NCBI GenBank assembly: GCA_002840435.1
Contig: PHAT01000005.1
Coordinates: 348,460-412,459 of the forward strand
Length of the DNA: 64,000 bases
Source: Deltaproteobacteria bacterium HGW-Deltaproteobacteria-6
GTDB lineage: Bacteria > Desulfobacterota > Syntrophia > Syntrophales > Smithellaceae
Direction of reading: 5' to 3'
Part shown: one piece after another, positions 1 through 64,000 of the stretch
Numbering within the stretch: the first letter of the stretch is position 1
How the letters are laid out: the number at the start of each line of letters is the position of its first letter
Position numbers and translations under genes: made by a program
The notes under the pieces: model-generated
Databases searched by the model: none
What the model saw: the letters and a program-made list of their open reading frames with translations, nothing else
What the model was told of the DNA's origin: nothing

Positions 1-1637
1 TAAACACATTCTTCGCGCGACACCCGGAAATCCATCAGGACCGGTTTGTCCGCGGCGAGCCCCTCTCTTAGCACGGCTTCCACCTCGGCTGGTTTGGTCG
101 CCCGCAGACCGATTACGCCAAAGGCTTCCGCCAGTTTAACGAAATCGGGCGCGTAAGTCATATCCGTATGGGAGTAACGCTTTCCATAAAACATTTGCTG
201 CCACTGGCGGGGCATGCCTAAAAATTCGTTATTCAGCAGGACAACCTTTACGGCAATGTTGTACTGAGCGGCAGTGGCCAGTTCCTGAATGTTCATCTGG
301 ATACTGCCGTCGCCGGCAATATCCACCACCTGCTTGTCGGGGAAAGCGCATTTGACGCCGATGGCGGCGGGCAGGCCGAATCCCATCGTCCCTAAGCCCC
401 CTGATGAGATCAGGGTGTTGGGCCGGTCAAACTGGAAGAACTGCGCCGTCCACATCTGATGCTGACCGACTTCCGTCGTGATGAGGGCGTCGCCGCCGGT
501 AAGCTTATGCAGGGTTTCGATAACGTATTGCGGTTTAATCACCTCGCCGTTCTGACAGTAGGTCAGCGGTACTTTTTCCCGCCATTCGGCAATCTCGCCA
601 AGCCACGTATTCCTCAGAGCGTCATCATGCGCATAGTGATGTTCTTCCAGAAACCGCAGCAAGTCCTTGAGCGTGGCTTTCGTGTCGCCGATTATCGGCA
701 GATCAACGGTAACATTTTTATTAATGGACGACGGATCGATATCAATATGGACTATTTTCGCGTTGGCGGCAAAGGTTTCAATTGTTCCGGTCACGCGGTC
801 GTCAAACCGGACGCCGACGGCCAGCAGAAAATCGCAGTGGCTGATGGCCATGTTCGCATAGTAAGTGCCATGCATACCCAGCATGCCCAGCCACAAAGGG
901 TCGCTGCCCGGAAACGATCCAAGACCCATCAGGGTGCCGGTTACCGGAATCCGGTATTTGCGCGCAAGCTCTGTCAATTCTTCAGATGCCTTACCGAGGA
1001 TGACACCGCCGCCAGTCATAATTAAGGGTTTTTTAGCGGCTTGGAGCATATCCCATACATTGGCCATTTTCTTGGGCGCCGGTTTGTAGGCCACTTCATG
1101 ATTGCGGAACCTCACATTAGAAGGAATATAATCGGTTTGCGCGGCCATCACATTCTTGGGCAAATCCACAAGCACCGGCCCCGGCCTTCCGGAACGGGCG
1201 ATATGAAACGCTTCTTTAATTGTTGAAGCCAGATCTTCGACGTTGCGCACCAGAAAGTTATGTTTCGTGCAGGGACGCGTGATCCCGGTAATATCGCACT
1301 CCTGAAACGCATCGTTGCCGATAAGGCCCGTCGGGACCTGCCCGGTAAAAACCACCAGAGGGATGGAGTCCATATTGGCCGTGGCAATGCCGGTGACGGT
1401 ATTGGTGGCGCCGGGACCGGAAGTCACCAGGCAAACTCCTACGCGGCCTGTTGCGCGCGCATAACCGTCGGCGGCATGCACCGCACCCTGCTCGTGGCGG
1501 ACTAAAATATGTTTGAGGCTGCTTTTGTAAAGTTGATCATAAATATCGAGAACAGCCCCGCCGGGGTAGCCAAAGATAATGTCCACTTTTTCTTCTTCCA
1601 GCACTTGCAGCAGGATTTCCGTGCCTTTCAACTTCAT
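1..1637 (-). CDS. ilvB: Acetolactate synthase large subunit, 3' end cut by window edge
   Basis: ThDP-dependent enzyme condensing two pyruvates, or pyruvate with 2-oxobutyrate, in the first common step of Val/Leu/Ile synthesis. The product begins MKLKGTEILLQVLEEEKVD and carries the family hallmarks FGYPGGAVLDIYD and RHEQGAVHAADGYARATG (the ThDP-activating Glu lies in HEQG), then TSGPGATN and IPLVVFTGQVP. About 545 codons lie in the window; the family is about 560-570 residues, so only some 20 C-terminal residues are missing. The last visible residues (PVLMDFRVSREECVY) match the usual C-terminal strand. The ATG is preceded by GAAGGAG. A leader peptide and attenuator lie directly upstream. The small subunit ilvN would be expected beyond the left edge. 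Confidence 0.95.
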   Translation of the reverse strand, partial: MKLKGTEILLQVLEEEKVDIIFGYPGGAVLDIYDQLYKSSLKHILVRHEQGAVHAADGYARATGRVGVCLVTSGPGATNTVTGIATANMDSIPLVVFTGQVPTGLIGNDAFQECDITGITRPCTKHNFLVRNVEDLASTIKEAFHIARSGRPGPVLVDLPKNVMAAQTDYIPSNVRFRNHEVAYKPAPKKMANVWDMLQAAKKPLIMTGGGVILGKASEELTELARKYRIPVTGTLMGLGSFPGSDPLWLGMLGMHGTYYANMAISHCDFLLAVGVRFDDRVTGTIETFAANAKIVHIDIDPSSINKNVTVDLPIIGDTKATLKDLLRFLEEHHYAHDDALRNTWLGEIAEWREKVPLTYCQNGEVIKPQYVIETLHKLTGGDALITTEVGQHQMWTAQFFQFDRPNTLISSGGLGTMGFGLPAAIGVKCAFPDKQVVDIAGDGSIQMNIQELATAAQYNIAVKVVLLNNEFLGMPRQWQQMFYGKRYSHTDMTYAPDFVKLAEAFGVIGLRATKPAEVEAVLREGLAADKPVLMDFRVSREECV

Positions 1638-1696
1638 ACGTTATAACTCCTTCGCTAATGACTCAGTCTCTTTATTCAACGGCATTTAAAATTAAA

Positions 1697-1731
1697 AAAG
1701 CCGCAAGTTTCTTTTAGGAAAAAGCGGCTTT
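1697..1731 (-). terminator. Attenuator terminator of the ilvB leader (segments 3:4)
   Basis: On the minus strand AAAGCCGC and GCGGCTTT form a perfect 8-bp stem followed at once by a T-rich tract (TTTTTTAATTTT). It sits about 60 nt before the ilvB start codon and so would stop transcription before the structural gene. Its 5' arm can pair instead with the 3' arm of the upstream hairpin, as expected of a regulated attenuator. Confidence 0.8.
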
Positions 1732-1741
1732 GTGTCCAAAA

Positions 1742-1797
1742 GCAAAGCCGCGGGCTTCAGGGGCCCGCGGCTTGTATCTTATTTTTTTGAAAGATAC
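1742..1797 (-). promoter_or_regulatory. Protector and antiterminator segments of the ilv attenuator
   Basis: Two hairpins follow the leader-peptide stop codon on the minus strand. The first (1774-1797) has a perfect 7-bp stem, GTATCTT/AAGATAC. The second (1745-1773) has a perfect 11-bp stem, AAGCCGCGGGC/GCCCGCGGCTT, with a 7-nt loop. The 3' arm of the second hairpin contains GCGGCTTT, exactly complementary to the 5' arm of the downstream terminator. The 2:3 antiterminator and the 3:4 terminator are therefore mutually exclusive. A ribosome stalled on the leader Val codons would be expected to shift the balance towards the antiterminator. Confidence 0.75.
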
Positions 1798-1893
1798 TTA
1801 ACCGGCAGACCCCATGGGTACGACTACTACTACGAGCAATCTTACACGGGATTGTATCTGAATTCTGCCGCTGTCAAAATCTTTAAGAAACAT
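1798..1893 (-). CDS. ilv leader peptide (31 residues, Leu-Leu-Val5)
   Basis: A short frame starts with ATG after an AGGAAG ribosome site and encodes a peptide containing VRLLVVVVVPMGSAG before TAA. The run TTG CTC GTA GTA GTA GTC GTA places two Leu and five Val codons in a row, the signature of branched-chain amino-acid attenuation. It lies between a promoter and the terminator/antiterminator hairpins in front of ilvB and in the same orientation. The peptide itself probably has no function; its translation rate reports charging of tRNA-Val and tRNA-Leu. The call is from structure and codon content, not from homology. Confidence 0.85.
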   Translation of the reverse strand: MFLKDFDSGRIQIQSRVRLLVVVVVPMGSAG

Positions 1894-1919
1894 AATTACT
1901 TCCTGATAAATTTGATTCC

Positions 1920-1948
1920 CTTCTAGCGAAAAAAACGCTGCTTGTCAA
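1920..1948 (-). promoter_or_regulatory. Sigma-70-type promoter for the ilv leader
   Basis: On the minus strand TTGACA is separated by 17 nt from TAGAAG, a poor but acceptable -10. The predicted start of transcription is about 20 nt before the leader-peptide ATG. It lies just after the stop codon of the upstream PBP gene. Confidence 0.55.
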
Positions 1949-1975
1949 GAGGCATTCTCCGCTCGATTAAATATT

Positions 1976-4006
1976 TTATCGGAATAACTCTTCTTTTTCT
2001 TCAGTCGTCTCCTCTTCTTTTTCACTGGGCGGCGCATTATCCAGGAAACATTCATAGATGGTTCCCGGACCTGAGGCCTGAGTCGGCCGACCGCTTTTGT
2101 GATCCACCTTGACAAAAACAATCCCTTCCGGGGCGGGGAAAGCCTCAACCGGCGCATTGGCCAGAGCTTTTTCCATAAAATAAAGCCAGACCGGCGCCGC
2201 GGCGCGACCGCCTACTTCTTGTTTTCCCAGCGACTTTTCCTGATCATAACCAATCCAGACACCGGTAATCAGCGAAGGGGTAAATCCGATAAACCAGGCG
2301 TCGCGGATATCATTAGTTGTTCCCGTCTTGCCGGCAACCGGCCGGCCAATGCTTTTCACTCTGCGGCCCGTTCCGCTTTCCACAACGTCCTGCATCACAT
2401 AGGTGGTCATAAAGGCAATGCGTGAATCAATGACCTGCTCTGAGATCACCTTGGCTTCTTCAAAAACATTACCGGTGCGGTCAACAATTTTGCGGATAAA
2501 GTAAGGAGTGACCTTTTTACCGCCGTTCCCCAGAACACCGTAGGCGCGAACCAGCTCCTGCAAGGTGACCCCCGAGGATCCCAGAGCCAGAGACAGGTTT
2601 TTGGACAATGAAGATTCAATCCCCATGTTTGCAGCATAGGACGTCGCATAATCGATGCCGATTTCCTGTAAAATCTTAACGGTTACGACGTTGCGGGATT
2701 GCACGAGCGCAGTCCTCATGGTAATCGGCCCCAGAAATTTTCCGTCGAAGTTCTTCGGTTTCCATAAACCATCATCCTGCGAGGGATCTTCAAAAACGAT
2801 CGGTGAGTCCACAAACCGCGTGGAGGGATTCATTCCTTTGTCAAAGGCCGCCGTATAGATCAACGGTTTAAAAGCGGAACCGGGTTGACGGCGCGACTGA
2901 GTCGCACGGTTGAACTCGCTTTTGCTGAAATCACGTCCTCCAACCAGGGCGCGAATTGCGCCGGTTTTAACGTCCATACAATAAAGCGCTCCCTGAGCAA
3001 GACCTTTCTCGGCTTTGCCCCGTTCCTCCATTTCCGTCAGACCCTTGATGAGTGCGTCGCGGGCCGCTTTTTGCGCCGAAAGATTAAGAGTCGTGTAGAT
3101 GGACAACCCTTCCTTGTAGAGAACATCCGCGCCATATTTCTCCTGAACATAACGGCGGACATGTTCTACAAAATAAGCGGCAACTTTGTCCTTCGGTTTC
3201 ATGGGCCGAAGTTTGATGGGAGCGGCAACGGCCTTGTCCATTTGCTCTTTAGTAATAAAACCTTCTTCCATCATGCGCGTCAAAACATAAACCTGCCTTT
3301 GCTTTGCTCGATCGAGAGACAAAAACGGAGAGTAGGTGGTCGGCGCTTTCGGCAAGCCGGCGAGCAGTGCGGCTTCCGGCAATATCAGATCCTTCGCGCT
3401 TTTGCCGAAGTAACCTATCGAAGCCGATTCGATGCCGTAGGTGCCGTGACCCAGATAGATTTGATTCAGATACAAATTCAGGATTTCATCTTTGCTCAGA
3501 TACTTGTCAATTCGATAAGAAAGAATGGCTTCCTTGAGTTTTCGGATGTATTTTCTTTCCGGCGTCAGATACATCAGTTTGGCAACCTGCTGCGTGATGG
3601 TGCTGCCGCCCTGCACAATTTTGCCTGCCTCCACATTTTTAAACATGGCACGGAAAATACTTTGCAGATCGACGCCCTGATGCTGATAAAAGCGGGAATC
3701 CTCCGCCGCGACAAAAGCATGCTGAGCGATTTTTGGAACGTCGGAAATCTTAATCAGCTTTCTGTCTTCCAGAAAGAACTCATCGATCAGTTCGTTATTT
3801 TCGTCGAATACGCGCGAGGCAATACTGGGCCGGTAATCTTTAAGCGCGTCAATGCCGGGTAAGTCAAGAGTCATAAGGTTATAGACAGCGGTTCCGCCAG
3901 CGGCCAATAATAAAATCAGCAGAAATACCACCAATAAAGTTTTCATGATTCCGGACAGCCTGACACCTTGCCCCGGCTGCCGCACCTTTTTTTTCCGTTC
4001 AGCCAT
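1976..4006 (-). CDS. mrcA: Penicillin-binding protein 1A (bifunctional class A PBP)
   Basis: Peptidoglycan glycosyltransferase/transpeptidase, 676 residues, anchored in the inner membrane by one segment (about residues 22-44). The GT51 domain shows EDSRFYQHQGVD, with its catalytic Glu at about residue 102, and GGSTITQQVAK. The transpeptidase domain shows the SxxK motif in QPGSAFKPL (Ser about 377), the second motif SRN, and KTGTT. The C-terminus is an acidic Glu-rich tail. The gene starts 10 nt after tatC and probably ends the tatA-tatC-PBP transcription unit. Length and domain order are normal for the family. Confidence 0.93.
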   Translation of the reverse strand: MAERKKKVRQPGQGVRLSGIMKTLLVVFLLILLLAAGGTAVYNLMTLDLPGIDALKDYRPSIASRVFDENNELIDEFFLEDRKLIKISDVPKIAQHAFVAAEDSRFYQHQGVDLQSIFRAMFKNVEAGKIVQGGSTITQQVAKLMYLTPERKYIRKLKEAILSYRIDKYLSKDEILNLYLNQIYLGHGTYGIESASIGYFGKSAKDLILPEAALLAGLPKAPTTYSPFLSLDRAKQRQVYVLTRMMEEGFITKEQMDKAVAAPIKLRPMKPKDKVAAYFVEHVRRYVQEKYGADVLYKEGLSIYTTLNLSAQKAARDALIKGLTEMEERGKAEKGLAQGALYCMDVKTGAIRALVGGRDFSKSEFNRATQSRRQPGSAFKPLIYTAAFDKGMNPSTRFVDSPIVFEDPSQDDGLWKPKNFDGKFLGPITMRTALVQSRNVVTVKILQEIGIDYATSYAANMGIESSLSKNLSLALGSSGVTLQELVRAYGVLGNGGKKVTPYFIRKIVDRTGNVFEEAKVISEQVIDSRIAFMTTYVMQDVVESGTGRRVKSIGRPVAGKTGTTNDIRDAWFIGFTPSLITGVWIGYDQEKSLGKQEVGGRAAAPVWLYFMEKALANAPVEAFPAPEGIVFVKVDHKSGRPTQASGPGTIYECFLDNAPPSEKEEETTEEKEELFR

Positions 4007-4016
4007 ACTTTAATCC

Positions 4017-4784
4017 CTATTCTTCAGGTTCGCCTTCATTTGATTCCGGCGCCTCTTTCTTTTTGGCGGCAAACCTTGCCACAAATATGCTTACTTCATA
4101 AAGGAACATCAGGGGGATGGCCATCAGGATCTGGCTTAAGGCATCCGGTGAAGGTGTTAAAACAGCCGCGATAACGAATATAACCAGGATGGCATACTTT
4201 CTGTTCCGGGAGAGCAGTTTATCCGTGACAATGCCGAGTCTCGCTAAAAAGAAAATCAGAATCGGCAACTGAAAAGATAAGCCGAAACCGAGCAAGAAGG
4301 TCACCAGGAAGGACAAATAATCACTGAATGAAATCATTGCCCGTAAATACTGATTGTTGAAGCTGACAAAAAATTCAAAAGCCGTCGGCAGAACGATGAA
4401 ATAGCCGAAAGTAACGCCGCTTAAAAAGAGCAATGTGGAAAAAAAGACAAAAGGCACCACCATTTTTTTCTCTTCGGGAAGCAGCGCCGGTGAAATAAAT
4501 TTCCATACCTGATAAATGATAAAAGGGCTGGTGATAATCAGGGAAGCAAAAAAAGCAATTTTCATATAGGTGAAAAAAGCCTGGGTCAAACCGGTATAAA
4601 TCAGATAGCTGCTCTTCGGCAGAGCATCGGTCAAAGGTTTCGTAAGGATGCCGAAAAGCCAGTCCTTAAAATAATAACAGACAAAAAAACCGAGCCCCAG
4701 GGCAATCAGCGAATTCGTCAGCCTTTTGCGCAGTTCAATTAAATGTTCAGTCAAAGACATTTTAAGATCTTCGTTGGATTCCAT
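4017..4784 (-). CDS. tatC: Sec-independent protein translocase TatC
   Basis: Polytopic inner-membrane receptor for twin-arginine signal peptides, 255 residues. The N-terminus has the family pattern MSLTEHLIELRKRLTNS, and FISPALLPEEKK precedes the central membrane segments. Six hydrophobic segments can be counted. The C-terminus is a short charged tail. It follows tatA by 36 nt in the same orientation. An in-frame Met (MSLTEHL) a few codons inside is an alternative start. Confidence 0.94.
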   Translation of the reverse strand: MESNEDLKMSLTEHLIELRKRLTNSLIALGLGFFVCYYFKDWLFGILTKPLTDALPKSSYLIYTGLTQAFFTYMKIAFFASLIITSPFIIYQVWKFISPALLPEEKKMVVPFVFFSTLLFLSGVTFGYFIVLPTAFEFFVSFNNQYLRAMISFSDYLSFLVTFLLGFGLSFQLPILIFFLARLGIVTDKLLSRNRKYAILVIFVIAAVLTPSPDALSQILMAIPLMFLYEVSIFVARFAAKKKEAPESNEGEPEE

Positions 4785-4820
4785 AATGTGCCGTTTTGCT
4801 GGGTACTTGAATAGTAGAAG

Positions 4821-5111
4821 TTATGTTGGATTTTGTTTTTTGCCGGTGTCAACACCGGATGCTTCGCTTTTCGCCTCTTCCGCGTCAGGCTTTTTGACCA
4901 GCAGGGAATCTTTCAGGCCATCATCCGACTTGGGCTTATCTTCTTCCTTCAAGGCGTCTTTCAAATCTTCCGTGACGCCTTCGGTTGCATTTTTGAAATC
5001 TCTGAAGCCTTTGCCCAGCGTTTTAGCCAGATCGGGCAGTTTTTTGGGCCCGACGATTAAAAGTGCGATGATCGCGATGATGATCAGTTCCTGCACACCA
5101 ATACCAAACAT
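4821..5111 (-). CDS. tatA: Twin-arginine translocase TatA/TatB-family subunit
   Basis: Small pore-forming or adaptor component of the Tat pathway, 96 residues. It has one N-terminal membrane helix (MFGIGVQELIIIAIIALLI), then the VGPKKLPDLAKTLGKGF hinge and amphipathic helix, then a charged, probably disordered tail. The Phe-Gly pair and GPKKLP suit both TatA and TatB, so which paralog it is cannot be settled here. First gene of the tat operon. A GGAG-like ribosome site precedes the ATG. Confidence 0.9.
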   Translation of the reverse strand: MFGIGVQELIIIAIIALLIVGPKKLPDLAKTLGKGFRDFKNATEGVTEDLKDALKEEDKPKSDDGLKDSLLVKKPDAEEAKSEASGVDTGKKQNPT

Positions 5112-5302
5112 GGATAAATTACTCCTTTAAATATTGAGACATACCTATATATTGATTACAGCTTTTGTCAATGTTTTTCACAATAACCGGGGGCCTGGAC
5201 TTAATCAAAGCAAGTTTATATCAACTTTAAATCAAAGAGTTATCCGGATAAATTTCGCTTTTACGCCTTGACGGCGCCAGATCTATCTTGTAGGCCATTT
5301 AT

Positions 5303-5818
5303 ATGACTCTTGATGAGCAAATAGCCGAACTGACCAGACCGGGACCGGATAAAATGATAAATCTGGCGCGTCCGGGTGTCGTGGTGCTGGCTTCGGGCTT
5401 AGCGCTGGCCGGACTGTTTACCGGCAATCCGGCTTTTTATTACATAGCGCTGGTTTTCACTCTCATCGGGTTCGCCATCCGGCAGACAGCCCCGCATATC
5501 CGTAACGCGGCCAGAGGATTAAGGGAAGGAAACAAACAAAACGGCTCCGTCGAAATCAGCATTCGTCGGTGGACAGATGCGGAATCGAATCAGCATGAAT
5601 CCTACGAGGGATTGATTTCAATGGAAAGCAGGCCTTTGTGGAGGATGGAATTTGTGACGCCCCAAAACTGGCAGCCCCTGGAAGGCAGACATCCGGCCCA
5701 ATTGATCTTTATTCGCGGCGTGGAGTGGCCGGTTGTCATTTTGACCGGCACCGGCTTGTTGTACCCCCGTTTCAAACCGAAGCGCGCATCCGATAATCAA
5801 ATTTTAGGATCACGCTAA
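5303..5818 (+). CDS. Hypothetical membrane protein
   Basis: 171 residues, not recognised. Two adjacent hydrophobic segments occupy about residues 24-62 (PGVVVLASGLALAGLFTG and FYYIALVFTLIGFAI). They are followed by a soluble region of about 100 residues with no visible catalytic motif. No gene partner is obvious: the tat operon diverges upstream, and a separate promoter serves the dehydrogenase downstream. Base composition resembles its neighbours. Real on grounds of length and composition; function unknown. Confidence 0.65.
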   Translation: MTLDEQIAELTRPGPDKMINLARPGVVVLASGLALAGLFTGNPAFYYIALVFTLIGFAIRQTAPHIRNAARGLREGNKQNGSVEISIRRWTDAESNQHESYEGLISMESRPLWRMEFVTPQNWQPLEGRHPAQLIFIRGVEWPVVILTGTGLLYPRFKPKRASDNQILGSR

Positions 5819-5892
5819 CATGCTGATCTGCCATCAAAAAAAATCCTCTTTTCCGCCTCGCGATCAGAAATATTTTTACTATTATTTTTGTC

Positions 5893-5925
5893 TTGACAAT
5901 ATGATGACCATAAGTATAACGGTCA
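5893..5925 (+). promoter_or_regulatory. Promoter overlapped by a 21-bp inverted-repeat operator
   Basis: TTGACA is followed after 16 nt by TATAAC, a good sigma-70 promoter reading toward the 3-hydroxyacyl-CoA dehydrogenase gene. A perfect inverted repeat TGACC-N11-GGTCA (5905-5925) spans the spacer and the -10. That position suits a repressor of the TetR/FadR type used for fatty-acid genes. The regulator is not identified. Confidence 0.6.
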
Positions 5926-6086
5926 GTCAATGTTCATTGAAATTCCATTAATAATCGGCTATTGCAAGGGAGGCGGTAAGAGTCTTCTTTCCAGCCGAAA
6001 AGAACCAAGGCAAAGGCTGTAATACCAAGGACGATCTTAAATAGCTTATCGTATTTAAAAACATAAACTGAAAGTGAGGAAGAATT

Positions 6087-6956
6087 ATGAAGATTGAAGA
6101 TGTAAAAAATGTATGTGTAGTCGGCGCCGGTAACATGGGCCATCAAATCGCTCTGCAGTGCGCCCTTTCCGGCTTCAAAACAGTCAGCACGGATGTTATC
6201 CCGGCCGTTCTGGAAAAAGCCGAAAAGTTTGTCGACAGCTATCTGGCGGGCCGCGTGCAGAAAGGCAAAATGACGGAAGATGCGGCAAAGGCTGCCCGCG
6301 CAAGAATCTCCTTCAACGGCGATCTGAAAGAAGCCGCGAAAGACGCCGATGTGGTGATCGAAGCCGTTCTGGAAAGAATCGATCTCAAACGGAAGATTTT
6401 TGCCGACCTGGACAAGATTGCACCGCCCAACGCCATCCTGGCGTCCAACAGCTCCTTCATTGTAAGTTCCAGAATCGCGTCTGCCACCAATCGTCCCGCT
6501 CAGGTATGCAACCTCCACTTCTTCAACCCCGCTCTCGTCATGAAGCTCGTTGAAGTGGTTCAGGGACCGCATGTTTCGGACGAAACGGCAAAGTGCATGA
6601 TGGACTTCTGCTTGAAAATCGACAAAATTCCAATCCATATCAAGAAGGAAGTGGATGGCTTTGTTTTGAACCGTATTTTCAGCGTTATCCAGAAAGAATC
6701 TCTCTGGATGCTGGAAATGGGCGTAGCCAGCTATGAGGATATCGACAAGGCCTGTGTATACGGTGCTGGTCATCCCATGGGTCCGTTCCGCCTCAATGAC
6801 CTGACGGGTATCGATCTGACATACGATGTCTGCATGGGCCATTTCTTAGAGTCCGGTAATCCCGCTGATCTTCCCTCCCCGAGCGTGGTTAAGAAATACA
6901 CGGAAGGCAAATTTGGTCAGAAGACCGGTGAAGGATGGTACAGCTACAAGAAATAA
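6087..6956 (+). CDS. hbd: 3-hydroxyacyl-CoA (3-hydroxybutyryl-CoA) dehydrogenase
   Basis: NAD(P)-dependent oxidation/reduction of 3-hydroxyacyl-CoA, 289 residues, the usual length of the monofunctional enzyme. The Rossmann fingerprint GAGNMG occupies about residues 13-18. SNSSFIVSSRIA and NLHFFNPALVMKLVEVV, the latter carrying the active-site His, follow the family pattern. GHPMGPFRLNDLTGID and KTGEGWYSY mark the C-terminal domain. It stands alone behind its own promoter and ahead of a strong terminator. In a syntroph it would serve butyrate or crotonate beta-oxidation. Confidence 0.93.
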   Translation: MKIEDVKNVCVVGAGNMGHQIALQCALSGFKTVSTDVIPAVLEKAEKFVDSYLAGRVQKGKMTEDAAKAARARISFNGDLKEAAKDADVVIEAVLERIDLKRKIFADLDKIAPPNAILASNSSFIVSSRIASATNRPAQVCNLHFFNPALVMKLVEVVQGPHVSDETAKCMMDFCLKIDKIPIHIKKEVDGFVLNRIFSVIQKESLWMLEMGVASYEDIDKACVYGAGHPMGPFRLNDLTGIDLTYDVCMGHFLESGNPADLPSPSVVKKYTEGKFGQKTGEGWYSYKK

Positions 6957-7008
6957 TTTCTAAAAGGCGCCCGCCAGGACTGTTTCGGTCCAATGGGCGA
7001 TTATAAAG

Positions 7009-7045
7009 AAGACGCCCCGAAGCTTCTCAGCTTCGGGGCGTCTTT
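7009..7045 (+). terminator. Rho-independent-type terminator after hbd
   Basis: A perfect 15-bp stem, AAGACGCCCCGAAGC with its complement, has a 6-nt loop and ends in a short T run. It ends the hbd transcript. Because it lies inside the 5' extension of the next open frame, it also argues that the patatin gene starts downstream of it. Confidence 0.85.
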
Positions 7046-7055
7046 GCGAGACGCT

Positions 7056-7934
7056 ATGAACGGAAACAACATTAAATCGGCATTAATTGTGGAAGGCGGA
7101 GGAATGCGCGGTATCTTTGCAGCAGGCGTTCTTCATGCATTCGGCAACGCCGGGTTTGATCCTTTTGATTTGTATATCGGCGTATCTGCCGGGGCCTGCC
7201 ATCTGGCCTCTCATCTGGCGGGACAAAACAGCCGCAACTTTGATATTACCCTGCGTTATTCTCTGGCTCCGGAATTTATCAATCTCCGGCGGTTTCTGAC
7301 CGGAGGGCACCTCATGGATCTGGACTGGATGTGGGAGCAGACCATCACCCACTATCGCCTGAATCTCAAACATATTGATGAAAAGCTCCGGTCGCAAAAC
7401 AAAGAATATCTGATTGTGGCCACATCAATGGAAACCGGAAAAGCGCTTTATCTGCAGCCCGATGAAAACACGCTGGAACATTATCTGAAAGTCTCCAGTT
7501 CTCTGCCGATTCTTTATCGCAATATATTGGAAGTAAACGGTGAAAAAGCAACTGACGGCGGCATGGCGAATTCCATTCCCGTCCGCGAAGCGGCGCGCCG
7601 CGGTGCGACGGACATCACCGTAATCCGTTCACGCCCTGCCGACTATGTCAAAAAAGGAAGTCCGGTAGCACTGGCCGTCGTCTCCTGCTATTTCCGGAAA
7701 TACCCGAGGCTGGTGCAAAAATTCAAAAATCGTGCTGATAATTATAATTCCGCCGTCGCGTTTATTAAAAACCCGCCGCCGGGCGTCCGGATTCAACAAA
7801 TCGCTCCACCCCCCCGACTGGATGTCGGCAGAACAACCAAAGACGAAGCGACCCTTCGTTCCGCTTATGAAACAGGCATTGATTACGGCAACCGATTCGT
7901 TCACTCTCATGCTGCATTTGCGGGCAATAAATAA
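7056..7934 (+). CDS. Patatin-like phospholipase
   Basis: Serine acyl hydrolase of the patatin/YjjU group, about 292 residues from the chosen start. The oxyanion motif EGGGMRGIFAAG lies near the N-terminus. The nucleophile elbow is GVSAG, and the catalytic Asp lies in DGGMANSIP, so the Ser-Asp dyad is intact. The frame is open 21 codons further upstream, but that segment is the hbd terminator hairpin, so the ATG after it is preferred even though its ribosome site is weak. No signal peptide is seen; probably cytosolic or peripheral. Lipid substrate unknown. Confidence 0.85.
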   Translation: MNGNNIKSALIVEGGGMRGIFAAGVLHAFGNAGFDPFDLYIGVSAGACHLASHLAGQNSRNFDITLRYSLAPEFINLRRFLTGGHLMDLDWMWEQTITHYRLNLKHIDEKLRSQNKEYLIVATSMETGKALYLQPDENTLEHYLKVSSSLPILYRNILEVNGEKATDGGMANSIPVREAARRGATDITVIRSRPADYVKKGSPVALAVVSCYFRKYPRLVQKFKNRADNYNSAVAFIKNPPPGVRIQQIAPPPRLDVGRTTKDEATLRSAYETGIDYGNRFVHSHAAFAGNK

Positions 7935-7997
7935 CTTTACAAAACCCCTGACTCCATTTATCACCTGATTAACAAATTTGTGTAAAGACGGGATCAC

Positions 7998-9260
7998 ATG
8001 GAAAAATTACTGTTGGTACTATTTCTTGTTTTATTCATCGGACGTATGGCTTTGCGCTATCTCCTCCAGCATCTCAACACGAAAAGTTTGAAAGCCCACG
8101 GCCGGACGGTCCCGCCGGTTTTTGAAGGGTCCATTGACGAAGCAACGCTCAGCAGGATGGCGGATTATACCTGTGAGCAATCACGTCTTTCAGCCAGAGA
8201 GGATTTGTCCGGCGATGCAATTGAACTTGGTGTGTTATTTCTTTTACTGCCTTTGCTGGTAGGTTGGCTTTCCGTGATGAATATTCATATCATCGGACAG
8301 GCGCTGATTTTTTTCGCCGCACTGGCCGTCATCAGCGGAATGGCGAGCCTGCCGTTTGATCTGTATCACACGTTTGTTCTGGAACAGAAATATGGATTTT
8401 CCACTATTACCTGGAAACTGTGGCTGATCGACTTTTGCAAATCCATCATTATTTCCGGAATCCTGCTGACCATCATGGTCAGCGCAATGATCGCCCTTAT
8501 TACATTCCTGCCGGAAAGCTGGTGGTTTTGGGGCTGGGCATTTTTCACATTGTTTCAGCTGGTTCTTCTCTGGCTTTATCCGGTGTTGATCGCGCCGCTC
8601 TTTAATAAATTTGAGCCGATCAGGGATGAGGCGCTGAAGGATAAAATCATGTCATTAATTGCCAAAGCCGGTTTCCAGGCCAAAGGCATTTATCAGGTGG
8701 ACGAAGGCAAGCGTTCCAAACACACCAATGCCTACTTCACCGGCATCGGTAAAACCAAGCGCATTGTTTTGTACGACACACTGCTTTCCTCACACACCCA
8801 TGAAGAAATCCTGTCGGTGCTGGCCCATGAAATCGGTCATTGGAAAAAGAAACATATCCTCAAACAGTTGGCCTTTATGATTACGGCCTCGTTGATTCTG
8901 TTCTATTTTGTCTATCGGATCACCATCTGGCCGCCGCTGTTTTGGGCATTCGGCATAACCCAAACACCCGTTTACGCAGGTATTTTCTTAGCCTCTCTTT
9001 ATCTGAGCGCCTCAGGCTTTTTTCTATCTCCTCTGGGCATGATGGTCACACGCCGTTTTGAACGTGATGCCGACAAAATGGCTTTTGAGTTAATCGGTAC
9101 GGCACAACCCATGATCAGCGCGCTTAAGCGTCTGGCTACGGATAATTTAAGTAATCTCCATCCTCATCCCTGGTATGTTCTGTTTTATTATTCTCATCCG
9201 CCGCTGGTTGAACGGATTGAATATTTACGGGCGATGGATTATAAAAGCGGCAAGGCATAG
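7998..9260 (+). CDS. M48-family membrane metalloprotease, Ste24/CAAX prenyl protease 1-like
   Basis: 420-residue multi-pass membrane zinc protease. The zinc motif HEIGH is at residues 277-281 (VLAHEIGHWKKKH), with a distal Glu candidate in FERDADKMAF. Upstream, the family segment FNKFEPI and the KRSKHTNAYFTGIG strand are well conserved. At least six hydrophobic segments are visible, four of them before the catalytic site. The length matches Ste24 homologues rather than the shorter HtpX. Bacteria lack prenylated CAAX proteins, so the natural role is probably membrane-protein quality control (inference). Confidence 0.9.
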   Translation: MEKLLLVLFLVLFIGRMALRYLLQHLNTKSLKAHGRTVPPVFEGSIDEATLSRMADYTCEQSRLSAREDLSGDAIELGVLFLLLPLLVGWLSVMNIHIIGQALIFFAALAVISGMASLPFDLYHTFVLEQKYGFSTITWKLWLIDFCKSIIISGILLTIMVSAMIALITFLPESWWFWGWAFFTLFQLVLLWLYPVLIAPLFNKFEPIRDEALKDKIMSLIAKAGFQAKGIYQVDEGKRSKHTNAYFTGIGKTKRIVLYDTLLSSHTHEEILSVLAHEIGHWKKKHILKQLAFMITASLILFYFVYRITIWPPLFWAFGITQTPVYAGIFLASLYLSASGFFLSPLGMMVTRRFERDADKMAFELIGTAQPMISALKRLATDNLSNLHPHPWYVLFYYSHPPLVERIEYLRAMDYKSGKA

Positions 9261-9491
9261 GAGGCGTCATCGGCAAAATGAAAAAAGTAATAATAGCGTT
9301 TGCTGCGGAATACGAAAACGTAAAGGATGACGATTCAAAGCCATTGCAAAATGATGCGAAAGTTTCGGCAAGCAGCTGGAAAATGCCTTTTATCACCCCC
9401 CCCGGAAAGATCAAGCGTTGTATGATCTGTGGTCACTGGGGCATCAGGATGATATATATTGAAATGATGGAATGTGAGAATCGGAGCTTTG

Positions 9492-10319
9492 ATGAGCAAA
9501 GAGTATCTTTCAACCGGCTTTACGGATGTTGACCACGCTAAAGATAAGCATGCATATTTTGACTGCCTGACTTTGCTGGATTCGCTGCCTTATTACAAGG
9601 AATACAAGACAAAAAGCTACGATCTGCTGGACCTCAGGCCGGGAATGACGGTGTTGGAGGCCGGCTGCGGACTGGGAGATGACGCTTTCCGTATGGCCGA
9701 GCGGATCAATCCGGGCGGAAAGGTTGTTGGCCTGGATACAAGCAACGCCATGCTTGAAAAAGCCAGATCACGGGCGCTCATGACGCAGCTACCCGTTGAA
9801 TTTCTGTTAGGTGATGTGAAAGCGCTGCCTTTCCCTGACAATTCCTTTGCGCGCTGCCGAATCGACCGCGTGTTGCAGCATATACCGCAGCCTCAAGACG
9901 CGGTGGCGGAACTCATTCGTGTGCTGGAACCAAACGGGTTGCTGCTGGCCTATGATAACGATTGGGAAACTTTTTCAATTACATCAACCGATCATGAAAT
10001 TGCACGAACCATAGAACATTTATGGCGCGATTCTTTCGCAAACACTGCAATCGGCCGTCACCTGCGGGGTTATTTTATTTCCGGGGGGGTGTCGAATGTT
10101 AGTATCCACCCCGGTACTTCCGTCATCACAGACTTTACAACGGCAGATAAAGTTTACAATCTGAAGGAAACCGTGCACAAAGCTGTCGAAGACGGGTACA
10201 TTTCCATATCTCAGGGACGCGCCTGGATAGAAGAGCTCATGGACAGAACCAGGCAAGGCAGTTTCGTGGCCACACTCACTGCTTATACCGTCGTCGGAAG
10301 AAAAACCCGCAAATCATAA
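9492..10319 (+). CDS. Class I SAM-dependent methyltransferase
   Basis: About 275 residues. Motif I is VLEAGCGLGDDAFRMAE with the acidic loop VVGLDTS. Motif II/III follows as GDVKALPFPDNSFARCRIDRVLQHIPQP, a pattern shared with UbiE/COQ5-like and other small-molecule methyltransferases. The start at MSKEYLS is preferred to one six codons upstream because GGAG precedes it at suitable spacing. The substrate cannot be deduced from the neighbours. Confidence 0.85.
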   Translation: MSKEYLSTGFTDVDHAKDKHAYFDCLTLLDSLPYYKEYKTKSYDLLDLRPGMTVLEAGCGLGDDAFRMAERINPGGKVVGLDTSNAMLEKARSRALMTQLPVEFLLGDVKALPFPDNSFARCRIDRVLQHIPQPQDAVAELIRVLEPNGLLLAYDNDWETFSITSTDHEIARTIEHLWRDSFANTAIGRHLRGYFISGGVSNVSIHPGTSVITDFTTADKVYNLKETVHKAVEDGYISISQGRAWIEELMDRTRQGSFVATLTAYTVVGRKTRKS

Positions 10320-10498
10320 GCTGCAGCTAAGCAAAAGATGAACTGTTTTATTCTAGCTGTTGGAGGGATGATTTTCACTATTCATCTGAAAATATTTATT
10401 CACATGGCAGGATAAATTTTATTATTGATTATTCTCGGAATTCAATCTAAAAGATGCACGTCGGGGCACCACAGGATTCGATTTGCAAAGCGACTTGA

Positions 10499-12742
10499 TT
10501 GTTTATAACAAGAGGTGAGAGGCGCATTATCGAACAGATAGTTTTCCAATCAGCCGGTTCATTGTCAGTAGCTTTTTTGGCATTGACGATGGCCATCATT
10601 CAATTCATCTTCGCATTCAGGAAACCTCGGCTAAACTGGTATCTATGGGGTGCCGCCGTATCTTTTTCCGGCATGCTCTATGCCGCCGGTATTTTTCTGG
10701 AATACAATATGCCGGTTGGACCAGTCAATCATTTCGGGGGTGTGCTGGAATTTACGGCACATGTCTTTTTGATCCATTCTCTATATGGAATGAGCTTCAC
10801 CTATCTGGGCATCAATGGAAAACGTTATCACCAGCTGGCCGGAATGTTTCATATCTTTCTACTGGCTCTTTTGTGGTTCACTCAGCTCATCGTATCCGAT
10901 CAGTTTGTCAGCCGTAATTTCCTGGGTCTGGCGAAACCGTTTGTCGAAGCGGGGCTGGGACCTCTGGGCCCCTTATTCATCACCTATATTGCAGGAACGG
11001 CTGTCGCGGCCGTCATCATGTGGCTCAGACACAAAGTTAACGATGAAAGATATAAAGTTGCGTATCTGACTGGTATAATCATCTGGCTCATGCTGGGTAT
11101 CCATGACGGGTTGGCTGCTTTCGGAGTTCAGACTTTTCAATACGTGATGGAATATGGTTTTTTCGGCTTTTCGATTGCGGTTCTCTGGGTCGTCTTTGAC
11201 AGCTACACGGACAGAATGGCGGAAGATAAATACCGCGTGATTACGGAATTCACCAATGACGGCATTCTGGTGATTCAGGACAACAAAATCGTTTTCGAAA
11301 ATGCGGCCTGTAATGCTTTATTCGGACATCCGGTGGTCGATTTAAGTACAGAAGACTTCATCAGCAATATCGTGATGGAAGATCGATTCAAACTCCTGCA
11401 GTATTACAGCGGGTTGCATTCGGCAATGGTAAATGACTCACTGATTTTACGCATTATGCGGCCGGATGGCGATAAAATAAATCTGGAAGTCCGGGGTAAC
11501 ATCATTACTTATCGCAACAGATCGGCCATTCTGAACGTTATGCGTGATGTCACCCAGCGTATCAGGAAGGAAGAAGCCTTGAGGGAACAGGAAGAAAAAC
11601 TGTCCCGTCTCAAAAAAATGGAATCCCTGGGATTGCTGGCGGGTGGTGTCGCCCATGATTTGAACAACGTGCTTTCGGGAATTGTCAGCTACCCGGAATT
11701 AATGCTGCTGAATCTGCCCGAAGACAGCAAACTTCGCAAACCCCTGATGACTATTCAACAGGCCGGACAAAGAGCATCGGCCATCGTACAGGATTTGTTG
11801 ACCGTCGCCAGAGGCGTGGCTGTTCCCAAAGAACCTTTTGATCTAAACATGGTCGTCCATTCATACTTAACCTCTCCTGAATATAAGAAACTATTACAGC
11901 ATCATCCTCTGGTAACGGTGCAGGCAAAGCTCGATTCACAATTATTGCATATTAAGGGATCACCGGCCCACCTTCGCAAAGTCATCATGAATCTCGTATC
12001 GAATGCATCTGAAGCTATCGAAGATCGCGGCATGGTTTCAATATCTACCGTGAATCGTTATGTGGACCGGCCCATAAAAGGTTATGAAAATGTTCATATA
12101 GGTGAATATGCCGTTCTAGCGGTTGAAAACAACGGACCGGAAATATCAACAGAGGATCTTAAGCGGATTTTTGAACCTTTTTACACCAAAAAGGTTATGG
12201 GGAGGAGCGGCACCGGTTTGGGACTGACAGTTGTCTGGAATGTTGTCCAAGACCATGAAGGATATATTGATGTGAGCAGCAACGGACATGGTTCAAAATT
12301 TGAGTTGTATTTTCCCATTACACGGGAGGCCGTTATCGGCAAAAAATCGTTCGAATCGATTGTTACTTTGAAAGGCAATGGCGAGAGTATTCTGGTTGTT
12401 GATGATGTGAAAAGCCAAAGAGAAATCTCCTGCATGATGCTTGAGGCGCTGGGATATCGTGCCAGCGCGGTAGAAAGCGGTGAATCAGCCGTTGCTTACC
12501 TGCAGGATCATGATGTCGACTTGCTGGTACTCGACATGATCCTGGACAAGGGAATCAATGGACGTGAAACTTACGAGCAGATAAAAAAATTCCGGCCGCA
12601 ACAAAAGGCTATCATCGTCAGCGGTTTTGCGGAAACAGATGAGGTTAGAGAAACGATGAAGCTGGGAGCCGGACGATACTTGAAAAAACCTCTCATTCTG
12701 GAGGAATTGGGCCGGGCGGTCAAAGATACTTTAGCCAAATAG
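10499..12742 (+). CDS. Hybrid sensor histidine kinase with C-terminal receiver domain
   Basis: About 747 residues. The N-terminal ~230 residues contain seven or eight hydrophobic segments, a membrane sensor of unknown ligand. A PAS-like domain follows (ITEFTNDGILVIQDNKIVF onward). HisKA has GGVAHDLNNVLSGI with the phospho-acceptor His. HATPase_c shows an N box (NLVSNASEAI) and a G box (GTGLGLTVVWNVVQ). The receiver begins ILVVDD, with the phospho-acceptor Asp in LLVLDMILD and the conserved Lys in LKKPL. No output domain or cognate regulator is adjacent. The start is uncertain: the longest frame begins with TTG. Confidence 0.9.
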   Translation: MFITRGERRIIEQIVFQSAGSLSVAFLALTMAIIQFIFAFRKPRLNWYLWGAAVSFSGMLYAAGIFLEYNMPVGPVNHFGGVLEFTAHVFLIHSLYGMSFTYLGINGKRYHQLAGMFHIFLLALLWFTQLIVSDQFVSRNFLGLAKPFVEAGLGPLGPLFITYIAGTAVAAVIMWLRHKVNDERYKVAYLTGIIIWLMLGIHDGLAAFGVQTFQYVMEYGFFGFSIAVLWVVFDSYTDRMAEDKYRVITEFTNDGILVIQDNKIVFENAACNALFGHPVVDLSTEDFISNIVMEDRFKLLQYYSGLHSAMVNDSLILRIMRPDGDKINLEVRGNIITYRNRSAILNVMRDVTQRIRKEEALREQEEKLSRLKKMESLGLLAGGVAHDLNNVLSGIVSYPELMLLNLPEDSKLRKPLMTIQQAGQRASAIVQDLLTVARGVAVPKEPFDLNMVVHSYLTSPEYKKLLQHHPLVTVQAKLDSQLLHIKGSPAHLRKVIMNLVSNASEAIEDRGMVSISTVNRYVDRPIKGYENVHIGEYAVLAVENNGPEISTEDLKRIFEPFYTKKVMGRSGTGLGLTVVWNVVQDHEGYIDVSSNGHGSKFELYFPITREAVIGKKSFESIVTLKGNGESILVVDDVKSQREISCMMLEALGYRASAVESGESAVAYLQDHDVDLLVLDMILDKGINGRETYEQIKKFRPQQKAIIVSGFAETDEVRETMKLGAGRYLKKPLILEELGRAVKDTLAK

Positions 12743-12866
12743 CCCCACAGATTGATCCAGCTGAATTGAACTGCCACGGGGGCCGCTTTTTATAAACACG
12801 CATATTTGTGCGTTGGAAAAATATATCGTTATCGTTTTACTTTTAAATATTTGATCTTAAATTGTC

Positions 12867-12895
12867 TTGACAGAAAAAAACGTAATTCCTATACT
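12867..12895 (+). promoter_or_regulatory. Strong sigma-70 promoter for the downstream lipoprotein
   Basis: TTGACA, a 17-nt spacer and TATACT give a near-consensus promoter. It leaves a 5' untranslated leader of about 150 nt before the lipoprotein start codon. I found no clear riboswitch or hairpin in that leader. The rest of the 12743-13050 gap holds nothing else recognisable. Confidence 0.7.
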
Positions 12896-13050
12896 CAACA
12901 TACAAAAATGATTGTACCCCCATTTGTTCTTAATAATGTCGTCCTGTACCGTTGATTTACTGTTGATTGATGTTAAAGCAAGACCGCTTTTCAAGTTTAG
13001 ACTTAAAGGGTCTCTAATAAATCTGTAACTTAATTCTGAAAGGAGAAAAT

Positions 13051-13728
13051 ATGAGAAGAATTTTTGTCAGTATTGCAGCAACATTGTTCATCGCCGTTAT
13101 GTTAATGGCTTGTGCCGATGAAAAGGGACCGGCGGAACTGGGAATGCAGGCGGCGGAGCAGGCGGTTAATGCCACCAAAGCTGAGGCCACAAAGTTTGTT
13201 CCGGATCAGATGGCTGCGCTGAATGCCACATTGGCATCTGCAAAGGACAAGATGGCCCAGAAGGAATACAAGGCTGCTTTGGCCGAAGCGCAAGCCATAC
13301 CTGGTCAGGCAAAAGTTGTCCTGGCCGCGGCAATGGCTAAAAAAGATGAATTAACCAAAAAATGGACTGATTTAAGCCAGAAAGTTCCTCAAATGGTTGA
13401 TGCAATCCAGGCCAAGGTGGATGCTCTCTCCCAACTCAAACCCAAGAAGCTTCCGAAAGACATAACCGTCGAGAAACTGGCAGAGGCAAAAACCGCGCTT
13501 GACGCTCTTAAGGCAGACTTTGCAAAAGCTCAGGAAACCTTTAAAGCGGGGAACATGGCTGATGCCATTGCGGCGACCACAGCAATTCAAGAAAAAGCCA
13601 CAAAAGCAATGGAGGCACTAGGCATTGCCCCTCCGCCGGAGGTTCCAGCCGCACCGGCAGCGCCCGCAGCTCCTGCCGCACCACCGGCAGCGCCTGTAGC
13701 GCCACCCGCAGCAAAGCAAAAATCATAA
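13051..13728 (+). CDS. Helical lipoprotein with Pro/Ala-rich tail
   Basis: 225 residues, not assigned to a named family. The N-terminus is a lipoprotein signal peptide ending in the lipobox LMAC. The mature part is Ala/Lys-rich, almost entirely helical and probably coiled coil. The last ~30 residues are a low-complexity stretch of Pro-Ala repeats (PAAPAAPAAP), typical of a flexible wall- or membrane-spanning tether. AAAGGAG precedes the ATG. It is a single-gene unit with a strong promoter and terminator, suggesting an abundant envelope protein (inference). Confidence 0.8.
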   Translation: MRRIFVSIAATLFIAVMLMACADEKGPAELGMQAAEQAVNATKAEATKFVPDQMAALNATLASAKDKMAQKEYKAALAEAQAIPGQAKVVLAAAMAKKDELTKKWTDLSQKVPQMVDAIQAKVDALSQLKPKKLPKDITVEKLAEAKTALDALKADFAKAQETFKAGNMADAIAATTAIQEKATKAMEALGIAPPPEVPAAPAAPAAPAAPPAAPVAPPAAKQKS

Positions 13729-13739
13729 TATCAAATTGT

Positions 13740-13786
13740 AAAGGGGCATATTCTCGATTTGTTCATCAAGAGAATATGCCCCTTTT
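13740..13786 (+). terminator. Terminator after the lipoprotein gene
   Basis: AAAGGGGCATATTCTC pairs perfectly with its complement around a 14-nt loop and ends in TTTT. It may act in both directions, since the hemerythrin gene converges on it from the minus strand. Confidence 0.8.
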
Positions 13787-13856
13787 GCTTTATGATCCTG
13801 TTCCAAGCCTGGTACAGCCGTATATCTTTATACGACTGTCAATCTCATTCATAGAA

Positions 13857-14426
13857 TCATTGATCACAACACCCTTTCAAATAAAAATCCGCTAATTTGT
13901 GCAAAAGGGAATGAAACTCTTCATGTTTTCCCGAACCGATCCTTGACTCCTCAATTTTCTCAAAACCTTCAAATAATTTTTCCTGAGCTTCCGGTGACAA
14001 ACGATCATCGGCCATCGCAAAAAGAATATTATTTTCTTTATCGATATGATCGGTAAGAAGCGCTATATAGTCCTGTGCATTGCGCACGATAGCTTCCGCC
14101 GCTGATGCGTCCTTTAACTTGTGTCGGTCAAATGCGTCGGTCATCACCCGGATATATTTTCGGCCCATTTCATGTTCAAAAAGCATAGCGGCAATCGGGC
14201 CGTCCTGAGGAATACCAACATGCACAAGCGCTGGAAATAAAAGCTCCTCTTCTTTTCCGTGATGGCATTTATCAACAAAAATTTTCAAAAACTCGAGAAT
14301 ATTTTCCAGGTGCTCATTGTGGATAGTCCCGGTGGTCTCCAATTGCCGACTGACTTCACCCAGAATGCGAAGCATCAGCAGGACACCTTCATGCTCGTTT
14401 CTCAATTGCTCAGTTGCTTTCATCAT
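13857..14426 (-). CDS. Hemerythrin HHE cation-binding domain protein
   Basis: 189 residues with the four-helix hemerythrin-like pattern of spaced His and Glu ligands: LRNEHEGVLLML near the N-terminus, KCHHGKEEELLFPAL, LFEHEMGRKYI and LLTDHIDKENNILF. Such proteins bind a di-iron or other metal centre and are linked to oxygen, NO or iron handling. The start is MMKATEQ, with the second Met as alternative. It lies at the end of a minus-strand run of envelope genes, but the distance to the next gene leaves co-transcription uncertain. Confidence 0.85.
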   Translation of the reverse strand: MMKATEQLRNEHEGVLLMLRILGEVSRQLETTGTIHNEHLENILEFLKIFVDKCHHGKEEELLFPALVHVGIPQDGPIAAMLFEHEMGRKYIRVMTDAFDRHKLKDASAAEAIVRNAQDYIALLTDHIDKENNILFAMADDRLSPEAQEKLFEGFEKIEESRIGSGKHEEFHSLLHKLADFYLKGCCDQ

Positions 14427-14453
14427 GATGATTCTCCCGCCATCAAACCTGCC

Positions 14454-14792
14454 TTACGGATTGATGTTTCTCTTTTTCATCTCCATCCGGACTTCAATGC
14501 GTCTTTGTCTTAAATCTTCTGCCGTATAAGCTGTCCCGCCCGTACCAACACCCACACCACCGACAGCGCCACGACTGTGCCCGAAACCTCCAATGCCGAC
14601 GCCGAATGATGGACCTGTTTGTTTTTCTTGTTTTTCTATTTCATCATTGAGACGATAAAAGTATTCGAGAAGCTTATCGTCCGACATGGATTGGTAATTC
14701 TCTCCAAGCAATTCTTTGGACTGGCCGGCGCATCCGGCAAAAATATACGCCGCGAAAATAATCAATAGTCCGGTTGTCACTTTTATCTTCAT
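14454..14792 (-). CDS. Small lipoprotein with Gly-rich linker
   Basis: 112 residues, function unknown. The start MKIKVTTG is chosen over an upstream GTG because GGAGG sits 8 nt before it. A signal peptide ends in the lipobox FAGC. The mature region has a short helical segment (DDKLLEYFYRLNDEIEKQ), a Gly-rich linker (GVGIGGFGHSRGAVGGVGVG) and a basic helix at the C-terminus. It lies downstream of the Mla-like cluster in the same direction, consistent with an envelope role. Confidence 0.7.
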   Translation of the reverse strand: MKIKVTTGLLIIFAAYIFAGCAGQSKELLGENYQSMSDDKLLEYFYRLNDEIEKQEKQTGPSFGVGIGGFGHSRGAVGGVGVGTGGTAYTAEDLRQRRIEVRMEMKKRNINP

Positions 14793-14860
14793 CGCTTGTT
14801 CCTCCACTAAAGGAATCTTTTATTATCCCTGAAATCTCGGGCCTTTCTCTGTGGAAGGTA

Positions 14861-15526
14861 TCAATTATTTTTCAAAAGATCTAACCTTTCTTTGGTGGCG
14901 GCTGCTTTATTATGTTCTCCTTTATTTAGATAGTGCTCGTGCAGTTTAGTGAGATAAGCCCACAGAGGCCTGCGCCAACCGTTAGCAGACGCCGTTGCAA
15001 TACCTATCTGCAGAATCGTCTCATCGGAAGGCAAATACCTTACGCAGACACCGCAGGCAATCAGGCGGGACAGTGGATCGTCAATGGCGGCAACTTCGCG
15101 GGCGGCCACAGTCAAATCCCTGCTTCCGGCAGCTTTCAGAACACCGACATAACGGACCGGCAACAACTTGGCATCTACGGCACTGAAATTGCCTTTTAAA
15201 AAATGACAGTAGGCCATATCAGCAACATGAGGTTCCAGTCTGTAAAGTTTTGCAAACTCTTTTGAATCAAAGCTTTCCAGTGAAGCGGTATGCAGGGAAT
15301 ATTTCGTCAAATAGGCAATGGCCAAAATACTCAAATCATTGCCGGCGGCGATCTCTCTTCTGGCTTTGACAAAATGAGGCTCTGTAGACTCTTCCCTGCC
15401 GGTCAAAAAACCGGTTTTGTAATCTTCCAATTGTCTGTAAGCATTGTCTTTCCAGGCAGGAACCGGCACCGTAGCGCCACAGGCACAAATTAATAAGACC
15501 AATATTAAGGACAATAGCTTCTTCAT
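14861..15526 (-). CDS. Lipoprotein of the Mla-like operon
   Basis: 221 residues, unrecognised. A signal peptide ends in the lipobox LICAC. The mature part is alpha-helical with a repeat-like layout reminiscent of TPR/SEL1 helices (ILAIAYLTKYSLHTASLE, DMAYCHFLKGNFSAVDAKLL, LTKLHEHYLNKGEHNKAAAT). Its start codon overlaps the end of mlaD by four bases, so the two are translationally coupled. An outer-membrane lipoprotein partner, analogous in position to MlaA, is a reasonable guess; sequence similarity to MlaA is not evident. Confidence 0.75.
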   Translation of the reverse strand: MKKLLSLILVLLICACGATVPVPAWKDNAYRQLEDYKTGFLTGREESTEPHFVKARREIAAGNDLSILAIAYLTKYSLHTASLESFDSKEFAKLYRLEPHVADMAYCHFLKGNFSAVDAKLLPVRYVGVLKAAGSRDLTVAAREVAAIDDPLSRLIACGVCVRYLPSDETILQIGIATASANGWRRPLWAYLTKLHEHYLNKGEHNKAAATKERLDLLKNN

Positions 15527-16476
15527 GGGACATTAAACTCCGGGGATTTTTTCGACCCGATTATGGCATCCAATTTTTTTACAACATCGCCTAACGAGTT
15601 TACGGCGTCGTCTATGTCGGAACGCAGAATATGAAAATCTTTCATGCCTTCAGAAGTATCTGTGCTTATTTTATTAATATTATCAACGGTTACATCCAGT
15701 TTTTGTAATTTGCCGACCATATCTTTAAGAATCGTGTTGATTTGGGGCAGTGCACCGGTCTTACCATATATCTCGTTATCTGTTTTGTCCGCCATCTTAT
15801 CTATTTTTTTAAGAATTTTATCAACGCTGGTCGTTATATCCTTGATTTTTTTCAGAGATTCATTCAGGGCTTTCACACTCTCCTCATCGGAGACAGCCAT
15901 TTCCACAAGCGATTTTTTAGACGCAAGGTTGGACGTGATCTTTTCAGCATTGCCCAGTACTCGATTCAAATCCCCTTTGGGATCAGACAGATTTCGCGTA
16001 AGACGTTCGACATTGACAGCAATCTGCGTTACTTTCTCCAGTACAGGTTCAATTTTGGCAATGGCATCATTAATATCATTGACAATAACGATTTCCGGAA
16101 TCTTTTCCGTATCCAAGGGTGGACTTTTAAAATTATCCGTATTGACAACGATCCTCGCTGAGCCAATCAGTGGACGATATAAAATAAAGGCACTGTTTGA
16201 TCTGATCCATTTAACGTGTCGGTCAGGAATTTTAATTTTAATCAAAACAATCCCTTTTTCATCAAGTTCCAGAGCCTGAACTTTTCCGATATTGAATCCC
16301 GAAAAAACAACAGGCATACCTTCAGTAAAACCATCACCGGACCTGGAGGAAAGGGTAAATATATGCATCTTTTCGAATAAACCTTTTCCGGCAGCCAGAA
16401 ATAACAGGGCCAACACAATAGTTACGGCTGTGCAGCCAATAAAAAGACCAACTTTAAGTTCACGACTCAATGTCAT
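15523..16476 (-). CDS. mlaD: MCE-domain lipid-transport protein, MlaD-like
   Basis: Periplasmic substrate-binding subunit of an Mla/MCE phospholipid transporter, 317 residues. One N-terminal membrane helix is followed by the MCE domain (FTEGMPVVFSGFNIGKVQALEL and LIGSARIVVNT). A long helical coiled-coil tail makes up about half of the protein, as in MlaD-family proteins of PqiB/YebT style. The start overlaps the upstream ATPase-like gene by four bases and the end overlaps the lipoprotein gene. Confidence 0.88.
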   Translation of the reverse strand: MTLSRELKVGLFIGCTAVTIVLALLFLAAGKGLFEKMHIFTLSSRSGDGFTEGMPVVFSGFNIGKVQALELDEKGIVLIKIKIPDRHVKWIRSNSAFILYRPLIGSARIVVNTDNFKSPPLDTEKIPEIVIVNDINDAIAKIEPVLEKVTQIAVNVERLTRNLSDPKGDLNRVLGNAEKITSNLASKKSLVEMAVSDEESVKALNESLKKIKDITTSVDKILKKIDKMADKTDNEIYGKTGALPQINTILKDMVGKLQKLDVTVDNINKISTDTSEGMKDFHILRSDIDDAVNSLGDVVKKLDAIIGSKKSPEFNVP

Positions 16477-16889
16477 AGCTCACCATACTTTTCTTCCATC
16501 CACTGGTAATCATATATATGACAGCTTACGTATAAATCGTCAATTTTTTTCAAAGCGGTTATTACATATTGAACGTCTTTCAGATGAGGAATTATTTTAA
16601 AAGGCTGGTCAATCACGAGCATCGCATCTTTTACCATAGCGGCTCTGAGCATCATCACGCAAAATCTCTCTTCCAAAGTTAAAGACGGATTACGCTTATT
16701 GGCAATATCTCCAAGACCTAAACGCTCCAGATATTCAACAGCCAACCGTTGCGCCTGGTGCTTGGGCATATTTTCATGAAATTGTTTAATAAGAGCAATA
16801 TTCATGTAAACATCCTGATTGGAAATCAGTGGAATATCAACTGAAACCGGGGCCGCTTGCGTAGGATGGGCAAGCATAAACTGGTTCAA
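16473..16889 (-). CDS. Degenerate MlaF-like ABC ATPase lacking the P-loop
   Basis: 138 residues against about 260-270 for MlaF. The second half still aligns with MlaF: DVYMNIALI (compare VxENVAxPL), YLERLGLGDIANKRNPSLT, the position of the ABC signature, and MLVIDQPF at Walker B. The signature LSGGMxxR is replaced by LTLEERFCV, and the catalytic Glu after Walker B is Gln. No Walker A can exist: only about 35 nt separate this frame from the end of mlaE. In-frame codons just upstream read IINKITLNLFDSEPLLNQ, resembling the first strands of an ABC domain, so translation may start earlier from a rare codon. The protein ends just after an H-loop-like CHIYD. Reading frame and four-base overlap with mlaD are intact, arguing against simple decay. 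Confidence 0.75.
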   Translation of the reverse strand: MNQFMLAHPTQAAPVSVDIPLISNQDVYMNIALIKQFHENMPKHQAQRLAVEYLERLGLGDIANKRNPSLTLEERFCVMMLRAAMVKDAMLVIDQPFKIIPHLKDVQYVITALKKIDDLYVSCHIYDYQWMEEKYGEL

Positions 16890-16924
16890 TGACTGATTGA
16901 GCAGCGGTTCGCTATCAAATAAAT

Positions 16925-17710
16925 TTAGAGTAATTTTGTTAATAATGACAATACCTCGATAATCAGTATAGCCGAAAAAACGTTAACCATGCCATGGGAA
17001 ACGGCAATGGGTATGCTGGTAAGTTCATGTGACGCCCGCAGACCGGAACGAATGGGTATCAGCGTAACAAAAAATCCATAAATGGCGCACTTGAACAGGG
17101 CAATTATTATATCAGAAAAATTGGCCGAATTTAATAGAATATTTGTGTAAACGTCCATACTCATTCCAAAAATCAACCATGAAAACAATATGCCGCTGAC
17201 GAGTAAAACGGTTGAGAAAAGACTGCTCAACAGCATAATCGATATAATTCCATTGATGATTCGCGGTGCCAAAAGATAATCAATAACATCGATGCGGAAA
17301 GTTTCGAGAGTTGTTATTTCTCGGTTTACCTTCATGACGGCTATTTCCGTATTGATCGCAGAGGCGGATCGCAGCGTGATCAGCAACACCGTTAAAAGCG
17401 GCGATAATTCCGTAACGATCAGCCCCATTAATACATTGCCGAAGAACCCGGTCAGTCCTAATTCTTTTAGCAGCTGAAAAACTATACCGATCAACAACGA
17501 ACCAAAGATAATGGAGGCAATGAGAAAGACTGGTAAAATTTGTACGGATGTAAAATAAATTTGATTAACCAAAACTTCACGCATCGCGCTGCTGTATGTT
17601 TTGCGTTGAAAAACGCGTATAAAAACCTTACAGGCAAACAAAATGGTATCGGCAAATGCTGTCAGCGTCAGATTGACTCGACGCCCCAAGTTTTCTAAGA
17701 AAAATATCAT
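16925..17710 (-). CDS. mlaE: MlaE-family permease of an MCE lipid transporter
   Basis: 261-residue inner-membrane permease with five or six hydrophobic segments. The family core GLTGFFGNVLMGLIVTELSPLLTVLL leads into RSASAINTEIAVMKVNREITTLE, equivalent to the conserved RxGTAxxAELGxMxVxEQIDAL segment, although several usual residues differ. It is the first gene of the unit mlaE - ATPase-like - mlaD - lipoprotein. In the standard system this permease docks MlaF and passes phospholipid to or from MlaD. Confidence 0.85.
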   Translation of the reverse strand: MIFFLENLGRRVNLTLTAFADTILFACKVFIRVFQRKTYSSAMREVLVNQIYFTSVQILPVFLIASIIFGSLLIGIVFQLLKELGLTGFFGNVLMGLIVTELSPLLTVLLITLRSASAINTEIAVMKVNREITTLETFRIDVIDYLLAPRIINGIISIMLLSSLFSTVLLVSGILFSWLIFGMSMDVYTNILLNSANFSDIIIALFKCAIYGFFVTLIPIRSGLRASHELTSIPIAVSHGMVNVFSAILIIEVLSLLTKLL

Positions 17711-17839
17711 TCTTTTGCTCCAGAAGTGGAGGTTATTCTAGCACAGGACAACGAATTCTTCAAAGCACCATTAATCATCTAGCATTTTAAAAGCAAAGAA
17801 TTAGCGTTCATTACACATCACTGGTTTTTAACGTTTTAA

Positions 17840-17867
17840 TTGACAAATAGCTGCTTGTCGTTATATT
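17840..17867 (+). promoter_or_regulatory. Promoter for the Deg-family protease
   Basis: TTGACA, a 16-nt spacer and TATATT lie about 70 nt before the preferred start codon of the protease. The element resembles an ordinary sigma-70 promoter rather than a heat-shock or envelope-stress type. Confidence 0.6.
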
Positions 17868-17938
17868 CAGAACAATTAAAATACTTCATGCTTGGAATAA
17901 AAACCAGGCTTTGCATGTGTCTATCTTGGAGGATCGGT

Positions 17939-19405
17939 ATGAAAAATACAAATCGAAAAACTTTTTTTATGTTTTTAATGGCGTTTCTGGTCGCGTTTTT
18001 TATCGTATCCCTGGTTGGGGTTTTGCGATCGTCGTTTACCCGGTCGGGAGCACCGGAAATACCAGCAGCTCAGGCAGTGCCTTCTTTATCCGACTCGGCC
18101 GGCAGAACACCTGTCTCTTTTTCTGATCTGGCGGAACGTGTTAAACCCGCAGTTGTCAATATCAGCACTTCCAAGACTTACAAAGGGCGGGGTGGGTTTG
18201 GCGCGCCTTTCGGCGGTTCGCCATTCGGGGATGATTTTTTTGACCGCTTTTTTGGCGATATACCGCGAAAAGAATTCAAACAGCGCAGCCTGGGTTCAGG
18301 ATTCATCATCAGCAATGACGGCTATATTTTTACTAATAATCATGTCGTCGAACAGGCCGATAAAATTCTCGTAAAAACAACCGACGGTAAAGAGTACGAA
18401 GCTAAGGTCATCGGAACAGATGCCAACACGGACATCGCTTTGATTAAAATTAAACCGGACAACAGCTTGCCGGTTGCGGAAATCGGCGATTCTGAAAAAG
18501 TCAGAGTCGGAGAATGGGTCATTGCGATCGGCAACCCCTTTGGATTGGAAGCTACGGTAACAGCTGGCATAGTCAGCGCCAAGGGGCGTGTCATCGGCGC
18601 CGGACCTTACGATAATTTCATACAAACAGATGCCTCCATTAATCCCGGCAACAGCGGTGGTCCTTTGTTTAATATGGAAGGAAAAGTTATCGGTATTAAT
18701 ACGGCGATTGTTGCCCATGGTCAAGGCATTGGCTTTGCTATTCCCATTAATATGGCCAAAAGTATTCTGGCCGATCTGAAAACAAAAGGTAAGGTAACAC
18801 GCGGCTGGTTAGGTATATCCGTTCAGGACATTTCTGATGATATTGCCAAAAATTTGAATCATAAAAATAAAAGCGGTGCATTAGTATCAGATGTATTCAA
18901 AGGCGATCCGGCAGACAAAGCAGGAATAAAAGTTGGAGACATTATTACTGAAATTAATGGAAAATTAATTAAAAACACCCATGATTTACTTTTGACGATA
19001 GCTTCATTGCAGGTTGGACAAAAAATGAGCATAAAAGCAATTCGCGACGGCAAGGAAATGACTTTCCAGGTAACCGTAGCGGAACGCAAGGATAATGTTA
19101 CTGCGGCAGCCGAAAGATCAGGAAAAGGTCAATTTGGCATAGCAGCGCAAGAAATCACACCGGAGATAGCCAGACAATTAGGCATAGCACGCGATGGTGT
19201 CATCATCACGGAAGTTCAACCCGGAAGCCCGGCGGATGAAGTTGGTATTCAGCCGCAGGATATTATTGTTCAAGTCAACCGGGTTAAAATTTCTTCCATG
19301 AAAGACTTTAACCGGGAAATTACCAAAGCGGCGGGAAAGAAAAGTGTCACTTTACTGATTAAGCGCGGAAGATCAAGTTTCTTTGTTGCATTGCAAACAC
19401 AGTAG
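17939..19405 (+). CDS. degP: Periplasmic serine protease, DegP/HtrA (Do) family
   Basis: 488 residues from the ATG that follows a strong GGAGG; the frame is open further upstream but without a ribosome site. An N-terminal membrane or signal segment leads into a trypsin-like domain with the triad His135 (TNNHVVE), Asp165 (NTDIALIK) and Ser239 (GNSGGPLF). Two PDZ domains follow, each with a GDIITEINGK- or QDIIVQVNRV-type carboxylate loop. Degrades or refolds misfolded envelope proteins. Divergent from the Mla-like operon and followed by a good terminator, so it is a single-gene unit. Confidence 0.94.
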   Translation: MKNTNRKTFFMFLMAFLVAFFIVSLVGVLRSSFTRSGAPEIPAAQAVPSLSDSAGRTPVSFSDLAERVKPAVVNISTSKTYKGRGGFGAPFGGSPFGDDFFDRFFGDIPRKEFKQRSLGSGFIISNDGYIFTNNHVVEQADKILVKTTDGKEYEAKVIGTDANTDIALIKIKPDNSLPVAEIGDSEKVRVGEWVIAIGNPFGLEATVTAGIVSAKGRVIGAGPYDNFIQTDASINPGNSGGPLFNMEGKVIGINTAIVAHGQGIGFAIPINMAKSILADLKTKGKVTRGWLGISVQDISDDIAKNLNHKNKSGALVSDVFKGDPADKAGIKVGDIITEINGKLIKNTHDLLLTIASLQVGQKMSIKAIRDGKEMTFQVTVAERKDNVTAAAERSGKGQFGIAAQEITPEIARQLGIARDGVIITEVQPGSPADEVGIQPQDIIVQVNRVKISSMKDFNREITKAAGKKSVTLLIKRGRSSFFVALQTQ

Positions 19406-19426
19406 CGACAGATCCAATTATCTAAT

Positions 19427-19457
19427 AAAAAAGCAGGCCATTGGTCTGCTTTTTTTA
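19427..19457 (+). terminator. Terminator after degP
   Basis: AAAAAAGCAGGCC pairs with GGTCTGCTTTTTT around a 3-nt loop, with one G-T wobble, and runs into seven T residues. Canonical intrinsic terminator. Confidence 0.85.
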
Positions 19458-19542
19458 TTTACATAACACCAATGGCCGTGAGCTGAACTGCAAATTACTA
19501 TTTACGATAGACAAAATTCATTAAAAGATCTAGTAATACTCC

Positions 19543-20601
19543 ATGAAACTTTATGATTACACCGGTGTCATCCATCTTCATTCGTCTTTTTCCTTTGATG
19601 GCCATGCCGCTATAGAAAAAGTCATTGCTGCGGCACATGACAACGGGATCGATTTTTTAATGTTGACGGATCATGATCATCTGAGAGCAAGAGATGAAGG
19701 GTGGGAAGGATGGAAAGGCAGAACTCTGGTCATTGTTGGAGAAGAGATTGCACCCCGGTTTAATCATTACCTGGGCTTTAACATTAACCGACCTGTTTCA
19801 TATAACGGTGACACAGAGGGAAACTATCCGCAAAAATATATTGATGCCGTCAACAAGCAGGGTGGATTTGGGTTTATTGCTCATCCCGATCATGAAGGAA
19901 CGGCAATGTTTCACGTGAAACATTACTGCTGGAATGATTGGAAAGTCATCGGTTATTCCGGGATCAGCGTTTGGGACTTCATGACGGATTGGCAAAACAG
20001 CCTTTGCGGCTATTTCAGCGGATTGCTAAGCTTCCTTTTTCCCGCCTATTTTCTGAAAGGCCCTCGCAAGATAACGTTGGAGAGATGGGATGCTTTGAAC
20101 CAAAACCGGAAAACGGTAGGCATTGGAGAACTTGATAATCATGCCAGTATCAAAAAGCTATTTGGTATTTCCTTTGTCGCCTTCCCTTTCGATCGTGCCT
20201 TCAAGTTTATTAGTACTCATGTTTTAACTGAAGATAAATTCAGTGGCAACAGTCAACAAGATATTGCTATGATTTTTCGTTCTCTCCTTCATGGCCGTTG
20301 TTACTTTGCTCTGGAATATTTCCGCAAAGCTCAGGGTTTTCAATTCTTAATAAATCAGGATAATGATGAATATTCGATGGGAGATCGTTTCCTGCTTTCT
20401 GGCAATGCACAATTATCAGTATCTTGTCCTGAAAAAGCTTGTATTCGCATCATTAGAAATGGCTTGGAGTGGAATAAAGCCACAAATGTCGGTTGTTCTT
20501 TTCCTTTGACTCTTCCCGGCATCTATCGCGTGGAGGTATATTTAAAATCAGCCGGAAAATATCGTCCCTGGATTTTTTCCAACCCGATCTTTGTTGTCTG
20601 A
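19543..20601 (+). CDS. PHP-domain metal-dependent hydrolase
   Basis: 352 residues. The PHP pattern is clear in the first half: the HLHSSFSFDG metal site near the N-terminus, MLTDHDHLRARDE, VGEEIAP and FIAHPDHEG, later ELDNHA. Relatives include DNA polymerase PHP domains, histidinol phosphatase and 3',5'-nucleotide phosphatases. The last ~100 residues form a beta-rich region (FLLSGNAQLSVSCPEKACIRIIRNG) like the Ig-like tails seen on some PHP proteins. Substrate not predictable. The start ATG has only a weak ribosome site. Confidence 0.8.
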   Translation: MKLYDYTGVIHLHSSFSFDGHAAIEKVIAAAHDNGIDFLMLTDHDHLRARDEGWEGWKGRTLVIVGEEIAPRFNHYLGFNINRPVSYNGDTEGNYPQKYIDAVNKQGGFGFIAHPDHEGTAMFHVKHYCWNDWKVIGYSGISVWDFMTDWQNSLCGYFSGLLSFLFPAYFLKGPRKITLERWDALNQNRKTVGIGELDNHASIKKLFGISFVAFPFDRAFKFISTHVLTEDKFSGNSQQDIAMIFRSLLHGRCYFALEYFRKAQGFQFLINQDNDEYSMGDRFLLSGNAQLSVSCPEKACIRIIRNGLEWNKATNVGCSFPLTLPGIYRVEVYLKSAGKYRPWIFSNPIFVV

Positions 20602-21430
20602 TTATAGCAGCTCCATTATTCCAACAGGAACCTGCTACACCCCTCACCCTTTTATTTGTTGCGAATATTTCGACCCCAAATTTGAATTCCGACTTCCTTG
20701 ATCCTTTTAATCAATATTTCCTTTCAAACCTTAGCTTGAATTGCCAATATCACTAAATTACATGTGTTTCCGATATGCTCATGCGTTTGTCAGACAAATC
20801 TGCCCGTACTTTCACCGAAGCTTTATTTCCGATGCTTTCATGAGAAATTGTCCATTCGTGATTAGCATATATACCTCAATGATTAATCTTGTTTCTCTTC
20901 CAACGGCTATTACCATTCGAAAATGGTATCTCCAATAACGTCCGGTAATGAATTACCTTTTAGCATGAGCTGGAGCTTAAAACCTTTCCCATATTTTTTC
21001 TCTGTGCATCCTTATGCATCCGCAATTTAAGAAATCATTCGTGATTTTAAGATTTCCCTCACACAAACTTTTCATTCAGCAATTTCGATCATCTTTAAAA
21101 CTAATGGATAATTTATTATCTCTATACCATTCTATATCATTGTTTTTATTACATTTCATCAGATACTCGGCAGGCGCGTTTTCTACAGACTACCGTCCTC
21201 ATCCGCGAGCTTTATCTACTATTTTCTACGTTCTCCATAATTTCTTGGCGTATCATTACATATAAGTTCAAATCATCCTTATATAAGTTAACTGATTCCT
21301 GCAATGCAGATCATAACTACATCCCTTCATCAATCTGAACCGCCTGCGCTAAAGCGCTTCCGCTTCATTATAAAATAGAGAAAAACGTTCGCTCTGCCGA
21401 AACCAGCAGCTGTCTCCGGATTAATGGGCC
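20602..21430. other. Gene-free, AT-rich, pyrimidine-biased stretch
   Basis: About 830 bp with no convincing gene. The plus strand is rich in C and T and poor in G, and only short open frames without ribosome sites occur. The bias is what a decayed minus-strand gene might leave behind, but I could not recognise a protein on either strand. It directly precedes a clear pseudogene, so the whole 1.8-kb interval may be degenerating DNA. Confidence 0.5.
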
Positions 21431-21439
21431 GGGTACCAA

Positions 21440-22396
21440 TTGCCCGCCAACGGGAAAAAGAACAAAAAGGTGCGTTTTGATTGCCGTATCTGCAATAAAG
21501 ATTTCTTAACAACCGCGGTTTAAAGCGGTACGGATGCTGTTACAGTAAGTCCCGATGATTTTGAAAGATTGAATATTCTGAGACTTCCCGTAATCATTGA
21601 CGTTCAGGAAAGCGATCACCGGGTATTCTTGAAAAGACGAATATTATAATGAAGACGAAGTACCGATCGTCTCTTTGGCCAACCAGACAGACATTGTGGA
21701 AGGTCCGGACTGGACCATTGTTCCGACTGGAGAAAATTATTGCGCAGTGCGCAAAAATTGTTTTTTTGCATTAATTAAGGAGGCAAAAGTCTGCCCTTAT
21801 CCATCCTGGAAAAAGCTGTCTGGCGTTTGCTCATCTGAGCTGATGAACTGTCAGTTTTTAAAAATATTACGCTCTATGCCAAAGCTTGCTTTGCAGAAGT
21901 TTACCTTCAAGCGGTAACATTGTCTTTATCGGTACGATTACGACTATGATGCCTGGAGGGAATGCTGATCGGAAACTACAGTAATGTCCTTTTTCATGTC
22001 TATCGGGAAAATGCAGGAAATCCCAATCCGGTATTCCTTCCTTTTCTCTTCAACAACGGGACATCCACGCCTGGGTCATGGTGACCGGAGTAAAGTGAAA
22101 TACCTTGATGAACTTAAAACAGGCGTGAAATCTCGATTGTCAATGAAAGGGAGGAGCCGATGTTTTCGAAGCCGGCAGGTACAGGATCGAGAAAAGACCC
22201 CTGCTCAGTATTTTAGCTGAAGTCGTCAACAAAGTAGTTTCTCTTTTCTTCAAAACGCAGAAACGATCAGAACGGCACAACCTTCCGGCTACCTCACATC
22301 AATTGTCAAACCGGCAGTAGGAGACATCGTTTTGGGTTATTTCGAAAAGGCGGCAGACATTTCGTCTTCAGGATTAAGGAAACCATCAACGAATAA
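21440..22396 (+). pseudogene. Decayed 3-dehydroquinate synthase II (archaeal-type, AroB')
   Basis: Reading across frames recovers an ordered series of DHQ synthase II motifs: KDFLTTAV-stop-SGTDAVTV near 21.5 kb, VEGPDWTIVP then LEKIIAQCAKIVF near 21.7 kb, TITTMMPGG and GMLIGNYSNVLFHV near 21.95 kb, HAWVMVTGVK and KYLDELKTG near 22.1 kb, EAGRYRIEKRPLLSILAEV near 22.2 kb, QNAETIRTAQPSG near 22.26 kb, and RHFVFRIKETINE-stop at the end. The intact family is about 320-370 residues, consistent with this span. Several frameshifts and at least one internal stop break it. The enzyme makes 3-dehydroquinate from an aldolase-derived precursor in the non-classical shikimate route. The 5' boundary is approximate. 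Confidence 0.85.
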
Positions 22397-22412
22397 TCTC
22401 TGAATACCCACC

Positions 22413-23186
22413 CTACTCCTGGCATCGCGGGCAATAAAACGTACTGCGTCCGTTCTGCTTGAGACGTACGATGACTCCTCCGCAGGCACAACAGGCATTG
22501 CCCTCTTGGCCATAGGCCTTAAGCTCGTTTTGGTTCTCGCCTTTGCAGCCGTAAAGATCACGCCAATCGGAAATGGATGTTCCCCGTTTTTCGATTCCCC
22601 TTTTTAAAATACGCCTTGCCTGACGAAATACCGTCTTCCATTCCCTTTCACTCAGCGTTTCCGCCTGCCGAAAAGGAGATATGCCCGCCTGATGTAGAAT
22701 CTCACAGGCGTATATGTTTCCGATACCTGCTATCGCCTTCGGATCCATGAGCAATACTTTTACACTCACCTTGCGAGGGGCGTGCAGACTTAGAAATACC
22801 TTTTCGTCAAAGTCAGTCATTAGATCCTGCATAGCGTTTGACTGCCGTTTTGGCCCGATCTTAATCGTTGCGAAACGGCGCGGATCAAGCAGATCAACAC
22901 TTCCAGCGCCAACCGTCATTCGCCAGCGTGTATGCTTTTCCAATTTTATGTCTTGTCGCCAAAACAATCGCCCTGTCATGCGCAAATGAATTGCGATATT
23001 TCTGCCATCGCTTAACATTATGACAATCGTTTTTCCGATGCGCTGGACTTTCTCGATCATTTGTCCTTTGACGTTTTCGAGACCGGCAAGCTTATCGTCA
23101 TAAACAATCGTCTCCAGAATTTTTTCTCCGGCTATTTTGGCATTTAGCTGACGACATAACGTTTCGACTTCCGGCAGTTCGGGCAT
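22413..23186 (-). CDS. mutM: Formamidopyrimidine-DNA glycosylase
   Basis: Base-excision repair glycosylase/AP lyase for oxidised purines, 257 residues. The mature N-terminus is PELPEVET, whose Pro is the nucleophile and whose Glu3 is catalytic. HLRMTGRLF follows, and the helix-two-turn-helix region contains GIGNIYACEILHQAGISPF. The C-terminal zinc finger is CCACGGVIVRLKQNGRSTFYCPRC with four Cys. Slightly shorter than usual (about 270) but with all key residues. Convergent with the DHQ synthase pseudogene, 16 bp apart. Confidence 0.95.
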   Translation of the reverse strand: MPELPEVETLCRQLNAKIAGEKILETIVYDDKLAGLENVKGQMIEKVQRIGKTIVIMLSDGRNIAIHLRMTGRLFWRQDIKLEKHTRWRMTVGAGSVDLLDPRRFATIKIGPKRQSNAMQDLMTDFDEKVFLSLHAPRKVSVKVLLMDPKAIAGIGNIYACEILHQAGISPFRQAETLSEREWKTVFRQARRILKRGIEKRGTSISDWRDLYGCKGENQNELKAYGQEGNACCACGGVIVRLKQNGRSTFYCPRCQE

Positions 23187-23643
23187 TTTTTCTCCTTTTA
23201 CTAATCTTGCTCATTGAATTCAGTCAGTAAAAATGATTGTATGTTCCTCTGAAATAGCTGTCCAGTCTATGTTTCCTCACGATTAACTGCTTTCAGGACT
23301 TCTTCCTTTTACTTTATTATGATCACTTCGGCAATTTAATTTGTACGGTCGTCCTGCTCTTTTGAAAAAGTTCGTATGGCGCATCTTGCTGAACATTCTC
23401 TTTTCCAAAAGCTCATAGTAGCACCCATGGGAAATTTTTTTTATGAGTTTTGAGCAACACAACCCGCTCGAAAAATTTTGCTTAAAAATTATTTTACTTT
23501 TTTTAGAATTATTTTCATTTTTCCAGCTAAAATTGAAAATAAATGTTGACAAATTTTTCTGCTTGCGTAAATTCAAAAACTATAAATCTGTTTATTGGTG
23601 ATTACTTTTTTTAAACAGAAGAAAGATTTTGGAGGGAGCATCA
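23187..23643. other. Intergenic leader region before kamA
   Basis: About 450 bp, very AT-rich. TTGACA occurs near 23.54 kb, but no strong -10 stands at the right spacing. A weak open frame on the minus strand has no ribosome site and biased composition; I do not take it as a gene. GGAGGG at 23632-23637 is the ribosome site of kamA. Confidence 0.5.
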
Positions 23644-24954
23644 ATGGAAAACGAGACGCTGTTTAATGAGGAGGCCGAACCTCCCGGTACCACAGCTGGT
23701 CTTGTTGTGGCTCAAAACGAAACAACGAATTTCTTTTCGTTGTCCACTAACAATCAGCAACCCTCCCTGGTAAAATCAAAGCCAGAGCGCCTTTATTTTC
23801 CCTTTAAAGATTCTCCCCGTTCACGAGCCTTTCGCAAAAAACATTATCCTGACATCAGCCGTATCGAATGGTTTGACTGGCGCTGGCAATTTCAAAACGC
23901 CATTCGCGATGTCCAGGCACTGGATGCCATCATTCATTTGTCCGACAATGAACGCCAGGCCATGATGCACCCCTCAGGAGATTTACCTGTAGCCGTTACC
24001 CCTTATTATGCCAGTTTGATTTCCACACAGGACCCGTCCTCACCGCTTCGTCGTTCCGTCGTTCCGGTGGTTGATGAATGTCTGCATACGAAGGGCGAAG
24101 AAGAAGATCCTCTTTGCGAAGACGCCGACTCCCCGGTTCCCGGCATCGTGCATCGCTACCCCGACCGCGTCCTGTTTCTGGTTACCGACATTTGCGCGAC
24201 GTATTGCCGTTACTGCACCCGTTCCCGCATTTTTGGCCGTCAGCATCAATGTTTTATAGACACGGCTAAATGGGAAAGGGCGCTTTCCTATATCGAATCT
24301 AATCCAAACATCCGTGATGTGCTCCTGTCCGGCGGCGATCCGCTAACCCTGTCCGACGATAAACTCGAGTGGCTCCTGGCAAGACTCAAGGACATTCCCC
24401 ATGTTGAAATGATCCGTATCGGCACCAAAGCGCCCGTCGTCCTGCCGCAACGGATTACGCCCGCTCTGGTTTCCATGTTAAAAAAATACCATCCACTCTG
24501 GATGAGCATCCACATCACACATCCGGATGAGTTGACCCCCGAAATGAGCGCCGCCTGCATCCGCCTGGCTGACGCCGGCATTCCCCTGGGCAGCCAAACC
24601 GTCTTGCTTTCCGGCATTAATGATTCTGTCTCCACGATGACGAGACTGGTGCATGGCCTTTTACAAATTCGCGTTCGCCCCTACTACCTGTATCAATGCG
24701 ATCCGATTCCCGGCTCCTCTCATTTCCGCACACCGATCAGCAAAGGCCTGGAAATCATCCAGGGCTTGCGAGGCCATACGACCGGCTATGCCGTACCGAC
24801 CTATGTCGTCGATGCTCCCGGCGGCGGTGGAAAAATTCCGTTGCTTCCCGAATACGCTATCGGCTGGGATAAAGGCGATTTGATGGTTCGCAATTACGAA
24901 GGCAATATCTTCCGCTACCCGGACAATCACGCTGAATCGAAAGATATCCATTAG
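23644..24954 (+). CDS. kamA: Lysine 2,3-aminomutase family radical-SAM enzyme
   Basis: 436 residues from the ATG after GGAGGG. Radical-SAM Cys184, Cys188 and Cys191 lie in CATYCRYC. PLP is expected on Lys397 (DAPGGGGK). The two Asp residues that bind the substrate epsilon-ammonium in clostridial lysine 2,3-aminomutase (Asp293, Asp330) are both present as Asp353 (YQCD) and Asp390 (VVDAP), with the same 37-residue spacing. This favours L-lysine over glutamate as substrate, giving L-beta-lysine. The ~60-residue N-terminal extension is low in motifs. First gene of a five-gene run ending in an acetyltransferase; it lacks the usual immediate ablB partner. Confidence 0.88.
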   Translation: MENETLFNEEAEPPGTTAGLVVAQNETTNFFSLSTNNQQPSLVKSKPERLYFPFKDSPRSRAFRKKHYPDISRIEWFDWRWQFQNAIRDVQALDAIIHLSDNERQAMMHPSGDLPVAVTPYYASLISTQDPSSPLRRSVVPVVDECLHTKGEEEDPLCEDADSPVPGIVHRYPDRVLFLVTDICATYCRYCTRSRIFGRQHQCFIDTAKWERALSYIESNPNIRDVLLSGGDPLTLSDDKLEWLLARLKDIPHVEMIRIGTKAPVVLPQRITPALVSMLKKYHPLWMSIHITHPDELTPEMSAACIRLADAGIPLGSQTVLLSGINDSVSTMTRLVHGLLQIRVRPYYLYQCDPIPGSSHFRTPISKGLEIIQGLRGHTTGYAVPTYVVDAPGGGGKIPLLPEYAIGWDKGDLMVRNYEGNIFRYPDNHAESKDIH

Positions 24955-24968
24955 GATCGTGAAAACAA

Positions 24969-26006
24969 ATGATGTCCGGTAAACCTGACAGCCCAATCAT
25001 CAGCACTCTGCCAAAAATAACCGTCGGCCTGACCTATGACTTGCGAGATGATTACCTGCGAGAAGGTTACTCTCAGGAAGAAACCGCCGAATTCGACAAA
25101 CCCGATACCATTGCAGCTATTGAAGACGTCATTTTGAAAAACGGTCATGCGACTGATCGCATCGGCCATGTTCAGGCACTGACCCGTCGTCTGGCCGCGG
25201 GTGATCGCTGGGATCTTGTTTTCAACATTGCCGAAGGTCTGCACGGCTTTGGCCGTGAGGCGCAGGTTCCCGCGCTGCTGGACGCCTACAAAATTCCCTA
25301 TACCTTCTCCGATCCGCTCGGACAGACTCTGACCCTTCATAAGGGCATGACTAAACATGTCGTACGCGATCTGGGCATTCCCACACCGGACTTTGTCGTT
25401 GTTTCCGATCCGGAGGATATAGACCAGGTTTCCCTTCCTTATCCCCTCTTTGCCAAACCTGTCGCGGAAGGGACAGGCAAAGGTATCACCGCCCTGTCCA
25501 AAATTGATAACGTCGAAGATCTGCGCAATATCTGCACAAACCTTCTCAACACTTTTCATCAGCCCGTGTTGGTAGAAACTTATCTATCCGGACGGGAATT
25601 CACTGTCGGGATTGTCGGCACAGGAAAGGACGCCCGCACCCTCGGCGCCATGGAGGTCATCCTCAACCCGGACGCTGAGCAGCATGCATACTCCTATGAC
25701 AATAAGGAACATTATGAAAATCTTGTACGATACGCCGCAGTCGATGACGCAGAAGCCAGACATGCCATGGAGATATCTCTTGCCGCCTGGCGCGGACTCG
25801 GTTTGGCAGACGGGGGACGCATCGACCTGCGCTCTGATACTCGAGGTATTCCGCACTTTATCGAAGTAAATTCACTGGCCGGCTTGAATCCCATCCGTTC
25901 GGATCTGCCTATTCTCTGCCGCCTTATGGGGATATCTTATCATCAACTCATCACCGACATCCTGAATTCCGCCTTAAAGCGTGCCGGAATGCTAAGAATA
26001 TGTTAA
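24969..26006 (+). CDS. D-Ala-D-Ala-ligase-like ATP-grasp enzyme 1
   Basis: 345 residues. ATP-grasp features: LFAKPVAEGTGKGI (nucleotide loop), VLVETYLSGREFTVGI and FIEVNSLAGLNP (metal-binding Glu and Asn). N-terminal VGLTYDLRDDYLREGYS and VFNIAEGLHG correspond to the ligase N-domain. Expected to activate a carboxylate as acyl phosphate and join it to an amine. It follows kamA by 14 nt and precedes a second, diverged ligase, so it probably uses beta-lysine or a derivative rather than D-Ala (inference). A true cell-wall Ddl would normally sit among mur genes. Confidence 0.8.
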   Translation: MMSGKPDSPIISTLPKITVGLTYDLRDDYLREGYSQEETAEFDKPDTIAAIEDVILKNGHATDRIGHVQALTRRLAAGDRWDLVFNIAEGLHGFGREAQVPALLDAYKIPYTFSDPLGQTLTLHKGMTKHVVRDLGIPTPDFVVVSDPEDIDQVSLPYPLFAKPVAEGTGKGITALSKIDNVEDLRNICTNLLNTFHQPVLVETYLSGREFTVGIVGTGKDARTLGAMEVILNPDAEQHAYSYDNKEHYENLVRYAAVDDAEARHAMEISLAAWRGLGLADGGRIDLRSDTRGIPHFIEVNSLAGLNPIRSDLPILCRLMGISYHQLITDILNSALKRAGMLRIC

Positions 26007-26043
26007 GTCGAATCTCAAAATCCTGAGAGCGGAAAATTATTCC

Positions 26044-27030
26044 ATGAAAAAAATTGTCATTTTGCATACGGATGTGGCCCCCGATGCGGGTATTGATGAA
26101 CAGGATACGATTCTTCAGGCCAAAACCATTGCCGAGGCCATAACATCTCTGGGCTACGAGCCGGTCATGCTGCCCTTTGTGATGGATTTAAATGCAACGA
26201 TTTCCAAACTCCGCGCCCTGCAGCCCTGTGTTGTTTTTAATCTGGTGGAATCCCTTGGCGGAAAAGGCAGCATGGTTTACTTTTCAACAGCCCTGCTGGA
26301 TTTTCTACGCCTTCCCTACACGGGCTGCCGGACGGACGCCCTGTATCTGACATCCAATAAACCCCTCACGAAAAAGTTCCTGCACGCAGAAGGCATTCCC
26401 ACACCTCCCTGGATCACAACTGCCGGCATCGGCACCGGATCGGCTCCCGCCGGCACTTATTTAATGAAGCCCTCCTGGGAAGATGCATCCGTCGGATTGG
26501 ATGATGATGCTATTATCTTCATGACCGACCAGAATAATATTGTAAGCGCCTTGCGGAATCGGCAGGCAGAAATCGGCAGCGACTGTTTCGCGGAAGCCTA
26601 TATCGAAGGACGGGAATTTAACATCGCCTTACTGGCCACAGATCAGGGGGTTCAAATTCTGCCGGCTTCGGAAATTCTCTTTCAGGATTACCCGCCCGGC
26701 AAACTGAAAATCCTGGATTACCGTGCCAAGTGGGTGGAAGATTCTTTCGAATATGACAATACACGGCGGACTCTGTATATCGCTCCTGAGGACGAACCAT
26801 TGACAGGCCGCCTGCGGGATATCGCCCTGCGGTGCTGGAATCTTTTCGGTTTGCGCGGATACGCCCGCGTGGATTTCCGTATCGACCAGAAGGGCAATCC
26901 ATATGTTCTGGAAATCAACGCCAATCCCTGTCTGTCGCCGGACGCGGGATTTGCCGCTGCCCTCGATTATGCAGGCATAAAGTATTCCAATGCAATTGAC
27001 GACATCCTTCGGGATGCTTTACAACCATAA
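26044..27030 (+). CDS. D-Ala-D-Ala-ligase-like ATP-grasp enzyme 2
   Basis: 328 residues, related to but clearly diverged from the preceding gene. VVFNLVESLGGKGSM and LPYTGCRTDALYLTSNKPLTKK lie in the N-domain, with YLMKPSWEDASVGL, CFAEAYIEGREFNIAL and YVLEINANPCLSPD in the ATP-grasp core. The metal ligands Glu and Asn in LEINAN are kept. Thirty-seven nt separate it from its neighbour. Two sequential ligases suggest a product built by two amide-forming steps. Confidence 0.8.
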   Translation: MKKIVILHTDVAPDAGIDEQDTILQAKTIAEAITSLGYEPVMLPFVMDLNATISKLRALQPCVVFNLVESLGGKGSMVYFSTALLDFLRLPYTGCRTDALYLTSNKPLTKKFLHAEGIPTPPWITTAGIGTGSAPAGTYLMKPSWEDASVGLDDDAIIFMTDQNNIVSALRNRQAEIGSDCFAEAYIEGREFNIALLATDQGVQILPASEILFQDYPPGKLKILDYRAKWVEDSFEYDNTRRTLYIAPEDEPLTGRLRDIALRCWNLFGLRGYARVDFRIDQKGNPYVLEINANPCLSPDAGFAAALDYAGIKYSNAIDDILRDALQP

Positions 27031-27052
27031 ATGAAGAAAGGGGATTTGTTTT

Positions 27053-27403
27053 GTGTTAAAATCTGTTGTATTGCTTTTGTTTTCTAATCTTTTCATGACA
27101 TTTGCCTGGTATGGCCATTTAAAAAATCTTAACAGCAAACCTTTGTTTCTGGTCATCATAATCAGCTGGGGTATTGCTTTCTTTGAATATGTCTTGCAGG
27201 TACCTGCCAACCGTATCGGATTTGAGTATTACTCTTTAGGTCAGCTTAAGATTATCCAGGAAGTTATTACGATGATCGTTTTTGCCGGTTTCGCCATCCT
27301 TTATATGAAGCAGCCGCTGAAACTGGACTTTCTCTGGGCGGCGTTCTGTATGGTTGGCGCGGTTTACTTCATGTTTCGCGGCGGTATGCCGCAGAATGGA
27401 TGA
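27053..27403 (+). CDS. DUF486 small membrane protein (DMT-like)
   Basis: 116 residues with four hydrophobic segments and the DUF486 pattern FMTFAWYGHLKN, LQVPANRIGFEYYSLGQLKIIQEV and LYMKQPLKLDFLWAA. The family is distantly related to small-multidrug-resistance-type drug/metabolite transporters, mostly uncharacterised. GTG start after AAAGGGG. The stop overlaps the GNAT start by four bases, tying it to the kamA operon. An exporter or importer of the pathway product is a plausible role. Confidence 0.8.
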   Translation: MLKSVVLLLFSNLFMTFAWYGHLKNLNSKPLFLVIIISWGIAFFEYVLQVPANRIGFEYYSLGQLKIIQEVITMIVFAGFAILYMKQPLKLDFLWAAFCMVGAVYFMFRGGMPQNG

Positions 27404-27894
27404 TACGGATGAATCCCATCACCTACCGACAGGAAATTGAACCGTCGGATTTAAGCGCGATTTTGAACATTGTTCAAGGAAGCGGGTTTTTCTCCGCCGA
27501 AGAAGTTGAACTGGCCTGTGAACTGGCCGCCGATCGGCTGGAACAAGGCAGGCAGAGCTCCTATGAGTTTTTATTCGCCGAAGAAAACAGCCAGGTCGTC
27601 GGATATACCTGTTATGGTTTAATACCGGCTACGGCAAGCAGTTATGATCTTTACTGGATTGCAGTTTCTGAACCCCTGCGCGGTCATGGCCTCGGTAAAA
27701 TTCTTCTGCAAAAAACAGAAGATCTCATTCAGAAAACCGGCGGCAGGCAGATATACGCAGAGACAGCTTCCCGCGCTCAATACGGACCAACTCAGCATTT
27801 TTACAAAAGTTGCGGCTACTTTCCCGAGGCGGTTCTTAAGGATTTCTATTCACCCGGCGATAGTAAAATTATTTACTCTAAAGCCCTTAAATAA
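27400..27894 (+). CDS. GNAT-family N-acetyltransferase
   Basis: 164 residues. The acetyl-CoA loop is seen as VSEPLRGHGLGKILLQKTEDLI (compare RxxGxG/A), followed by YAETASRAQYGPTQHFYKSCGY, the usual beta5-alpha4 region. Translationally coupled to DUF486 through ATGA. In archaea and some bacteria beta-lysine made by KamA is acetylated by AblB, also a GNAT protein; this gene occupies a comparable functional slot but lies four genes away, after two ligases. Confidence 0.82.
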   Translation: MIRMNPITYRQEIEPSDLSAILNIVQGSGFFSAEEVELACELAADRLEQGRQSSYEFLFAEENSQVVGYTCYGLIPATASSYDLYWIAVSEPLRGHGLGKILLQKTEDLIQKTGGRQIYAETASRAQYGPTQHFYKSCGYFPEAVLKDFYSPGDSKIIYSKALK

Positions 27895-28023
27895 CAAATA
27901 ATAAGACCAATAATTTGCCCGATATTCGTTTTAAGGCCTTGCATTTTTTCCGATAATTCGCTAGAGCACTGCTGACTTTAAGATCACCAGCTGCATACCT
28001 AAGGAAAAAAGGAGGAATTGCTG

Positions 28024-28644
28024 ATGCGCCTGTTTCCTAAAGAAGAAAATTTCTTTAACTACTTTGAAGAGTTAGCCAATAAAATTGAAGAAGGTGGCCA
28101 ATTCTTTCTGGATATGACCAAGAATCGTGATTATTCTGAAGCAAAAGTGGCACGCCTCAAAGAACTTGAGCATGAAGCCGACATCATTACCCACAAAACT
28201 TATGAAAGAATGCACAAGACTTTTCTGACGCCCATCGACCGTGAGGATATTTACGCCCTGGTCAACAAGATGGACAGCATTATGGACGTCATTGAAGCCA
28301 CCGCCATTCGCATCCACATGTATAAGGTTAAAAAGCCGGATGACGAAATCATCAAGCAGGCGGAAATCCTTTTTCAAGCCATCAAAAAAATAAAAGAAAT
28401 TGTGTATGGCCTGCGCGACATGAAAAACTCCCAGATGATTCTGGACGGCTGCGTGGAAATCAACACCCTGGAAAATGCCGGTGACGTCGTTTTAAGAACC
28501 ATTATCACCAATCTTTTTATCAAGGAACAGGATGCCATCGAACTGATCAAATGGAAAGAAATCTTCGAACGGATCGAAGAGGCGATTGATGTTTGTGAAG
28601 ACGTATCCAACACCGTGGAAGGGATTGTCCTGAAACATGCTTGA
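28024..28644 (+). CDS. DUF47 (PhoU-like) phosphate-transport accessory protein
   Basis: 206 residues, all alpha-helical with PhoU-like repeats: LKELEHEADIITHKTYERMHKTFLTPIDREDIYALVNKMDSIMD and a second, similar set. GGAGG stands 8 nt before the chosen ATG. The end overlaps the phosphate transporter gene by 8 bp, the standard Pit arrangement. Thought to regulate Pit activity; mechanism not settled in the literature I know. Confidence 0.9.
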   Translation: MRLFPKEENFFNYFEELANKIEEGGQFFLDMTKNRDYSEAKVARLKELEHEADIITHKTYERMHKTFLTPIDREDIYALVNKMDSIMDVIEATAIRIHMYKVKKPDDEIIKQAEILFQAIKKIKEIVYGLRDMKNSQMILDGCVEINTLENAGDVVLRTIITNLFIKEQDAIELIKWKEIFERIEEAIDVCEDVSNTVEGIVLKHA

Positions 28645-29638
28645 TTCAATGGCATTTGTCATTTTCCTGGTGATCGTTGCACTTGTTTTCGATTTCATCA
28701 ACGGTTTCCATGACTCTTCTAATTCCATTTCAACAATTGTTTCCACCAGAGTTCTTTCGCCCAAACAAGCCGTCATGTGGGCCGCCTTTTTTAATTTTAT
28801 CGCCGCATTTTTCATCGGCACCGCAGTTGCTCACACCATTGGTAAAGGCATTATCCATATCGACATTATTGACAACCTGCTGATTCTTTCCGCACTGGGC
28901 GGCGCCATTGTCTGGAATCTCATTACGTGGTATTTTGGTTTACCGAGCAGTTCTTCTCACGCTCTGATTGGCGGACTCATCGGCGCAGGCATCGCCAAAG
29001 GCGGTGTCGAGACTCTGGTGTGGTCCGGCATCATCAAAACGACCGCTTTCATTGTCTTGTCACCTGCCATTGGTTTAGTTCTCGGGTTCATATTCATGGT
29101 CTTGCACATGAATCTTAATCGGAATTCCAATATTGCCAGAACAGACAAAATTTACCGAAAATTGCAGCTTGCTTCATCGGCAATTTATTCGCTGGGTCAC
29201 GGCATGAATGATGCGCAAAAGACAATCGGTATCATTGCCATTGTTCTGTATAGTAAAGGCCTGATCGGTTCGAGTTTTAACATTCCCTACTGGATCATTA
29301 TCATGTGCTACTCGGTCATCGCATTGGGAACCATGTTTGGCGGCTGGCGAATTGTGAAAACGATGGGAACTAAAATCACGAAACTTCAACCGATTGGCGG
29401 TTTCAGCGCTGAAGCCGCCGCCGCCTGCGCGATTATCGGTTCATCCATAGCGGGTATTCCGGTCAGTACAACACACACGATAGCGGGAGCCATTGTCGGT
29501 GTCGGTGCGACGAAAAGGCTTTCCGCCGTCCGCTGGGGCGTGGCCGGCAACATCATTTGGGCCTGGGTATTGACAATACCGATTGCCGCCGCCATCTCCG
29601 CCACCCTTTACCTTTCTCTGAAATTTTTTATTTTTTAA
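28637..29638 (+). CDS. pit: PiT-family inorganic phosphate transporter
   Basis: 333-residue polytopic membrane protein with both PiT signature halves: FDFINGFHDSSNSISTIVSTRVLSP near the N-terminus and YSLGHGMNDAQKTIGIIAIVL in the middle. STTHTIAGAIVGVGATKR is the C-terminal repeat. Ten or so hydrophobic segments. Low-affinity, cation-coupled phosphate uptake. Overlaps and presumably is coupled to the DUF47 gene. Confidence 0.93.
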   Translation: MLDSMAFVIFLVIVALVFDFINGFHDSSNSISTIVSTRVLSPKQAVMWAAFFNFIAAFFIGTAVAHTIGKGIIHIDIIDNLLILSALGGAIVWNLITWYFGLPSSSSHALIGGLIGAGIAKGGVETLVWSGIIKTTAFIVLSPAIGLVLGFIFMVLHMNLNRNSNIARTDKIYRKLQLASSAIYSLGHGMNDAQKTIGIIAIVLYSKGLIGSSFNIPYWIIIMCYSVIALGTMFGGWRIVKTMGTKITKLQPIGGFSAEAAAACAIIGSSIAGIPVSTTHTIAGAIVGVGATKRLSAVRWGVAGNIIWAWVLTIPIAAAISATLYLSLKFFIF

Positions 29639-29805
29639 GAATCAACCACCCCGCAGCAAGCTGCGCGAATTAACGTTCGTCCCGCAAAACTGGATTCAAA
29701 ATGTCTCAGTCCAACATCCCGATTGAAAATACTATTGATAATTTTTCTTTTTTCCCGTAAATCCTGTTCATAATTTCAAATTAATTTGCTACGGGAGAAT
29801 CTTTG

Positions 29806-31071
29806 ATGCCGGATAAACTGCCGCCTTTTACAAAAAAACAGATTGAAAAAATTATTGAACAATATCCGACTCCTTTTCATATTTATGATGAAAAAGCCAT
29901 CCGGGCAAACGCCCGCGCCTTTAAAAAGGCTTTTGCCTGGAATAAGGGCTTCAAAGAATTTTTTGCCGTCAAAGCCTGTCCGAATCCTTATTTACTAAAA
30001 TTACTTCATGCCGAAGGATTCGGCACGGATTGCAGCTCGCTTGCGGAACTGGTAATGTCTCAAAAGACCGGCATTGTCGGAGAAGAAATCATGTTTTCCT
30101 CCAACGACACCCCCGCCGAAGAATTTGTCAAAGCTAAAAAATTAAAAGCGGTCATCAATCTGGATGATATCTCACATATTCAGTATCTCGAACAACACGC
30201 AGGACTCCCTGAAATTATTTGCCTTCGCTATAATCCCGGCCCTCTGAAAAAGGGCAATATCATCATCGGCCATCCGGAAGAGGCCAAGTACGGATTTACG
30301 CGGGAGCAATTATTTGAAGGGTATCGTATCTGCCGGGACAAAGGTATTAAGCGGTTTGGCATTCACACCATGGTAGCCTCCAACGAACTTGACCCGAACT
30401 ATTTTGTTGAAACGGCGGAAATTCTATTCAGGCTTATCGTCGAACTGTCGCACGCCCTCAACATCCGTTTTGAATTCGTTAATCTCAGCGGCGGCGTTGG
30501 GATTCCCTACCGGCCCGAACAGGAACGGATTGACTTACAGGCCATGGCCCGCGGCATTCGGGACAAATACGAGCAGATTATTGCCGCCAATGGTTTCGCT
30601 CCTATTAAGATATTTACCGAATCCGGACGATATATCACCGGCCCGTACGGCTACCTCATATCCAAAGTCCTGCATATTAAAGATACGTATAAACTATTTG
30701 CCGGACTGGACGCCTGCATGGCTAACCTGATGCGGCCGGCTCTTTATGGCGCCTATCATCACATCACCGTTTTCGGCAAGGAAAATCGTCCCCATGATGT
30801 CCTGTATGACGTCACCGGCTCGCTTTGCGAAAACAACGACAAGTTCGCCATTGATCGCATGCTGCCCCGGTTGGAACCGGGAGACATCATGGCTATTCAT
30901 GACGCAGGCGCCCACGGCTATGCCATGGGTTTCAATTACAACGGCAAACTCCGCGCCGCCGAGCTGCTGCTTCGTGAAGACGGCTCCGTCACTCAAATCC
31001 GCCGCGCCGAAACAGTAAAGGACTATCTGGCCACGCTGGATTTCAAAAACCTGGCAACCTTCAAGGCATAA
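29806..31071 (+). CDS. lysA: Diaminopimelate decarboxylase
   Basis: Fold-III PLP enzyme, last step of lysine synthesis, about 421 residues. FFAVKACPNPYLLKLL contains the PLP Lys, and GTDCSSLAEL follows. NLSGGVGIPY is the phosphate-binding Gly-rich strand, TESGRYITGPYG follows, and CENNDKFA carries the active-site Cys. AIHDAGAHGYAMGFNYNG near the C-terminus also fits. Start ATG preferred to the adjacent TTG; CGGGAG upstream. It could also be a related ornithine/carboxynorspermidine-type decarboxylase, but length and motifs favour LysA. Confidence 0.88.
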   Translation: MPDKLPPFTKKQIEKIIEQYPTPFHIYDEKAIRANARAFKKAFAWNKGFKEFFAVKACPNPYLLKLLHAEGFGTDCSSLAELVMSQKTGIVGEEIMFSSNDTPAEEFVKAKKLKAVINLDDISHIQYLEQHAGLPEIICLRYNPGPLKKGNIIIGHPEEAKYGFTREQLFEGYRICRDKGIKRFGIHTMVASNELDPNYFVETAEILFRLIVELSHALNIRFEFVNLSGGVGIPYRPEQERIDLQAMARGIRDKYEQIIAANGFAPIKIFTESGRYITGPYGYLISKVLHIKDTYKLFAGLDACMANLMRPALYGAYHHITVFGKENRPHDVLYDVTGSLCENNDKFAIDRMLPRLEPGDIMAIHDAGAHGYAMGFNYNGKLRAAELLLREDGSVTQIRRAETVKDYLATLDFKNLATFKA

Positions 31072-31194
31072 ATTAAAGGGCTGAATGCCTGCACCAGCCC
31101 CCCGTCTCGCGCCTTCTTCAAAAAGGGAGTGTGGTCTTTGACCTTCAACCCTTTTTCCATTGCCTTTCCCACCAGGCATCATTATAATTGAACC

Positions 31195-31677
31195 ATGGCA
31201 AAAGAAAAAATTCCGACCACCCCAGCCATCCTGGCCTTGAAAGCGCAAAGCGCCGATTATGCTTTGCAGATCTACACTTATGAAGAGCACGGTGGCACAC
31301 GCGTATCTTCTCAGAAGCTGGGAGTTGACGAACATTGTGTTATTAAAACCCTGGTCATGGAGGATGAAACCGCCAAACCATTCATCATTCTCATGCACGG
31401 AGACAAGGAAGTTTCCACCAAATCGCTGGCTCGTTTTCTGGGTGTCAAATCCATCACACCCTGCAAACCGGAAACGGCGCATAAGCATACCGGTTATCTG
31501 GTCGGTGGAACGTCTCCGTTTGGCACCAGAAAACCTATGATGATTTATATGGAAAAAACCATCGCTGATTTGCCGGAAATTCTGATCAATGCCGGTTCAC
31601 GAGGTCTGCTGGCGAAAATGCCATCTTCGGAACTTGTTCGCATCCTTCAACCCCGCGAAGTCAGTGTTGCGATATGA
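31195..31677 (+). CDS. ybaK: Cys-tRNA(Pro)/Cys-tRNA(Cys) deacylase, YbaK/EbsC family
   Basis: 160 residues. Family pattern: VIKTLVMEDETAKPFIILMHGDKEVSTKSLARFLG, with the catalytic Lys expected in the VIKTL strand, and GYLVGGTSPFGTRKPMMIYME. A freestanding trans-editing hydrolase that removes Cys mischarged by prolyl-tRNA synthetase. The neighbours give no further hint; probably a single gene. Confidence 0.9.
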   Translation: MAKEKIPTTPAILALKAQSADYALQIYTYEEHGGTRVSSQKLGVDEHCVIKTLVMEDETAKPFIILMHGDKEVSTKSLARFLGVKSITPCKPETAHKHTGYLVGGTSPFGTRKPMMIYMEKTIADLPEILINAGSRGLLAKMPSSELVRILQPREVSVAI

Positions 31678-31733
31678 TTTGCCTTTTGTACTGAAAAAAG
31701 AGATAATGCCCATCAACTTTTGAGGAAATATTT

Positions 31734-32291
31734 ATGCCGGACAATGTGATCATCCGCTGCCTCAACTGCGGAACAAAAAATCGGATACCGAAACAAAAAT
31801 TTCAGGGTCGTCCCACATGCGGCAACTGTCATGCCGCCCTTGATGATCTGATCATCCGTTGTTTGAAATGCGGCACGAAAAACCGTATGCCTGAGGAACG
31901 CCTGAATCAAAAACCGCTTTGCGGCAAATGTCGTGAACCGCTTGTAATCGTGAGACAGAACATCAAACCCATCGACGTAACCGATGACTCCTTTGCCCGT
32001 GAAGTGCTGACCACGGAAACCTCTGTCCTGGTCGATTGCTGGGCGCCCTGGTGCGGTCCGTGCAAGAGCCTTTCGCCGATCATTGATGAACTGGCTTCGG
32101 ATTATGCCAATGGTGTAAAGGTGGTCAAACTGAATGTGGACGAAAATCCCGTTACCGCATCTCAGTACGGCATCCGCAGCATTCCCACTCTGCTGTTTTT
32201 TCGTGAAGGCAAAATCGTTGAACGTCTTGTGGGCGCCCTGCCGAAACAGGAAATAGAAAAACACCTGCTCGCGATTATCAAAACCAACTGA
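31734..32291 (+). CDS. Thioredoxin with two tandem N-terminal zinc ribbons
   Basis: 185 residues. The C-terminal half is a standard thioredoxin with WCGPC (WAPWCGPCKS) and the cis-Pro in SIPTLLFF. The N-terminal ~70 residues hold two near-identical four-Cys ribbons: IIRCLNCGTKNRIP...CGNC and IIRCLKCGTKNRMP...CGKC. Thioredoxin 2 (TrxC) of E. coli carries only one such ribbon, so this is an internal duplication. Protein disulfide reductase, possibly redox- or zinc-sensing. The Nudix gene follows 15 nt later. Confidence 0.9.
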   Translation: MPDNVIIRCLNCGTKNRIPKQKFQGRPTCGNCHAALDDLIIRCLKCGTKNRMPEERLNQKPLCGKCREPLVIVRQNIKPIDVTDDSFAREVLTTETSVLVDCWAPWCGPCKSLSPIIDELASDYANGVKVVKLNVDENPVTASQYGIRSIPTLLFFREGKIVERLVGALPKQEIEKHLLAIIKTN

Positions 32292-32306
32292 AGTGAAAAA
32301 GTTGTG

Positions 32307-32825
32307 ATGGAAAATAACAAAAAGTTGTCCTACTCGTGTAAAATTTTTTCGGTCTGGGAAGAAGATATATCACTGCCCAATGGAAAAACGATTAAGCAAA
32401 GCTGGATCGACCATAAACCGACGGTAGCCGTCATCCCTGTTAATGATAAAAACGAACTGCTTCTGATCAAACAATTCCGCATCCCCGCCAAACAAAACCT
32501 GCTGGAGATTCCCGCCGGTTCCATGGACCACGGGGAGGAATCTCCCGTTGCCTGCGCGGGGCGTGAACTGGCCGAAGAAACAGGCTATCGGGCCCGATCG
32601 CTAACCCAGCTTTTTGCCGGCTATCTCTTACCGGGTTACTGCAATGAATTTATGTATTTTTTTCTGGCCCAGGATCTTGCTTATGCGCCACTGACGCCGG
32701 ATGAAGACGAATTTATTGAAGTCATTCCCGTGAGCTTCAAAAGGGCCGAAGAACTGATAAATAGTGGTGCAATCATGGATGCTAAAACGGTCCTGGGAAT
32801 TATGCTGGCCGGAAAATTCTTATGA
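32307..32825 (+). CDS. nudF: Nudix hydrolase, ADP-ribose pyrophosphatase-like
   Basis: 172 residues. The Nudix box is complete: GSMDHGEESP followed by AGRELAEETGY. The upstream VAVIPVNDKNELLLIKQFRIPAKQNLLEIPAG and downstream LAGYLLPGYCNEFMYFFLA match ADP-ribose pyrophosphatases. Cleaves ADP-ribose or related dinucleotides to AMP and a sugar phosphate. Follows the thioredoxin gene closely and is probably co-transcribed. Confidence 0.87.
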   Translation: MENNKKLSYSCKIFSVWEEDISLPNGKTIKQSWIDHKPTVAVIPVNDKNELLLIKQFRIPAKQNLLEIPAGSMDHGEESPVACAGRELAEETGYRARSLTQLFAGYLLPGYCNEFMYFFLAQDLAYAPLTPDEDEFIEVIPVSFKRAEELINSGAIMDAKTVLGIMLAGKFL

Positions 32826-32868
32826 GGCAACAGGTGCAGGTACCCGTATTTTTATTGCCTGAACTGTT

Positions 32869-33585
32869 TCACGCTTCCAGATATTTCGCCCGTATCTCGT
32901 GATTGTTTTTCATTTCCTCGGCGGCGGCCTCGCAGCCGATACAGGCCTTTGTCATCAGGTAGACCCGACTGGCCAGCGACAGAGCCACCTTCAGGTTATG
33001 TTCCACCAGCAGAACCGAAACTCCCGCCTTGTTGATCTCGGCTAGAACATTGCGCACTTCCTGAACCATGATGGGTGCGAGCCCTTCCGACGGCTCATCA
33101 ACGAGAAGCAGACGCGGATTCCCCATGAGCGACCGGCCAATGGACAGCATCTGCTGTTCGCCGCCGGACAACAAACCTCCCATCTGGTTCGTGCGTTCCT
33201 TCAACTTCGGGAAATGATGGAAAATCCGTTCCACCGTCCAGACATTTGGATCGTTCGGCTTTTCGATCTTTCCGCCTTTAATCCCCAGAAGCAAATTATC
33301 CAGCACGGAAAGTCCGGGAAAAATACGGCGCTCTTCAGGCACATAACCGATTCCGGCGCGCGCCACCTTATAGGGCGGCAGGCCGGCTATCTCTTTTCCT
33401 TCAAGTAATACGGATCCGGAAGTCGGCTTGACCATACCCATGATGCTTTTCAGTGTAGTGCTCTTACCCATTCCGTTTCGCCCCAGCAGAGCCACCAGTT
33501 CTCCTTCAGCGATGTTCAGATTTATTCCCTGCAGCACATGGCTTGGCCCGTAATGAGTGTTCAGATCTTTTACTTCCAGTAACAT
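32869..33585 (-). CDS. livF: Liv-type ABC transporter ATPase (LivF)
   Basis: 238 residues. Walker A GRNGMGKST, signature LSGGEQQML, Walker B LLLVDEPSEGLAP and the switch His in LLVEHNL are all present. IxYVPEERRIFPGLSVLDNLLLG is typical of LivF. Last gene of the minus-strand liv cluster, separated from livG by about 150 bp that contain a repeat. Energises uptake of branched-chain amino acids or other carboxylates; in this island a carboxylic-acid substrate is possible. Confidence 0.93.
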   Translation of the reverse strand: MLLEVKDLNTHYGPSHVLQGINLNIAEGELVALLGRNGMGKSTTLKSIMGMVKPTSGSVLLEGKEIAGLPPYKVARAGIGYVPEERRIFPGLSVLDNLLLGIKGGKIEKPNDPNVWTVERIFHHFPKLKERTNQMGGLLSGGEQQMLSIGRSLMGNPRLLLVDEPSEGLAPIMVQEVRNVLAEINKAGVSVLLVEHNLKVALSLASRVYLMTKACIGCEAAAEEMKNNHEIRAKYLEA

Positions 33586-33614
33586 ATGTATTCACCTTAA
33601 TTGACATTCTTTCT

Positions 33615-33728
33615 TAAAGGTTTTATGGCATCGCAAAAAGTGCCGGAGGCAAGGCGCGCGAAGTCCGCGGAATGAAGCGCAACGTTACCTGAAGGTGGAC
33701 CCGGCATATGGCCTTTTTCCGAAGCCAT
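33615..33728 (-). repeat. REP-like palindromic intergenic element between livG and livF
   Basis: The gap between livG and livF is filled by a GC-rich segment with partly complementary ends (GGCATCGCAAAAAG and CTTTTTCCGAAGCC) and GCAAGGCGCGCGAAG/GAAGCGCAACGTT internal motifs. Its look matches the short structured repeats found many times in Syntrophaceae and related genomes. Only one copy lies in this window, so repetitiveness is inferred from general knowledge. Confidence 0.5.
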
Positions 33729-33734
33729 TTCATC

Positions 33735-34481
33735 TTAAACTTCCAGATCGCCGAGATAGGCATCCTTTACGTCCTGATTATTGCGGATTTCCTGCGGTGT
33801 TCCCGTTGCCAGAATCTTTCCGTAATGCAAAACCGTAATCCGGTCCGCCAGCGAAAAGACCACGTCCATGTCATGTTCGATGATGACCACAGTCTTGCCC
33901 TGGGTCAATTTCCGGATCAGCGCAACTGCATCCTGAGTCTCTTCTCTGGACATTCCCGCCGCAAATTCGTCGAGCAGCACCAGCTCAGGATCCGTTGCCA
34001 GCGCCATGCTGATTTCGAGGGCGCGCGATTTTCCATAGGACAATGCGGCAGCCGGCGTATCCCGGTCCTCGAACAAATTGATCCTTTTCAACATTTCTTC
34101 CGTCTCTTCGGTCAGCCGCTTCATTTTATCCACGTTTCGGAATAAATTGAAACGCACGCCGTCTTTGGAGAGAATCGCCAGCCGGATGTTTTGAAACGCC
34201 GTCAGATTCGTAAATGTGCTGGTGATCTGAAACGACCGTCCCATGCCCATCCGCGAAAGCTGATGGGGCTTGTAGCCGGTGATGTCCTTTCCCTTGAAAA
34301 GCACTTTTCCCGCTGTCGGGTTATATGTACCCGTTATGGCATTAAACAGAGTCGTTTTCCCCGCGCCGTTGGGGCCGATCACCGCGTGCCGTTCTCCTTC
34401 TTCCACCTGCAGATTGACGCCGAACAACACTTTCAATCCGCCGAAACTGTGCTGTAAATCTTTGGTTTCCAGTATATTCAT
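33735..34481 (-). CDS. livG: Liv-type ABC transporter ATPase (LivG)
   Basis: 248 residues. Walker A GPNGAGKTT and Walker B LVLLDEFAAG are seen, with the switch His in VIIEHDMD. Its signature is ALSYGKSRALEISMAL, the LivG variant with SYG in place of SGG. MGMGRSFQITSTFTNLTAFQNI is the LivG Q-loop region. The C-terminus ATGTPQEIRNNQDVKDAYLG is also characteristic. Start overlaps livM by four bases. Confidence 0.93.
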   Translation of the reverse strand: MNILETKDLQHSFGGLKVLFGVNLQVEEGERHAVIGPNGAGKTTLFNAITGTYNPTAGKVLFKGKDITGYKPHQLSRMGMGRSFQITSTFTNLTAFQNIRLAILSKDGVRFNLFRNVDKMKRLTEETEEMLKRINLFEDRDTPAAALSYGKSRALEISMALATDPELVLLDEFAAGMSREETQDAVALIRKLTQGKTVVIIEHDMDVVFSLADRITVLHYGKILATGTPQEIRNNQDVKDAYLGDLEV

Positions 34482-35467
34482 GACACCTTCTCCATTTCAG
34501 CCTTTTTTGCGGACCGGGCATTCCATTTGATGTTCAGCTTTCTGATAAGTCCCATAAAGCCCGTTGGCAGAAACATGACCACCAGGATCAGGATCACGCC
34601 CATGACCAGTTCCGTACTTTCCGTGTAGCGCAGAATCAGCTCGTCGATTCCCTGAAAGATGGCGACGCCCAGGATGGGTCCGAAAAAGCTGCCGACGCCG
34701 CCAATCATGGTTGCTATGATCGGTGCAAAAGACATTCCCAATCCCAGCGATCCGTCGGCCGAGACCAGATTGTGGGACAAGCCGTACAATGACCCCGCCA
34801 CGCCGGCAAATGTTGCCGAGAGCGTATAGACCACCGCTTTTGTCTGCGGCACTTTATACCCCAGGTAATCGATGCGTTTGGCATTGTCGCGGATTCCCAC
34901 CTGGATTTGGCCGAAGGGGGTCTTGGTGATAAACCACATCAGCCATGTGCATGCTCCCATCACAATCATCACCAGAAAATAGAAATGTTCGGGAGAAGTC
35001 TTCAGGCTTTCGGTAAAGATTCCCGGCATCGGAAAGTTTCCAATCCCGTCTTCACCGCCGGTTACTTTATATAACTTGAGCGCCAGAACAAACATCAACT
35101 GACCAAACGCCAGATGCAGCATGGCAAAAGCCGTTCCGCTCACCCGGACCACGAGGGGGGAGAGAACCAAAGCCAGAATCATTGATGCCATGGCGCCGAT
35201 ACCGATGGCCGGAAGGACGCCGATTCCGTCGATATGGGTAAGCGCCAGGGCGGTCCCGTATCCTCCCATCCCGAAGAACATCGCATGCCCGAAGCTCAAA
35301 AGCCCCGTGTACCCCAGCAGCATGTTCAAAGATACCGCATAGACGGCAAGGATGGCGAATGTCACCATCATATTCATATAGTAAACCCCAATCAACTTGG
35401 GGATAAAAATCAATAAAATAAGGCCTGCCAGCCAGGCCGTCACTTTTGTAGTCTTATTCATCATCAC
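34478..35467 (-). CDS. livM: Liv-type ABC transporter permease (LivM)
   Basis: 329-residue permease with about ten hydrophobic segments. YAVSLNMLLGYTGLLSFGHAMFFGMGGYG and FGQIQVGIRDNAKRIDYLGYKV are the LivM signatures, the second being the cytoplasmic coupling loop. GSLYGLSHNLVSADGSLGLGMSF follows. Overlaps both livH and livG by four bases, so the three are one translational unit. Confidence 0.93.
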   Translation of the reverse strand: MMMNKTTKVTAWLAGLILLIFIPKLIGVYYMNMMVTFAILAVYAVSLNMLLGYTGLLSFGHAMFFGMGGYGTALALTHIDGIGVLPAIGIGAMASMILALVLSPLVVRVSGTAFAMLHLAFGQLMFVLALKLYKVTGGEDGIGNFPMPGIFTESLKTSPEHFYFLVMIVMGACTWLMWFITKTPFGQIQVGIRDNAKRIDYLGYKVPQTKAVVYTLSATFAGVAGSLYGLSHNLVSADGSLGLGMSFAPIIATMIGGVGSFFGPILGVAIFQGIDELILRYTESTELVMGVILILVVMFLPTGFMGLIRKLNIKWNARSAKKAEMEKVS

Positions 35468-36339
35468 CGATCCTTCGCTCCGAATAGTCCGTTAGGACGA
35501 AACGCCAGAACAAGGGCCATGAAACAAACCATCAGGACCGGCGCAAATTGAGAGACGAACTGGACGCCGTAGGAGCTGAGCAGTCCGAAAATAATGGAGA
35601 CGATAAAAGCTCCGGCCAGAGAACCGAATCCTCCCGTCACCACAACAATAAAAGCATCCATTCCCACCTGGTCCGCGAGTCCCGGAAAAACCGTCAGGAT
35701 CGGCGCGATGGCCACACCGGCGAGTCCCGCCATCCATGTGCCGACGCCAAATACAAACATAAAGACCAGGTTGATATTAATCCCCAGGGCATTGACCATA
35801 TCCCGGTCCGACACCGCTGCCCGGACAATCTTACCCAGACGCGTCCGGTACAAAAGGAGCATCATGAAAGCCAGAACGACCAGCGCCAACCCGATGACAA
35901 ACAGCCGGTAAACCGGGTAGCTCACGCCGGCGATATCCACCATTCCCTGCAGGATGTCCGGAACGTGCAGTGGCAGGCTTTCCGAACCCCAGATCTTCTT
36001 GATTGCCGCCACGATGACCGCCGCAATACCCATTGTCAGGATCAACTCCCCAAAATGTCCCGCGGCATGGGCACGACGCAAAAAAACCCGCTCCATGAAT
36101 ACACCCAGCCCGGCCGTCATTAGCGGCGCAAAAATCAGCCCGAGCCAGAAGCTTCCCGTCACACCTACAATCTGGTAGCAGAAATAACTCGCCAGCATGA
36201 AAAACGCAGCATGGGCCATGTTCAGTATTCCCATCATTCCGAAGATGATGTTCAATCCCGAGGCAATTAAAAATAATATCATGCCGTAGGCAATCCCGTG
36301 CATGCCCTGCGAAATATACATCGATAAAGTTGGATCCAT
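35464..36339 (-). CDS. livH: Liv-type ABC transporter permease (LivH)
   Basis: 291-residue permease. GMILFLIASGLNIIFGMMGILNMAHAAFFMLA and the coupling loop TRLGKIVRAAVSDRDMVNALGININ are diagnostic. Eight or so hydrophobic segments. Follows the substrate-binding-protein gene after 160 bp that contain a strong hairpin. Confidence 0.93.
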   Translation of the reverse strand: MDPTLSMYISQGMHGIAYGMILFLIASGLNIIFGMMGILNMAHAAFFMLASYFCYQIVGVTGSFWLGLIFAPLMTAGLGVFMERVFLRRAHAAGHFGELILTMGIAAVIVAAIKKIWGSESLPLHVPDILQGMVDIAGVSYPVYRLFVIGLALVVLAFMMLLLYRTRLGKIVRAAVSDRDMVNALGININLVFMFVFGVGTWMAGLAGVAIAPILTVFPGLADQVGMDAFIVVVTGGFGSLAGAFIVSIIFGLLSSYGVQFVSQFAPVLMVCFMALVLAFRPNGLFGAKDR

Positions 36340-36412
36340 TCTTTACTTCCTTTCATTACTTAAACCGGAACTGCTCTGGATGGTCCTGTTGCCGAGCTTT
36401 CTAAAGGATGGA

Positions 36413-36447
36413 CAGATCAACCCCCGTTTTGATGCGGGGTTGATCTG
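36413..36447 (-). terminator. Intercistronic hairpin between livK and livH
   Basis: CAGATCAACCCC pairs perfectly with GGGGTTGATCTG (12 bp) around an 11-nt loop. No T run follows on the minus strand, so it is more likely a transcript-stabilising or partial-termination structure. Such structures allow more binding protein than permease to be made. Confidence 0.55.
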
Positions 36448-36498
36448 CCATTTGGCCAATTTTACAGCATCTCAGAATGGCGGGCGCTGGCGTTGCTG

Positions 36499-37962
36499 CT
36501 ACTGGCCCCAGTCATTCTTTCCCTTGCAACGGTCCAATTTCTGGTCCATCCAGGGAAGAACCTTGGCAGCAGGAACCTTGTAAACCGGCCCAGTATAGGA
36601 AGCGTTCTTGAACCAGTAGTAGGGGGGAATGTTCATGGCAACTTTCTGCTGCTCGGGCGGCACATATTCGGTGACGCCCAGATCCATGACAGCCTTGTGA
36701 TCACAGGCCCTCATTTTAACGACTTTGCCGTTGATGTATTGGTAACTGTCATTTTCCCAGACTTTAATGATCTTTTCCGGATCGGTGCTCTGCGCCCGTT
36801 CCATAACACTCATCGCCCAGTAGGTGGTCATGACCCAGGCGGCGGCGTTAGCCGTGAAATGCTGAAACGCGATGCTGCTGTAAGGAAGGGTTTTCCACTT
36901 TTTCTGCTGTTCCTTCCATGTCGTATAGAACTTGATATGCTCTTTTGTTTTGAAGAACGGAGTTGAATCATAATAGGCGCTGATATTGGTGAGGCCTTTG
37001 GTTCCCGCGACGCCTGTTTCGTTGAGGTAGTTGGGCTCATCCACGTAAACGTTGGCAAAAGGCAGCATGATGCCCATCTGCCGCGCCTGCTTTAACAGGT
37101 TTCCCGCATCGGGAAGCCAGTCCCCCGTAAAAATAACTTCGGCGCCGGAGGCTTTGACTTTGGTGAGGTAGGGGGCGTAGTCGGTCAGGAACAGTTTATG
37201 AAAATCTTCGCCCACGATTTGCGCGTCCGGATAATATTCCTTCAGGCCCTTCTTGAAGTCTTCCGCCAATTGACGGCCGAAAGCGTAATCCTGATTGAGA
37301 ATATAGAATTTTTTCTCTTTTTTACGGATCTGGCCGTAGTAGTAGGCTAACCCGCGTGCGACTGACTCAGTGGAGAAGGTGGCATGGAAAGAGTAGGGTG
37401 AAAAATTGACCGCGTCCTGAAGATCATCAGACATGCACGTGGCATTGATGGCGATGATCTTGTATTTCTTAGCCGTCTCATTGATGATCTTCATGAAATG
37501 GCTGCCGTCTGTTCCCCAGAAGAAATGAACTTTTTCCTGCAGGGCCATGCGTTCCGTGACCTTTTTGCACTGATCCACTTTGGACATGTGATCCGCTTTA
37601 ATGACTTCAATCAGTTTCTTTTTGCCGTCTACCATAATGCCGCCGCGTTTGTTGATGTCATGGGCCACCCATTGCACCAAGGCGAAGTAGATCTGCCCGT
37701 TGTATGCGCTTGGCCCGGAGAAGGCGGCGACGACGGCAATTTTAATCGTATCGCCCTTGGGAGTCACGGGGCTGCCCGGATCATAATCCGACATGTTCGA
37801 CATTTTATTAGCATCGAAGACGGCGGCGGCTGGTGCTGCACTGCTTTTCTTGTCCACTTTAGCTGCTTTGGCTGCAAAGCCCGTAGACGGACTAAAGGCA
37901 GCCAGAGCACATACCGCAAGAGCGAGAAGAACAACCGAAAAATACTTACCCATTTGCTTCAT
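36499..37962 (-). CDS. livK: ABC transporter substrate-binding protein (LivK family)
   Basis: 487 residues from the ATG after AGGAGG. A signal peptide covers about the first 30 residues (LLALAVCALAAFSPSTGFAAKA). The mature protein has the type-I periplasmic-binding fold pattern: GDTIKIAVVAAFSGPSAYNGQIYF, VHFFWGTDGSHFMKIINE and KFYILNQDYAFGRQLAEDFKKGL. It is longer than E. coli LivK (about 370), as in many anaerobe paralogs that bind aromatic or branched carboxylates. First gene of livKHMGF. Ligand unknown. Confidence 0.88.
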   Translation of the reverse strand: MKQMGKYFSVVLLALAVCALAAFSPSTGFAAKAAKVDKKSSAAPAAAVFDANKMSNMSDYDPGSPVTPKGDTIKIAVVAAFSGPSAYNGQIYFALVQWVAHDINKRGGIMVDGKKKLIEVIKADHMSKVDQCKKVTERMALQEKVHFFWGTDGSHFMKIINETAKKYKIIAINATCMSDDLQDAVNFSPYSFHATFSTESVARGLAYYYGQIRKKEKKFYILNQDYAFGRQLAEDFKKGLKEYYPDAQIVGEDFHKLFLTDYAPYLTKVKASGAEVIFTGDWLPDAGNLLKQARQMGIMLPFANVYVDEPNYLNETGVAGTKGLTNISAYYDSTPFFKTKEHIKFYTTWKEQQKKWKTLPYSSIAFQHFTANAAAWVMTTYWAMSVMERAQSTDPEKIIKVWENDSYQYINGKVVKMRACDHKAVMDLGVTEYVPPEQQKVAMNIPPYYWFKNASYTGPVYKVPAAKVLPWMDQKLDRCKGKNDWGQ

Positions 37963-38216
37963 TTTACTTTCCTCCTTGTTACAAAATTGATGGAGCCGCA
38001 AGAAGCATATCTTGTCATTCCCGGAAACAGTAATGAAGATGCAGAATGTTTTAATACTCTGTTTACTTCTTTGCTGTCACTGGGATTCAAGATCTTTTTC
38101 ATGAGTGCATCTTACGGTTTCATTTTATCGGTTACCCGGGGCAGTACATTGTTTGATATGCAACTGCTTCGACATGTTGTAAAATAGCAGCGTTCATCCA
38201 CGACGCTGTCTATTTC

Positions 38217-38330
38217 CCTATACTAATTATTATTCATTGTCAACAAGATCAATTTATTTATATTATCTTGTTATTTCATAAACATACGCAGTTTTAAAAG
38301 CCCGATAATAAAACGTACGTATGTTTATTA
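38217..38330 (-). promoter_or_regulatory. Putative liv promoter with upstream operator-like repeat
   Basis: On the minus strand TTGACA (38238-38243) and TATAGG (38217-38222) stand 15 nt apart, a weak promoter about 250 nt before livK. Some 70 bp further upstream lies AAACGTACGTATGTTT (38311-38326), a near-perfect inverted repeat. The identical 16-mer occurs again upstream of the flavoprotein gene. No gene is seen in 37963-38350. Confidence 0.45.
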
Positions 38331-38350
38331 TTCGTTTCAGTCTCTTCTGT

Positions 38351-39463
38351 TTAAGCAAGATATTTTTTCTGAATGCCGCGAAGAATATCTTCCGCATCCC
38401 GGACAATGGTCTCAACCATATCGCCTACCTTGGGCATATCGTTGATCCGCTGGGCCGCTTCGCCGGCTGCCATCAACGCTTTTGTCTTATCACCGTCATA
38501 AACAGCCTTGATGGATTCAATCTCATACTGAATCAGGGACATATCAATTGTCGTAAAGTCGTCGGGTGTCCCCAAGAAGACGCCGGGCGATTTTGCGAGC
38601 GTGTTGACAGCATGCTCTTCGCTGCGCGGGGTTTTCAACCAGCGGGCCGGTCCGACAAATCCACGGGCCACCAGAGTCCCTCTATCCTGAGCGGCCACAA
38701 CAGCTTCTTTCCAGATCAAATGGAAATCGCTTTCCTGTGTAGCCAGGAACCGCGTACCCATCTGAACACCGTCGGCGCCCAGCACCAGTGCGGCGGCGAG
38801 TGTCTTACCGTCACAGAATCCACCGGCTCCGCAGACGAGCGTCTTTTCATCCGAAACGGCTTCCACCACCGCGGGCAGCAGGATCATGGAATGCACCGGC
38901 TCCCACGAGGTATGGAATCCGCCTTCGTGACCGGATGCCACAATCACGTCAACGCCCGCTTTCTTGCAGCGCAAAGCGCCCTTAACGGAGGGTACAACGT
39001 GCATCCAGGTAAACCCGGCGCCCTTGATTTTGTCATGCCAGCCTACCGGGTCTCCGGCGGAGGTAAAGATGACTTTGAAGTTTTTCTTCATTTCGGGATT
39101 CGCTTCCCGCACCCGGATGGCTGCATCAACAATGATGTTTGCTTCGGCCGCCATTTCCGCCGCGACCATGACGTTAATGCCGAACACGCCTCCCTTGTCT
39201 TTCGTGAGACGATATGTCCGCTTCAGCACCTTCTCCATTGCGGTGGCAATATCATCATCCAAATTTGCCTCGGCCGTCTTGATCCAGGCATCGTAAACAA
39301 AAGGTTGCATGTCCCTGCCCGTTAAACCGCTTGTGGAAAGCAGGCCCAATGCGCCGGCATTGGCCGCTGCAACGCCAAGGTTGTTATTGCTGAAAGGGCC
39401 CATCCCCGCCTGAATGATCGGATACTTAATTCCAATCAGGTCACACAGTCTTGATTTAATCAT
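38351..39463 (-). CDS. Nitronate monooxygenase / FabK-like FMN enzyme
   Basis: 370 residues. TIM-barrel flavoprotein of the 2-nitropropane dioxygenase/enoyl-ACP reductase II family: YPIIQAGMGPFSNNNLGVAAANAGALGLLS, GVFGINVMV, VDVIVASGHEGGFH (active-site His region), VCGAGGFCDGKTLAAALVLGADGVQMGTRFLA (FMN phosphate site). A preceding GGAGGAGG gives a strong start. It lies between liv genes and the SDR pair, within an acyl-CoA island, so an enoyl-CoA or enoyl-thioester reduction is as likely as nitronate oxidation. Confidence 0.82.
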   Translation of the reverse strand: MIKSRLCDLIGIKYPIIQAGMGPFSNNNLGVAAANAGALGLLSTSGLTGRDMQPFVYDAWIKTAEANLDDDIATAMEKVLKRTYRLTKDKGGVFGINVMVAAEMAAEANIIVDAAIRVREANPEMKKNFKVIFTSAGDPVGWHDKIKGAGFTWMHVVPSVKGALRCKKAGVDVIVASGHEGGFHTSWEPVHSMILLPAVVEAVSDEKTLVCGAGGFCDGKTLAAALVLGADGVQMGTRFLATQESDFHLIWKEAVVAAQDRGTLVARGFVGPARWLKTPRSEEHAVNTLAKSPGVFLGTPDDFTTIDMSLIQYEIESIKAVYDGDKTKALMAAGEAAQRINDMPKVGDMVETIVRDAEDILRGIQKKYLA

Positions 39464-39530
39464 AAAACACCTCCTCCATTTAATTTATTAATATTTCATA
39501 TTATCTTTTCGTTCTACAAGTACGTAAATA

Positions 39531-39546
39531 AAACGTACGTATGTTT
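39531..39546. promoter_or_regulatory. Operator-like inverted repeat, copy 2
   Basis: AAACGTACGTATGTTT, identical to the copy near 38.3 kb, including the flanking ATA on its left. It lies about 70 bp before the start codon of the flavoprotein gene and faces the SDR operon on the other side. A TetR-type repressor site is inferred. Confidence 0.55.
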
Positions 39547-39638
39547 TAATCATTATTTAAGGGAGGTCAATTTGTCAAGAATTATTATTGCTTAAGTTCC
39601 TAATATATTTAAATCATAAAGAAAATATCTAAAACAAC

Positions 39639-39688
39639 TTGACAGGACAAACGGATTCATATAACGAAAATAAAACGCTTGTTTTATT
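39639..39688 (+). promoter_or_regulatory. Promoter and palindromic operator of the SDR-OYE operon
   Basis: TTGACA (39639-39644) and TATAAC (39660-39665) are 15 nt apart. Just downstream, at the likely transcription start, is a perfect palindrome AATAAAAC-GCTT-GTTTTATT (39669-39688). It uses the same AAAC/GTTT half-sites as the other island operators but with a 4-bp centre. A repressor bound here would block initiation. Confidence 0.6.
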
Positions 39689-39757
39689 AAGAATCATTAA
39701 ACTGTTATTACCATTGATAATTTAATAAAGAAAGACAATAAAAGAAAGGAGCAACTA

Positions 39758-40528
39758 TTGGAAATCAAAAGATACGACCATAAAACGGTGCTGGTGACAG
39801 GCGGCACCTCCGGGATAGGAAGAGCCACAGCCGTGGCCTTTGCCCGCGAAGGCGCACACGTCATCATTGCCGCCCGAAGGGAAGATCTCGGCCGTGAAGT
39901 TGTCCGCGAAATAGAAACCAATGGCGGAAAAGCCGTCTTCATTAAAACGGATATCCGGGTCAGCGAGGAAATCGACAGGCTTTTTCAGGAAATCACAACC
40001 CGCTACGGACGTCTGGATGTCGCCTTTAATAATGCCGGTCTTAGTTCAATGGGTATGCCGCCCGCCGCAAAGATCACCGAAGAGGAATGGGACGACATCG
40101 TCAATACCAATCTCCGCGGGACATGGCTTTGCATGAAACAGGAGATAGGCGTGATGCTCAAGCAGGGCGGCGGCGTGATAGTGAACACCGCCTCGGTGCT
40201 TGGCGTGACGGGAGAATACGGGTTAGCATCTTACTGCGCCAGCAAACATGGCATCATCGGATTGACCAAAACGGCGGCGCTGGAATACGCCCATAAAAAC
40301 ATCCGCGTCAATGCCGTATGCCCCGGACCGATCCGCACGGAAATGCTCACAGCCCCCATGGCCCAATTCGCTAAAATGAATGACATGCTGATTGCCAAAA
40401 CACCCATGAGAAGAATGGGCGAGCCGGAAGAGATTGCGGGAGCGGTTCTTTGGCTTTGCTCCGGCGAATCGTCGTTTATGACAGGAAAAGAATTGGTGGT
40501 AGCGGGCGGTCAGGGGGTCGTATCCTGA
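39758..40528 (+). CDS. Short-chain dehydrogenase/reductase 1
   Basis: 256 residues, classical SDR. Cofactor motif TGGTSGIGRA, then NNAGLSS, the catalytic Ser in NTASVLG and YCASK (Tyr-x3-Lys). Starts with TTG, following AAAGGAG at good spacing; no ATG is suitably placed. C-terminal ELVVAGGQGVVS is a normal SDR end. Probably oxidises or reduces a hydroxyacyl-CoA or cyclic alcohol in the island pathway. Close paralog of the next gene. Confidence 0.88.
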   Translation: MEIKRYDHKTVLVTGGTSGIGRATAVAFAREGAHVIIAARREDLGREVVREIETNGGKAVFIKTDIRVSEEIDRLFQEITTRYGRLDVAFNNAGLSSMGMPPAAKITEEEWDDIVNTNLRGTWLCMKQEIGVMLKQGGGVIVNTASVLGVTGEYGLASYCASKHGIIGLTKTAALEYAHKNIRVNAVCPGPIRTEMLTAPMAQFAKMNDMLIAKTPMRRMGEPEEIAGAVLWLCSGESSFMTGKELVVAGGQGVVS

Positions 40529-40557
40529 TGGCTGTTTCACGAGAAAGGAGATAAACT

Positions 40558-41328
40558 TTGAAAGCAAATCGATTTCAGGACAAAGTTGTTTTGGTCACCG
40601 GAGGCAATTCGGGAATCGGCCGCGCCGCGGCGCTGATGTTCGCCCGCGAGGGCGCCCGGGTGGTTATCGCCGCCCGCCGGGAAGACAAGGGCAACGCCGT
40701 CGTGCAGGAAATAGAAAATGAAAAAGGACGGGCCCGGTTTATTCAAACCGACATCACCCGGATAAAAGACATTGAAAATCTGTTTCAGGTCATTGATAAT
40801 GAGTATGGCCGGCTGGACTGCGCCTTCAACAACGCCGGGGTCAGCTCACCCACGATGAGGCGGATCATCAATACAACCATGGAAGACTGGGACTGGATGA
40901 TGAACACCAACTTAAAAGGCGTCTGGCGATGCATGAAACAGGAAATTCCGCGGATGTTGAAACAGGGCGGAGGCGCCATTGTCAACAATTCGTCCATCGC
41001 CGGCATCTGCTCGGAAGTCGGCCTGTCTGTTTACGCGGCAAGCAAGCATGCCGTACTGGGTTTGACCCGGGCCGCCGCTCTCGATTATGCTCACAGGAAA
41101 GTCCGCATCAATGCCGTCTGCCCGGGATTTATCCATACCCCCATGCTGGAAGAACCATGGCAGCAAAATCCCCAGATCAAGGATTTAACCATGGCACTGG
41201 TTCCCATGAAGCGATTCGGCAAGCCCGAAGAAATCGCCTCGGCTGTTCTGTGGATGTGCTCCGAGGAAGCGTCTTTTATGACCGGTAAGGAAATGGTCAT
41301 CGGCGGCGGGCAGGCCATTCATTCATGA
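40558..41328 (+). CDS. Short-chain dehydrogenase/reductase 2
   Basis: 256 residues, the same length as its neighbour and similar throughout, hence a tandem duplication. TGGNSGIGRA, NNAGVSS, the catalytic Ser in NNSSIAG and YAASK are intact. Also a TTG start, after GAAAGGAG. The two paralogs differ around the substrate loop (MLTAPMAQFAKMNDML against MLEEPWQQNPQIKDLT), suggesting different substrates or stereochemistry. Confidence 0.88.
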   Translation: MKANRFQDKVVLVTGGNSGIGRAAALMFAREGARVVIAARREDKGNAVVQEIENEKGRARFIQTDITRIKDIENLFQVIDNEYGRLDCAFNNAGVSSPTMRRIINTTMEDWDWMMNTNLKGVWRCMKQEIPRMLKQGGGAIVNNSSIAGICSEVGLSVYAASKHAVLGLTRAAALDYAHRKVRINAVCPGFIHTPMLEEPWQQNPQIKDLTMALVPMKRFGKPEEIASAVLWMCSEEASFMTGKEMVIGGGQAIHS

Positions 41329-41365
41329 TCATTTTAATTTAAAAGAGACCGTAAATAAGGAGAAC

Positions 41366-43306
41366 ATGATGAGTACATTGAAAAGCATCTTATCGCCTCT
41401 CAAGATCAGATCTTTGGAACTTCCCAATCGGGTTGTCATGCCCCCTATGGGATCGAATCTGGGAAATAAGGATGGAACGGTAAGTGAAGAGAATCTGGCA
41501 TACCTGACGCGCCGCGCCAAAGGGCAGCCCGGCCTGATTATCACGGAGATCACCGGTGTTCATCCCGAAGGCGTGGTCGGCCCAAACCAGCTTGGCGCCT
41601 ACGACGACCGCTTTATTCCGGGGCTGGCGAAAATGGCGGCGGCGGCGCATGAAGAAGGCTGCAGGATTGCCATGCAGATTCATCATACCGGTCGCGAAAG
41701 CCTCTACATGCTGGGCAAGGGCAAAGCAATGGCGCCGTCGCCGATACCGAGTATTGTTTTCAGGGGCATGCCCAGGGAAATGACGCTTGGCGATATCCAG
41801 GAAATCATTGCCTGCTTCGGATCGGCCGCCCGCCGGGCGCGCGAAGCCGGGTTTGACGCCGTGGAAATCCATGGCGCTCACGGCTATCTTTTAACACAGT
41901 TTCTCTCCGCGCTGACCAACCAGCGGACCGATCAATACGGCGGAACAACGTTGAAGGAACGATCCCGTTTTGTTCTGGAAGTCATCGCGGAAGTCCGCAG
42001 ACAGGTTGGCGCGGATTATCCCCTTTCCATCCGGCTGTCCGCGCAGGAATTTATCAAGGGCGGCTACAGCGTGGAAGATATGCAGACCATCATCCCGGAT
42101 ATCGTAGCGGCCGGCGCCGACCTGATCCATGCGTCTTTCGGCACACACGGCAGCCCCGGCGGCATCACCCAGGCGCCCGGTGAATACGCACCCGGCTTTA
42201 ATGTCTGGCTGGCCAAAAAAATAAAAGATGTCACTTCCGCGCCGGTCATTGCCGTCGGCCGCTTTACCGATCCTTCGGCGGCGGACGAGGCCATCGCCCG
42301 CGGCGACGCCGATCTGATCGCTTTCGGACGGCAGTTTTTAGCCGACCCGGATTTTCTCATCAAAGCCAAAGCAGGACGGACGGCGGACATCCGCCAGTGC
42401 ATTGCCTGCAACCAGGGATGCATTGAAAGAGAAATGCTTGGAGAAGGAAACATTCGCTGCTCCATCAATCCGGAAACAGGCCAGGAAACGATCTATCCCA
42501 AAGGCCCCGCAGCCACCCCCCGGAATGTTTGGGTTGCCGGTTCGGGCCCCGCGGGCCTAATTGCCGCCTCCGAGGCCTGCCGCCTCGGCCACAAGGTAAC
42601 CCTTTTCGAAAAGAAAAAAACCCTCGGGGGTCAGATCCGTTATGCCCAGGTTCCCCCGCATAAGGAAATCTACGGCGAATGGATCGACTGGCAGGCAGGC
42701 CAGGTTGAAAAATCCAAAGTGACCATCAAGAGGGAGACGGAGGTCACGGAAGCGCTGCTTGCCGACGGTAAACCTGATTTTGTGATCGTGGCAACCGGCG
42801 GAGAAAAGCTTGTCCCGCCCATCGCGGGAATCGACAAACCTTTTGTCTGTGACGCGTGGCAGATCCTCGACGGCCGGGTGGCGCCCGGAAAAAATGTTGT
42901 CGTCATCGGCGGCGGATTGATCGGTATGGAAGTGGCGGATTATCTCAGCGAAAAAGGGATTCAAGTTACAATAGTGGAAATGCTGAAACGTTCACCCGTC
43001 CTGAAAATCACGTCCCATGGTTACATGCTGCATAACCGTCTGCGGGAAAGAAAATGCCGGATGATCTTCGGCGTGGAAGTCAAGAGCATCGGCGACGGCT
43101 GCGTCGAATGCAGCATGGAAGGTGAACTGTCCGAGATTTCTCCTGTTGATCAGGTAGTGGTCGCCGTTGGAATGAAGCCCGTCAACGCACTCAAGGACGT
43201 TCTGGAGAAACTCGGGATTCCCTTTGCCGTTGTCGGTGATGCCGGCAAGCCCAGAAGAATCATTGAAGCAACGGAAGAAGGCGCGCGCGCAGCCTGGGAT
43301 CTGTAA
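41366..43306 (+). CDS. 2,4-dienoyl-CoA reductase-like NADH:flavin oxidoreductase
   Basis: 646 residues, multidomain. The N-terminal old-yellow-enzyme barrel has PNRVVMPPMGSNLG, MQIHHTGRE, GFDAVEIHGAHGYLLTQFLS and IAFGRQFLADPDF. A four-Cys cluster motif follows (CIACNQGC, then Cys in IRCSINPETG). The FAD domain has VAGSGPAGLIAASEA and the pyridine-nucleotide domain VVIGGGLIGMEVADYL. This is the layout of FadH and of bile-acid/enoate reductases. Third gene of the SDR operon; AAGGAG precedes tandem ATG codons. Reduces a dienoyl- or enoyl-CoA. Confidence 0.9.
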   Translation: MMSTLKSILSPLKIRSLELPNRVVMPPMGSNLGNKDGTVSEENLAYLTRRAKGQPGLIITEITGVHPEGVVGPNQLGAYDDRFIPGLAKMAAAAHEEGCRIAMQIHHTGRESLYMLGKGKAMAPSPIPSIVFRGMPREMTLGDIQEIIACFGSAARRAREAGFDAVEIHGAHGYLLTQFLSALTNQRTDQYGGTTLKERSRFVLEVIAEVRRQVGADYPLSIRLSAQEFIKGGYSVEDMQTIIPDIVAAGADLIHASFGTHGSPGGITQAPGEYAPGFNVWLAKKIKDVTSAPVIAVGRFTDPSAADEAIARGDADLIAFGRQFLADPDFLIKAKAGRTADIRQCIACNQGCIEREMLGEGNIRCSINPETGQETIYPKGPAATPRNVWVAGSGPAGLIAASEACRLGHKVTLFEKKKTLGGQIRYAQVPPHKEIYGEWIDWQAGQVEKSKVTIKRETEVTEALLADGKPDFVIVATGGEKLVPPIAGIDKPFVCDAWQILDGRVAPGKNVVVIGGGLIGMEVADYLSEKGIQVTIVEMLKRSPVLKITSHGYMLHNRLRERKCRMIFGVEVKSIGDGCVECSMEGELSEISPVDQVVVAVGMKPVNALKDVLEKLGIPFAVVGDAGKPRRIIEATEEGARAAWDL

Positions 43307-43331
43307 TCACACTTGCTGCTGGTTTTCAATG

Positions 43332-43368
43332 AACCGGAATCGGCCCCGTGCCGATTCCGGTTTTTTTT
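43332..43368 (+). terminator. Terminator of the SDR-OYE operon
   Basis: AACCGGAATCGGC pairs perfectly with GCCGATTCCGGTT (13 bp) around a 5-nt loop and runs into eight T residues. Strong intrinsic terminator between the convergent operons. Confidence 0.92.
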
Positions 43369-43421
43369 GACCGGTTTACGAGAACATCATCATGTCTGGT
43401 ATGGAACCGTGAATAAGGACG

Positions 43422-44951
43422 TTAAAACATATCTTCCGCTTTTGCCCATTCGGGGATATATCGATAATACTCCGGAGGATGAGCCAGTTGAAGTCCGGCC
43501 AGGGTCACTCTGGCCAGAGCAATGCCCTGGCGGGTGCGGTACAGGCCCGCCTTTCCTGCTGCTTCCAGGATCTCAAGGTATTTGATCAGATCCGCATCCG
43601 TAATTTCGAGCCATTCCCGGATGTCGTCCATCGTCATGTGCAATCCCGGATTAACCCGGTAATTCTCCGCCAGAATCTGCAGCACATCCGCTTCGCTGCG
43701 GGCTTTGGTGCGGGCCGGCGGTTGACCGACAGGCAGCGGAACTTTCAGGTCGGGATCGATCATCCGCTGTGGGATTTTCAAATCGTCTTTCAGGCGTTTG
43801 GTGCCCTGACGATAGATGAGCAGTTTCAGGACTTCCGAGGTTCCCGCGGCAATCTGCGTCAGCTTGGCGTCCTGCATGATGCGCTGCACGGGATAAATTT
43901 TCAGAGCGCCGTTTCCGCCCATGCACTGGATGGCTTCCAATGCCGTCTCCATCAGCGAGTCAGCCGCAAAGAGCTTGGAGATGGCGGACTCAACAGGAAT
44001 TTCACGTCCCAGGTCGATGCAGTGGCAGGAATAGTACATCACCAGTCTGCCGAGGTAAAGCTTCGAAATCATATCCGCGAGCTTGAACTGGTTGGTGGCG
44101 ATATCGCCGGTGGGGCGGCCGAACTGCAACCTTCTTTCCAAATGCTGCTTGGTATAACGGATGCACTCCCGCATCATGCCCAGGATCGGGGCGGCATTCA
44201 AAATTCTTTCGACATTCAGGCCGCCCATCATGATCTTCCATCCGTCGCCTTCCTGCCCCAGACGGTTGAACACGGGAATCCTGGCCTGATCGAAGGTCAG
44301 ATTACCGTTGTAATTACCAAACATGCCGATCATGTCATTGACTCTCTCGATATGGAAGCCGGGAGCGCCTTTCTCCACGACAAAAGCGCTCAGATGACGA
44401 TAGGCAGCCCGGTCCTCCGGTTTGAGGCTGGTCCGGAAATAGCACAGATAAAGATCGGCCGCCGCAGCGGTTGTTTGAAATCTTTTTTTCCCGTTGATGA
44501 TATAACTGTCGCCGTCGCGCACGGCCGTTGATTCGATCGACGCGATATCGGAGCCCGCATAAGGCTCCGTCATGGTGATGCATCCTAAGAGCTCTCCTTT
44601 GGCCATTTTCGGGAGCCACTTCTGTTTTTGTTCCTCGTTTCCATTGTGCAGCAGCTGCGTAGCGCTGCCGAACATGGTGGTCCCCAATGGGCCGACCACA
44701 CCGGCGCGGGCGGCTTCTTCGTTGAGAATCGCCGCACCCGTCACACCCCAGTCTTCAAAATGGCCGCCGTATTTTTTCGGGACCAGGGCGCCGAACCAAT
44801 CCTGTCCGGCCATCAGCTTTGAAGCCTCCCGGGCGAATTCATTTTTTACGATGCCGCGCATGCCCACCGGCATCAGCACATCGTCGACAAATTTCCCGGC
44901 GTCCTCGGCCAGTTTGATCTGGGCTTCACTCCACCACGGGAAAGTATCCAT
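43422..44951 (-). CDS. Acyl-CoA dehydrogenase with C-terminal winged-helix-like extension
   Basis: 509 residues against about 380-400 for the family. The core (1-390) shows CITMTEPYAGSDIAS, the FAD-contact region FQTTAAAADLY, GRPTGDIATNQF and QCMGGNGAL. The usual catalytic Glu near the C-terminus is Ala (IAAGTSEV), whereas Glu248 in LNVERILNAA matches the alternative base of isovaleryl- and long-chain-type dehydrogenases. The ~115-residue extension contains HMTMDDIREWLEITDADLIK followed by YLEILEAAGKAGLYRTRQG, which looks like a winged helix. Last gene of the TetR-led operon. Substrate probably a branched acyl-CoA (inference). Confidence 0.85.
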   Translation of the reverse strand: MDTFPWWSEAQIKLAEDAGKFVDDVLMPVGMRGIVKNEFAREASKLMAGQDWFGALVPKKYGGHFEDWGVTGAAILNEEAARAGVVGPLGTTMFGSATQLLHNGNEEQKQKWLPKMAKGELLGCITMTEPYAGSDIASIESTAVRDGDSYIINGKKRFQTTAAAADLYLCYFRTSLKPEDRAAYRHLSAFVVEKGAPGFHIERVNDMIGMFGNYNGNLTFDQARIPVFNRLGQEGDGWKIMMGGLNVERILNAAPILGMMRECIRYTKQHLERRLQFGRPTGDIATNQFKLADMISKLYLGRLVMYYSCHCIDLGREIPVESAISKLFAADSLMETALEAIQCMGGNGALKIYPVQRIMQDAKLTQIAAGTSEVLKLLIYRQGTKRLKDDLKIPQRMIDPDLKVPLPVGQPPARTKARSEADVLQILAENYRVNPGLHMTMDDIREWLEITDADLIKYLEILEAAGKAGLYRTRQGIALARVTLAGLQLAHPPEYYRYIPEWAKAEDMF

Positions 44952-45036
44952 GTTCGTTCCTTTCTATTGCAGGATGATCCTGCACGATTCACTGCCGGAA
45001 GGTATTTCCGGCGTTTCATTCCTGATCTGCGCGGTA

Positions 45037-46599
45037 TCAGAACTTGGTCGGCCAGTTGGCGAGCCGGTGTTCGCCGATACCTCCCGTGCGCTGATCCACG
45101 CAGATGTTCAGGGCGCGGATAAGGTAATTGCGCGTCTCGCGCGGGTCGATGACGTCGTGGAAGAAATGGGCGCCGACCGCCGAATAGGGGGCGCTGTCTC
45201 TGACCATCTCTGAGATGTACTTGTCTTTTTGTTCTTTGAGCTCGGGCGAATTGGCCATTTTTCCGGCAAAGACAATATTGGCGGCGATCTCCGGCGCGAC
45301 AAAACTCACCTCGGCCGTCGGCCAGGCGACAATAAAATCCGTTCTGCATCCCGGTCCGGCCATGGTGTGAAAAGCCATGCCATAAGCCTTGCGGACAATC
45401 ACCGTAATCTTGGGAACGGTGATCTGCCCCAGGGCATTCATGAAATTCATCACCCGGGCGCCGACACGGTTGCGCTCCGCTTCCTTCCCGACCAGAAATC
45501 CCGGCGTGTCTTCGAAAAAGAGCAGAGGAATATTGAAGGAATCGCATAAAACCAGGAAGCTGGTAATTTTGTCGATGCCGTTGGTGTCGATTGCGCCGGC
45601 GCCGAAAGACGGCTGATTGGCGACAATGCCGACCACTTCGCCGTTTAACCGCGCGAGTGACGTGATGACGCTTTTGGCAAAAGATGGCTTGACCGGAAAT
45701 AAAATGCCGCCGTCGACAATCGTGCTTAAAATCTTATTCATGTCATAAGCGCGGTTTCTTTTTTCCGGCAGAATATTCAGGATTTTATCCATGCCGCTGC
45801 CGGAACCATCAGGCACCGCCATGACCGGCGGCTTTTCATCACAATGCGCGGGCATATAGGCTAAATACTCACGGATGATGTCCAGGCATTCTTCATCGTT
45901 TTCCGCGACGCGGTCTACATTGCCGGTGATTTCCGCATGGACCTTCCATCCGCCCAGCTCCTCATCCGAAATCTTTTCACCGATCGCCAGTTCCAGCACG
46001 CGGGGCCCGGATACGCCCATGGCGCTACCCTTGACCTGGACGACAAAATCCGAAAGGCACGCCATCCAGGTGGGCATACCGTAGCATTCCCCCATAATGG
46101 CAGTGACCTGGGGCGACTTGCGCACGCGGCTCATGGCCTGCACAAAGGTGTCATAGCCGCCGCCTCCGAAGGACGCCAGCCCCTTGGCCCCCATGATGTC
46201 GGGCATTCTCGCTCCGCCGGCCTCGCCCAGATAGACCAGCGGAAAGCCTCTGCGAACCGCTTCACTTTTGATATCCACTTCCTTGCGCGCGGCCACCCGG
46301 CTGCTGGTTGCTGCAAGGACGGTAAAGTCATTGGCGATGACTGCCACAGGCCGGCCGTTGATTTTGCCGTAACCGCCTATTTTACTGTCCGCGGGCGTTT
46401 TATCTTCCATGCCCGGAACGTCCGAACAATTGAACATCCCCACTTCCAGAAAGGTATCGGGGTCCAAAAGACGCGGTATCCGTTCCCGCGCGGTCAATTT
46501 ATTCTTGTCGTGTTGTATTTTGATTTTTGCGGGTCCGCCCATCCGGCGGGCCTTTTCCCTGCGTTTTTCCAGCTGATCCAGTTCCTGCTCAAATGGCAT
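45037..46599 (-). CDS. Acyl-CoA carboxylase carboxyltransferase subunit
   Basis: 520 residues from MPFEQELDQLE, preceded by GAGGA. Both crotonase-fold halves are present: GFPLVYLGEAGGARMPDIMG with GVSGPRVLELAIGE in the N-domain, and IPLLFFEDTPGFLVGKEAERNRVGARVM with KITVIVRKAYGMAFHTMAG in the C-domain. This is the PccB/MccB/MmdA type, which moves a carboxyl group between biotin and an acyl-CoA. No biotin-carboxylase or biotin-carrier gene lies in the window, so it must borrow one or work in a decarboxylase. Confidence 0.88.
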   Translation of the reverse strand: MPFEQELDQLEKRREKARRMGGPAKIKIQHDKNKLTARERIPRLLDPDTFLEVGMFNCSDVPGMEDKTPADSKIGGYGKINGRPVAVIANDFTVLAATSSRVAARKEVDIKSEAVRRGFPLVYLGEAGGARMPDIMGAKGLASFGGGGYDTFVQAMSRVRKSPQVTAIMGECYGMPTWMACLSDFVVQVKGSAMGVSGPRVLELAIGEKISDEELGGWKVHAEITGNVDRVAENDEECLDIIREYLAYMPAHCDEKPPVMAVPDGSGSGMDKILNILPEKRNRAYDMNKILSTIVDGGILFPVKPSFAKSVITSLARLNGEVVGIVANQPSFGAGAIDTNGIDKITSFLVLCDSFNIPLLFFEDTPGFLVGKEAERNRVGARVMNFMNALGQITVPKITVIVRKAYGMAFHTMAGPGCRTDFIVAWPTAEVSFVAPEIAANIVFAGKMANSPELKEQKDKYISEMVRDSAPYSAVGAHFFHDVIDPRETRNYLIRALNICVDQRTGGIGEHRLANWPTKF

Positions 46600-46686
46600 G
46601 CTCTTATCCTCACGGTCCTTCCATTTGCTGTGATCGATCCCGCAGAGAAGCACAGGATTGATCGCTGCCTGTTCAGTCTTGATGAT

Positions 46687-48132
46687 TTATCCGTCTTCCT
46701 TAATCTTTGCGTGGTAGCTTGTGAATTTGCTCAAAGCGATGGCCGCCCGCTGGATTGAAGGGAAGACCGCAATTCCCGCGGCGGACAGTTCCATAGCTGC
46801 TTTCTGCGCCAACAGCTTCATATCCGCGGAGCTGTAGCTGTGCAGGATCACCGCCAGCGGTTTGTTCAAACCCTTCTTGACTTGACCGATCAGCTGGAGA
46901 AATGAGCCCACCCAGAATTCCTTTTCTTTGTTGGAAACCAGGCCGAAATGGTCAAACGCCACATGGATAATCAGCATGTCGGCTTCTTCAGACTGATCCA
47001 GGGTGTTCATGGTTTTGAAGAATTTGTCGGGCGTTTCAAAATTATTGAGGTCGATCGGATTCTTAAAGATCCGTCCGGCTTCCGAGGAAAACACATCAAT
47101 CAGGCTTTGCCGCAGATCATTGCTGATCCTTGGCAGCTCCAGTCCCGTCCGACTGAATTCATCCGCAAGGATCACACTGGCGCCGCCGCCGATCCCGACA
47201 ATTACTATCCGGTTTCCCGTGGGCGCCGGCATGTGCTGAAACGCCAGGGCGATATCCATCATTTCCTCAATGCAGCCTGCACGGATGGCTCCCGTCTGCG
47301 CAAGCACGCCCTCCCATATCTGATCGGAACCGGCCATAGCCGTTGTGTGCGATACCGCCGCCTCGGCTCCGGATTCCGAAGTGCCGACTTTCAGAATAAC
47401 GACGGGCTTTGTTTTAGCGGCAGCTTTGAGCGTTTTGAAGAACCGCGGCCCCTGGTGCACGCCTTCAATGTAAGCTGTAATAATTTTCGTTTCCTCATCC
47501 TGCGTCAGATATTCCAGAAAATCCGATTCATTGAGATCCGCGCCGTTGCCCATGCTGATCACTTTGCTGAAAAACACGCCTCTGCTGTTGCCTTCCTGAA
47601 TGCAGTGCGCGGCATTGCCTCCACTCTGGGAGATCATGGCCACAGGCCCCGCGGTTTTGTCATAGCCGGCATTAAAACTCAGTCCGCCGGACGGGCAATA
47701 GAAGCCCAGGCAATTAGGACCGATCACGCGGATGCCGCCCTTCCTGGCCCTGGCGATAATATCCGCCTGCAGACGTTTGCCTTCGGCGTTTTCAATCTCG
47801 CTGAAGCCTGAGGTAAAGAAATGAATGGCCCGGACGCCTTTTTCGGCCGCATCGGTGACCAGCTGCGGCGTATAGGGGGCAGGGATGGCCGAGATAATGA
47901 AATCCACCTGATCGGGAATATCTTTAACGCTTTTGTAAATGGTCCTTCCCATGATTTCGCCGCCGGTGGGATTCATCGGGTAGATTTTTCCCTTGAAGCC
48001 GAACTCGGTCAACCCTTCAAGATATTTCAGGCCGAAATTAAACTTGTTGGCATTCTCCGATACGCCGGCAATGGCGATCGTTTGGGGATGAAATAAGAAA
48101 TCGAGGTTTTCCGGATTATTCATGGCAGACAT
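46687..48132 (-). CDS. ADP-forming acyl-CoA synthetase, CoA-binding/ligase (alpha) part
   Basis: About 481 residues. Rossmann CoA-binding domain IAIAGVSENANKFNFG, then the ligase domains MISQSGGNAAHCI and VSHTTAMAGSD, the latter carrying the phosphorylatable His. The ATP-grasp (beta) part is absent, so a partner subunit encoded elsewhere is needed to make or use ATP. Couples acyl-CoA hydrolysis to ATP formation or the reverse. ATG chosen after GAGGGAG. Sits directly after the TetR gene in the same direction. Confidence 0.85.
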   Translation of the reverse strand: MSAMNNPENLDFLFHPQTIAIAGVSENANKFNFGLKYLEGLTEFGFKGKIYPMNPTGGEIMGRTIYKSVKDIPDQVDFIISAIPAPYTPQLVTDAAEKGVRAIHFFTSGFSEIENAEGKRLQADIIARARKGGIRVIGPNCLGFYCPSGGLSFNAGYDKTAGPVAMISQSGGNAAHCIQEGNSRGVFFSKVISMGNGADLNESDFLEYLTQDEETKIITAYIEGVHQGPRFFKTLKAAAKTKPVVILKVGTSESGAEAAVSHTTAMAGSDQIWEGVLAQTGAIRAGCIEEMMDIALAFQHMPAPTGNRIVIVGIGGGASVILADEFSRTGLELPRISNDLRQSLIDVFSSEAGRIFKNPIDLNNFETPDKFFKTMNTLDQSEEADMLIIHVAFDHFGLVSNKEKEFWVGSFLQLIGQVKKGLNKPLAVILHSYSSADMKLLAQKAAMELSAAGIAVFPSIQRAAIALSKFTSYHAKIKEDG

Positions 48133-48156
48133 CTTCTCCCTCAATATTTAAATGGA

Positions 48157-48801
48157 TTACGGGATGATCGCTTTCAGAATGGTTTCCTCAGCCAGGTTCA
48201 GATATTCTTCACGGGTGTATCTATCAAGATTCCAGCTTCTCAGGGGATAAAGCGATAGTTGGAAGACAAGCATGTTGGCTGCAAAAAAAGGATCCCGGAC
48301 ATTAAAAACCTTTTTTTCGACTCCCCTGGCAATAATGCCCTCAAAGATTTTGATCAGTTCATTCTCTTTTTTTAAAACGATTTTCAAAAATTTGGGGGGT
48401 AGAACTCTGGTTTCCCGATACATCATCAGAACATCATTCATGGCGTCATGAATCATTTCCAGCATCTGACGGAGAGCTGTTTTCAACTGCAAATCAGGAT
48501 TGTCGATTTCCAAAATACCTTCCTGTACGAACCAATCCATCGCGGGCCCATGATACATGTCAAAAGCAAGGCAAAGAATGTCTTCCTTATTGCTGATATA
48601 ACTATACAGATTTCCCAGGTTGATGCCAGTTGCCTTGGAGATGTCGCGCATGGTGGTTTGGGAATACCCTTTTTTAATGAATAATTTTGATGCTTTTTTT
48701 ATAATCAGCTGCTGCCTTTTATTGACAGGGTCCTGACGGGTGCTCCCGGATTTTCCTGCGGCGGTTTCTGTAACAGGGTGACTGTCGTTGGTTTTGGCCA
48801 T
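48157..48801 (-). CDS. TetR-family transcriptional regulator
   Basis: 214 residues. The HTH is clear: KLFIKKGYSQTTMRDISKATGINLGNLYSYISNKEDIL at about residues 40-77. The C-terminal ligand-binding domain (MYHGPAMDWFVQEGILEID onward) resembles regulators of fatty-acid and aromatic acyl-CoA pathways. First gene of the operon with the synthetase, carboxyltransferase and dehydrogenase (25 bp to the next start). The AAAC/GTTT inverted repeats at the island's promoters are its likely targets; an acyl-CoA inducer is expected. Confidence 0.9.
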   Translation of the reverse strand: MAKTNDSHPVTETAAGKSGSTRQDPVNKRQQLIIKKASKLFIKKGYSQTTMRDISKATGINLGNLYSYISNKEDILCLAFDMYHGPAMDWFVQEGILEIDNPDLQLKTALRQMLEMIHDAMNDVLMMYRETRVLPPKFLKIVLKKENELIKIFEGIIARGVEKKVFNVRDPFFAANMLVFQLSLYPLRSWNLDRYTREEYLNLAEETILKAIIP

Positions 48802-49453
48802 GAGTTCCTCATTTATAAAGTTATGCTAAAAGTATTTTTGTCATTAACACCGCCAATGCGTGACTGGCCCGCTGCATATGACTCTGACCCGGATCATCGA
48901 GAGAAGGTGATGGTCTTTGATGACATGGGGTCCCGTGATACGCAGGGCTCTGTTAATTCAACTTTTTTACATGAGACAGGACGTTTCATTACCAGAGCCT
49001 TTCTTTAAAATCAAGTTCCGTACAAATGATCAAGCGGCGTCGAGCCGCTGGAAAACCCGGCGAATAACTTTGTGCCCATCGGGGCGGAAAGCGGATTTTT
49101 CAAAGCGCCCGCCATGACAATTCCGGAACCCATAAATTTTTGCATCCGTCAGTTCAATGTCTTGTTTTTCACGTCCTTCACGGAAAACTGTTCTACCCGT
49201 AAAAACGGATGCAGCTTAGCAGATCTGGATAAAAAATACAAACGTATGTTTTATTTAAATCTGTAACTATTTAATATTTATGTTTTATATTTAAATTAAA
49301 ATATATTGAATATTAATAAATTTTTATGTATTAGTAACGGCAGGATGAAAAAGATAGAACCGGACAAAATAGATCCCATGTTTTTCAGAGTGGATTTTTA
49401 CTGATAATTTTTCTGATGAGCGTGGATAAATAAACTTTTTTAGGAGGTTACAC
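48802..49453. other. Divergent regulatory gap between tetR and the acyl-CoA ligase
   Basis: About 650 bp without a convincing gene. It holds a small stem (AGCGGC/GCCGCT near 49.03 kb). Near the ligase side is AAACGTATGTTT (49240-49251), flanked by TTATTT, a variant of the AAAC-N4-GTTT operator seen before the SDR operon. The last 170 bp are very AT-rich, as expected of a promoter, but I cannot pick a -35/-10 pair with confidence. Confidence 0.5.
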
Positions 49454-51118
49454 ATGTTTGAAACAAGACCCTGGCTAAATTGTTACGATTACTGTGTCCC
49501 GAAAACGATTCAGTATCCGAAAATTCCCATACAGGATTTGGTCCATCTTGCTGCCGCCATGTATCCGCGTAAAGCATCAACAAATTTTTATGGTTCGGAG
49601 ATGACCTTCCGGCAGATCCGCTCCCAGATGCTGCGCATGTCCAACGCGCTGATCAAATTCGGCGTTAAGAAAGGAGACCGCATCGGCCTCGCGCTTCCCA
49701 ACTGTCCGCAGTACGTCATTGCCTATTATGCGGCGCTGTCCGCGGGCGCCATCGTCGTGAACATGAACCCCATGTACACACATGACGAATTGAAATTCAT
49801 GATGGAAAATTCAGGTTTGCAAACCCTCTTCACCTTTGACATGGTTCTGCCCGTAATGCGGCCTCTGGCCAAAGAACTGAAGTTGAAAAATGTGATCATC
49901 ACGAAGGTAACGGACTACATCCAGGGTCTGCCGGTCAGTACGGCCAAAAGCCTGGAACTGGAAGAAGGCTGGCACCATTTTTCGGAACTCATTGAGACCA
50001 ATACCAATGAGAGTATACCGAAAGTGGCCGTTCATTCCGAAGATCCGGCCATGATTCAGTACACGGGAGGTACGACGGGATTGCCCAAAGGCGCCCTTTT
50101 GTCTCACTCGAATATCGTGTCGGGCGTTTTCCAGAGTTGTCTCTGGGGCAGTGCCGTCACCAATTACGTTCCCCATGCCGAACGCTCCGTCATCAGCGTC
50201 ATTCCTTATTTCCATGTTTACGGCAATACCTTTGCCATGAACTGGTCCATGTTCAATGCCGGCACGCAAATCCTGTTCCCGCGTTTTGAACTGGAAGAAT
50301 TTATGACGATCATTGCCCAATTCAACCAGATCACGTATTTTCCTGCCGTGCCGACGATGATCACGGCGATCATCAGCCATCCCAAAGCCGCCGAACTGGA
50401 CCTTGGTTCCCGTATTCGCCTGATCAGCTCGGGCGGCGCGCCGATGCCTCTGGAGTTGATTCAGAAAGTCAAAGACATGGGCATCTTCTTCAGTGAAGGA
50501 TGGGGGATGAGTGAAACGGCATCCGTGGGGATCTCGAGCCCGATTCTCCGCCATAAGGCCGGGTCCATCGGCTGCCCGGTTACCGACAACCAGGTCCGTC
50601 TTGTGGATATCGAAACAGGTCTTCAGGAGGTTAAACAAGGTGAGCCGGGTGAAATCCTGCTGAAAGGTCCCTCCGTCATGCAGGGCTACTGGGACAATCC
50701 CGAAGAGACGAAAAACCAGTTGAAAGACGGCTGGCTCAGCACCGGCGATATTGCCACCATGGACGAAGACGGCTATTTCTGCATCGTTGACCGCAAGAAA
50801 GACATGATCATCGCGGGCGGCTTCAATATTTATCCCCGCGAGGTTGACGAGGTTCTTTATCAGCATCCCAAAATCGCCGAGGCGGTTTCCGCGGGTGTTC
50901 CCGACGCCTATCGCGGTGAGACCGTCAAAGCCTTTGTCGTCTTGAAAGAGGGTGAAGAAGCAACCGATAAGGAAATTATTGATTTCTGTAAACAGAAACT
51001 CGCGCCCTATAAAGTGCCGAAGACGGTTGAATTCCGCAAAGAACTGCCGAAATCCGCCGTCGGCAAGATCCTTCGCAAGATATTGCGTGACGAGGAAATT
51101 GCTAAAAGCAAAAAATAA
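49454..51118 (+). CDS. Acyl-CoA synthetase (AMP-forming, FadD-like)
   Basis: 554 residues. P-loop YTGGTTGLPKGALLSHSN, the A5 region GWGMSETA, LSTGDIATMDEDGYFCIVDRKKDMI, and the catalytic Lys near the C-terminus in PKSAVGKILRK. Ligates a carboxylate to CoA with ATP giving AMP and PPi. AGGAGG upstream. Paired with the AbfD-like gene 61 bp downstream, so it probably supplies that enzyme or the island pathway with its CoA ester. Chain-length preference is not readable. Confidence 0.92.
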   Translation: MFETRPWLNCYDYCVPKTIQYPKIPIQDLVHLAAAMYPRKASTNFYGSEMTFRQIRSQMLRMSNALIKFGVKKGDRIGLALPNCPQYVIAYYAALSAGAIVVNMNPMYTHDELKFMMENSGLQTLFTFDMVLPVMRPLAKELKLKNVIITKVTDYIQGLPVSTAKSLELEEGWHHFSELIETNTNESIPKVAVHSEDPAMIQYTGGTTGLPKGALLSHSNIVSGVFQSCLWGSAVTNYVPHAERSVISVIPYFHVYGNTFAMNWSMFNAGTQILFPRFELEEFMTIIAQFNQITYFPAVPTMITAIISHPKAAELDLGSRIRLISSGGAPMPLELIQKVKDMGIFFSEGWGMSETASVGISSPILRHKAGSIGCPVTDNQVRLVDIETGLQEVKQGEPGEILLKGPSVMQGYWDNPEETKNQLKDGWLSTGDIATMDEDGYFCIVDRKKDMIIAGGFNIYPREVDEVLYQHPKIAEAVSAGVPDAYRGETVKAFVVLKEGEEATDKEIIDFCKQKLAPYKVPKTVEFRKELPKSAVGKILRKILRDEEIAKSKK

Positions 51119-51179
51119 TATCGGCATGGAAGGCTGCCTGATTTTTGTTATCCGATAAATAAAGCTTAAGGAGAAGATT

Positions 51180-52721
51180 ATGATAAAAACTGTAGAACAG
51201 TATTTGGAAAGTTTAAATGACGGCCGGGAGGTCTGGTGTCTGGGAGAAAAAGTCACCGATGTCCGAACCCATCCGTCGATCAGCACCATCGTCAGAATGG
51301 CAGCCATGGATTATGTATTGCCGAATCATCCCGATTACCGGGATATTTTTGTCACCAAAGATAAAGACGGCGAAGATATCAATTTCCTGCTGACCTCCCC
51401 GAAAACACCTCAGGATATGCTGAGGCGCCGGGAGTGCTACATGACCGGCATGCGCACAGGCGGCGGCGTACTAGTGCACTGCATGGGCGCCGACGCGCTA
51501 GCCTCTTTCAGTGTCGCCGCGGAGGTGATGGACAAGAAACTGGGCACCAACTACATTGAGCGTGTCGAGAATTACCGGCGATACCTGCAGAAAAACGATC
51601 TGGCCCTGACCGGCGCCATTACGGATGTGAAGGGAGACCGCAGTCTGCACCCCTCTCAACAGAAGCAGCATAAAGACTTCTATCTGAGAATCGTGGACCG
51701 GCAAAAAGACGGCATTGTGGTTCGCGGCGCCAAGGTGCATATCAGCGCCTCCCCCTGCGCCAACGAGCTTCTGTGTCTGCCCTGCCGCACCCATGGCGAA
51801 GCGGATAAGGATTACGCCCTGGGCTTTGCCATCCCCGTTGCCACGCCCGGTGTGAAGCTTCTGGCCGTGGAGCCGAATGTGAGGATGTACGGAGAGGAAT
51901 GCGAATTCGATTATCCCGCCTCCGACCACTTGCAGCCTTCGGAGTCGCTGATCGTTTTTGACGATGTTTTTGTTCCCTGGGAACGGGTCTTCATGTGCGG
52001 CGAGTGGCAGTACTCCCAGGTTCTGGCCTATGCCTTTGCCAGCTATCATCGCCTCTTCGGCACCTGCAAAATGACGGGAACGCTGGAGCTGATGACCGGC
52101 GCCGCAAGCCTCATCGCCGAATACAACGGCGTTCAGAATGTTCCGCATGTACGCAAGAAGCTGTCCTGGATGGCCTATATCACGGAGACCGTGCAACTGC
52201 TGGCCAAACAGGCCTGTCTCGATCCGATCACGGAATTCGGCATGGACGTGATGATGCCCAACCGGATGGCCATCAATGCTTCGAAGTGGACCTACGCCAG
52301 CAACTTCCATACAATGTGCCAGCACATGCATGATATCGGCGGCGGATTAACAACCACCGTGCCCGCTTACCGCGACTGGAAGAACCCCGAGATAGCGCCG
52401 TTCATCGATAAATATCTGGCGGCAAAAGACGGCGTTTCCACCGAGGAGCGGCTGCGCATCCTGCGGCTCATTAAAGACTGCACCGGCAATCACTGGCAGG
52501 TTGATACGATTCACGGTGAAGGATCGATGGCGGCCCAGGAGATGTTCCTGTACGGCAGCGCCAACTGGAAGAAACTCCAGGCGGCAGCCCGTCGCGCCGC
52601 GCACATGGACGGGTGGCAGGATGATACCACCTACGGCAAGCTTCCCCTGATCGAGGAAAGCGTCAAAATGCCGAAGATCGATGAATCCTACAAAAGCTTC
52701 GCACCGACGTTAAAGAAGTAA
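51180..52721 (+). CDS. 4-hydroxybutyryl-CoA dehydratase (AbfD)/HpaB-family protein, atypical cluster site
   Basis: 513 residues, aligned over its length with clostridial AbfD (DVKGDRSLHPSQQ, DGIVVRGAKVHIS, EADKDYALGFA, VFDDVFVPWERVF, STEERLRILRLI, HGEGSMAAQ). AbfD binds FAD and a 4Fe-4S cluster through Cys99, Cys103, His292 and Cys299. Here the last three are Cys101, His290 and Cys296, but the first is Val97, one residue is missing between His and the last Cys, and Tyr296 is lost. Lys300 is kept (Lys297). It may still be an iron-sulfur flavoenzyme with an altered cluster, or a cluster-free relative. AAGGAG start. Operon with the acyl-CoA ligase. Confidence 0.82.
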   Translation: MIKTVEQYLESLNDGREVWCLGEKVTDVRTHPSISTIVRMAAMDYVLPNHPDYRDIFVTKDKDGEDINFLLTSPKTPQDMLRRRECYMTGMRTGGGVLVHCMGADALASFSVAAEVMDKKLGTNYIERVENYRRYLQKNDLALTGAITDVKGDRSLHPSQQKQHKDFYLRIVDRQKDGIVVRGAKVHISASPCANELLCLPCRTHGEADKDYALGFAIPVATPGVKLLAVEPNVRMYGEECEFDYPASDHLQPSESLIVFDDVFVPWERVFMCGEWQYSQVLAYAFASYHRLFGTCKMTGTLELMTGAASLIAEYNGVQNVPHVRKKLSWMAYITETVQLLAKQACLDPITEFGMDVMMPNRMAINASKWTYASNFHTMCQHMHDIGGGLTTTVPAYRDWKNPEIAPFIDKYLAAKDGVSTEERLRILRLIKDCTGNHWQVDTIHGEGSMAAQEMFLYGSANWKKLQAAARRAAHMDGWQDDTTYGKLPLIEESVKMPKIDESYKSFAPTLKK

Positions 52722-52744
52722 AAATTATTTATAATTGCAACGGG

Positions 52745-52777
52745 GGGTGAAAGCCCGGTAATCCGGCGCTTTCACCC
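52745..52777 (+). terminator. Strong hairpin after the AbfD-like gene
   Basis: GGGTGAAAGC pairs perfectly with GCTTTCACCC, and inside it CCGG pairs with CCGG around TAAT, with one bulged C. No T run follows, so it may be a processing or factor-dependent stop. A 16-bp perfect palindrome, ACCGGTTATAACCGGT (52851-52866), lies further along the same gap. Confidence 0.6.
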
Positions 52778-52945
52778 TGCGAAGCCGCCTTATTGAAAAT
52801 CGCGAAATACAAGCCTGGTGATGAGGTTGTAGACCCGGCTATTCCGTGCAACCGGTTATAACCGGTGAAAGTGACGGTGACAGATATTTTTTTGCAGGTG
52901 GATTTTTTATACCAGTGAGACACTAACCTGGAATGGATTGAATAT

Positions 52946-53917
52946 TTATTTAAACATCATGACAAATTTCTCGAAAACATCCTTGTGAAAATGTTCGATC
53001 ATCTCGTTTTTCATAATCTTCAGAGCTTCAAAATGACTCAGCTGTGATTTGTACGGCCGTTTGGAAACCAGCGCGTCAAAAACATCCGCAACTGAACAAA
53101 TGCGGCCGTAAATATGAATTTCTTCGCCGCGCAGCTTCTTCGGGTAGCCTGAACCGTTATAGCGTTCATGATGCTGCAATACGACCAGTTTGCTTTCTTC
53201 ACTGATTTGCTTTGTTTCCAGCAAAAGGTTAAATCCCATGCCCGGATGTCTGCGCATAATATTCATTTCTTCCTCGGTGAGTTTTCCGGGTTTGTTGATA
53301 ATAGACTCATCGATATGTATTTTCCCTAAATCATGGAGAAAAAATCCTGCACCCAGCGCATTGAGATCATGCTTGTCTTCCTTCTTTAAAACAACTTTTG
53401 CCAGAGATATAGCCAGCACACCGACATTAACGGAATGAATATACGTATCATAATCATAGGAGGTGATATTTAATAAGTAATTGTTGGTGGCATCCTCGGA
53501 AAGGACCAATTTTACAACACCGGCTACACTCTGTTTAAACTGCCCTATTTTTTCAGGCGTGGGATTCTCCCACATGTTTTTCATCATATCGGCTGTCCGC
53601 ATGTGAATAGCTTCAGCCCGTTTAGCCGGCTCAATGCTCTTATCGATCAGCACCTCATGCAACTTTTCGGCGACCACCTTATAATCCTGAGAAAAGTCTT
53701 TTTCCGGCTGCTCTACTTCTTTAATAGCCGTATTGGCAGGCAACCCTTTAACCTCATCAATCTTGACTTCTTTTATACCGTAATCAGCCAGCTTCTGGAT
53801 TTGCTTCTTTGAGGTAATGGTAAAGCTGTTTCGTAAAAACGGGTGGGCGCGCCAGGAAGTGGGCAGGTTGATATACATGCCCAGTTTAAGTTCGGTTATT
53901 TTAATCGTCTTAATCAT
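52946..53917 (-). CDS. HD-GYP domain protein (putative c-di-GMP phosphodiesterase)
   Basis: 323 residues. The N-terminal ~75 residues form the DUF3391-like region (ITELKLGMYINLPTSWRAHPFLRNSF). The HD-GYP core has HDLGKIHIDESIINKPG, RHPGMGFNLL, LQHHERYNGSGYPKKLRG and VADVFDALVSKRPYK, so the metal ligands and the GYP motif are intact. Hydrolyses c-di-GMP. No receiver domain. Downstream of, but about 270 bp from, the GGDEF/lipoprotein pair; that gap holds nothing I can identify. Confidence 0.9.
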   Translation of the reverse strand: MIKTIKITELKLGMYINLPTSWRAHPFLRNSFTITSKKQIQKLADYGIKEVKIDEVKGLPANTAIKEVEQPEKDFSQDYKVVAEKLHEVLIDKSIEPAKRAEAIHMRTADMMKNMWENPTPEKIGQFKQSVAGVVKLVLSEDATNNYLLNITSYDYDTYIHSVNVGVLAISLAKVVLKKEDKHDLNALGAGFFLHDLGKIHIDESIINKPGKLTEEEMNIMRRHPGMGFNLLLETKQISEESKLVVLQHHERYNGSGYPKKLRGEEIHIYGRICSVADVFDALVSKRPYKSQLSHFEALKIMKNEMIEHFHKDVFEKFVMMFK

Positions 53918-54191
53918 TTAATATTTATAACAGGGTCTTAGGGAAAAAAGCAAAACGAATTTTCAGATCCATCCTTTCAAAGATGAATCATCACTTTCTT
54001 TCAACCATATTGGGAAAAGCGTCAGACCATGACGATGCGGGTGTTCTGAATGCGGAGCGTTAAAAAACAAATTCATCCCCTTTTGAATATCCGGGCTTTT
54101 TATCTCTTTGATCATCAGTTGATTTGCCTGATTTCAGCACTCGATCAGCACGAATCTCTGCATCCGGCTGCTCACTGAAATCCGCTTAAAA

Positions 54192-54752
54192 TCACCGTAT
54201 CATTTTCTCTCTTTTTTCCAGCTGAATTTCCAAATTCTTTAATTGCTGGATATCCTTCTTCAACTGCTCATTTTCCTGCTGCAATTTTACGATTTCCACC
54301 GAATATTTTCCTTCTATCTGTTCGGCGTTTTCTTTTAACCTGCTAATTTCTTTTGTAAGTTTTACCTGCTCCCCCTGAGTTTTAAGTTTTTCCTTTTTTA
54401 ATGCGGTTTGCAATGCGGAAATTCTGTCCAGGGTTAATAATAAAGCCTCTGCGCCGGTGGTCAGATGACTGTTTGGAAATTGCGAAACCAGATTTTGCAA
54501 TTTGCTTTGCGCCTCCTGATAATCCGGTTCTTTTTTATCATTACTCAAGCAGAACAGGGCCTCTTCAAACAGCTCTTTATCCGACGGCGCTTTATTGAAC
54601 ATCCGGCTGGATTTTCCTTTTGCACCCGTCTTGTCATTCGCGTTTTCCATAACAGCGCTTGCTGCGCATCCCGCCAGCATAGCGGTTGTGATAATGAAAC
54701 AGATGATTCTCCTGAAAGGGATGAACACTTTTTCAACTCCAGAGTATTTCAT
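54192..54752 (-). CDS. Coiled-coil lipoprotein
   Basis: 186 residues, unrecognised. Signal peptide with lipobox LAGC after FIITTAMLAG. The mature protein has a YfiO/TPR-like stretch (ELFEEALFCLSNDKKEPDYQEAQSKLQNLVSQFPNS) and a long C-terminal coiled coil rich in Lys, Glu and Gln. Start overlaps the end of the GGDEF gene by four bases, so the two are coupled; a periplasmic partner for that receptor is possible. Confidence 0.75.
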   Translation of the reverse strand: MKYSGVEKVFIPFRRIICFIITTAMLAGCAASAVMENANDKTGAKGKSSRMFNKAPSDKELFEEALFCLSNDKKEPDYQEAQSKLQNLVSQFPNSHLTTGAEALLLTLDRISALQTALKKEKLKTQGEQVKLTKEISRLKENAEQIEGKYSVEIVKLQQENEQLKKDIQQLKNLEIQLEKREKMIR

Positions 54753-56125
54753 AAGTTCTGCGGCTGAGATAATTTTCTTTTTTCAACATATTCTTCCGTA
54801 ACGTAATTACTGCCGGGCATCATTTTGGCATATTCTTTTAATTCCGCCACCAGCCTGGCCATATCCAACGGGTTTTTGAATCGTGAGCCATCGTCGGTGA
54901 CAATCGCCGCCGTAATCGTAATTAATGGAAATTTTTGCACAATTCCCTGGCGGTTTTTACCGATGAAATATCCGTTTTGCGCGTCCTGAGATTCATAGAA
55001 ACTGAGGATACGTTTTTCGAAATCCATTACCAGTCTTTTGCAGATGGACTGAACGTGATCAGGGTTGCCAATGACGACAAAATCATCGCCTCCGATATGG
55101 CCGAGAAATATATCAGCGAGCTCCGCTTCTCTGATGTAGCCTTGAAGGATATCGGCAACCTCTTTAATAACTTCGCTGCCCCACGCATACCCGTATTTAT
55201 CGGCAAATGGTTTGAAATTGTCAAGATCCACCTGGCAGAGGGAAAATGATTTCCCTTTCGCCAATAACTGTTCAATCCTGTTTTCAATCGCCAGATTTCC
55301 CGGCAGCCCGGTGAGCGGACTGGCATCGAGATTAAGCGCTTCCAGCACCTTGAGCCTTTTTGTCATATGGGCAAAAGACTGCGCCAGCGCGCCGATTTCG
55401 TCATCCCGTCTTGCTTCAATTTTGTGATCCAGATTGCCTTCAGCAATCAACCGGGTTGCCTGTTGCAACTGTTTTAACGGCTTGGAAATATTGCGGGTAA
55501 TGATCAGCGCCAGCGTAATGCCCAGGATCAAACTCAATAAGCCCAGCCCCATCGTCATGCTGACAGCCGTCGAACTTTGCCGGGCGATCATATTCATTTC
55601 ATCATTGATAGCCCTGTCCATATTCTTTTGAATGTCTCTGAGTTTTATTGCCATATCATCGATGGCGGCCCTGCCCGCCGTATCGGAAATAATCTGAGCT
55701 TCCTGCAGCTGGCCGTTTTGCACCAATAATTTTTCTTCCGCGAACAATTCTTTCAGACGATTCTGCGAGGCCTCCAATTCGGCCACGGTTTTTTTTGTTT
55801 TACGGTCAAGCCTTAAACTGCTTGTCCTGGCCAGCTCTTCTTTAAATTCGCTGCTGCGCTTCCAGAAGATCTGCTCCAGTTCAGGGTCCTTCAGAATTAA
55901 ATATTTCTTTTCGGCGCTTTCCTGAGCCAACAGAATATCCATCAGTTTTTTGGAGTTTTCCATCAATACATAATTATGATTCGTAATATTGTAAGCGACC
56001 CCGCTGAGTTTCTCCAGATTGAACAAGGCGTAGGCGCTGGACAGCACAGTCAGCATGGCCATAAACAAATAACCTAACAACAATTTGCGGCTGATGGTAA
56101 GTTTCATCTTTTCTAAAAAACCCAT
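54749..56125 (-). CDS. Membrane GGDEF-domain protein with variant GGDDF site
   Basis: 458 residues. Two membrane segments flank a helical periplasmic domain of about 145 residues resembling 4HB-MCP sensors. A HAMP region follows (RNISKPLKQLQQATRLIAEGNLDHKI), then a GGDEF domain from LTGLPGNLAIENRI. The active-site loop reads GGDDF rather than GGDEF or GGEEF, and the usual RxGGDE context is GHIGGDD. Diguanylate cyclase activity is thus uncertain. An additional ~60 residues follow the domain. Confidence 0.85.
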   Translation of the reverse strand: MGFLEKMKLTISRKLLLGYLFMAMLTVLSSAYALFNLEKLSGVAYNITNHNYVLMENSKKLMDILLAQESAEKKYLILKDPELEQIFWKRSSEFKEELARTSSLRLDRKTKKTVAELEASQNRLKELFAEEKLLVQNGQLQEAQIISDTAGRAAIDDMAIKLRDIQKNMDRAINDEMNMIARQSSTAVSMTMGLGLLSLILGITLALIITRNISKPLKQLQQATRLIAEGNLDHKIEARRDDEIGALAQSFAHMTKRLKVLEALNLDASPLTGLPGNLAIENRIEQLLAKGKSFSLCQVDLDNFKPFADKYGYAWGSEVIKEVADILQGYIREAELADIFLGHIGGDDFVVIGNPDHVQSICKRLVMDFEKRILSFYESQDAQNGYFIGKNRQGIVQKFPLITITAAIVTDDGSRFKNPLDMARLVAELKEYAKMMPGSNYVTEEYVEKRKLSQPQNL

Positions 56126-56409
56126 GAAGGTTCTGATAGTTTCCGGAATGCAATTCCCGACAATAATATTCCTTTTTGACGTAACACAACCGGTCGGTCT
56201 CAGTAAAGAATAATTTGCTTTTTTTCAATTATTCGAATTTTTCACCCCGCAATACTCTTGAAAGAGCCTTGCTACAAACAGAAAGTTTTGTTAAGCTTCT
56301 TTACAAAGAAGCGGACTGCGCTTTTCACAATCTTAAGACATCCTTATGCTCCAGGCATCTTTTGTACTTTGCATGAATATTCATTATTTTAAGGAGGGGA
56401 AACGCACCG

Positions 56410-57708
56410 ATGATTTACAATGAAGAATTTGAAACCCTGCCGCGCGAAGCACTGAAAGCCCTGCAAGTCAAAAGGCTTCAACAGGTCCTGCAACGGGTTT
56501 ACCATACCGTTGGTTATTATAAAAAGTCTTTGGACACCGCCAAAATTTCCCCTGATGATATTCGTTCTTTTGACGATTTAAAAAAGCTTCCTTTTATCAC
56601 CCGCCAGGATTTGCTGAGCAATTATCCCTTCGGCCTTTTTGCCGTTCCGATGAGCAGCATCGTCCGCCTGCACGCCTCATCCGGCACTTCCGGACGGTCC
56701 TCCGTATTCAGTTATACCAGACGTGATATAGAAACCTGGACGGATCTGACCGCCCGCTCCCTGGTTGCCGCCGGGTTGACCAAAAACGATATTGTCCATA
56801 ACGCCTTCAGTTACGGTTTGCTCCCTGGGGGCCTGGGCCTGCATTACGGGATTGAAAAAATCGGCGCCAGCGTCATTCCCATGTCCGACGGCAACACCAA
56901 AAGACAAATTCTTCTCCTGCAGGATTTCGGCCCGACCGTTTTGTGTTCTACCCCGTCCTATGCCCTGCATCTGGCGGAGGAAGGCCAGGCGATGGGCGTG
57001 GATATGAAATCTCTGCAACTGCGCGTGGGCCTCTTCGGAGCCGAACTCTGGAGCGACGCCACCCGTGACGCCATAGAAAACGCCTTCGGCATCAAAGCGC
57101 TTAATATATTCGGCCTGCCGGAAATGATGGGACCGGGCCTTGCCTGCGAATGTCTGGAAGGCCGCCGCGGCATGCACATCTTTGAAGATCATTTTATCGT
57201 CGAAACCATCAACCCCGAAACCGGCGAGGCCCTGCCGGAAGGAGCAGAAGGCGAACTGGTCTTTACCAGCCTGACCAAGGAAGCTTTTCCGCTTGTCCGT
57301 TACCGATCCGGCGATGTATCGCGTCTGATACCCGAACCCTGCCGCTGCGGCCGCACCCATATCCGGATGGAGCGCGTGCTCAAGCGGAGCGACGACATGC
57401 TGACCATCCGCGGCATCAATATCTTTCCCGTTCAGGTGGAAGCGATTCTCAAAGATATTGAAGGCGTCGAACCGGATTACCAATTGATTATTGATAAGGT
57501 CGGGGCGCTGGATGCCGTTGAGCTGCATGTGGAAGTCGGCGACAAATTCTTCAGTGAATCGGGCGGCGTCAAAGAACTTCAGACCATTGAAAAAAGAATT
57601 GTCAAGGATATGAAGGATTATCTGAACATCTCGCCGCGCGTCAAGCTGGTGGCCCCGCAAACACTGCGGGACAAGAGCAAGAAGGTAATCGATAAACGCA
57701 CCCTCTAA
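56410..57708 (+). CDS. paaK: Phenylacetate-CoA ligase
   Basis: 432 residues, the standard length. LHASSGTSGRSSVF is the ATP loop, and NIFGLPEMMGPGLACEC and LVRYRSGDVSRLIPEPCRCGRTHIRM follow, with the Cys pair of anaerobic PaaK. The catalytic Lys near the end lies in LRDKSKKVIDKRTL. Converts aryl acetates to CoA thioesters. AGGAGGGG precedes the ATG. Followed by an ACT-domain protein, the usual partner in anaerobic aromatic amino-acid fermenters, where indolepyruvate oxidoreductase genes often lie nearby (none here). Confidence 0.93.
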   Translation: MIYNEEFETLPREALKALQVKRLQQVLQRVYHTVGYYKKSLDTAKISPDDIRSFDDLKKLPFITRQDLLSNYPFGLFAVPMSSIVRLHASSGTSGRSSVFSYTRRDIETWTDLTARSLVAAGLTKNDIVHNAFSYGLLPGGLGLHYGIEKIGASVIPMSDGNTKRQILLLQDFGPTVLCSTPSYALHLAEEGQAMGVDMKSLQLRVGLFGAELWSDATRDAIENAFGIKALNIFGLPEMMGPGLACECLEGRRGMHIFEDHFIVETINPETGEALPEGAEGELVFTSLTKEAFPLVRYRSGDVSRLIPEPCRCGRTHIRMERVLKRSDDMLTIRGINIFPVQVEAILKDIEGVEPDYQLIIDKVGALDAVELHVEVGDKFFSESGGVKELQTIEKRIVKDMKDYLNISPRVKLVAPQTLRDKSKKVIDKRTL

Positions 57709-57719
57709 TGCACCGGTAT

Positions 57720-57773
57720 GGTCTTGTGACCTCGTGTGACCTTCAGGTCATCAGGTATCGCGACCGTTCCCTA
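57720..57773 (+). repeat. Short intergenic repeat, copy 1 (CTTGTGACC family)
   Basis: GGTCTTGTGACC, then CTTCAGGTCATCAGG, ending CGACCGTTCCCTAC. The parts recur after rtcB (60.2 kb, GGTCTTGTGACCTTCAG...TTCCCTGC) and, reverse-complemented, near 61.9 kb. It lies between paaK and the ACT gene. Confidence 0.6.
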
Positions 57774-57808
57774 CAAATATGAACGAAACAATTATGGAGG
57801 AACTATAT

Positions 57809-58240
57809 ATGAAGGTAGAACAAATCTCTGTTTTTCTGGAAAACAAACCCGGCTCACTCGAGCATGCCACGCGTGTCCTGAAGGAGAACAACATTAATAT
57901 CCGTACCCTGTCGCTTGCGGAAACAGTGGATTTCGGAATTTTGCGCCTGATCGTCAATGATGTGGAAAAGACCAATAAGGTCCTCAAAGACGCCGGATTT
58001 CGAGTCAGCAAAACCATCGTTGTCGCCGTGGAAGTTCCCGATCAGCCAGGCGGTCTGCACAGCATCATGGAAGTCCTGAACAAAGAAGCCATCAACGTGG
58101 AATATCTTTACGCCTTCGTGGAAAAAAGCGGCCAGAATGCCGTCATCATCTTCCGTTTCGACGCTCCGGAAAAAGCCATCGACGTATTGCTGAAACATAA
58201 GTTTACGGTGGTGCCGGGAGCACAACTCTACGAGTTTTAA
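57809..58240 (+). CDS. Tandem ACT-domain protein
   Basis: 143 residues from the ATG after GGAGG. Two ACT repeats: [36 protein letters not shown] and [38 protein letters not shown] domains bind amino acids; this stand-alone type regularly follows paaK and may sense aromatic amino acids. Not fused to an enzyme. Confidence 0.88.
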
Positions 58241-58347
58241 TGAGACTCGCTGAAAACGAATCCCGATTTATCGGGAAGAAGTTTGAAGTGTCAGTCGAAT
58301 TATCCCAGGACCGAAGCGATGCGGGATTTTGAGACTCGCTGAAAACG
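58241..58347 (+). repeat. Pair of 18-bp direct repeats after the ACT gene
   Basis: TGAGACTCGCTGAAAACG occurs exactly twice, at 58241-58258 and 58330-58347, with a period of 89 bp. Between them is a small hairpin, CCCGAT/ATCGGG. The first copy begins right after the stop codon of the ACT gene. Only two copies and no spacer regularity, so not a CRISPR. Confidence 0.7.
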
Positions 58348-58390
58348 TCAATGGTACAGACAAATGAATCAAAATATTGTATAAGGTTTT

Positions 58391-58579
58391 ATGAAATTAG
58401 ATAGAACTAAAACCACATTAAAGAAACAAACCAAACAGGATGACTGCTTTGTAAGTACCTCTTTTCAGGAAAGAATATCTTTTGTTTGGGAACTGACATC
58501 CGAGCTGTGGTCACTTCAAGGTAATCGAGATGCTGAACGAAGATTACAAAGACATGTTACAAACCTTATTAGACAATGA
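58391..58579 (+). CDS. Small partner protein of a nucleotidyltransferase module
   Basis: 62 residues, hydrophilic. The C-terminal part (FQERISFVWELTSELWSLQG, then DAERRLQRHVTNLIRQ) has the pattern I associate with short hypothetical proteins encoded just before small nucleotidyltransferases. It overlaps the next gene's start by about 50 bp. A toxin-antitoxin-like role is inferred from arrangement only. No clear ribosome site. Confidence 0.55.
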   Translation: MKLDRTKTTLKKQTKQDDCFVSTSFQERISFVWELTSELWSLQGNRDAERRLQRHVTNLIRQ

Positions 58580-58982
58580 AGTCAAATTTCTCATTGTCGG
58601 CGCGTATGCCCTTGCTGCATATGGATACCCAAGGGCAACTGGTGATTTTAACATATGGGTTGAAGCAAGCCTGGAAAATTCCCAAAATGTCTTATCTGCC
58701 CTTACTGCCTTCGGATCTCCAACGTCAGGGTTAACAGAAAATTCTTTCATGGAAAAAGGCATAATCTTTCAAATCGGTGTCGCCCCCCGCAGAATTGATC
58801 TTATAACCCATATTGATGGCGTTGACTTTAAAGACGCTTATCCTTCCAGAAAAATTATCGTCATGGAAGGATTAAATCTTCCTTTTATTTCTAAAGAAAA
58901 CCTTATAAAAAACAAAAAATCAACAGGAAGAGATAAAGATCTCGTTGATGTAAAACACCTTGAAGAGAACATGGGTGAATGA
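58530..58982 (+). CDS. Small nucleotidyltransferase-fold protein (toxin-antitoxin-like)
   Basis: 150 residues. The nucleotidyltransferase loop is FLIVGAYALAAYGYPRATGDFNIWVE, with a third acidic strand at RRIDLITHIDGVDF. The metal pair of the family (GxDxD) reads GDFN, so the second Asp is Asn and activity is doubtful. Such short proteins occur in AbiEii/MNT-type modules. It overlaps the small upstream gene and, by ATGA, the QueG-like gene downstream. ATG start without an evident ribosome site. Confidence 0.75.
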   Translation: MLNEDYKDMLQTLLDNEVKFLIVGAYALAAYGYPRATGDFNIWVEASLENSQNVLSALTAFGSPTSGLTENSFMEKGIIFQIGVAPRRIDLITHIDGVDFKDAYPSRKIIVMEGLNLPFISKENLIKNKKSTGRDKDLVDVKHLEENMGE

Positions 58983-59734
58983 TGAGTGAAACCTTGAAAC
59001 AATTGATTACAGATTTCCTGAAGCCCCAGGTCACCGCACTGGGTTTCGCATCGGTGGATCGTTTTGCCGACGCCCCGGAGGCCCACCATCCCAAACGCAT
59101 TTGCCGGGATGCCGAAACGGTGATTGTCTTCGGCATTACCGTTCCCCGGGGCATGCTCAAATCTCCGGATTACAATCTTTACGCCCTGCACCGGAGCTAC
59201 CACAGTGCTTACATGCACATTGACGACCTGTCCCTTGCCCTTTGCAATTATATCGAATCCCAGGGGAAGCATCTGGCCGTCCCGATTCCCAGCTACGCTC
59301 CGATGGTCTTTCATCAGTTTGAACCCTGGGGCATTCTGTCGCTGAAACACGCCGCGGTCAATGCCGGTCTGGGCAGTTTCGGACGGAGCGGCCAGACGTA
59401 TCATCCGCAATACGGAGCGCTTTTGCGGCTGGGCGCCGTGGTAACAAACGCGGTGATGGAGCCGGACCCCCTGCTTCCCCCCGATCCCTGTCCCCCCAAC
59501 TGTACAGCCTGCACCAAGGCCTGTCCGGCCAAAGCTTTTGACGCGGACGGCAAATTCAACAAAATGACCTGCCTGGCGCATACGATTAAACATGCCATCT
59601 ATCCGCTGGCGCTGTCGAGCGAAGCGGGTTTAAAGAATATTGAGCGGGTGATTAATACGGCGGGGCATAATTACTGGATTGCCTGCGATGAATGCCTGAA
59701 GGTGTGCCCGTTAAATGTGAAAAAAAATCAATAA
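58979..59734 (+). CDS. QueG-like iron-sulfur protein (short form)
   Basis: 251 residues against about 350-380 for epoxyqueuosine reductase. HPKRICRDAETVIVFGI and AAVNAGLGSFGRSGQTYHPQYGALLRLGAVVTN match the cobalamin-binding reductase fold. Two 4Fe-4S motifs near the end are CPPNCTACTKACP and CDECLKVCP, with an additional Cys in MTCLAH. It lacks the C-terminal HEAT-like tail of QueG. More likely a COG1600 paralog of unknown substrate than the queuosine enzyme. Start overlaps the preceding gene by four bases. Confidence 0.8.
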   Translation: MMSETLKQLITDFLKPQVTALGFASVDRFADAPEAHHPKRICRDAETVIVFGITVPRGMLKSPDYNLYALHRSYHSAYMHIDDLSLALCNYIESQGKHLAVPIPSYAPMVFHQFEPWGILSLKHAAVNAGLGSFGRSGQTYHPQYGALLRLGAVVTNAVMEPDPLLPPDPCPPNCTACTKACPAKAFDADGKFNKMTCLAHTIKHAIYPLALSSEAGLKNIERVINTAGHNYWIACDECLKVCPLNVKKNQ

Positions 59735-59747
59735 TGCAAATCTTTAT

Positions 59748-59790
59748 AAAAAAACGGCAGATACCGATGCGTATCCGCCGTTTTTTATTT
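59748..59790 (+). terminator. Terminator after the QueG-like gene
   Basis: AAAAAACGGC pairs with GCCGTTTTTT, and GATAC with GTATC, around a short loop with one mismatch, followed by T-rich sequence. It may work in both directions, since the zinc-ribbon gene converges from the minus strand. Confidence 0.88.
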
Positions 59791-59807
59791 TTCAGCCGAA
59801 ACATCTT

Positions 59808-60128
59808 TTATTGTAAAGGCTTGCCGCACTCTCGGCATTTCCCGTCCGGGCCGATGGTGCCGATGCAGGATTCATCGATGCATAAGACTCTTTTTTGCCA
59901 CTCATCGTCTGAATCCATATCAATATCAATTGCCGACTCATTTTTTTGATCTTCGGCATAGACGGGTCGATCAGCAATGGCGCCGGGAATCTCCGGCAGT
60001 TCACCTTCATAGGCTTTCCCGCAAGCCCGGCATTTGCCATCGGGCCCCACCGTTCCGATGCATGATTCATCACTGCACAGAACGCGTTTTTCCCAGTCTT
60101 CATTTTCGTCAAAAATGATTTCGGTCAT
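59808..60128 (-). CDS. Duplicated zinc-ribbon protein
   Basis: About 106 residues, start chosen after GGAG. Two copies of a 30-residue unit, WEKRVLCSDESCIGTVGPDG then KCRACGKAYEG, and WQKRVLCIDESCIGTIGPDG then KCRECGKPLQ, are joined by an acidic linker. Each unit has a Cys-x4-Cys plus Cys-x2-Cys zinc ribbon. Function unknown; small proteins with one such unit are common in deltaproteobacteria in my recollection. Confidence 0.75.
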   Translation of the reverse strand: MTEIIFDENEDWEKRVLCSDESCIGTVGPDGKCRACGKAYEGELPEIPGAIADRPVYAEDQKNESAIDIDMDSDDEWQKRVLCIDESCIGTIGPDGKCRECGKPLQ

Positions 60129-60208
60129 GTTGTTCTCCATTGTTTATTGGTACTTTTCCTTATGCTGACTTGGCAAAAAAGTCAAATCGAACTGACAGTA
60201 ATTAAATC

Positions 60209-60257
60209 TGCAGGGAACGGTCTTGTGACCTTCAGATTATCGCGATCATTCCCTGCA
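60209..60257 (+). repeat. Short intergenic repeat, copy 2, with 9-bp terminal inverted repeats
   Basis: TGCAGGGAA and TTCCCTGCA bound a 31-bp interior containing GGTCTTGTGACCTTCAG. It lies just beyond the 3' end of rtcB. It shares its core with the copy between paaK and the ACT gene. Confidence 0.65.
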
Positions 60258-60262
60258 TTCCC

Positions 60263-61705
60263 TTACCCTTTAATACAAGCTATTGATTTCAATCGCGCAA
60301 CTTTACGGGCAATCCCCGCATCGTGAACCACCTGCACCACGTCATTGAGATTTTTATAAGCTCCGGGCATTTCTTCGTTAAGCGTTCCCTTGCTGCCGGC
60401 CATCACCAAAACACCCTGATCGGCCATTTCGCGGGCAATTGAGCGGCCCCGGCTGGTCTTGACCGCCTGGGTGCGACTCATCACCCGGCCCGCGCCATGG
60501 CAGGCGCTGCCGAAAGTTTCCCGCATGGCTTTTTCCTGACCCACCAATACATAAGACCCTGCGCCCATATCTCCGGGAATCAGGACCGGCTGTCCGACGC
60601 TGCGATACCGCGCTGGGACGGCCTCATGGCCTGCGGGATAAGCCCGCGTCGCGCCTTTGCGATGCACACAAAGTTTTTTCTCAACACCCCCGATATTGAA
60701 CGATTCGATTTTGGCAATGTTGTGGCAGACGTCATAGACCAGACGCATCCCCAGCTCACGCGGCGCAACCCGCAATGTCTTTTCAATTACCTCTTGCGTC
60801 AGATGCATGAGAATCTGCCGGTTAGCCCACGCGTAATTGGCGCCGCAGGCCATGGCGGCCAGATAATTGCGGCCGCGCCCGGAGGCCAGATATGTGCAGG
60901 CCAGTTGCCGGTCCGGAAGTGCTATTCCTGTTTCATGCTGGTGCTTGACCATCAACGCCAGGTAATCGTCACAAATCTGATAGCCCAGACCCCTTGAACC
61001 GGTGTGAATCATGACGACGATTTGCCCTTTGCGCAAACCGAACGCCCCGGCCGCCTTTTCATCAAAGATTTCCTGGACGACTTCTATTTCCAGAAAGTGA
61101 TTACCGGAACCCAGCGTGCCCAACTGCTGCTTGCCTCGTTCGAGGGCCCGATTTGATACCTGCTCCGGGTCGGCGCCGTCGATACAGCCGCCGTCCTCCG
61201 TTGTTTCCAGATCCTGGGCCGAACCGAAACCGTTCTTCACCGCCCATTTCGCGCCTTCTTCGAGGACTTTCTTCTGATCCTTGCCGGATAGTTTGACATA
61301 GCCTGTGGTGCCTACTCCGGACGGAATTCGCTGATACAAAGCCGTCGTTAGATCTTTCAGTTTGTCTTTGATGTCGTGAAGGGTAAGCTCCGTGGCCATC
61401 AATCGGCAGCCGCAGTTGATGTCGTAGCCGACGCCGCCCGGCGATATCACGCCTGTGTCCATATCAAAAGCCGCCACGCCGCCGATCGGGAAACCGTAAC
61501 CCCAGTGAATATCCGGCATAGCCAGCGAATAATTGACTATGCCCGGCAGATGCGCCACATTGGCGACCTGTTTGGCACTTTCATCGTTTTTCAGCAGGTC
61601 AAATATTTTCTCATTGGCATAGATCATCCCCGGCACGCGCATCAAGCCTGTCTGAGGCAGCAGCCAGCGATTGTCATCTATCTTTTCAAGTTTTATCTCA
61701 GACAT
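60263..61705 (-). CDS. rtcB: RNA-splicing ligase RtcB
   Basis: 480 residues. MPDIHWGYGFPIGGVAAFD and ISPGGVGYDINCGCRLM carry metal-binding residues. LGSGNHFLEIEVV, MIHTGSRGLG and the guanylylated His in CVHRKGATRAYPAG complete the active site. Joins 2',3'-cyclic-phosphate or 3'-phosphate ends to 5'-OH RNA ends with GTP. The archease gene lies upstream in the same orientation, separated by about 255 bp of repeats. No rtcA or rtcR is seen. Confidence 0.95.
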   Translation of the reverse strand: MSEIKLEKIDDNRWLLPQTGLMRVPGMIYANEKIFDLLKNDESAKQVANVAHLPGIVNYSLAMPDIHWGYGFPIGGVAAFDMDTGVISPGGVGYDINCGCRLMATELTLHDIKDKLKDLTTALYQRIPSGVGTTGYVKLSGKDQKKVLEEGAKWAVKNGFGSAQDLETTEDGGCIDGADPEQVSNRALERGKQQLGTLGSGNHFLEIEVVQEIFDEKAAGAFGLRKGQIVVMIHTGSRGLGYQICDDYLALMVKHQHETGIALPDRQLACTYLASGRGRNYLAAMACGANYAWANRQILMHLTQEVIEKTLRVAPRELGMRLVYDVCHNIAKIESFNIGGVEKKLCVHRKGATRAYPAGHEAVPARYRSVGQPVLIPGDMGAGSYVLVGQEKAMRETFGSACHGAGRVMSRTQAVKTSRGRSIAREMADQGVLVMAGSKGTLNEEMPGAYKNLNDVVQVVHDAGIARKVARLKSIACIKG

Positions 61706-61798
61706 CTCTCATCCCTTGTGCCTTGTGAGCAATGAATCCGGAGCTCTGCTATGGGTTATTGATGGAAGAAACTGAACCACATTAGCACAGTTTTCTCT

Positions 61799-61904
61799 TC
61801 CCCCTTTTTAAAGGGGGATTGAGGGGGATTTTTTAGGCAGCAGACCTGTATAAAATCTCCCCTAACCCCTCTTTATAACCTGAAGGTTACAAGCAAAAGA
61901 GGGG
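61799..61904. repeat. Intergenic palindromic repeats between archease and rtcB
   Basis: First element: TTCCCCCTTT and AAAGGGGGAT around a tiny loop, followed by GAGGGGGATTTTTT, a pattern widely dispersed in deltaproteobacterial genomes. Second (61866-61904): CCCCTCTTT and AAAGAGGGG enclose AACCTGAAGGTTACAAG, the reverse complement of the CTTGTGACCTTCAG repeat core seen at 57.7 and 60.2 kb. This looks like one repeat inserted into another. Confidence 0.6.
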
Positions 61905-61959
61905 AATTAAATACGATGTATATGGACACGCGTGCCCTTTAGGGTATTTTACGAGGTCG

Positions 61960-62379
61960 TCAGACATCAAAGATCACCATCGCCTTCCATCCCGACTTTG
62001 TTCTTTCCACACTCAACCCATGATACGTAACGGCTTTGATCTCCATTTTTATGGAATACTTTTCTTTATTGTATGGCGCGACGCGTAATTTGGCAACCAG
62101 CCTTTGATTAGTGCATTCCTGAATGTGGCAGTCCTCCACGATCAACGCCTCTCCATTAAAAAGATACAAAATCTCCCGCAAAAAATTAATCAGCAAATCC
62201 GCCGGATCGGAACCTGACACGGTGAGGGCTTTTTCTTTCCCGCCTACCGGCGTTCCTTTTCTTTCCACCACAATGTCCATCAGAGACAACGCGGCTTTCG
62301 TAAACAGCTCCCGCTTCGTCTGCCCGGTAATTTCCATGCCCAGATCGGCGGTATGGTCGATCAGTTTGTATAACTTCAT
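61960..62379 (-). CDS. Archease
   Basis: 139 residues, the small activator that promotes multiple turnover of RtcB. Conserved metal-site segments: LIDHTADLGMEITG at the N-terminus, SDPADLLINFLREILYLFNGE, and KAVTYHGLSVERT with SGWKAMVIFDV at the C-terminus. Lies just upstream of rtcB in the same direction, the common pairing. Confidence 0.93.
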   Translation of the reverse strand: MKLYKLIDHTADLGMEITGQTKRELFTKAALSLMDIVVERKGTPVGGKEKALTVSGSDPADLLINFLREILYLFNGEALIVEDCHIQECTNQRLVAKLRVAPYNKEKYSIKMEIKAVTYHGLSVERTKSGWKAMVIFDV

Positions 62380-62416
62380 GAGGCAATTATAACTGAATGT
62401 TACGAGATGAACAAGT

Positions 62417-62953
62417 TCAGAACCAGGTTGTTTGACGATACTTCCGATATACGTCTCCGTAGCATTCAGACAATTTTTCTTCCTCCAACCGCCGCCAGAC
62501 CAGGATATTGCCTATGCCCACAAGCCCTGTTACAAACGTCATCAATGCTCCGGAGTAGATCACCCAGCCAGTGATCCAGAATATGAATCCCAAATACATG
62601 GGATGGCGAAGCTTGTAAAATATTCCCGTCGTGACCAGATGGTCGATGTTCTCCACGCCCCGCAATTGAATCAAGGCTCCCACAGCCAGACACAGTCCGA
62701 TCATCCATGTACCAAAGCCAATTATATGAAGCATACCGGGTACAGCCAGACGAATCGGATCAGAAGAACACATGACCGGCCAGCTTGCCAGCATCATCCC
62801 CATCGCCACAAACACCACTGAAAACACCAGGCGATTCTCCACGTTTACCCTGCCGGCTTTCTTGAGCAACTCGTAGCATGTACGAATGATCAATCCCGTT
62901 AGACACATGCCAAGACCAACAAGATAAATTGCGCTCACGCCTGATTTAGTCAT
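62417..62953 (-). CDS. Isoprenylcysteine carboxyl methyltransferase-family membrane protein
   Basis: 178 residues with four or five hydrophobic segments. The C-terminal LVTTGIFYKLRHPMYLGFIFWITGW and EEEKLSECYGDVYRKYRQTTWF match the SAM-binding region of the ICMT/PEMT-like family. Bacterial members methylate unknown lipid-like or protein substrates. It precedes archease by about 37 bp in the same direction and could be co-transcribed. Confidence 0.85.
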   Translation of the reverse strand: MTKSGVSAIYLVGLGMCLTGLIIRTCYELLKKAGRVNVENRLVFSVVFVAMGMMLASWPVMCSSDPIRLAVPGMLHIIGFGTWMIGLCLAVGALIQLRGVENIDHLVTTGIFYKLRHPMYLGFIFWITGWVIYSGALMTFVTGLVGIGNILVWRRLEEEKLSECYGDVYRKYRQTTWF

Positions 62954-63171
62954 TGAAAATCCTATCCTTCACCCCAACGCAAAGTGTTTTAAATAGAACC
63001 ATCCCCATTTACTCCAAGGGATCTTTCTACCCTTCCTCATCGTTTGTGAGGCATTCTCCGAGGTCGCTTTTTTATGCATCCTGCGTTGAATGCCGATTCC
63101 TGACTTATTCTACAGGCTCAACGAATAAATCACCCGGCGCGCAGCCGATCGGGTGTATTGACGGATTGAGT

Positions 63172-63684
63172 TTATTTGTTTTTATCTTCAATAATCTTTC
63201 TAAACATTTTTCCTAAATACGCGATAAAGTGTCTTTGATACATGCCAATTAAAAAGCAAAATATTACAAAAAACATTCTATGCTTTATTGACAATATTTC
63301 AATTTGGGCCTCAAAAAATATTAAGCCCGCAAATAACATTGAGGCTCCAATTACACCAAGAATACCGCTTGTAATTATCCTCTGTAAATATAGGAATACA
63401 TCTATGACGTCAGGGTACCTTAAAATCTTGGGGTCGGGATTGTGTTTTGCACGTTCAATTTCATTTATTTCTTTATCCTCTGACATGAATAGAGAACACG
63501 CAATAGTTGCACCAAGTGCAGACCAAAAGAATAATTGGATAATAAATGTCTTTTTTATGCCATATAACCCCTCAAGATATTGAGATGTGAAAGTGATATT
63601 AAGAATTAACAAGACGGAGATGTTCACAACAAAAGAAACCATTATTAGCGCTGTGATGTGTTTATAATATTTAATATCACCCAT
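63172..63684 (-). CDS. Hypothetical four-helix membrane protein
   Basis: 170 residues, unrecognised. Hydrophobic segments lie at about residues 10-30, 45-63, 100-125 and 130-155, with a charged loop (SEDKEINEIERAKHNPD) in the middle. AT-rich relative to the neighbours and isolated by about 220 bp of empty sequence from the methyltransferase gene, so possibly a recent acquisition. Confidence 0.6.
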   Translation of the reverse strand: MGDIKYYKHITALIMVSFVVNISVLLILNITFTSQYLEGLYGIKKTFIIQLFFWSALGATIACSLFMSEDKEINEIERAKHNPDPKILRYPDVIDVFLYLQRIITSGILGVIGASMLFAGLIFFEAQIEILSIKHRMFFVIFCFLIGMYQRHFIAYLGKMFRKIIEDKNK

Positions 63685-64000
63685 AGGATACCCCCACCCA
63701 TTAAATATAATCCATTCTCAGCCCAACAATTAATACACCGACCCCGTATTATCTGCTGCTACATAGACCAATACTGGAATTGTTTTGCCTGCTTAACTAA
63801 TTTTTTGAAAATCAATAGACTATAAAATGCGGATTCCGGAAAAGGTGTTTGCCAATACCGGTTCCGTTTTTTATGATTTTGAGGGTGCTTCTTTACTACC
63901 GGGCAGATGTATGGTCTTCGTCAGATCATCAGCCTTCGTATATGAAACAAGGGGGTTGATTTCTGATCAACCCCCTTGCTTTTAACTCTATTCTTCCGGT
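63685..64000. other. Intergenic end of window with a strong hairpin
   Basis: No gene seen. At 63948-63978 CAAGGGGGTTGAT pairs perfectly with ATCAACCCCCTTG (13 bp, 5-nt loop) and is followed by CTTTT, so it is probably an intrinsic terminator, perhaps of a gene beyond the right edge reading either way. Confidence 0.6.

Follow-up and report, generated by a model that had tools for sequence, protein, structure and literature searches.

A conserved gene module of a lysine 2,3-aminomutase, two diverged ATP-grasp ligases and a GNAT acetyltransferase, with a candidate role in beta-lysine amide synthesis

The five genes studied here lie on the forward strand at positions 23644–27894 of the window, the 64,000-nucleotide stretch of DNA that was analysed as a whole, and all five open reading frames were present as initially annotated. 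The first (23644–24954) encodes a kamA-type lysine 2,3-aminomutase of 436 residues, a radical SAM and PLP enzyme having an N-terminal EPPG motif, a Radical_SAM match (5.4e-12) and a shortened LAM_C domain (1.6e-22), much of which is absent. It is followed by two ATP-grasp proteins of the D-Ala-D-Ala-ligase (Ddl) fold, ligase 1 (ATPg1, 24969–26006, 345 residues), which is the usual neighbour of KamA, and ligase 2 (ATPg2, 26044–27030, 328 residues), with Dala_Dala_lig_C matches of 2e-25 and 8.7e-20, respectively. A small membrane protein of the DMT_6/DUF486 family (27053–27403; PF04342, 4.7e-46, 155.8 bits, above the Pfam cut-off of 25) and a GNAT acetyltransferase (27400–27894; Acetyltransf_1, 7.7e-13) complete the set. 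The gaps along the five genes are, in order, 14, 37, 22 and −4 bp, the last being the overlap of the GNAT gene with the end of the DUF486 gene. A candidate sigma-70-like promoter, TTGACA-16-TAAATT (23546–23573, forward strand), is found 70 bp 5' of kamA as a match to consensus only, the region holding nine such matches against 5.8 (sd 2.2) in shuffled sequence.

When 80 named loci were fetched using ligase 1 as the only query, KamA was found in 74 and was missing from the locus in six; in all 74 it lay upstream on the same strand, 2 to 2076 bp away and in 59 cases within 300 bp. Of the 71 named loci with upstream DNA of 1.5 kb or more, 68 had it. The co-location of KamA with the ligase is far beyond chance, and the neighbourhood survey called for in the initial annotation showed KamA and paired ATP-grasp genes recurring together across several phyla. 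Carriers belong to Desulfobacterota, Planctomycetota, Bacteroidota and others, with a prevalence in Bacteroidota of 1 in 247, that one being the seed genome. KamA, both ligases and the GNAT were complete in 18 of 18 loci of the window's own family, 15 of 20 from other families of the same order, 19 of 22 from the wider phylum and 54 of the 80 named loci, with some loci cut by contig ends and with counts that are not fully independent, since some named loci come from the same genomes as unnamed ones (L152 and L056, L188 and L079, L185 and L082). The order of the genes differs in L106, L109 and L111 with unchanged membership, and in the draft genome G057 the KamA–ligase 1 and ligase 2–GNAT halves are split over different contigs. 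Eight of the 80 named loci had no ligase 2 match of 100 bits at the locus, which contig ends fail to explain in four, and a half-module of KamA and ligase 1, with no ligase 2 nearby despite room for it, was seen in L139, L146, L147 and L158. The DUF486 gene was present in seven of the 18 own-family loci, in none of the 20 from the order's other families and in one of the 80 named loci. The five genes had first been taken as one unit, of which KamA, the ligases and the GNAT do stay together in relatives, whereas DUF486 is mostly absent; the unit is really a conserved four-gene module of KamA, two diverged Ddl-fold ATP-grasp ligases and a GNAT, with DUF486 as an occasional insertion outside the core. 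The locus maps are based on tblastn and profiles; ligases 1 and 2 cross-match in the tblastn survey of named and distant loci, and ligase counts from that survey were not used.

The solved lysine 2,3-aminomutase 2A5H aligns with KamA residues 66–427 (E 7.4e-137), and C184, C188, C191, R193, D353, D390 and K397 are identical in 131 of 131 KamA rows (relatives of at least 450 bits, 127 distinct sequences, with lower scores and fragments left out). Among these we take there to be the 4Fe-4S cysteines, the PLP lysine and the two Asp residues binding the epsilon-amine of lysine, D353 and D390. That KamA keeps both substrate-binding Asp residues was thereby borne out in every row checked, the window's own included; the KamA linked to EF-P in this genome carries Glu at the first of these positions. 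The window KamA scored 358.3 bits on the KamA family model TIGR00238 (curated cut-off 199.2) and 502.2 bits on the AblA model TIGR03820, below its equivalog cut-off of 525.4, with seven other module KamAs at 472–510 bits. Among NCBIfam models, lysine 2,3-aminomutase gave the top match to the window KamA and to all seven other module KamAs scanned, but AblA was best also for the EF-P-linked KamA (403.7 bits), and model rank can therefore not separate the KamA types. On the EpmB model (cut-off 369.3), the window KamA reached 266.3 bits and the EF-P-linked control KamA was also below the cut-off, at 250.9 bits. From the conserved residues we infer that the module KamA probably converts L-lysine to beta-lysine. 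Its use as the EF-P enzyme was rejected, as a separate cassette of the genome (L198) places another KamA beside EF-P and EpmA, both of the latter above cut-off.

Structure models of the ligases take the Ddl fold, with a mean pLDDT of 94.4 and Z 32.8 to DdlB 8evy for ligase 1 (rmsd 2.6, 297 aligned) and 95.5 and Z 31.9 to 8evz for ligase 2 (rmsd 2.8, 289 aligned). On the best Ddl model they scored 140.3 and 116.9 bits, respectively, both under the cut-off of 243, as compared with 278.1 bits for the genome's own Ddl, which is encoded separately on contig 3; the ligases were on this ground rejected as that enzyme. In sequence alignment with this Ddl, Lys-Glu replaces the loop Lys-Tyr and TGKG replaces SSVG in ligase 1, with Lys-Trp and ASVG at these places in ligase 2; the Lys-Tyr loop pair and the SSVG serines have functional roles in Ddl. 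E41 and D43 are near-invariant in ligase 1 and K229-W230 invariant in ligase 2. The description of the two proteins as diverged Ddl-like ligases thus stands, given scores far under the Ddl cut-off, changed loop residues and a canonical Ddl elsewhere. In the tree that was built, the root serves only for drawing, and the placement of the long-branch rows, those of Ddl and of a third ATP-grasp, is unsure. In nine of 158 loci (L075, L086, L093, L117, L135, L136, L138, L151 and L153), ligase 2 and the GNAT share a single open frame.

A deacetylase-like partner occurs in 26 of the 80 named loci by profile and 24 by tblastn, with Pfam checked in three proteins, but none of the 38 loci from the order to which the window belongs has it in the module. 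By tblastn, 14 of the 80 have a gene for a CxxCxxCC protein (PF03692, checked in two) directly upstream of the ligase 1 gene, the window being without it. Among the neighbour clusters, named by eye, were DUF47, PiT, Fpg and LysA-like genes, which are almost confined to the window's order. Regulators of sigma-54 type occur close to 28 loci, counting both orientations, and six loci have a TatC-like cluster. Export of the product, as first suggested, was not supported, DUF486 being missing from most loci and no exporter being widespread by neighbour clustering: an ABC-transporter-like cluster, likewise named by eye, lay near six of 158 loci when both orientations are counted. MacA/ABC genes were seen in L110 and a MarC gene in L158. 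Rfam gave no riboswitch match in the window and, for its families, none reading into the module among 31 other loci, where the six matches were two cobalamin riboswitches in L136, neither of them into the module, and four tRNAs; riboswitch control of the module was rejected on these grounds. The proposed salt or osmolyte role was likewise not upheld, with no Rfam riboswitch on the module and with source records placing carriers in fen, groundwater, lake and UASB as well as in marine and saline settings.

Among 27 more distant loci, ten carried KamA, ten had a pyruvoyl-dependent arginine decarboxylase on the upstream side of ligase 1, seven had neither (L098, L099, L103, L108, L110, L112 and L113) and none both. 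The count of ten decarboxylase loci is partly due to selection, with L102, L104, L105 and L107 found blind and L204–L207, L211 and L212 fetched as relatives. Agmatinase was present in eight of these ten and a deoxyhypusine-synthase-like gene in five. Since in ten loci it is the decarboxylase, not KamA, that precedes the ligase pair, beta-lysine may not be a substrate of ligase 1. The idea that the one enzyme had been swapped for the other was withdrawn, since the five decarboxylase-type genomes tested keep a strong, unlinked KamA (560–577 bits, both Asp kept). All 15 searched genomes without an adjacent KamA have some KamA match, weak in G374 (211.8 bits) and middling, with the type unsettled, in G157, G120, G302, G208 and G344 (343–405 bits). 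The window's genome presents the mirror arrangement, with KamA linked to the module and an agmatinase–decarboxylase pair on another contig, and in L079/L188, the same genome, a GNAT–agmatinase fusion lies within the KamA module.

From the identity and conservation of the genes, their co-location and shared frames, the fold and the conserved residues, we infer a set of substrates, an order of steps and a product. KamA would move the alpha-amino group of L-lysine, yielding beta-lysine; ligase 1 would use ATP to form an acyl-phosphate and couple beta-lysine to a second building block; ligase 2 would attach a further one; and the neighbouring GNAT would acetylate one amine, a capping that the GNAT–deacetylase protein of many relatives may make reversible or trim. 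That the module in this manner makes a small intracellular acetylated beta-lysine amide, without ribosome or tRNA, we consider evenly balanced between true and false. Such a product, already suggested by the initial annotation, is plausible. Its role, the weakest step of the explanation, would most likely be that of a basic, standing metabolite akin to polyamines or compatible solutes, and not that of a secreted product.

The module could instead give a plain osmolyte, with KamA and the GNAT making N-acetyl-beta-lysine and the ligases serving something else. The pairing of KamA with an acetyltransferase is indeed that of ablAB (PMC3543383, PMC9337991), and the genome has no AblB match, but we find this reading improbable: the GNAT is not AblB (18.9 bits on TIGR03827, cut-off 205.1), it shares frames with ligase 2, KamA and ligase 1 co-occur also at loci without a detected GNAT, and no Na+ or c-di-AMP riboswitch was matched. 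The shared Ddl fold, together with a gene in L152 that lies 3 kb downstream and by eye resembles MurI, would suit a cell-wall role in which the ligases extend peptidoglycan precursors with beta-lysine as a cross-bridge residue; with a separate Ddl in the genome and no cell-wall gene noticed in the recurrent neighbour clusters, named by eye, this is very improbable. Glutathione- and mycothiol-type pathways are ligase/GNAT pathways, and two ligases plus a GNAT, with the CxxCxxCC gene at some loci, could by analogy make a low-molecular-weight thiol, cofactor or metal chelator containing beta-lysine, an unlikely outcome given that nothing indicates cysteine and that most loci, including the window, are without that gene. 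It is quite unlikely, finally, that KamA acts on arginine, ornithine or glutamate; substrates do vary between KamA families and some contexts hold agmatinase and arginine decarboxylase, but the lysine-binding Asp pair is kept throughout and the models for arginine and glutamate enzymes gave lower scores, far below cut-off.

A possible, if doubtful, variant is an acylated polyamine in which beta-lysine is coupled to an amine derived from arginine (agmatine, putrescine or a longer polyamine), and to which both KamA and arginine decarboxylase/agmatinase contribute. It is favoured by the ligase pair following the decarboxylase in ten of the 27 distant loci, with the agmatinase and deoxyhypusine-synthase-like genes there, by the unlinked KamA of the five genomes tested, by the mirror arrangement in the window's genome and by the GNAT–agmatinase fusion; the deacetylase family of the module partner presumably includes acetylpolyamine hydrolases. 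Polyamine genes are however common, so that their presence in trans says little, neither enzyme is present at seven of the 27 distant loci, no decarboxylase is seen at the KamA-linked majority, and half of the evidence comes from a few families. Somewhat more doubtful still is an unseen metabolite class, a reversibly acetylated beta-lysine amide with an arginine-derived polyamine as its other part, the work of a two-ligase pathway that extends across several phyla and is frequent in one order; if true, one small molecule would join amino-acid and polyamine metabolism.

If the acetylated beta-lysine amide is real, many environmental bacteria (among them, by source record, Syntrophaceae, Desulfobacteraceae and planctomycetes) would share a beta-amino-acid metabolite, two amide-forming enzymes would be new, and the use of lysine 2,3-aminomutase would extend past osmolyte, fermentation and EF-P. 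The ligases might then be ATP-grasp ligases for beta-amino acids, useful in synthesis. The carrier strain Desulfatitalea alkaliphila M08but (L128) would allow direct testing of this reading.

With regard to known systems, our literature search, which excluded Iyer et al. 2009, reportedly a survey of ATP-grasp operons, gave no description of KamA with two ATP-grasp genes among the papers listed, and novelty of the two-ligase module is unproven because that survey lay outside the search. In PMC6150868, ATP-grasp occurs within a reference only. In the Pbo cluster of Pseudomonas syringae pv. phaseolicola, a lysine-2,3-aminomutase-like gene adjoins an L-amino-acid-ligase-like ATP-grasp gene (pboF–pboG) within a biosynthetic cluster (PMC8473136). 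The pairing itself is therefore not new, and the list of KamA contexts given in the initial annotation was incomplete, although a two-ligase context was indeed not found. The Pbo cluster, here likened by description only, differs in being described with one ligase among 16 genes with MFS transporters, a dioxygenase and ketosynthase-like genes (PMC8473136). The AblA/AblB pathway to N-epsilon-acetyl-beta-lysine also has a lysine 2,3-aminomutase adjoining an acetyltransferase, but the module GNAT is not AblB, of which the genome has no match, and two ligases stand in between. EpmB/EpmA beta-lysylation of EF-P likewise draws beta-lysine from a KamA homologue, the cassette for it lying apart from the module. 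Ddl shares the fold over full length and the ATP and Mg residues, but identity was at most 29% for ligase 1 and 25% for ligase 2 among the structure alignments listed, the loop residues are replaced in both, and Ddl is separate in the genome. The single frames of ligase 2 and GNAT recall Ngg of the NAGGN osmolyte pathway, which we take to contain an ATP-grasp domain. NAGGN is a non-ribosomal acetylated dipeptide for which one protein both acetylates and forms the peptide bond (PMC8070244); the module has an aminomutase and a second ligase in place of the asparagine-synthase-type amidotransferase, and no AsnO-type enzyme was noticed among the window's five genes or the neighbour clusters, named by eye. 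In the E-64 pathway, an ATP-grasp pseudodipeptide ligase similarly forms an amide bond ahead of condensation with an amine, the differences being that this pathway is fungal, builds on an epoxysuccinate warhead and carries out the amine step with an amide bond synthetase (PMC12568646).

Five open reading frames, all in the same direction and separated by gaps of 14, 37, 22 and -4 bp, occupy window 23644-27894 on contig 5 of the source genome (4.09 Mb, 53 contigs), exactly where the initial annotation had placed them. By Pfam and NCBIfam they encode a KamA-type radical SAM enzyme, two Dala_Dala_lig_C ATP-grasp proteins (ligase 1 and ligase 2), a DMT_6/DUF486 protein and a GNAT protein. The module itself was rightly seen, but as a five-gene unit it held one gene too many: DUF486 is dispensable, and what stands is a real, widespread, unexplained biosynthetic module of four genes. 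It is followed in the window by DUF47 and PiT genes, then by a diaminopimelate-decarboxylase-like (LysA-like) gene scoring 293.8 bits against a cut-off of 297.9. Still further 3' lies a gene for an aminoacyl-tRNA editing domain protein (PF04073, window 31195-31677).

All four module genes were found in 33 of the 38 loci read from Syntrophales, with 18/18 loci in Smithellaceae and 15/20 in other families of the order. A GNAT match was absent in loci L056, L057 and L059, a contig end cuts L061, and L060 lies in a draft genome (G057) having KamA-ligase 1 on a different contig (L222). Ligase 2 orthologues (E < 1e-50) occurred in 74 of 99 genomes, the window's own counted. Ligase 1 was matched in 108 of 297 genomes of the same phylum at 1e-40 and in 62 (63 matches) at 1e-120. 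In the phylum of planctomycete G385, 21 of 199 matched at 1e-90, 16 of these below 1e-130, seed included, and in that of Bacteroidales G386 the seed itself was the one match in 247. Scanning contigs of named genomes with ligase 1 (tblastn, 1e-3) gave at least 584 stretches, at least 575 of them relatives, and the best 80 of these, kept as named loci, belong by record title to Desulfobacterota, Planctomycetota, Bacteroidota, Acidobacteria, Neomarinimicrobiota and others. Among these best 80 of at least 575, 74 had KamA upstream of ligase 1 and on its strand, 72 had a ligase 2 match of 100 bits or more, and of the 71 with upstream room 68 had KamA; the genome of L151 has an unlinked KamA. Two full module copies (L091, L092) were seen in one genome, G371. 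The DUF47-PiT phosphate-transporter pair (window 28018-29638) also lies 3' of the module in 17 of 18 Smithellaceae loci and several further loci of the order, and was found in 3 of the best 80.

Residues 66-427 of the window KamA align with lysine 2,3-aminomutase 2A5H (E 7.4e-137), and the radical-SAM cysteines, R193, D353, D390 and K397 are identical in 131/131 KamA relatives (127 distinct sequences) with scores of 450 bits or more. AblA was its top model, with a score just below the AblA cut-off, ahead of the glutamate, arginine and EpmB models; the same ranking holds for the EF-P-linked KamA of this genome, which has Glu at the position of D353. In a tree of 36 KamAs, 2A5H sits within the module and unlinked KamAs rather than apart from them. 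The variable N-terminus carries a short motif, [ED]PP[GPS] (window 23660-23700), with at least one copy in 100 of the 131 rows; some unlinked KamAs have it too.

AlphaFold predictions of ligase 1 (mean pLDDT 94.4, 61 aligned sequences) and ligase 2 (95.5, 50 aligned sequences) matched Ddl over the full length with Z of 32.8 and 31.9, respectively; Foldseek likewise gave the Ddl fold. Where the genome's own Ddl has the Lys-Tyr loop pair and SSVG, ligase 1 has Lys-Glu and TGKG, and ligase 2 has Lys-Trp and ASVG; K229 and W230 of ligase 2 were kept in 140/140. At the Ddl position for acceptor-carboxylate binding, ligase 1 keeps Ser (151/155) and ligase 2 has mostly Ala. Acidic residues near the ligase 1 N-terminus, E41 (152/152 with a letter) and D43 (151/152), may bind a basic substrate. 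The two ligases separate in a 74-row tree. A third Ddl-like ATP-grasp protein, unlinked in the window's genome (L199:4979-6106), has about 28% identity to ligase 2, with similar matches in many relatives. Extra ATP-grasp-like proteins precede ligase 1 at an arginine decarboxylase locus (L104:4634-5557) and a KamA locus (L115:2091-3050), and two loci lacking KamA encode one protein with two ligase-1-like domains (L098:4769-6796, L099:4718-6745).

In 9 of 158 loci a single open frame encodes both ligase 2 and GNAT, and the module behaves as though built from two halves, KamA-ligase 1 and ligase 2-GNAT. A GNAT-deacetylase (PF00850) was found in 26 of the best 80 of at least 575 named loci by profile and in 24 by tblastn, with the deacetylase in frame with GNAT in 17 loci. 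In 14 of the same best 80 (L147:6474-7001 and 13 others), a gene for a CxxCxxCC-type protein either separates KamA from ligase 1 or directly precedes ligase 1.

Among 27 more distant loci, KamA was present in 10 and a pyruvoyl-dependent arginine decarboxylase in another 10; the remaining 7 had neither, and the two never occurred together. The decarboxylase, at four loci found blind and six fetched as relatives, is upstream of ligase 1 and directly adjoins it in most; at L104 a third ATP-grasp gene stands in between, and at L212 about 630 bp separate the two. Agmatinase accompanies it in 8/10 and a deoxyhypusine-synthase-like gene in 5/10, and a strong KamA was found elsewhere in 5/5 such genomes tested. 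The window's genome has an agmatinase-decarboxylase pair on a separate contig from the module, and one KamA module (L079) includes a GNAT-agmatinase fusion. This complementary linkage of KamA and arginine decarboxylase is suggestive, albeit not proof, of a polyamine partner in the product.

The window's genome carries a separate EF-P cassette and its own Ddl, and gave no match to AblB; N-acetyl-beta-lysine is known for ablAB, according to the excerpts available of PMC3543383 and PMC9337991. Export and a salt role, both raised in the initial annotation, were over-read: no widespread exporter was found among module neighbours (ABC-type genes lie near six loci), and no riboswitch match from Rfam families read into the module in the window or 31 other loci. 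No description of a two-ligase KamA module was found in the literature searched, the 2009 ATP-grasp survey lying outside it. By gene content the nearest published system is the Pbo cluster, in which, in the available part of PMC8473136, one lysine-2,3-aminomutase-like gene adjoins one ATP-grasp gene. As working analogues we take the NAGGN pathway (PMC8070244) and the ATP-grasp step of E-64 (PMC12568646), as far as the accessible portions of these sources describe them.
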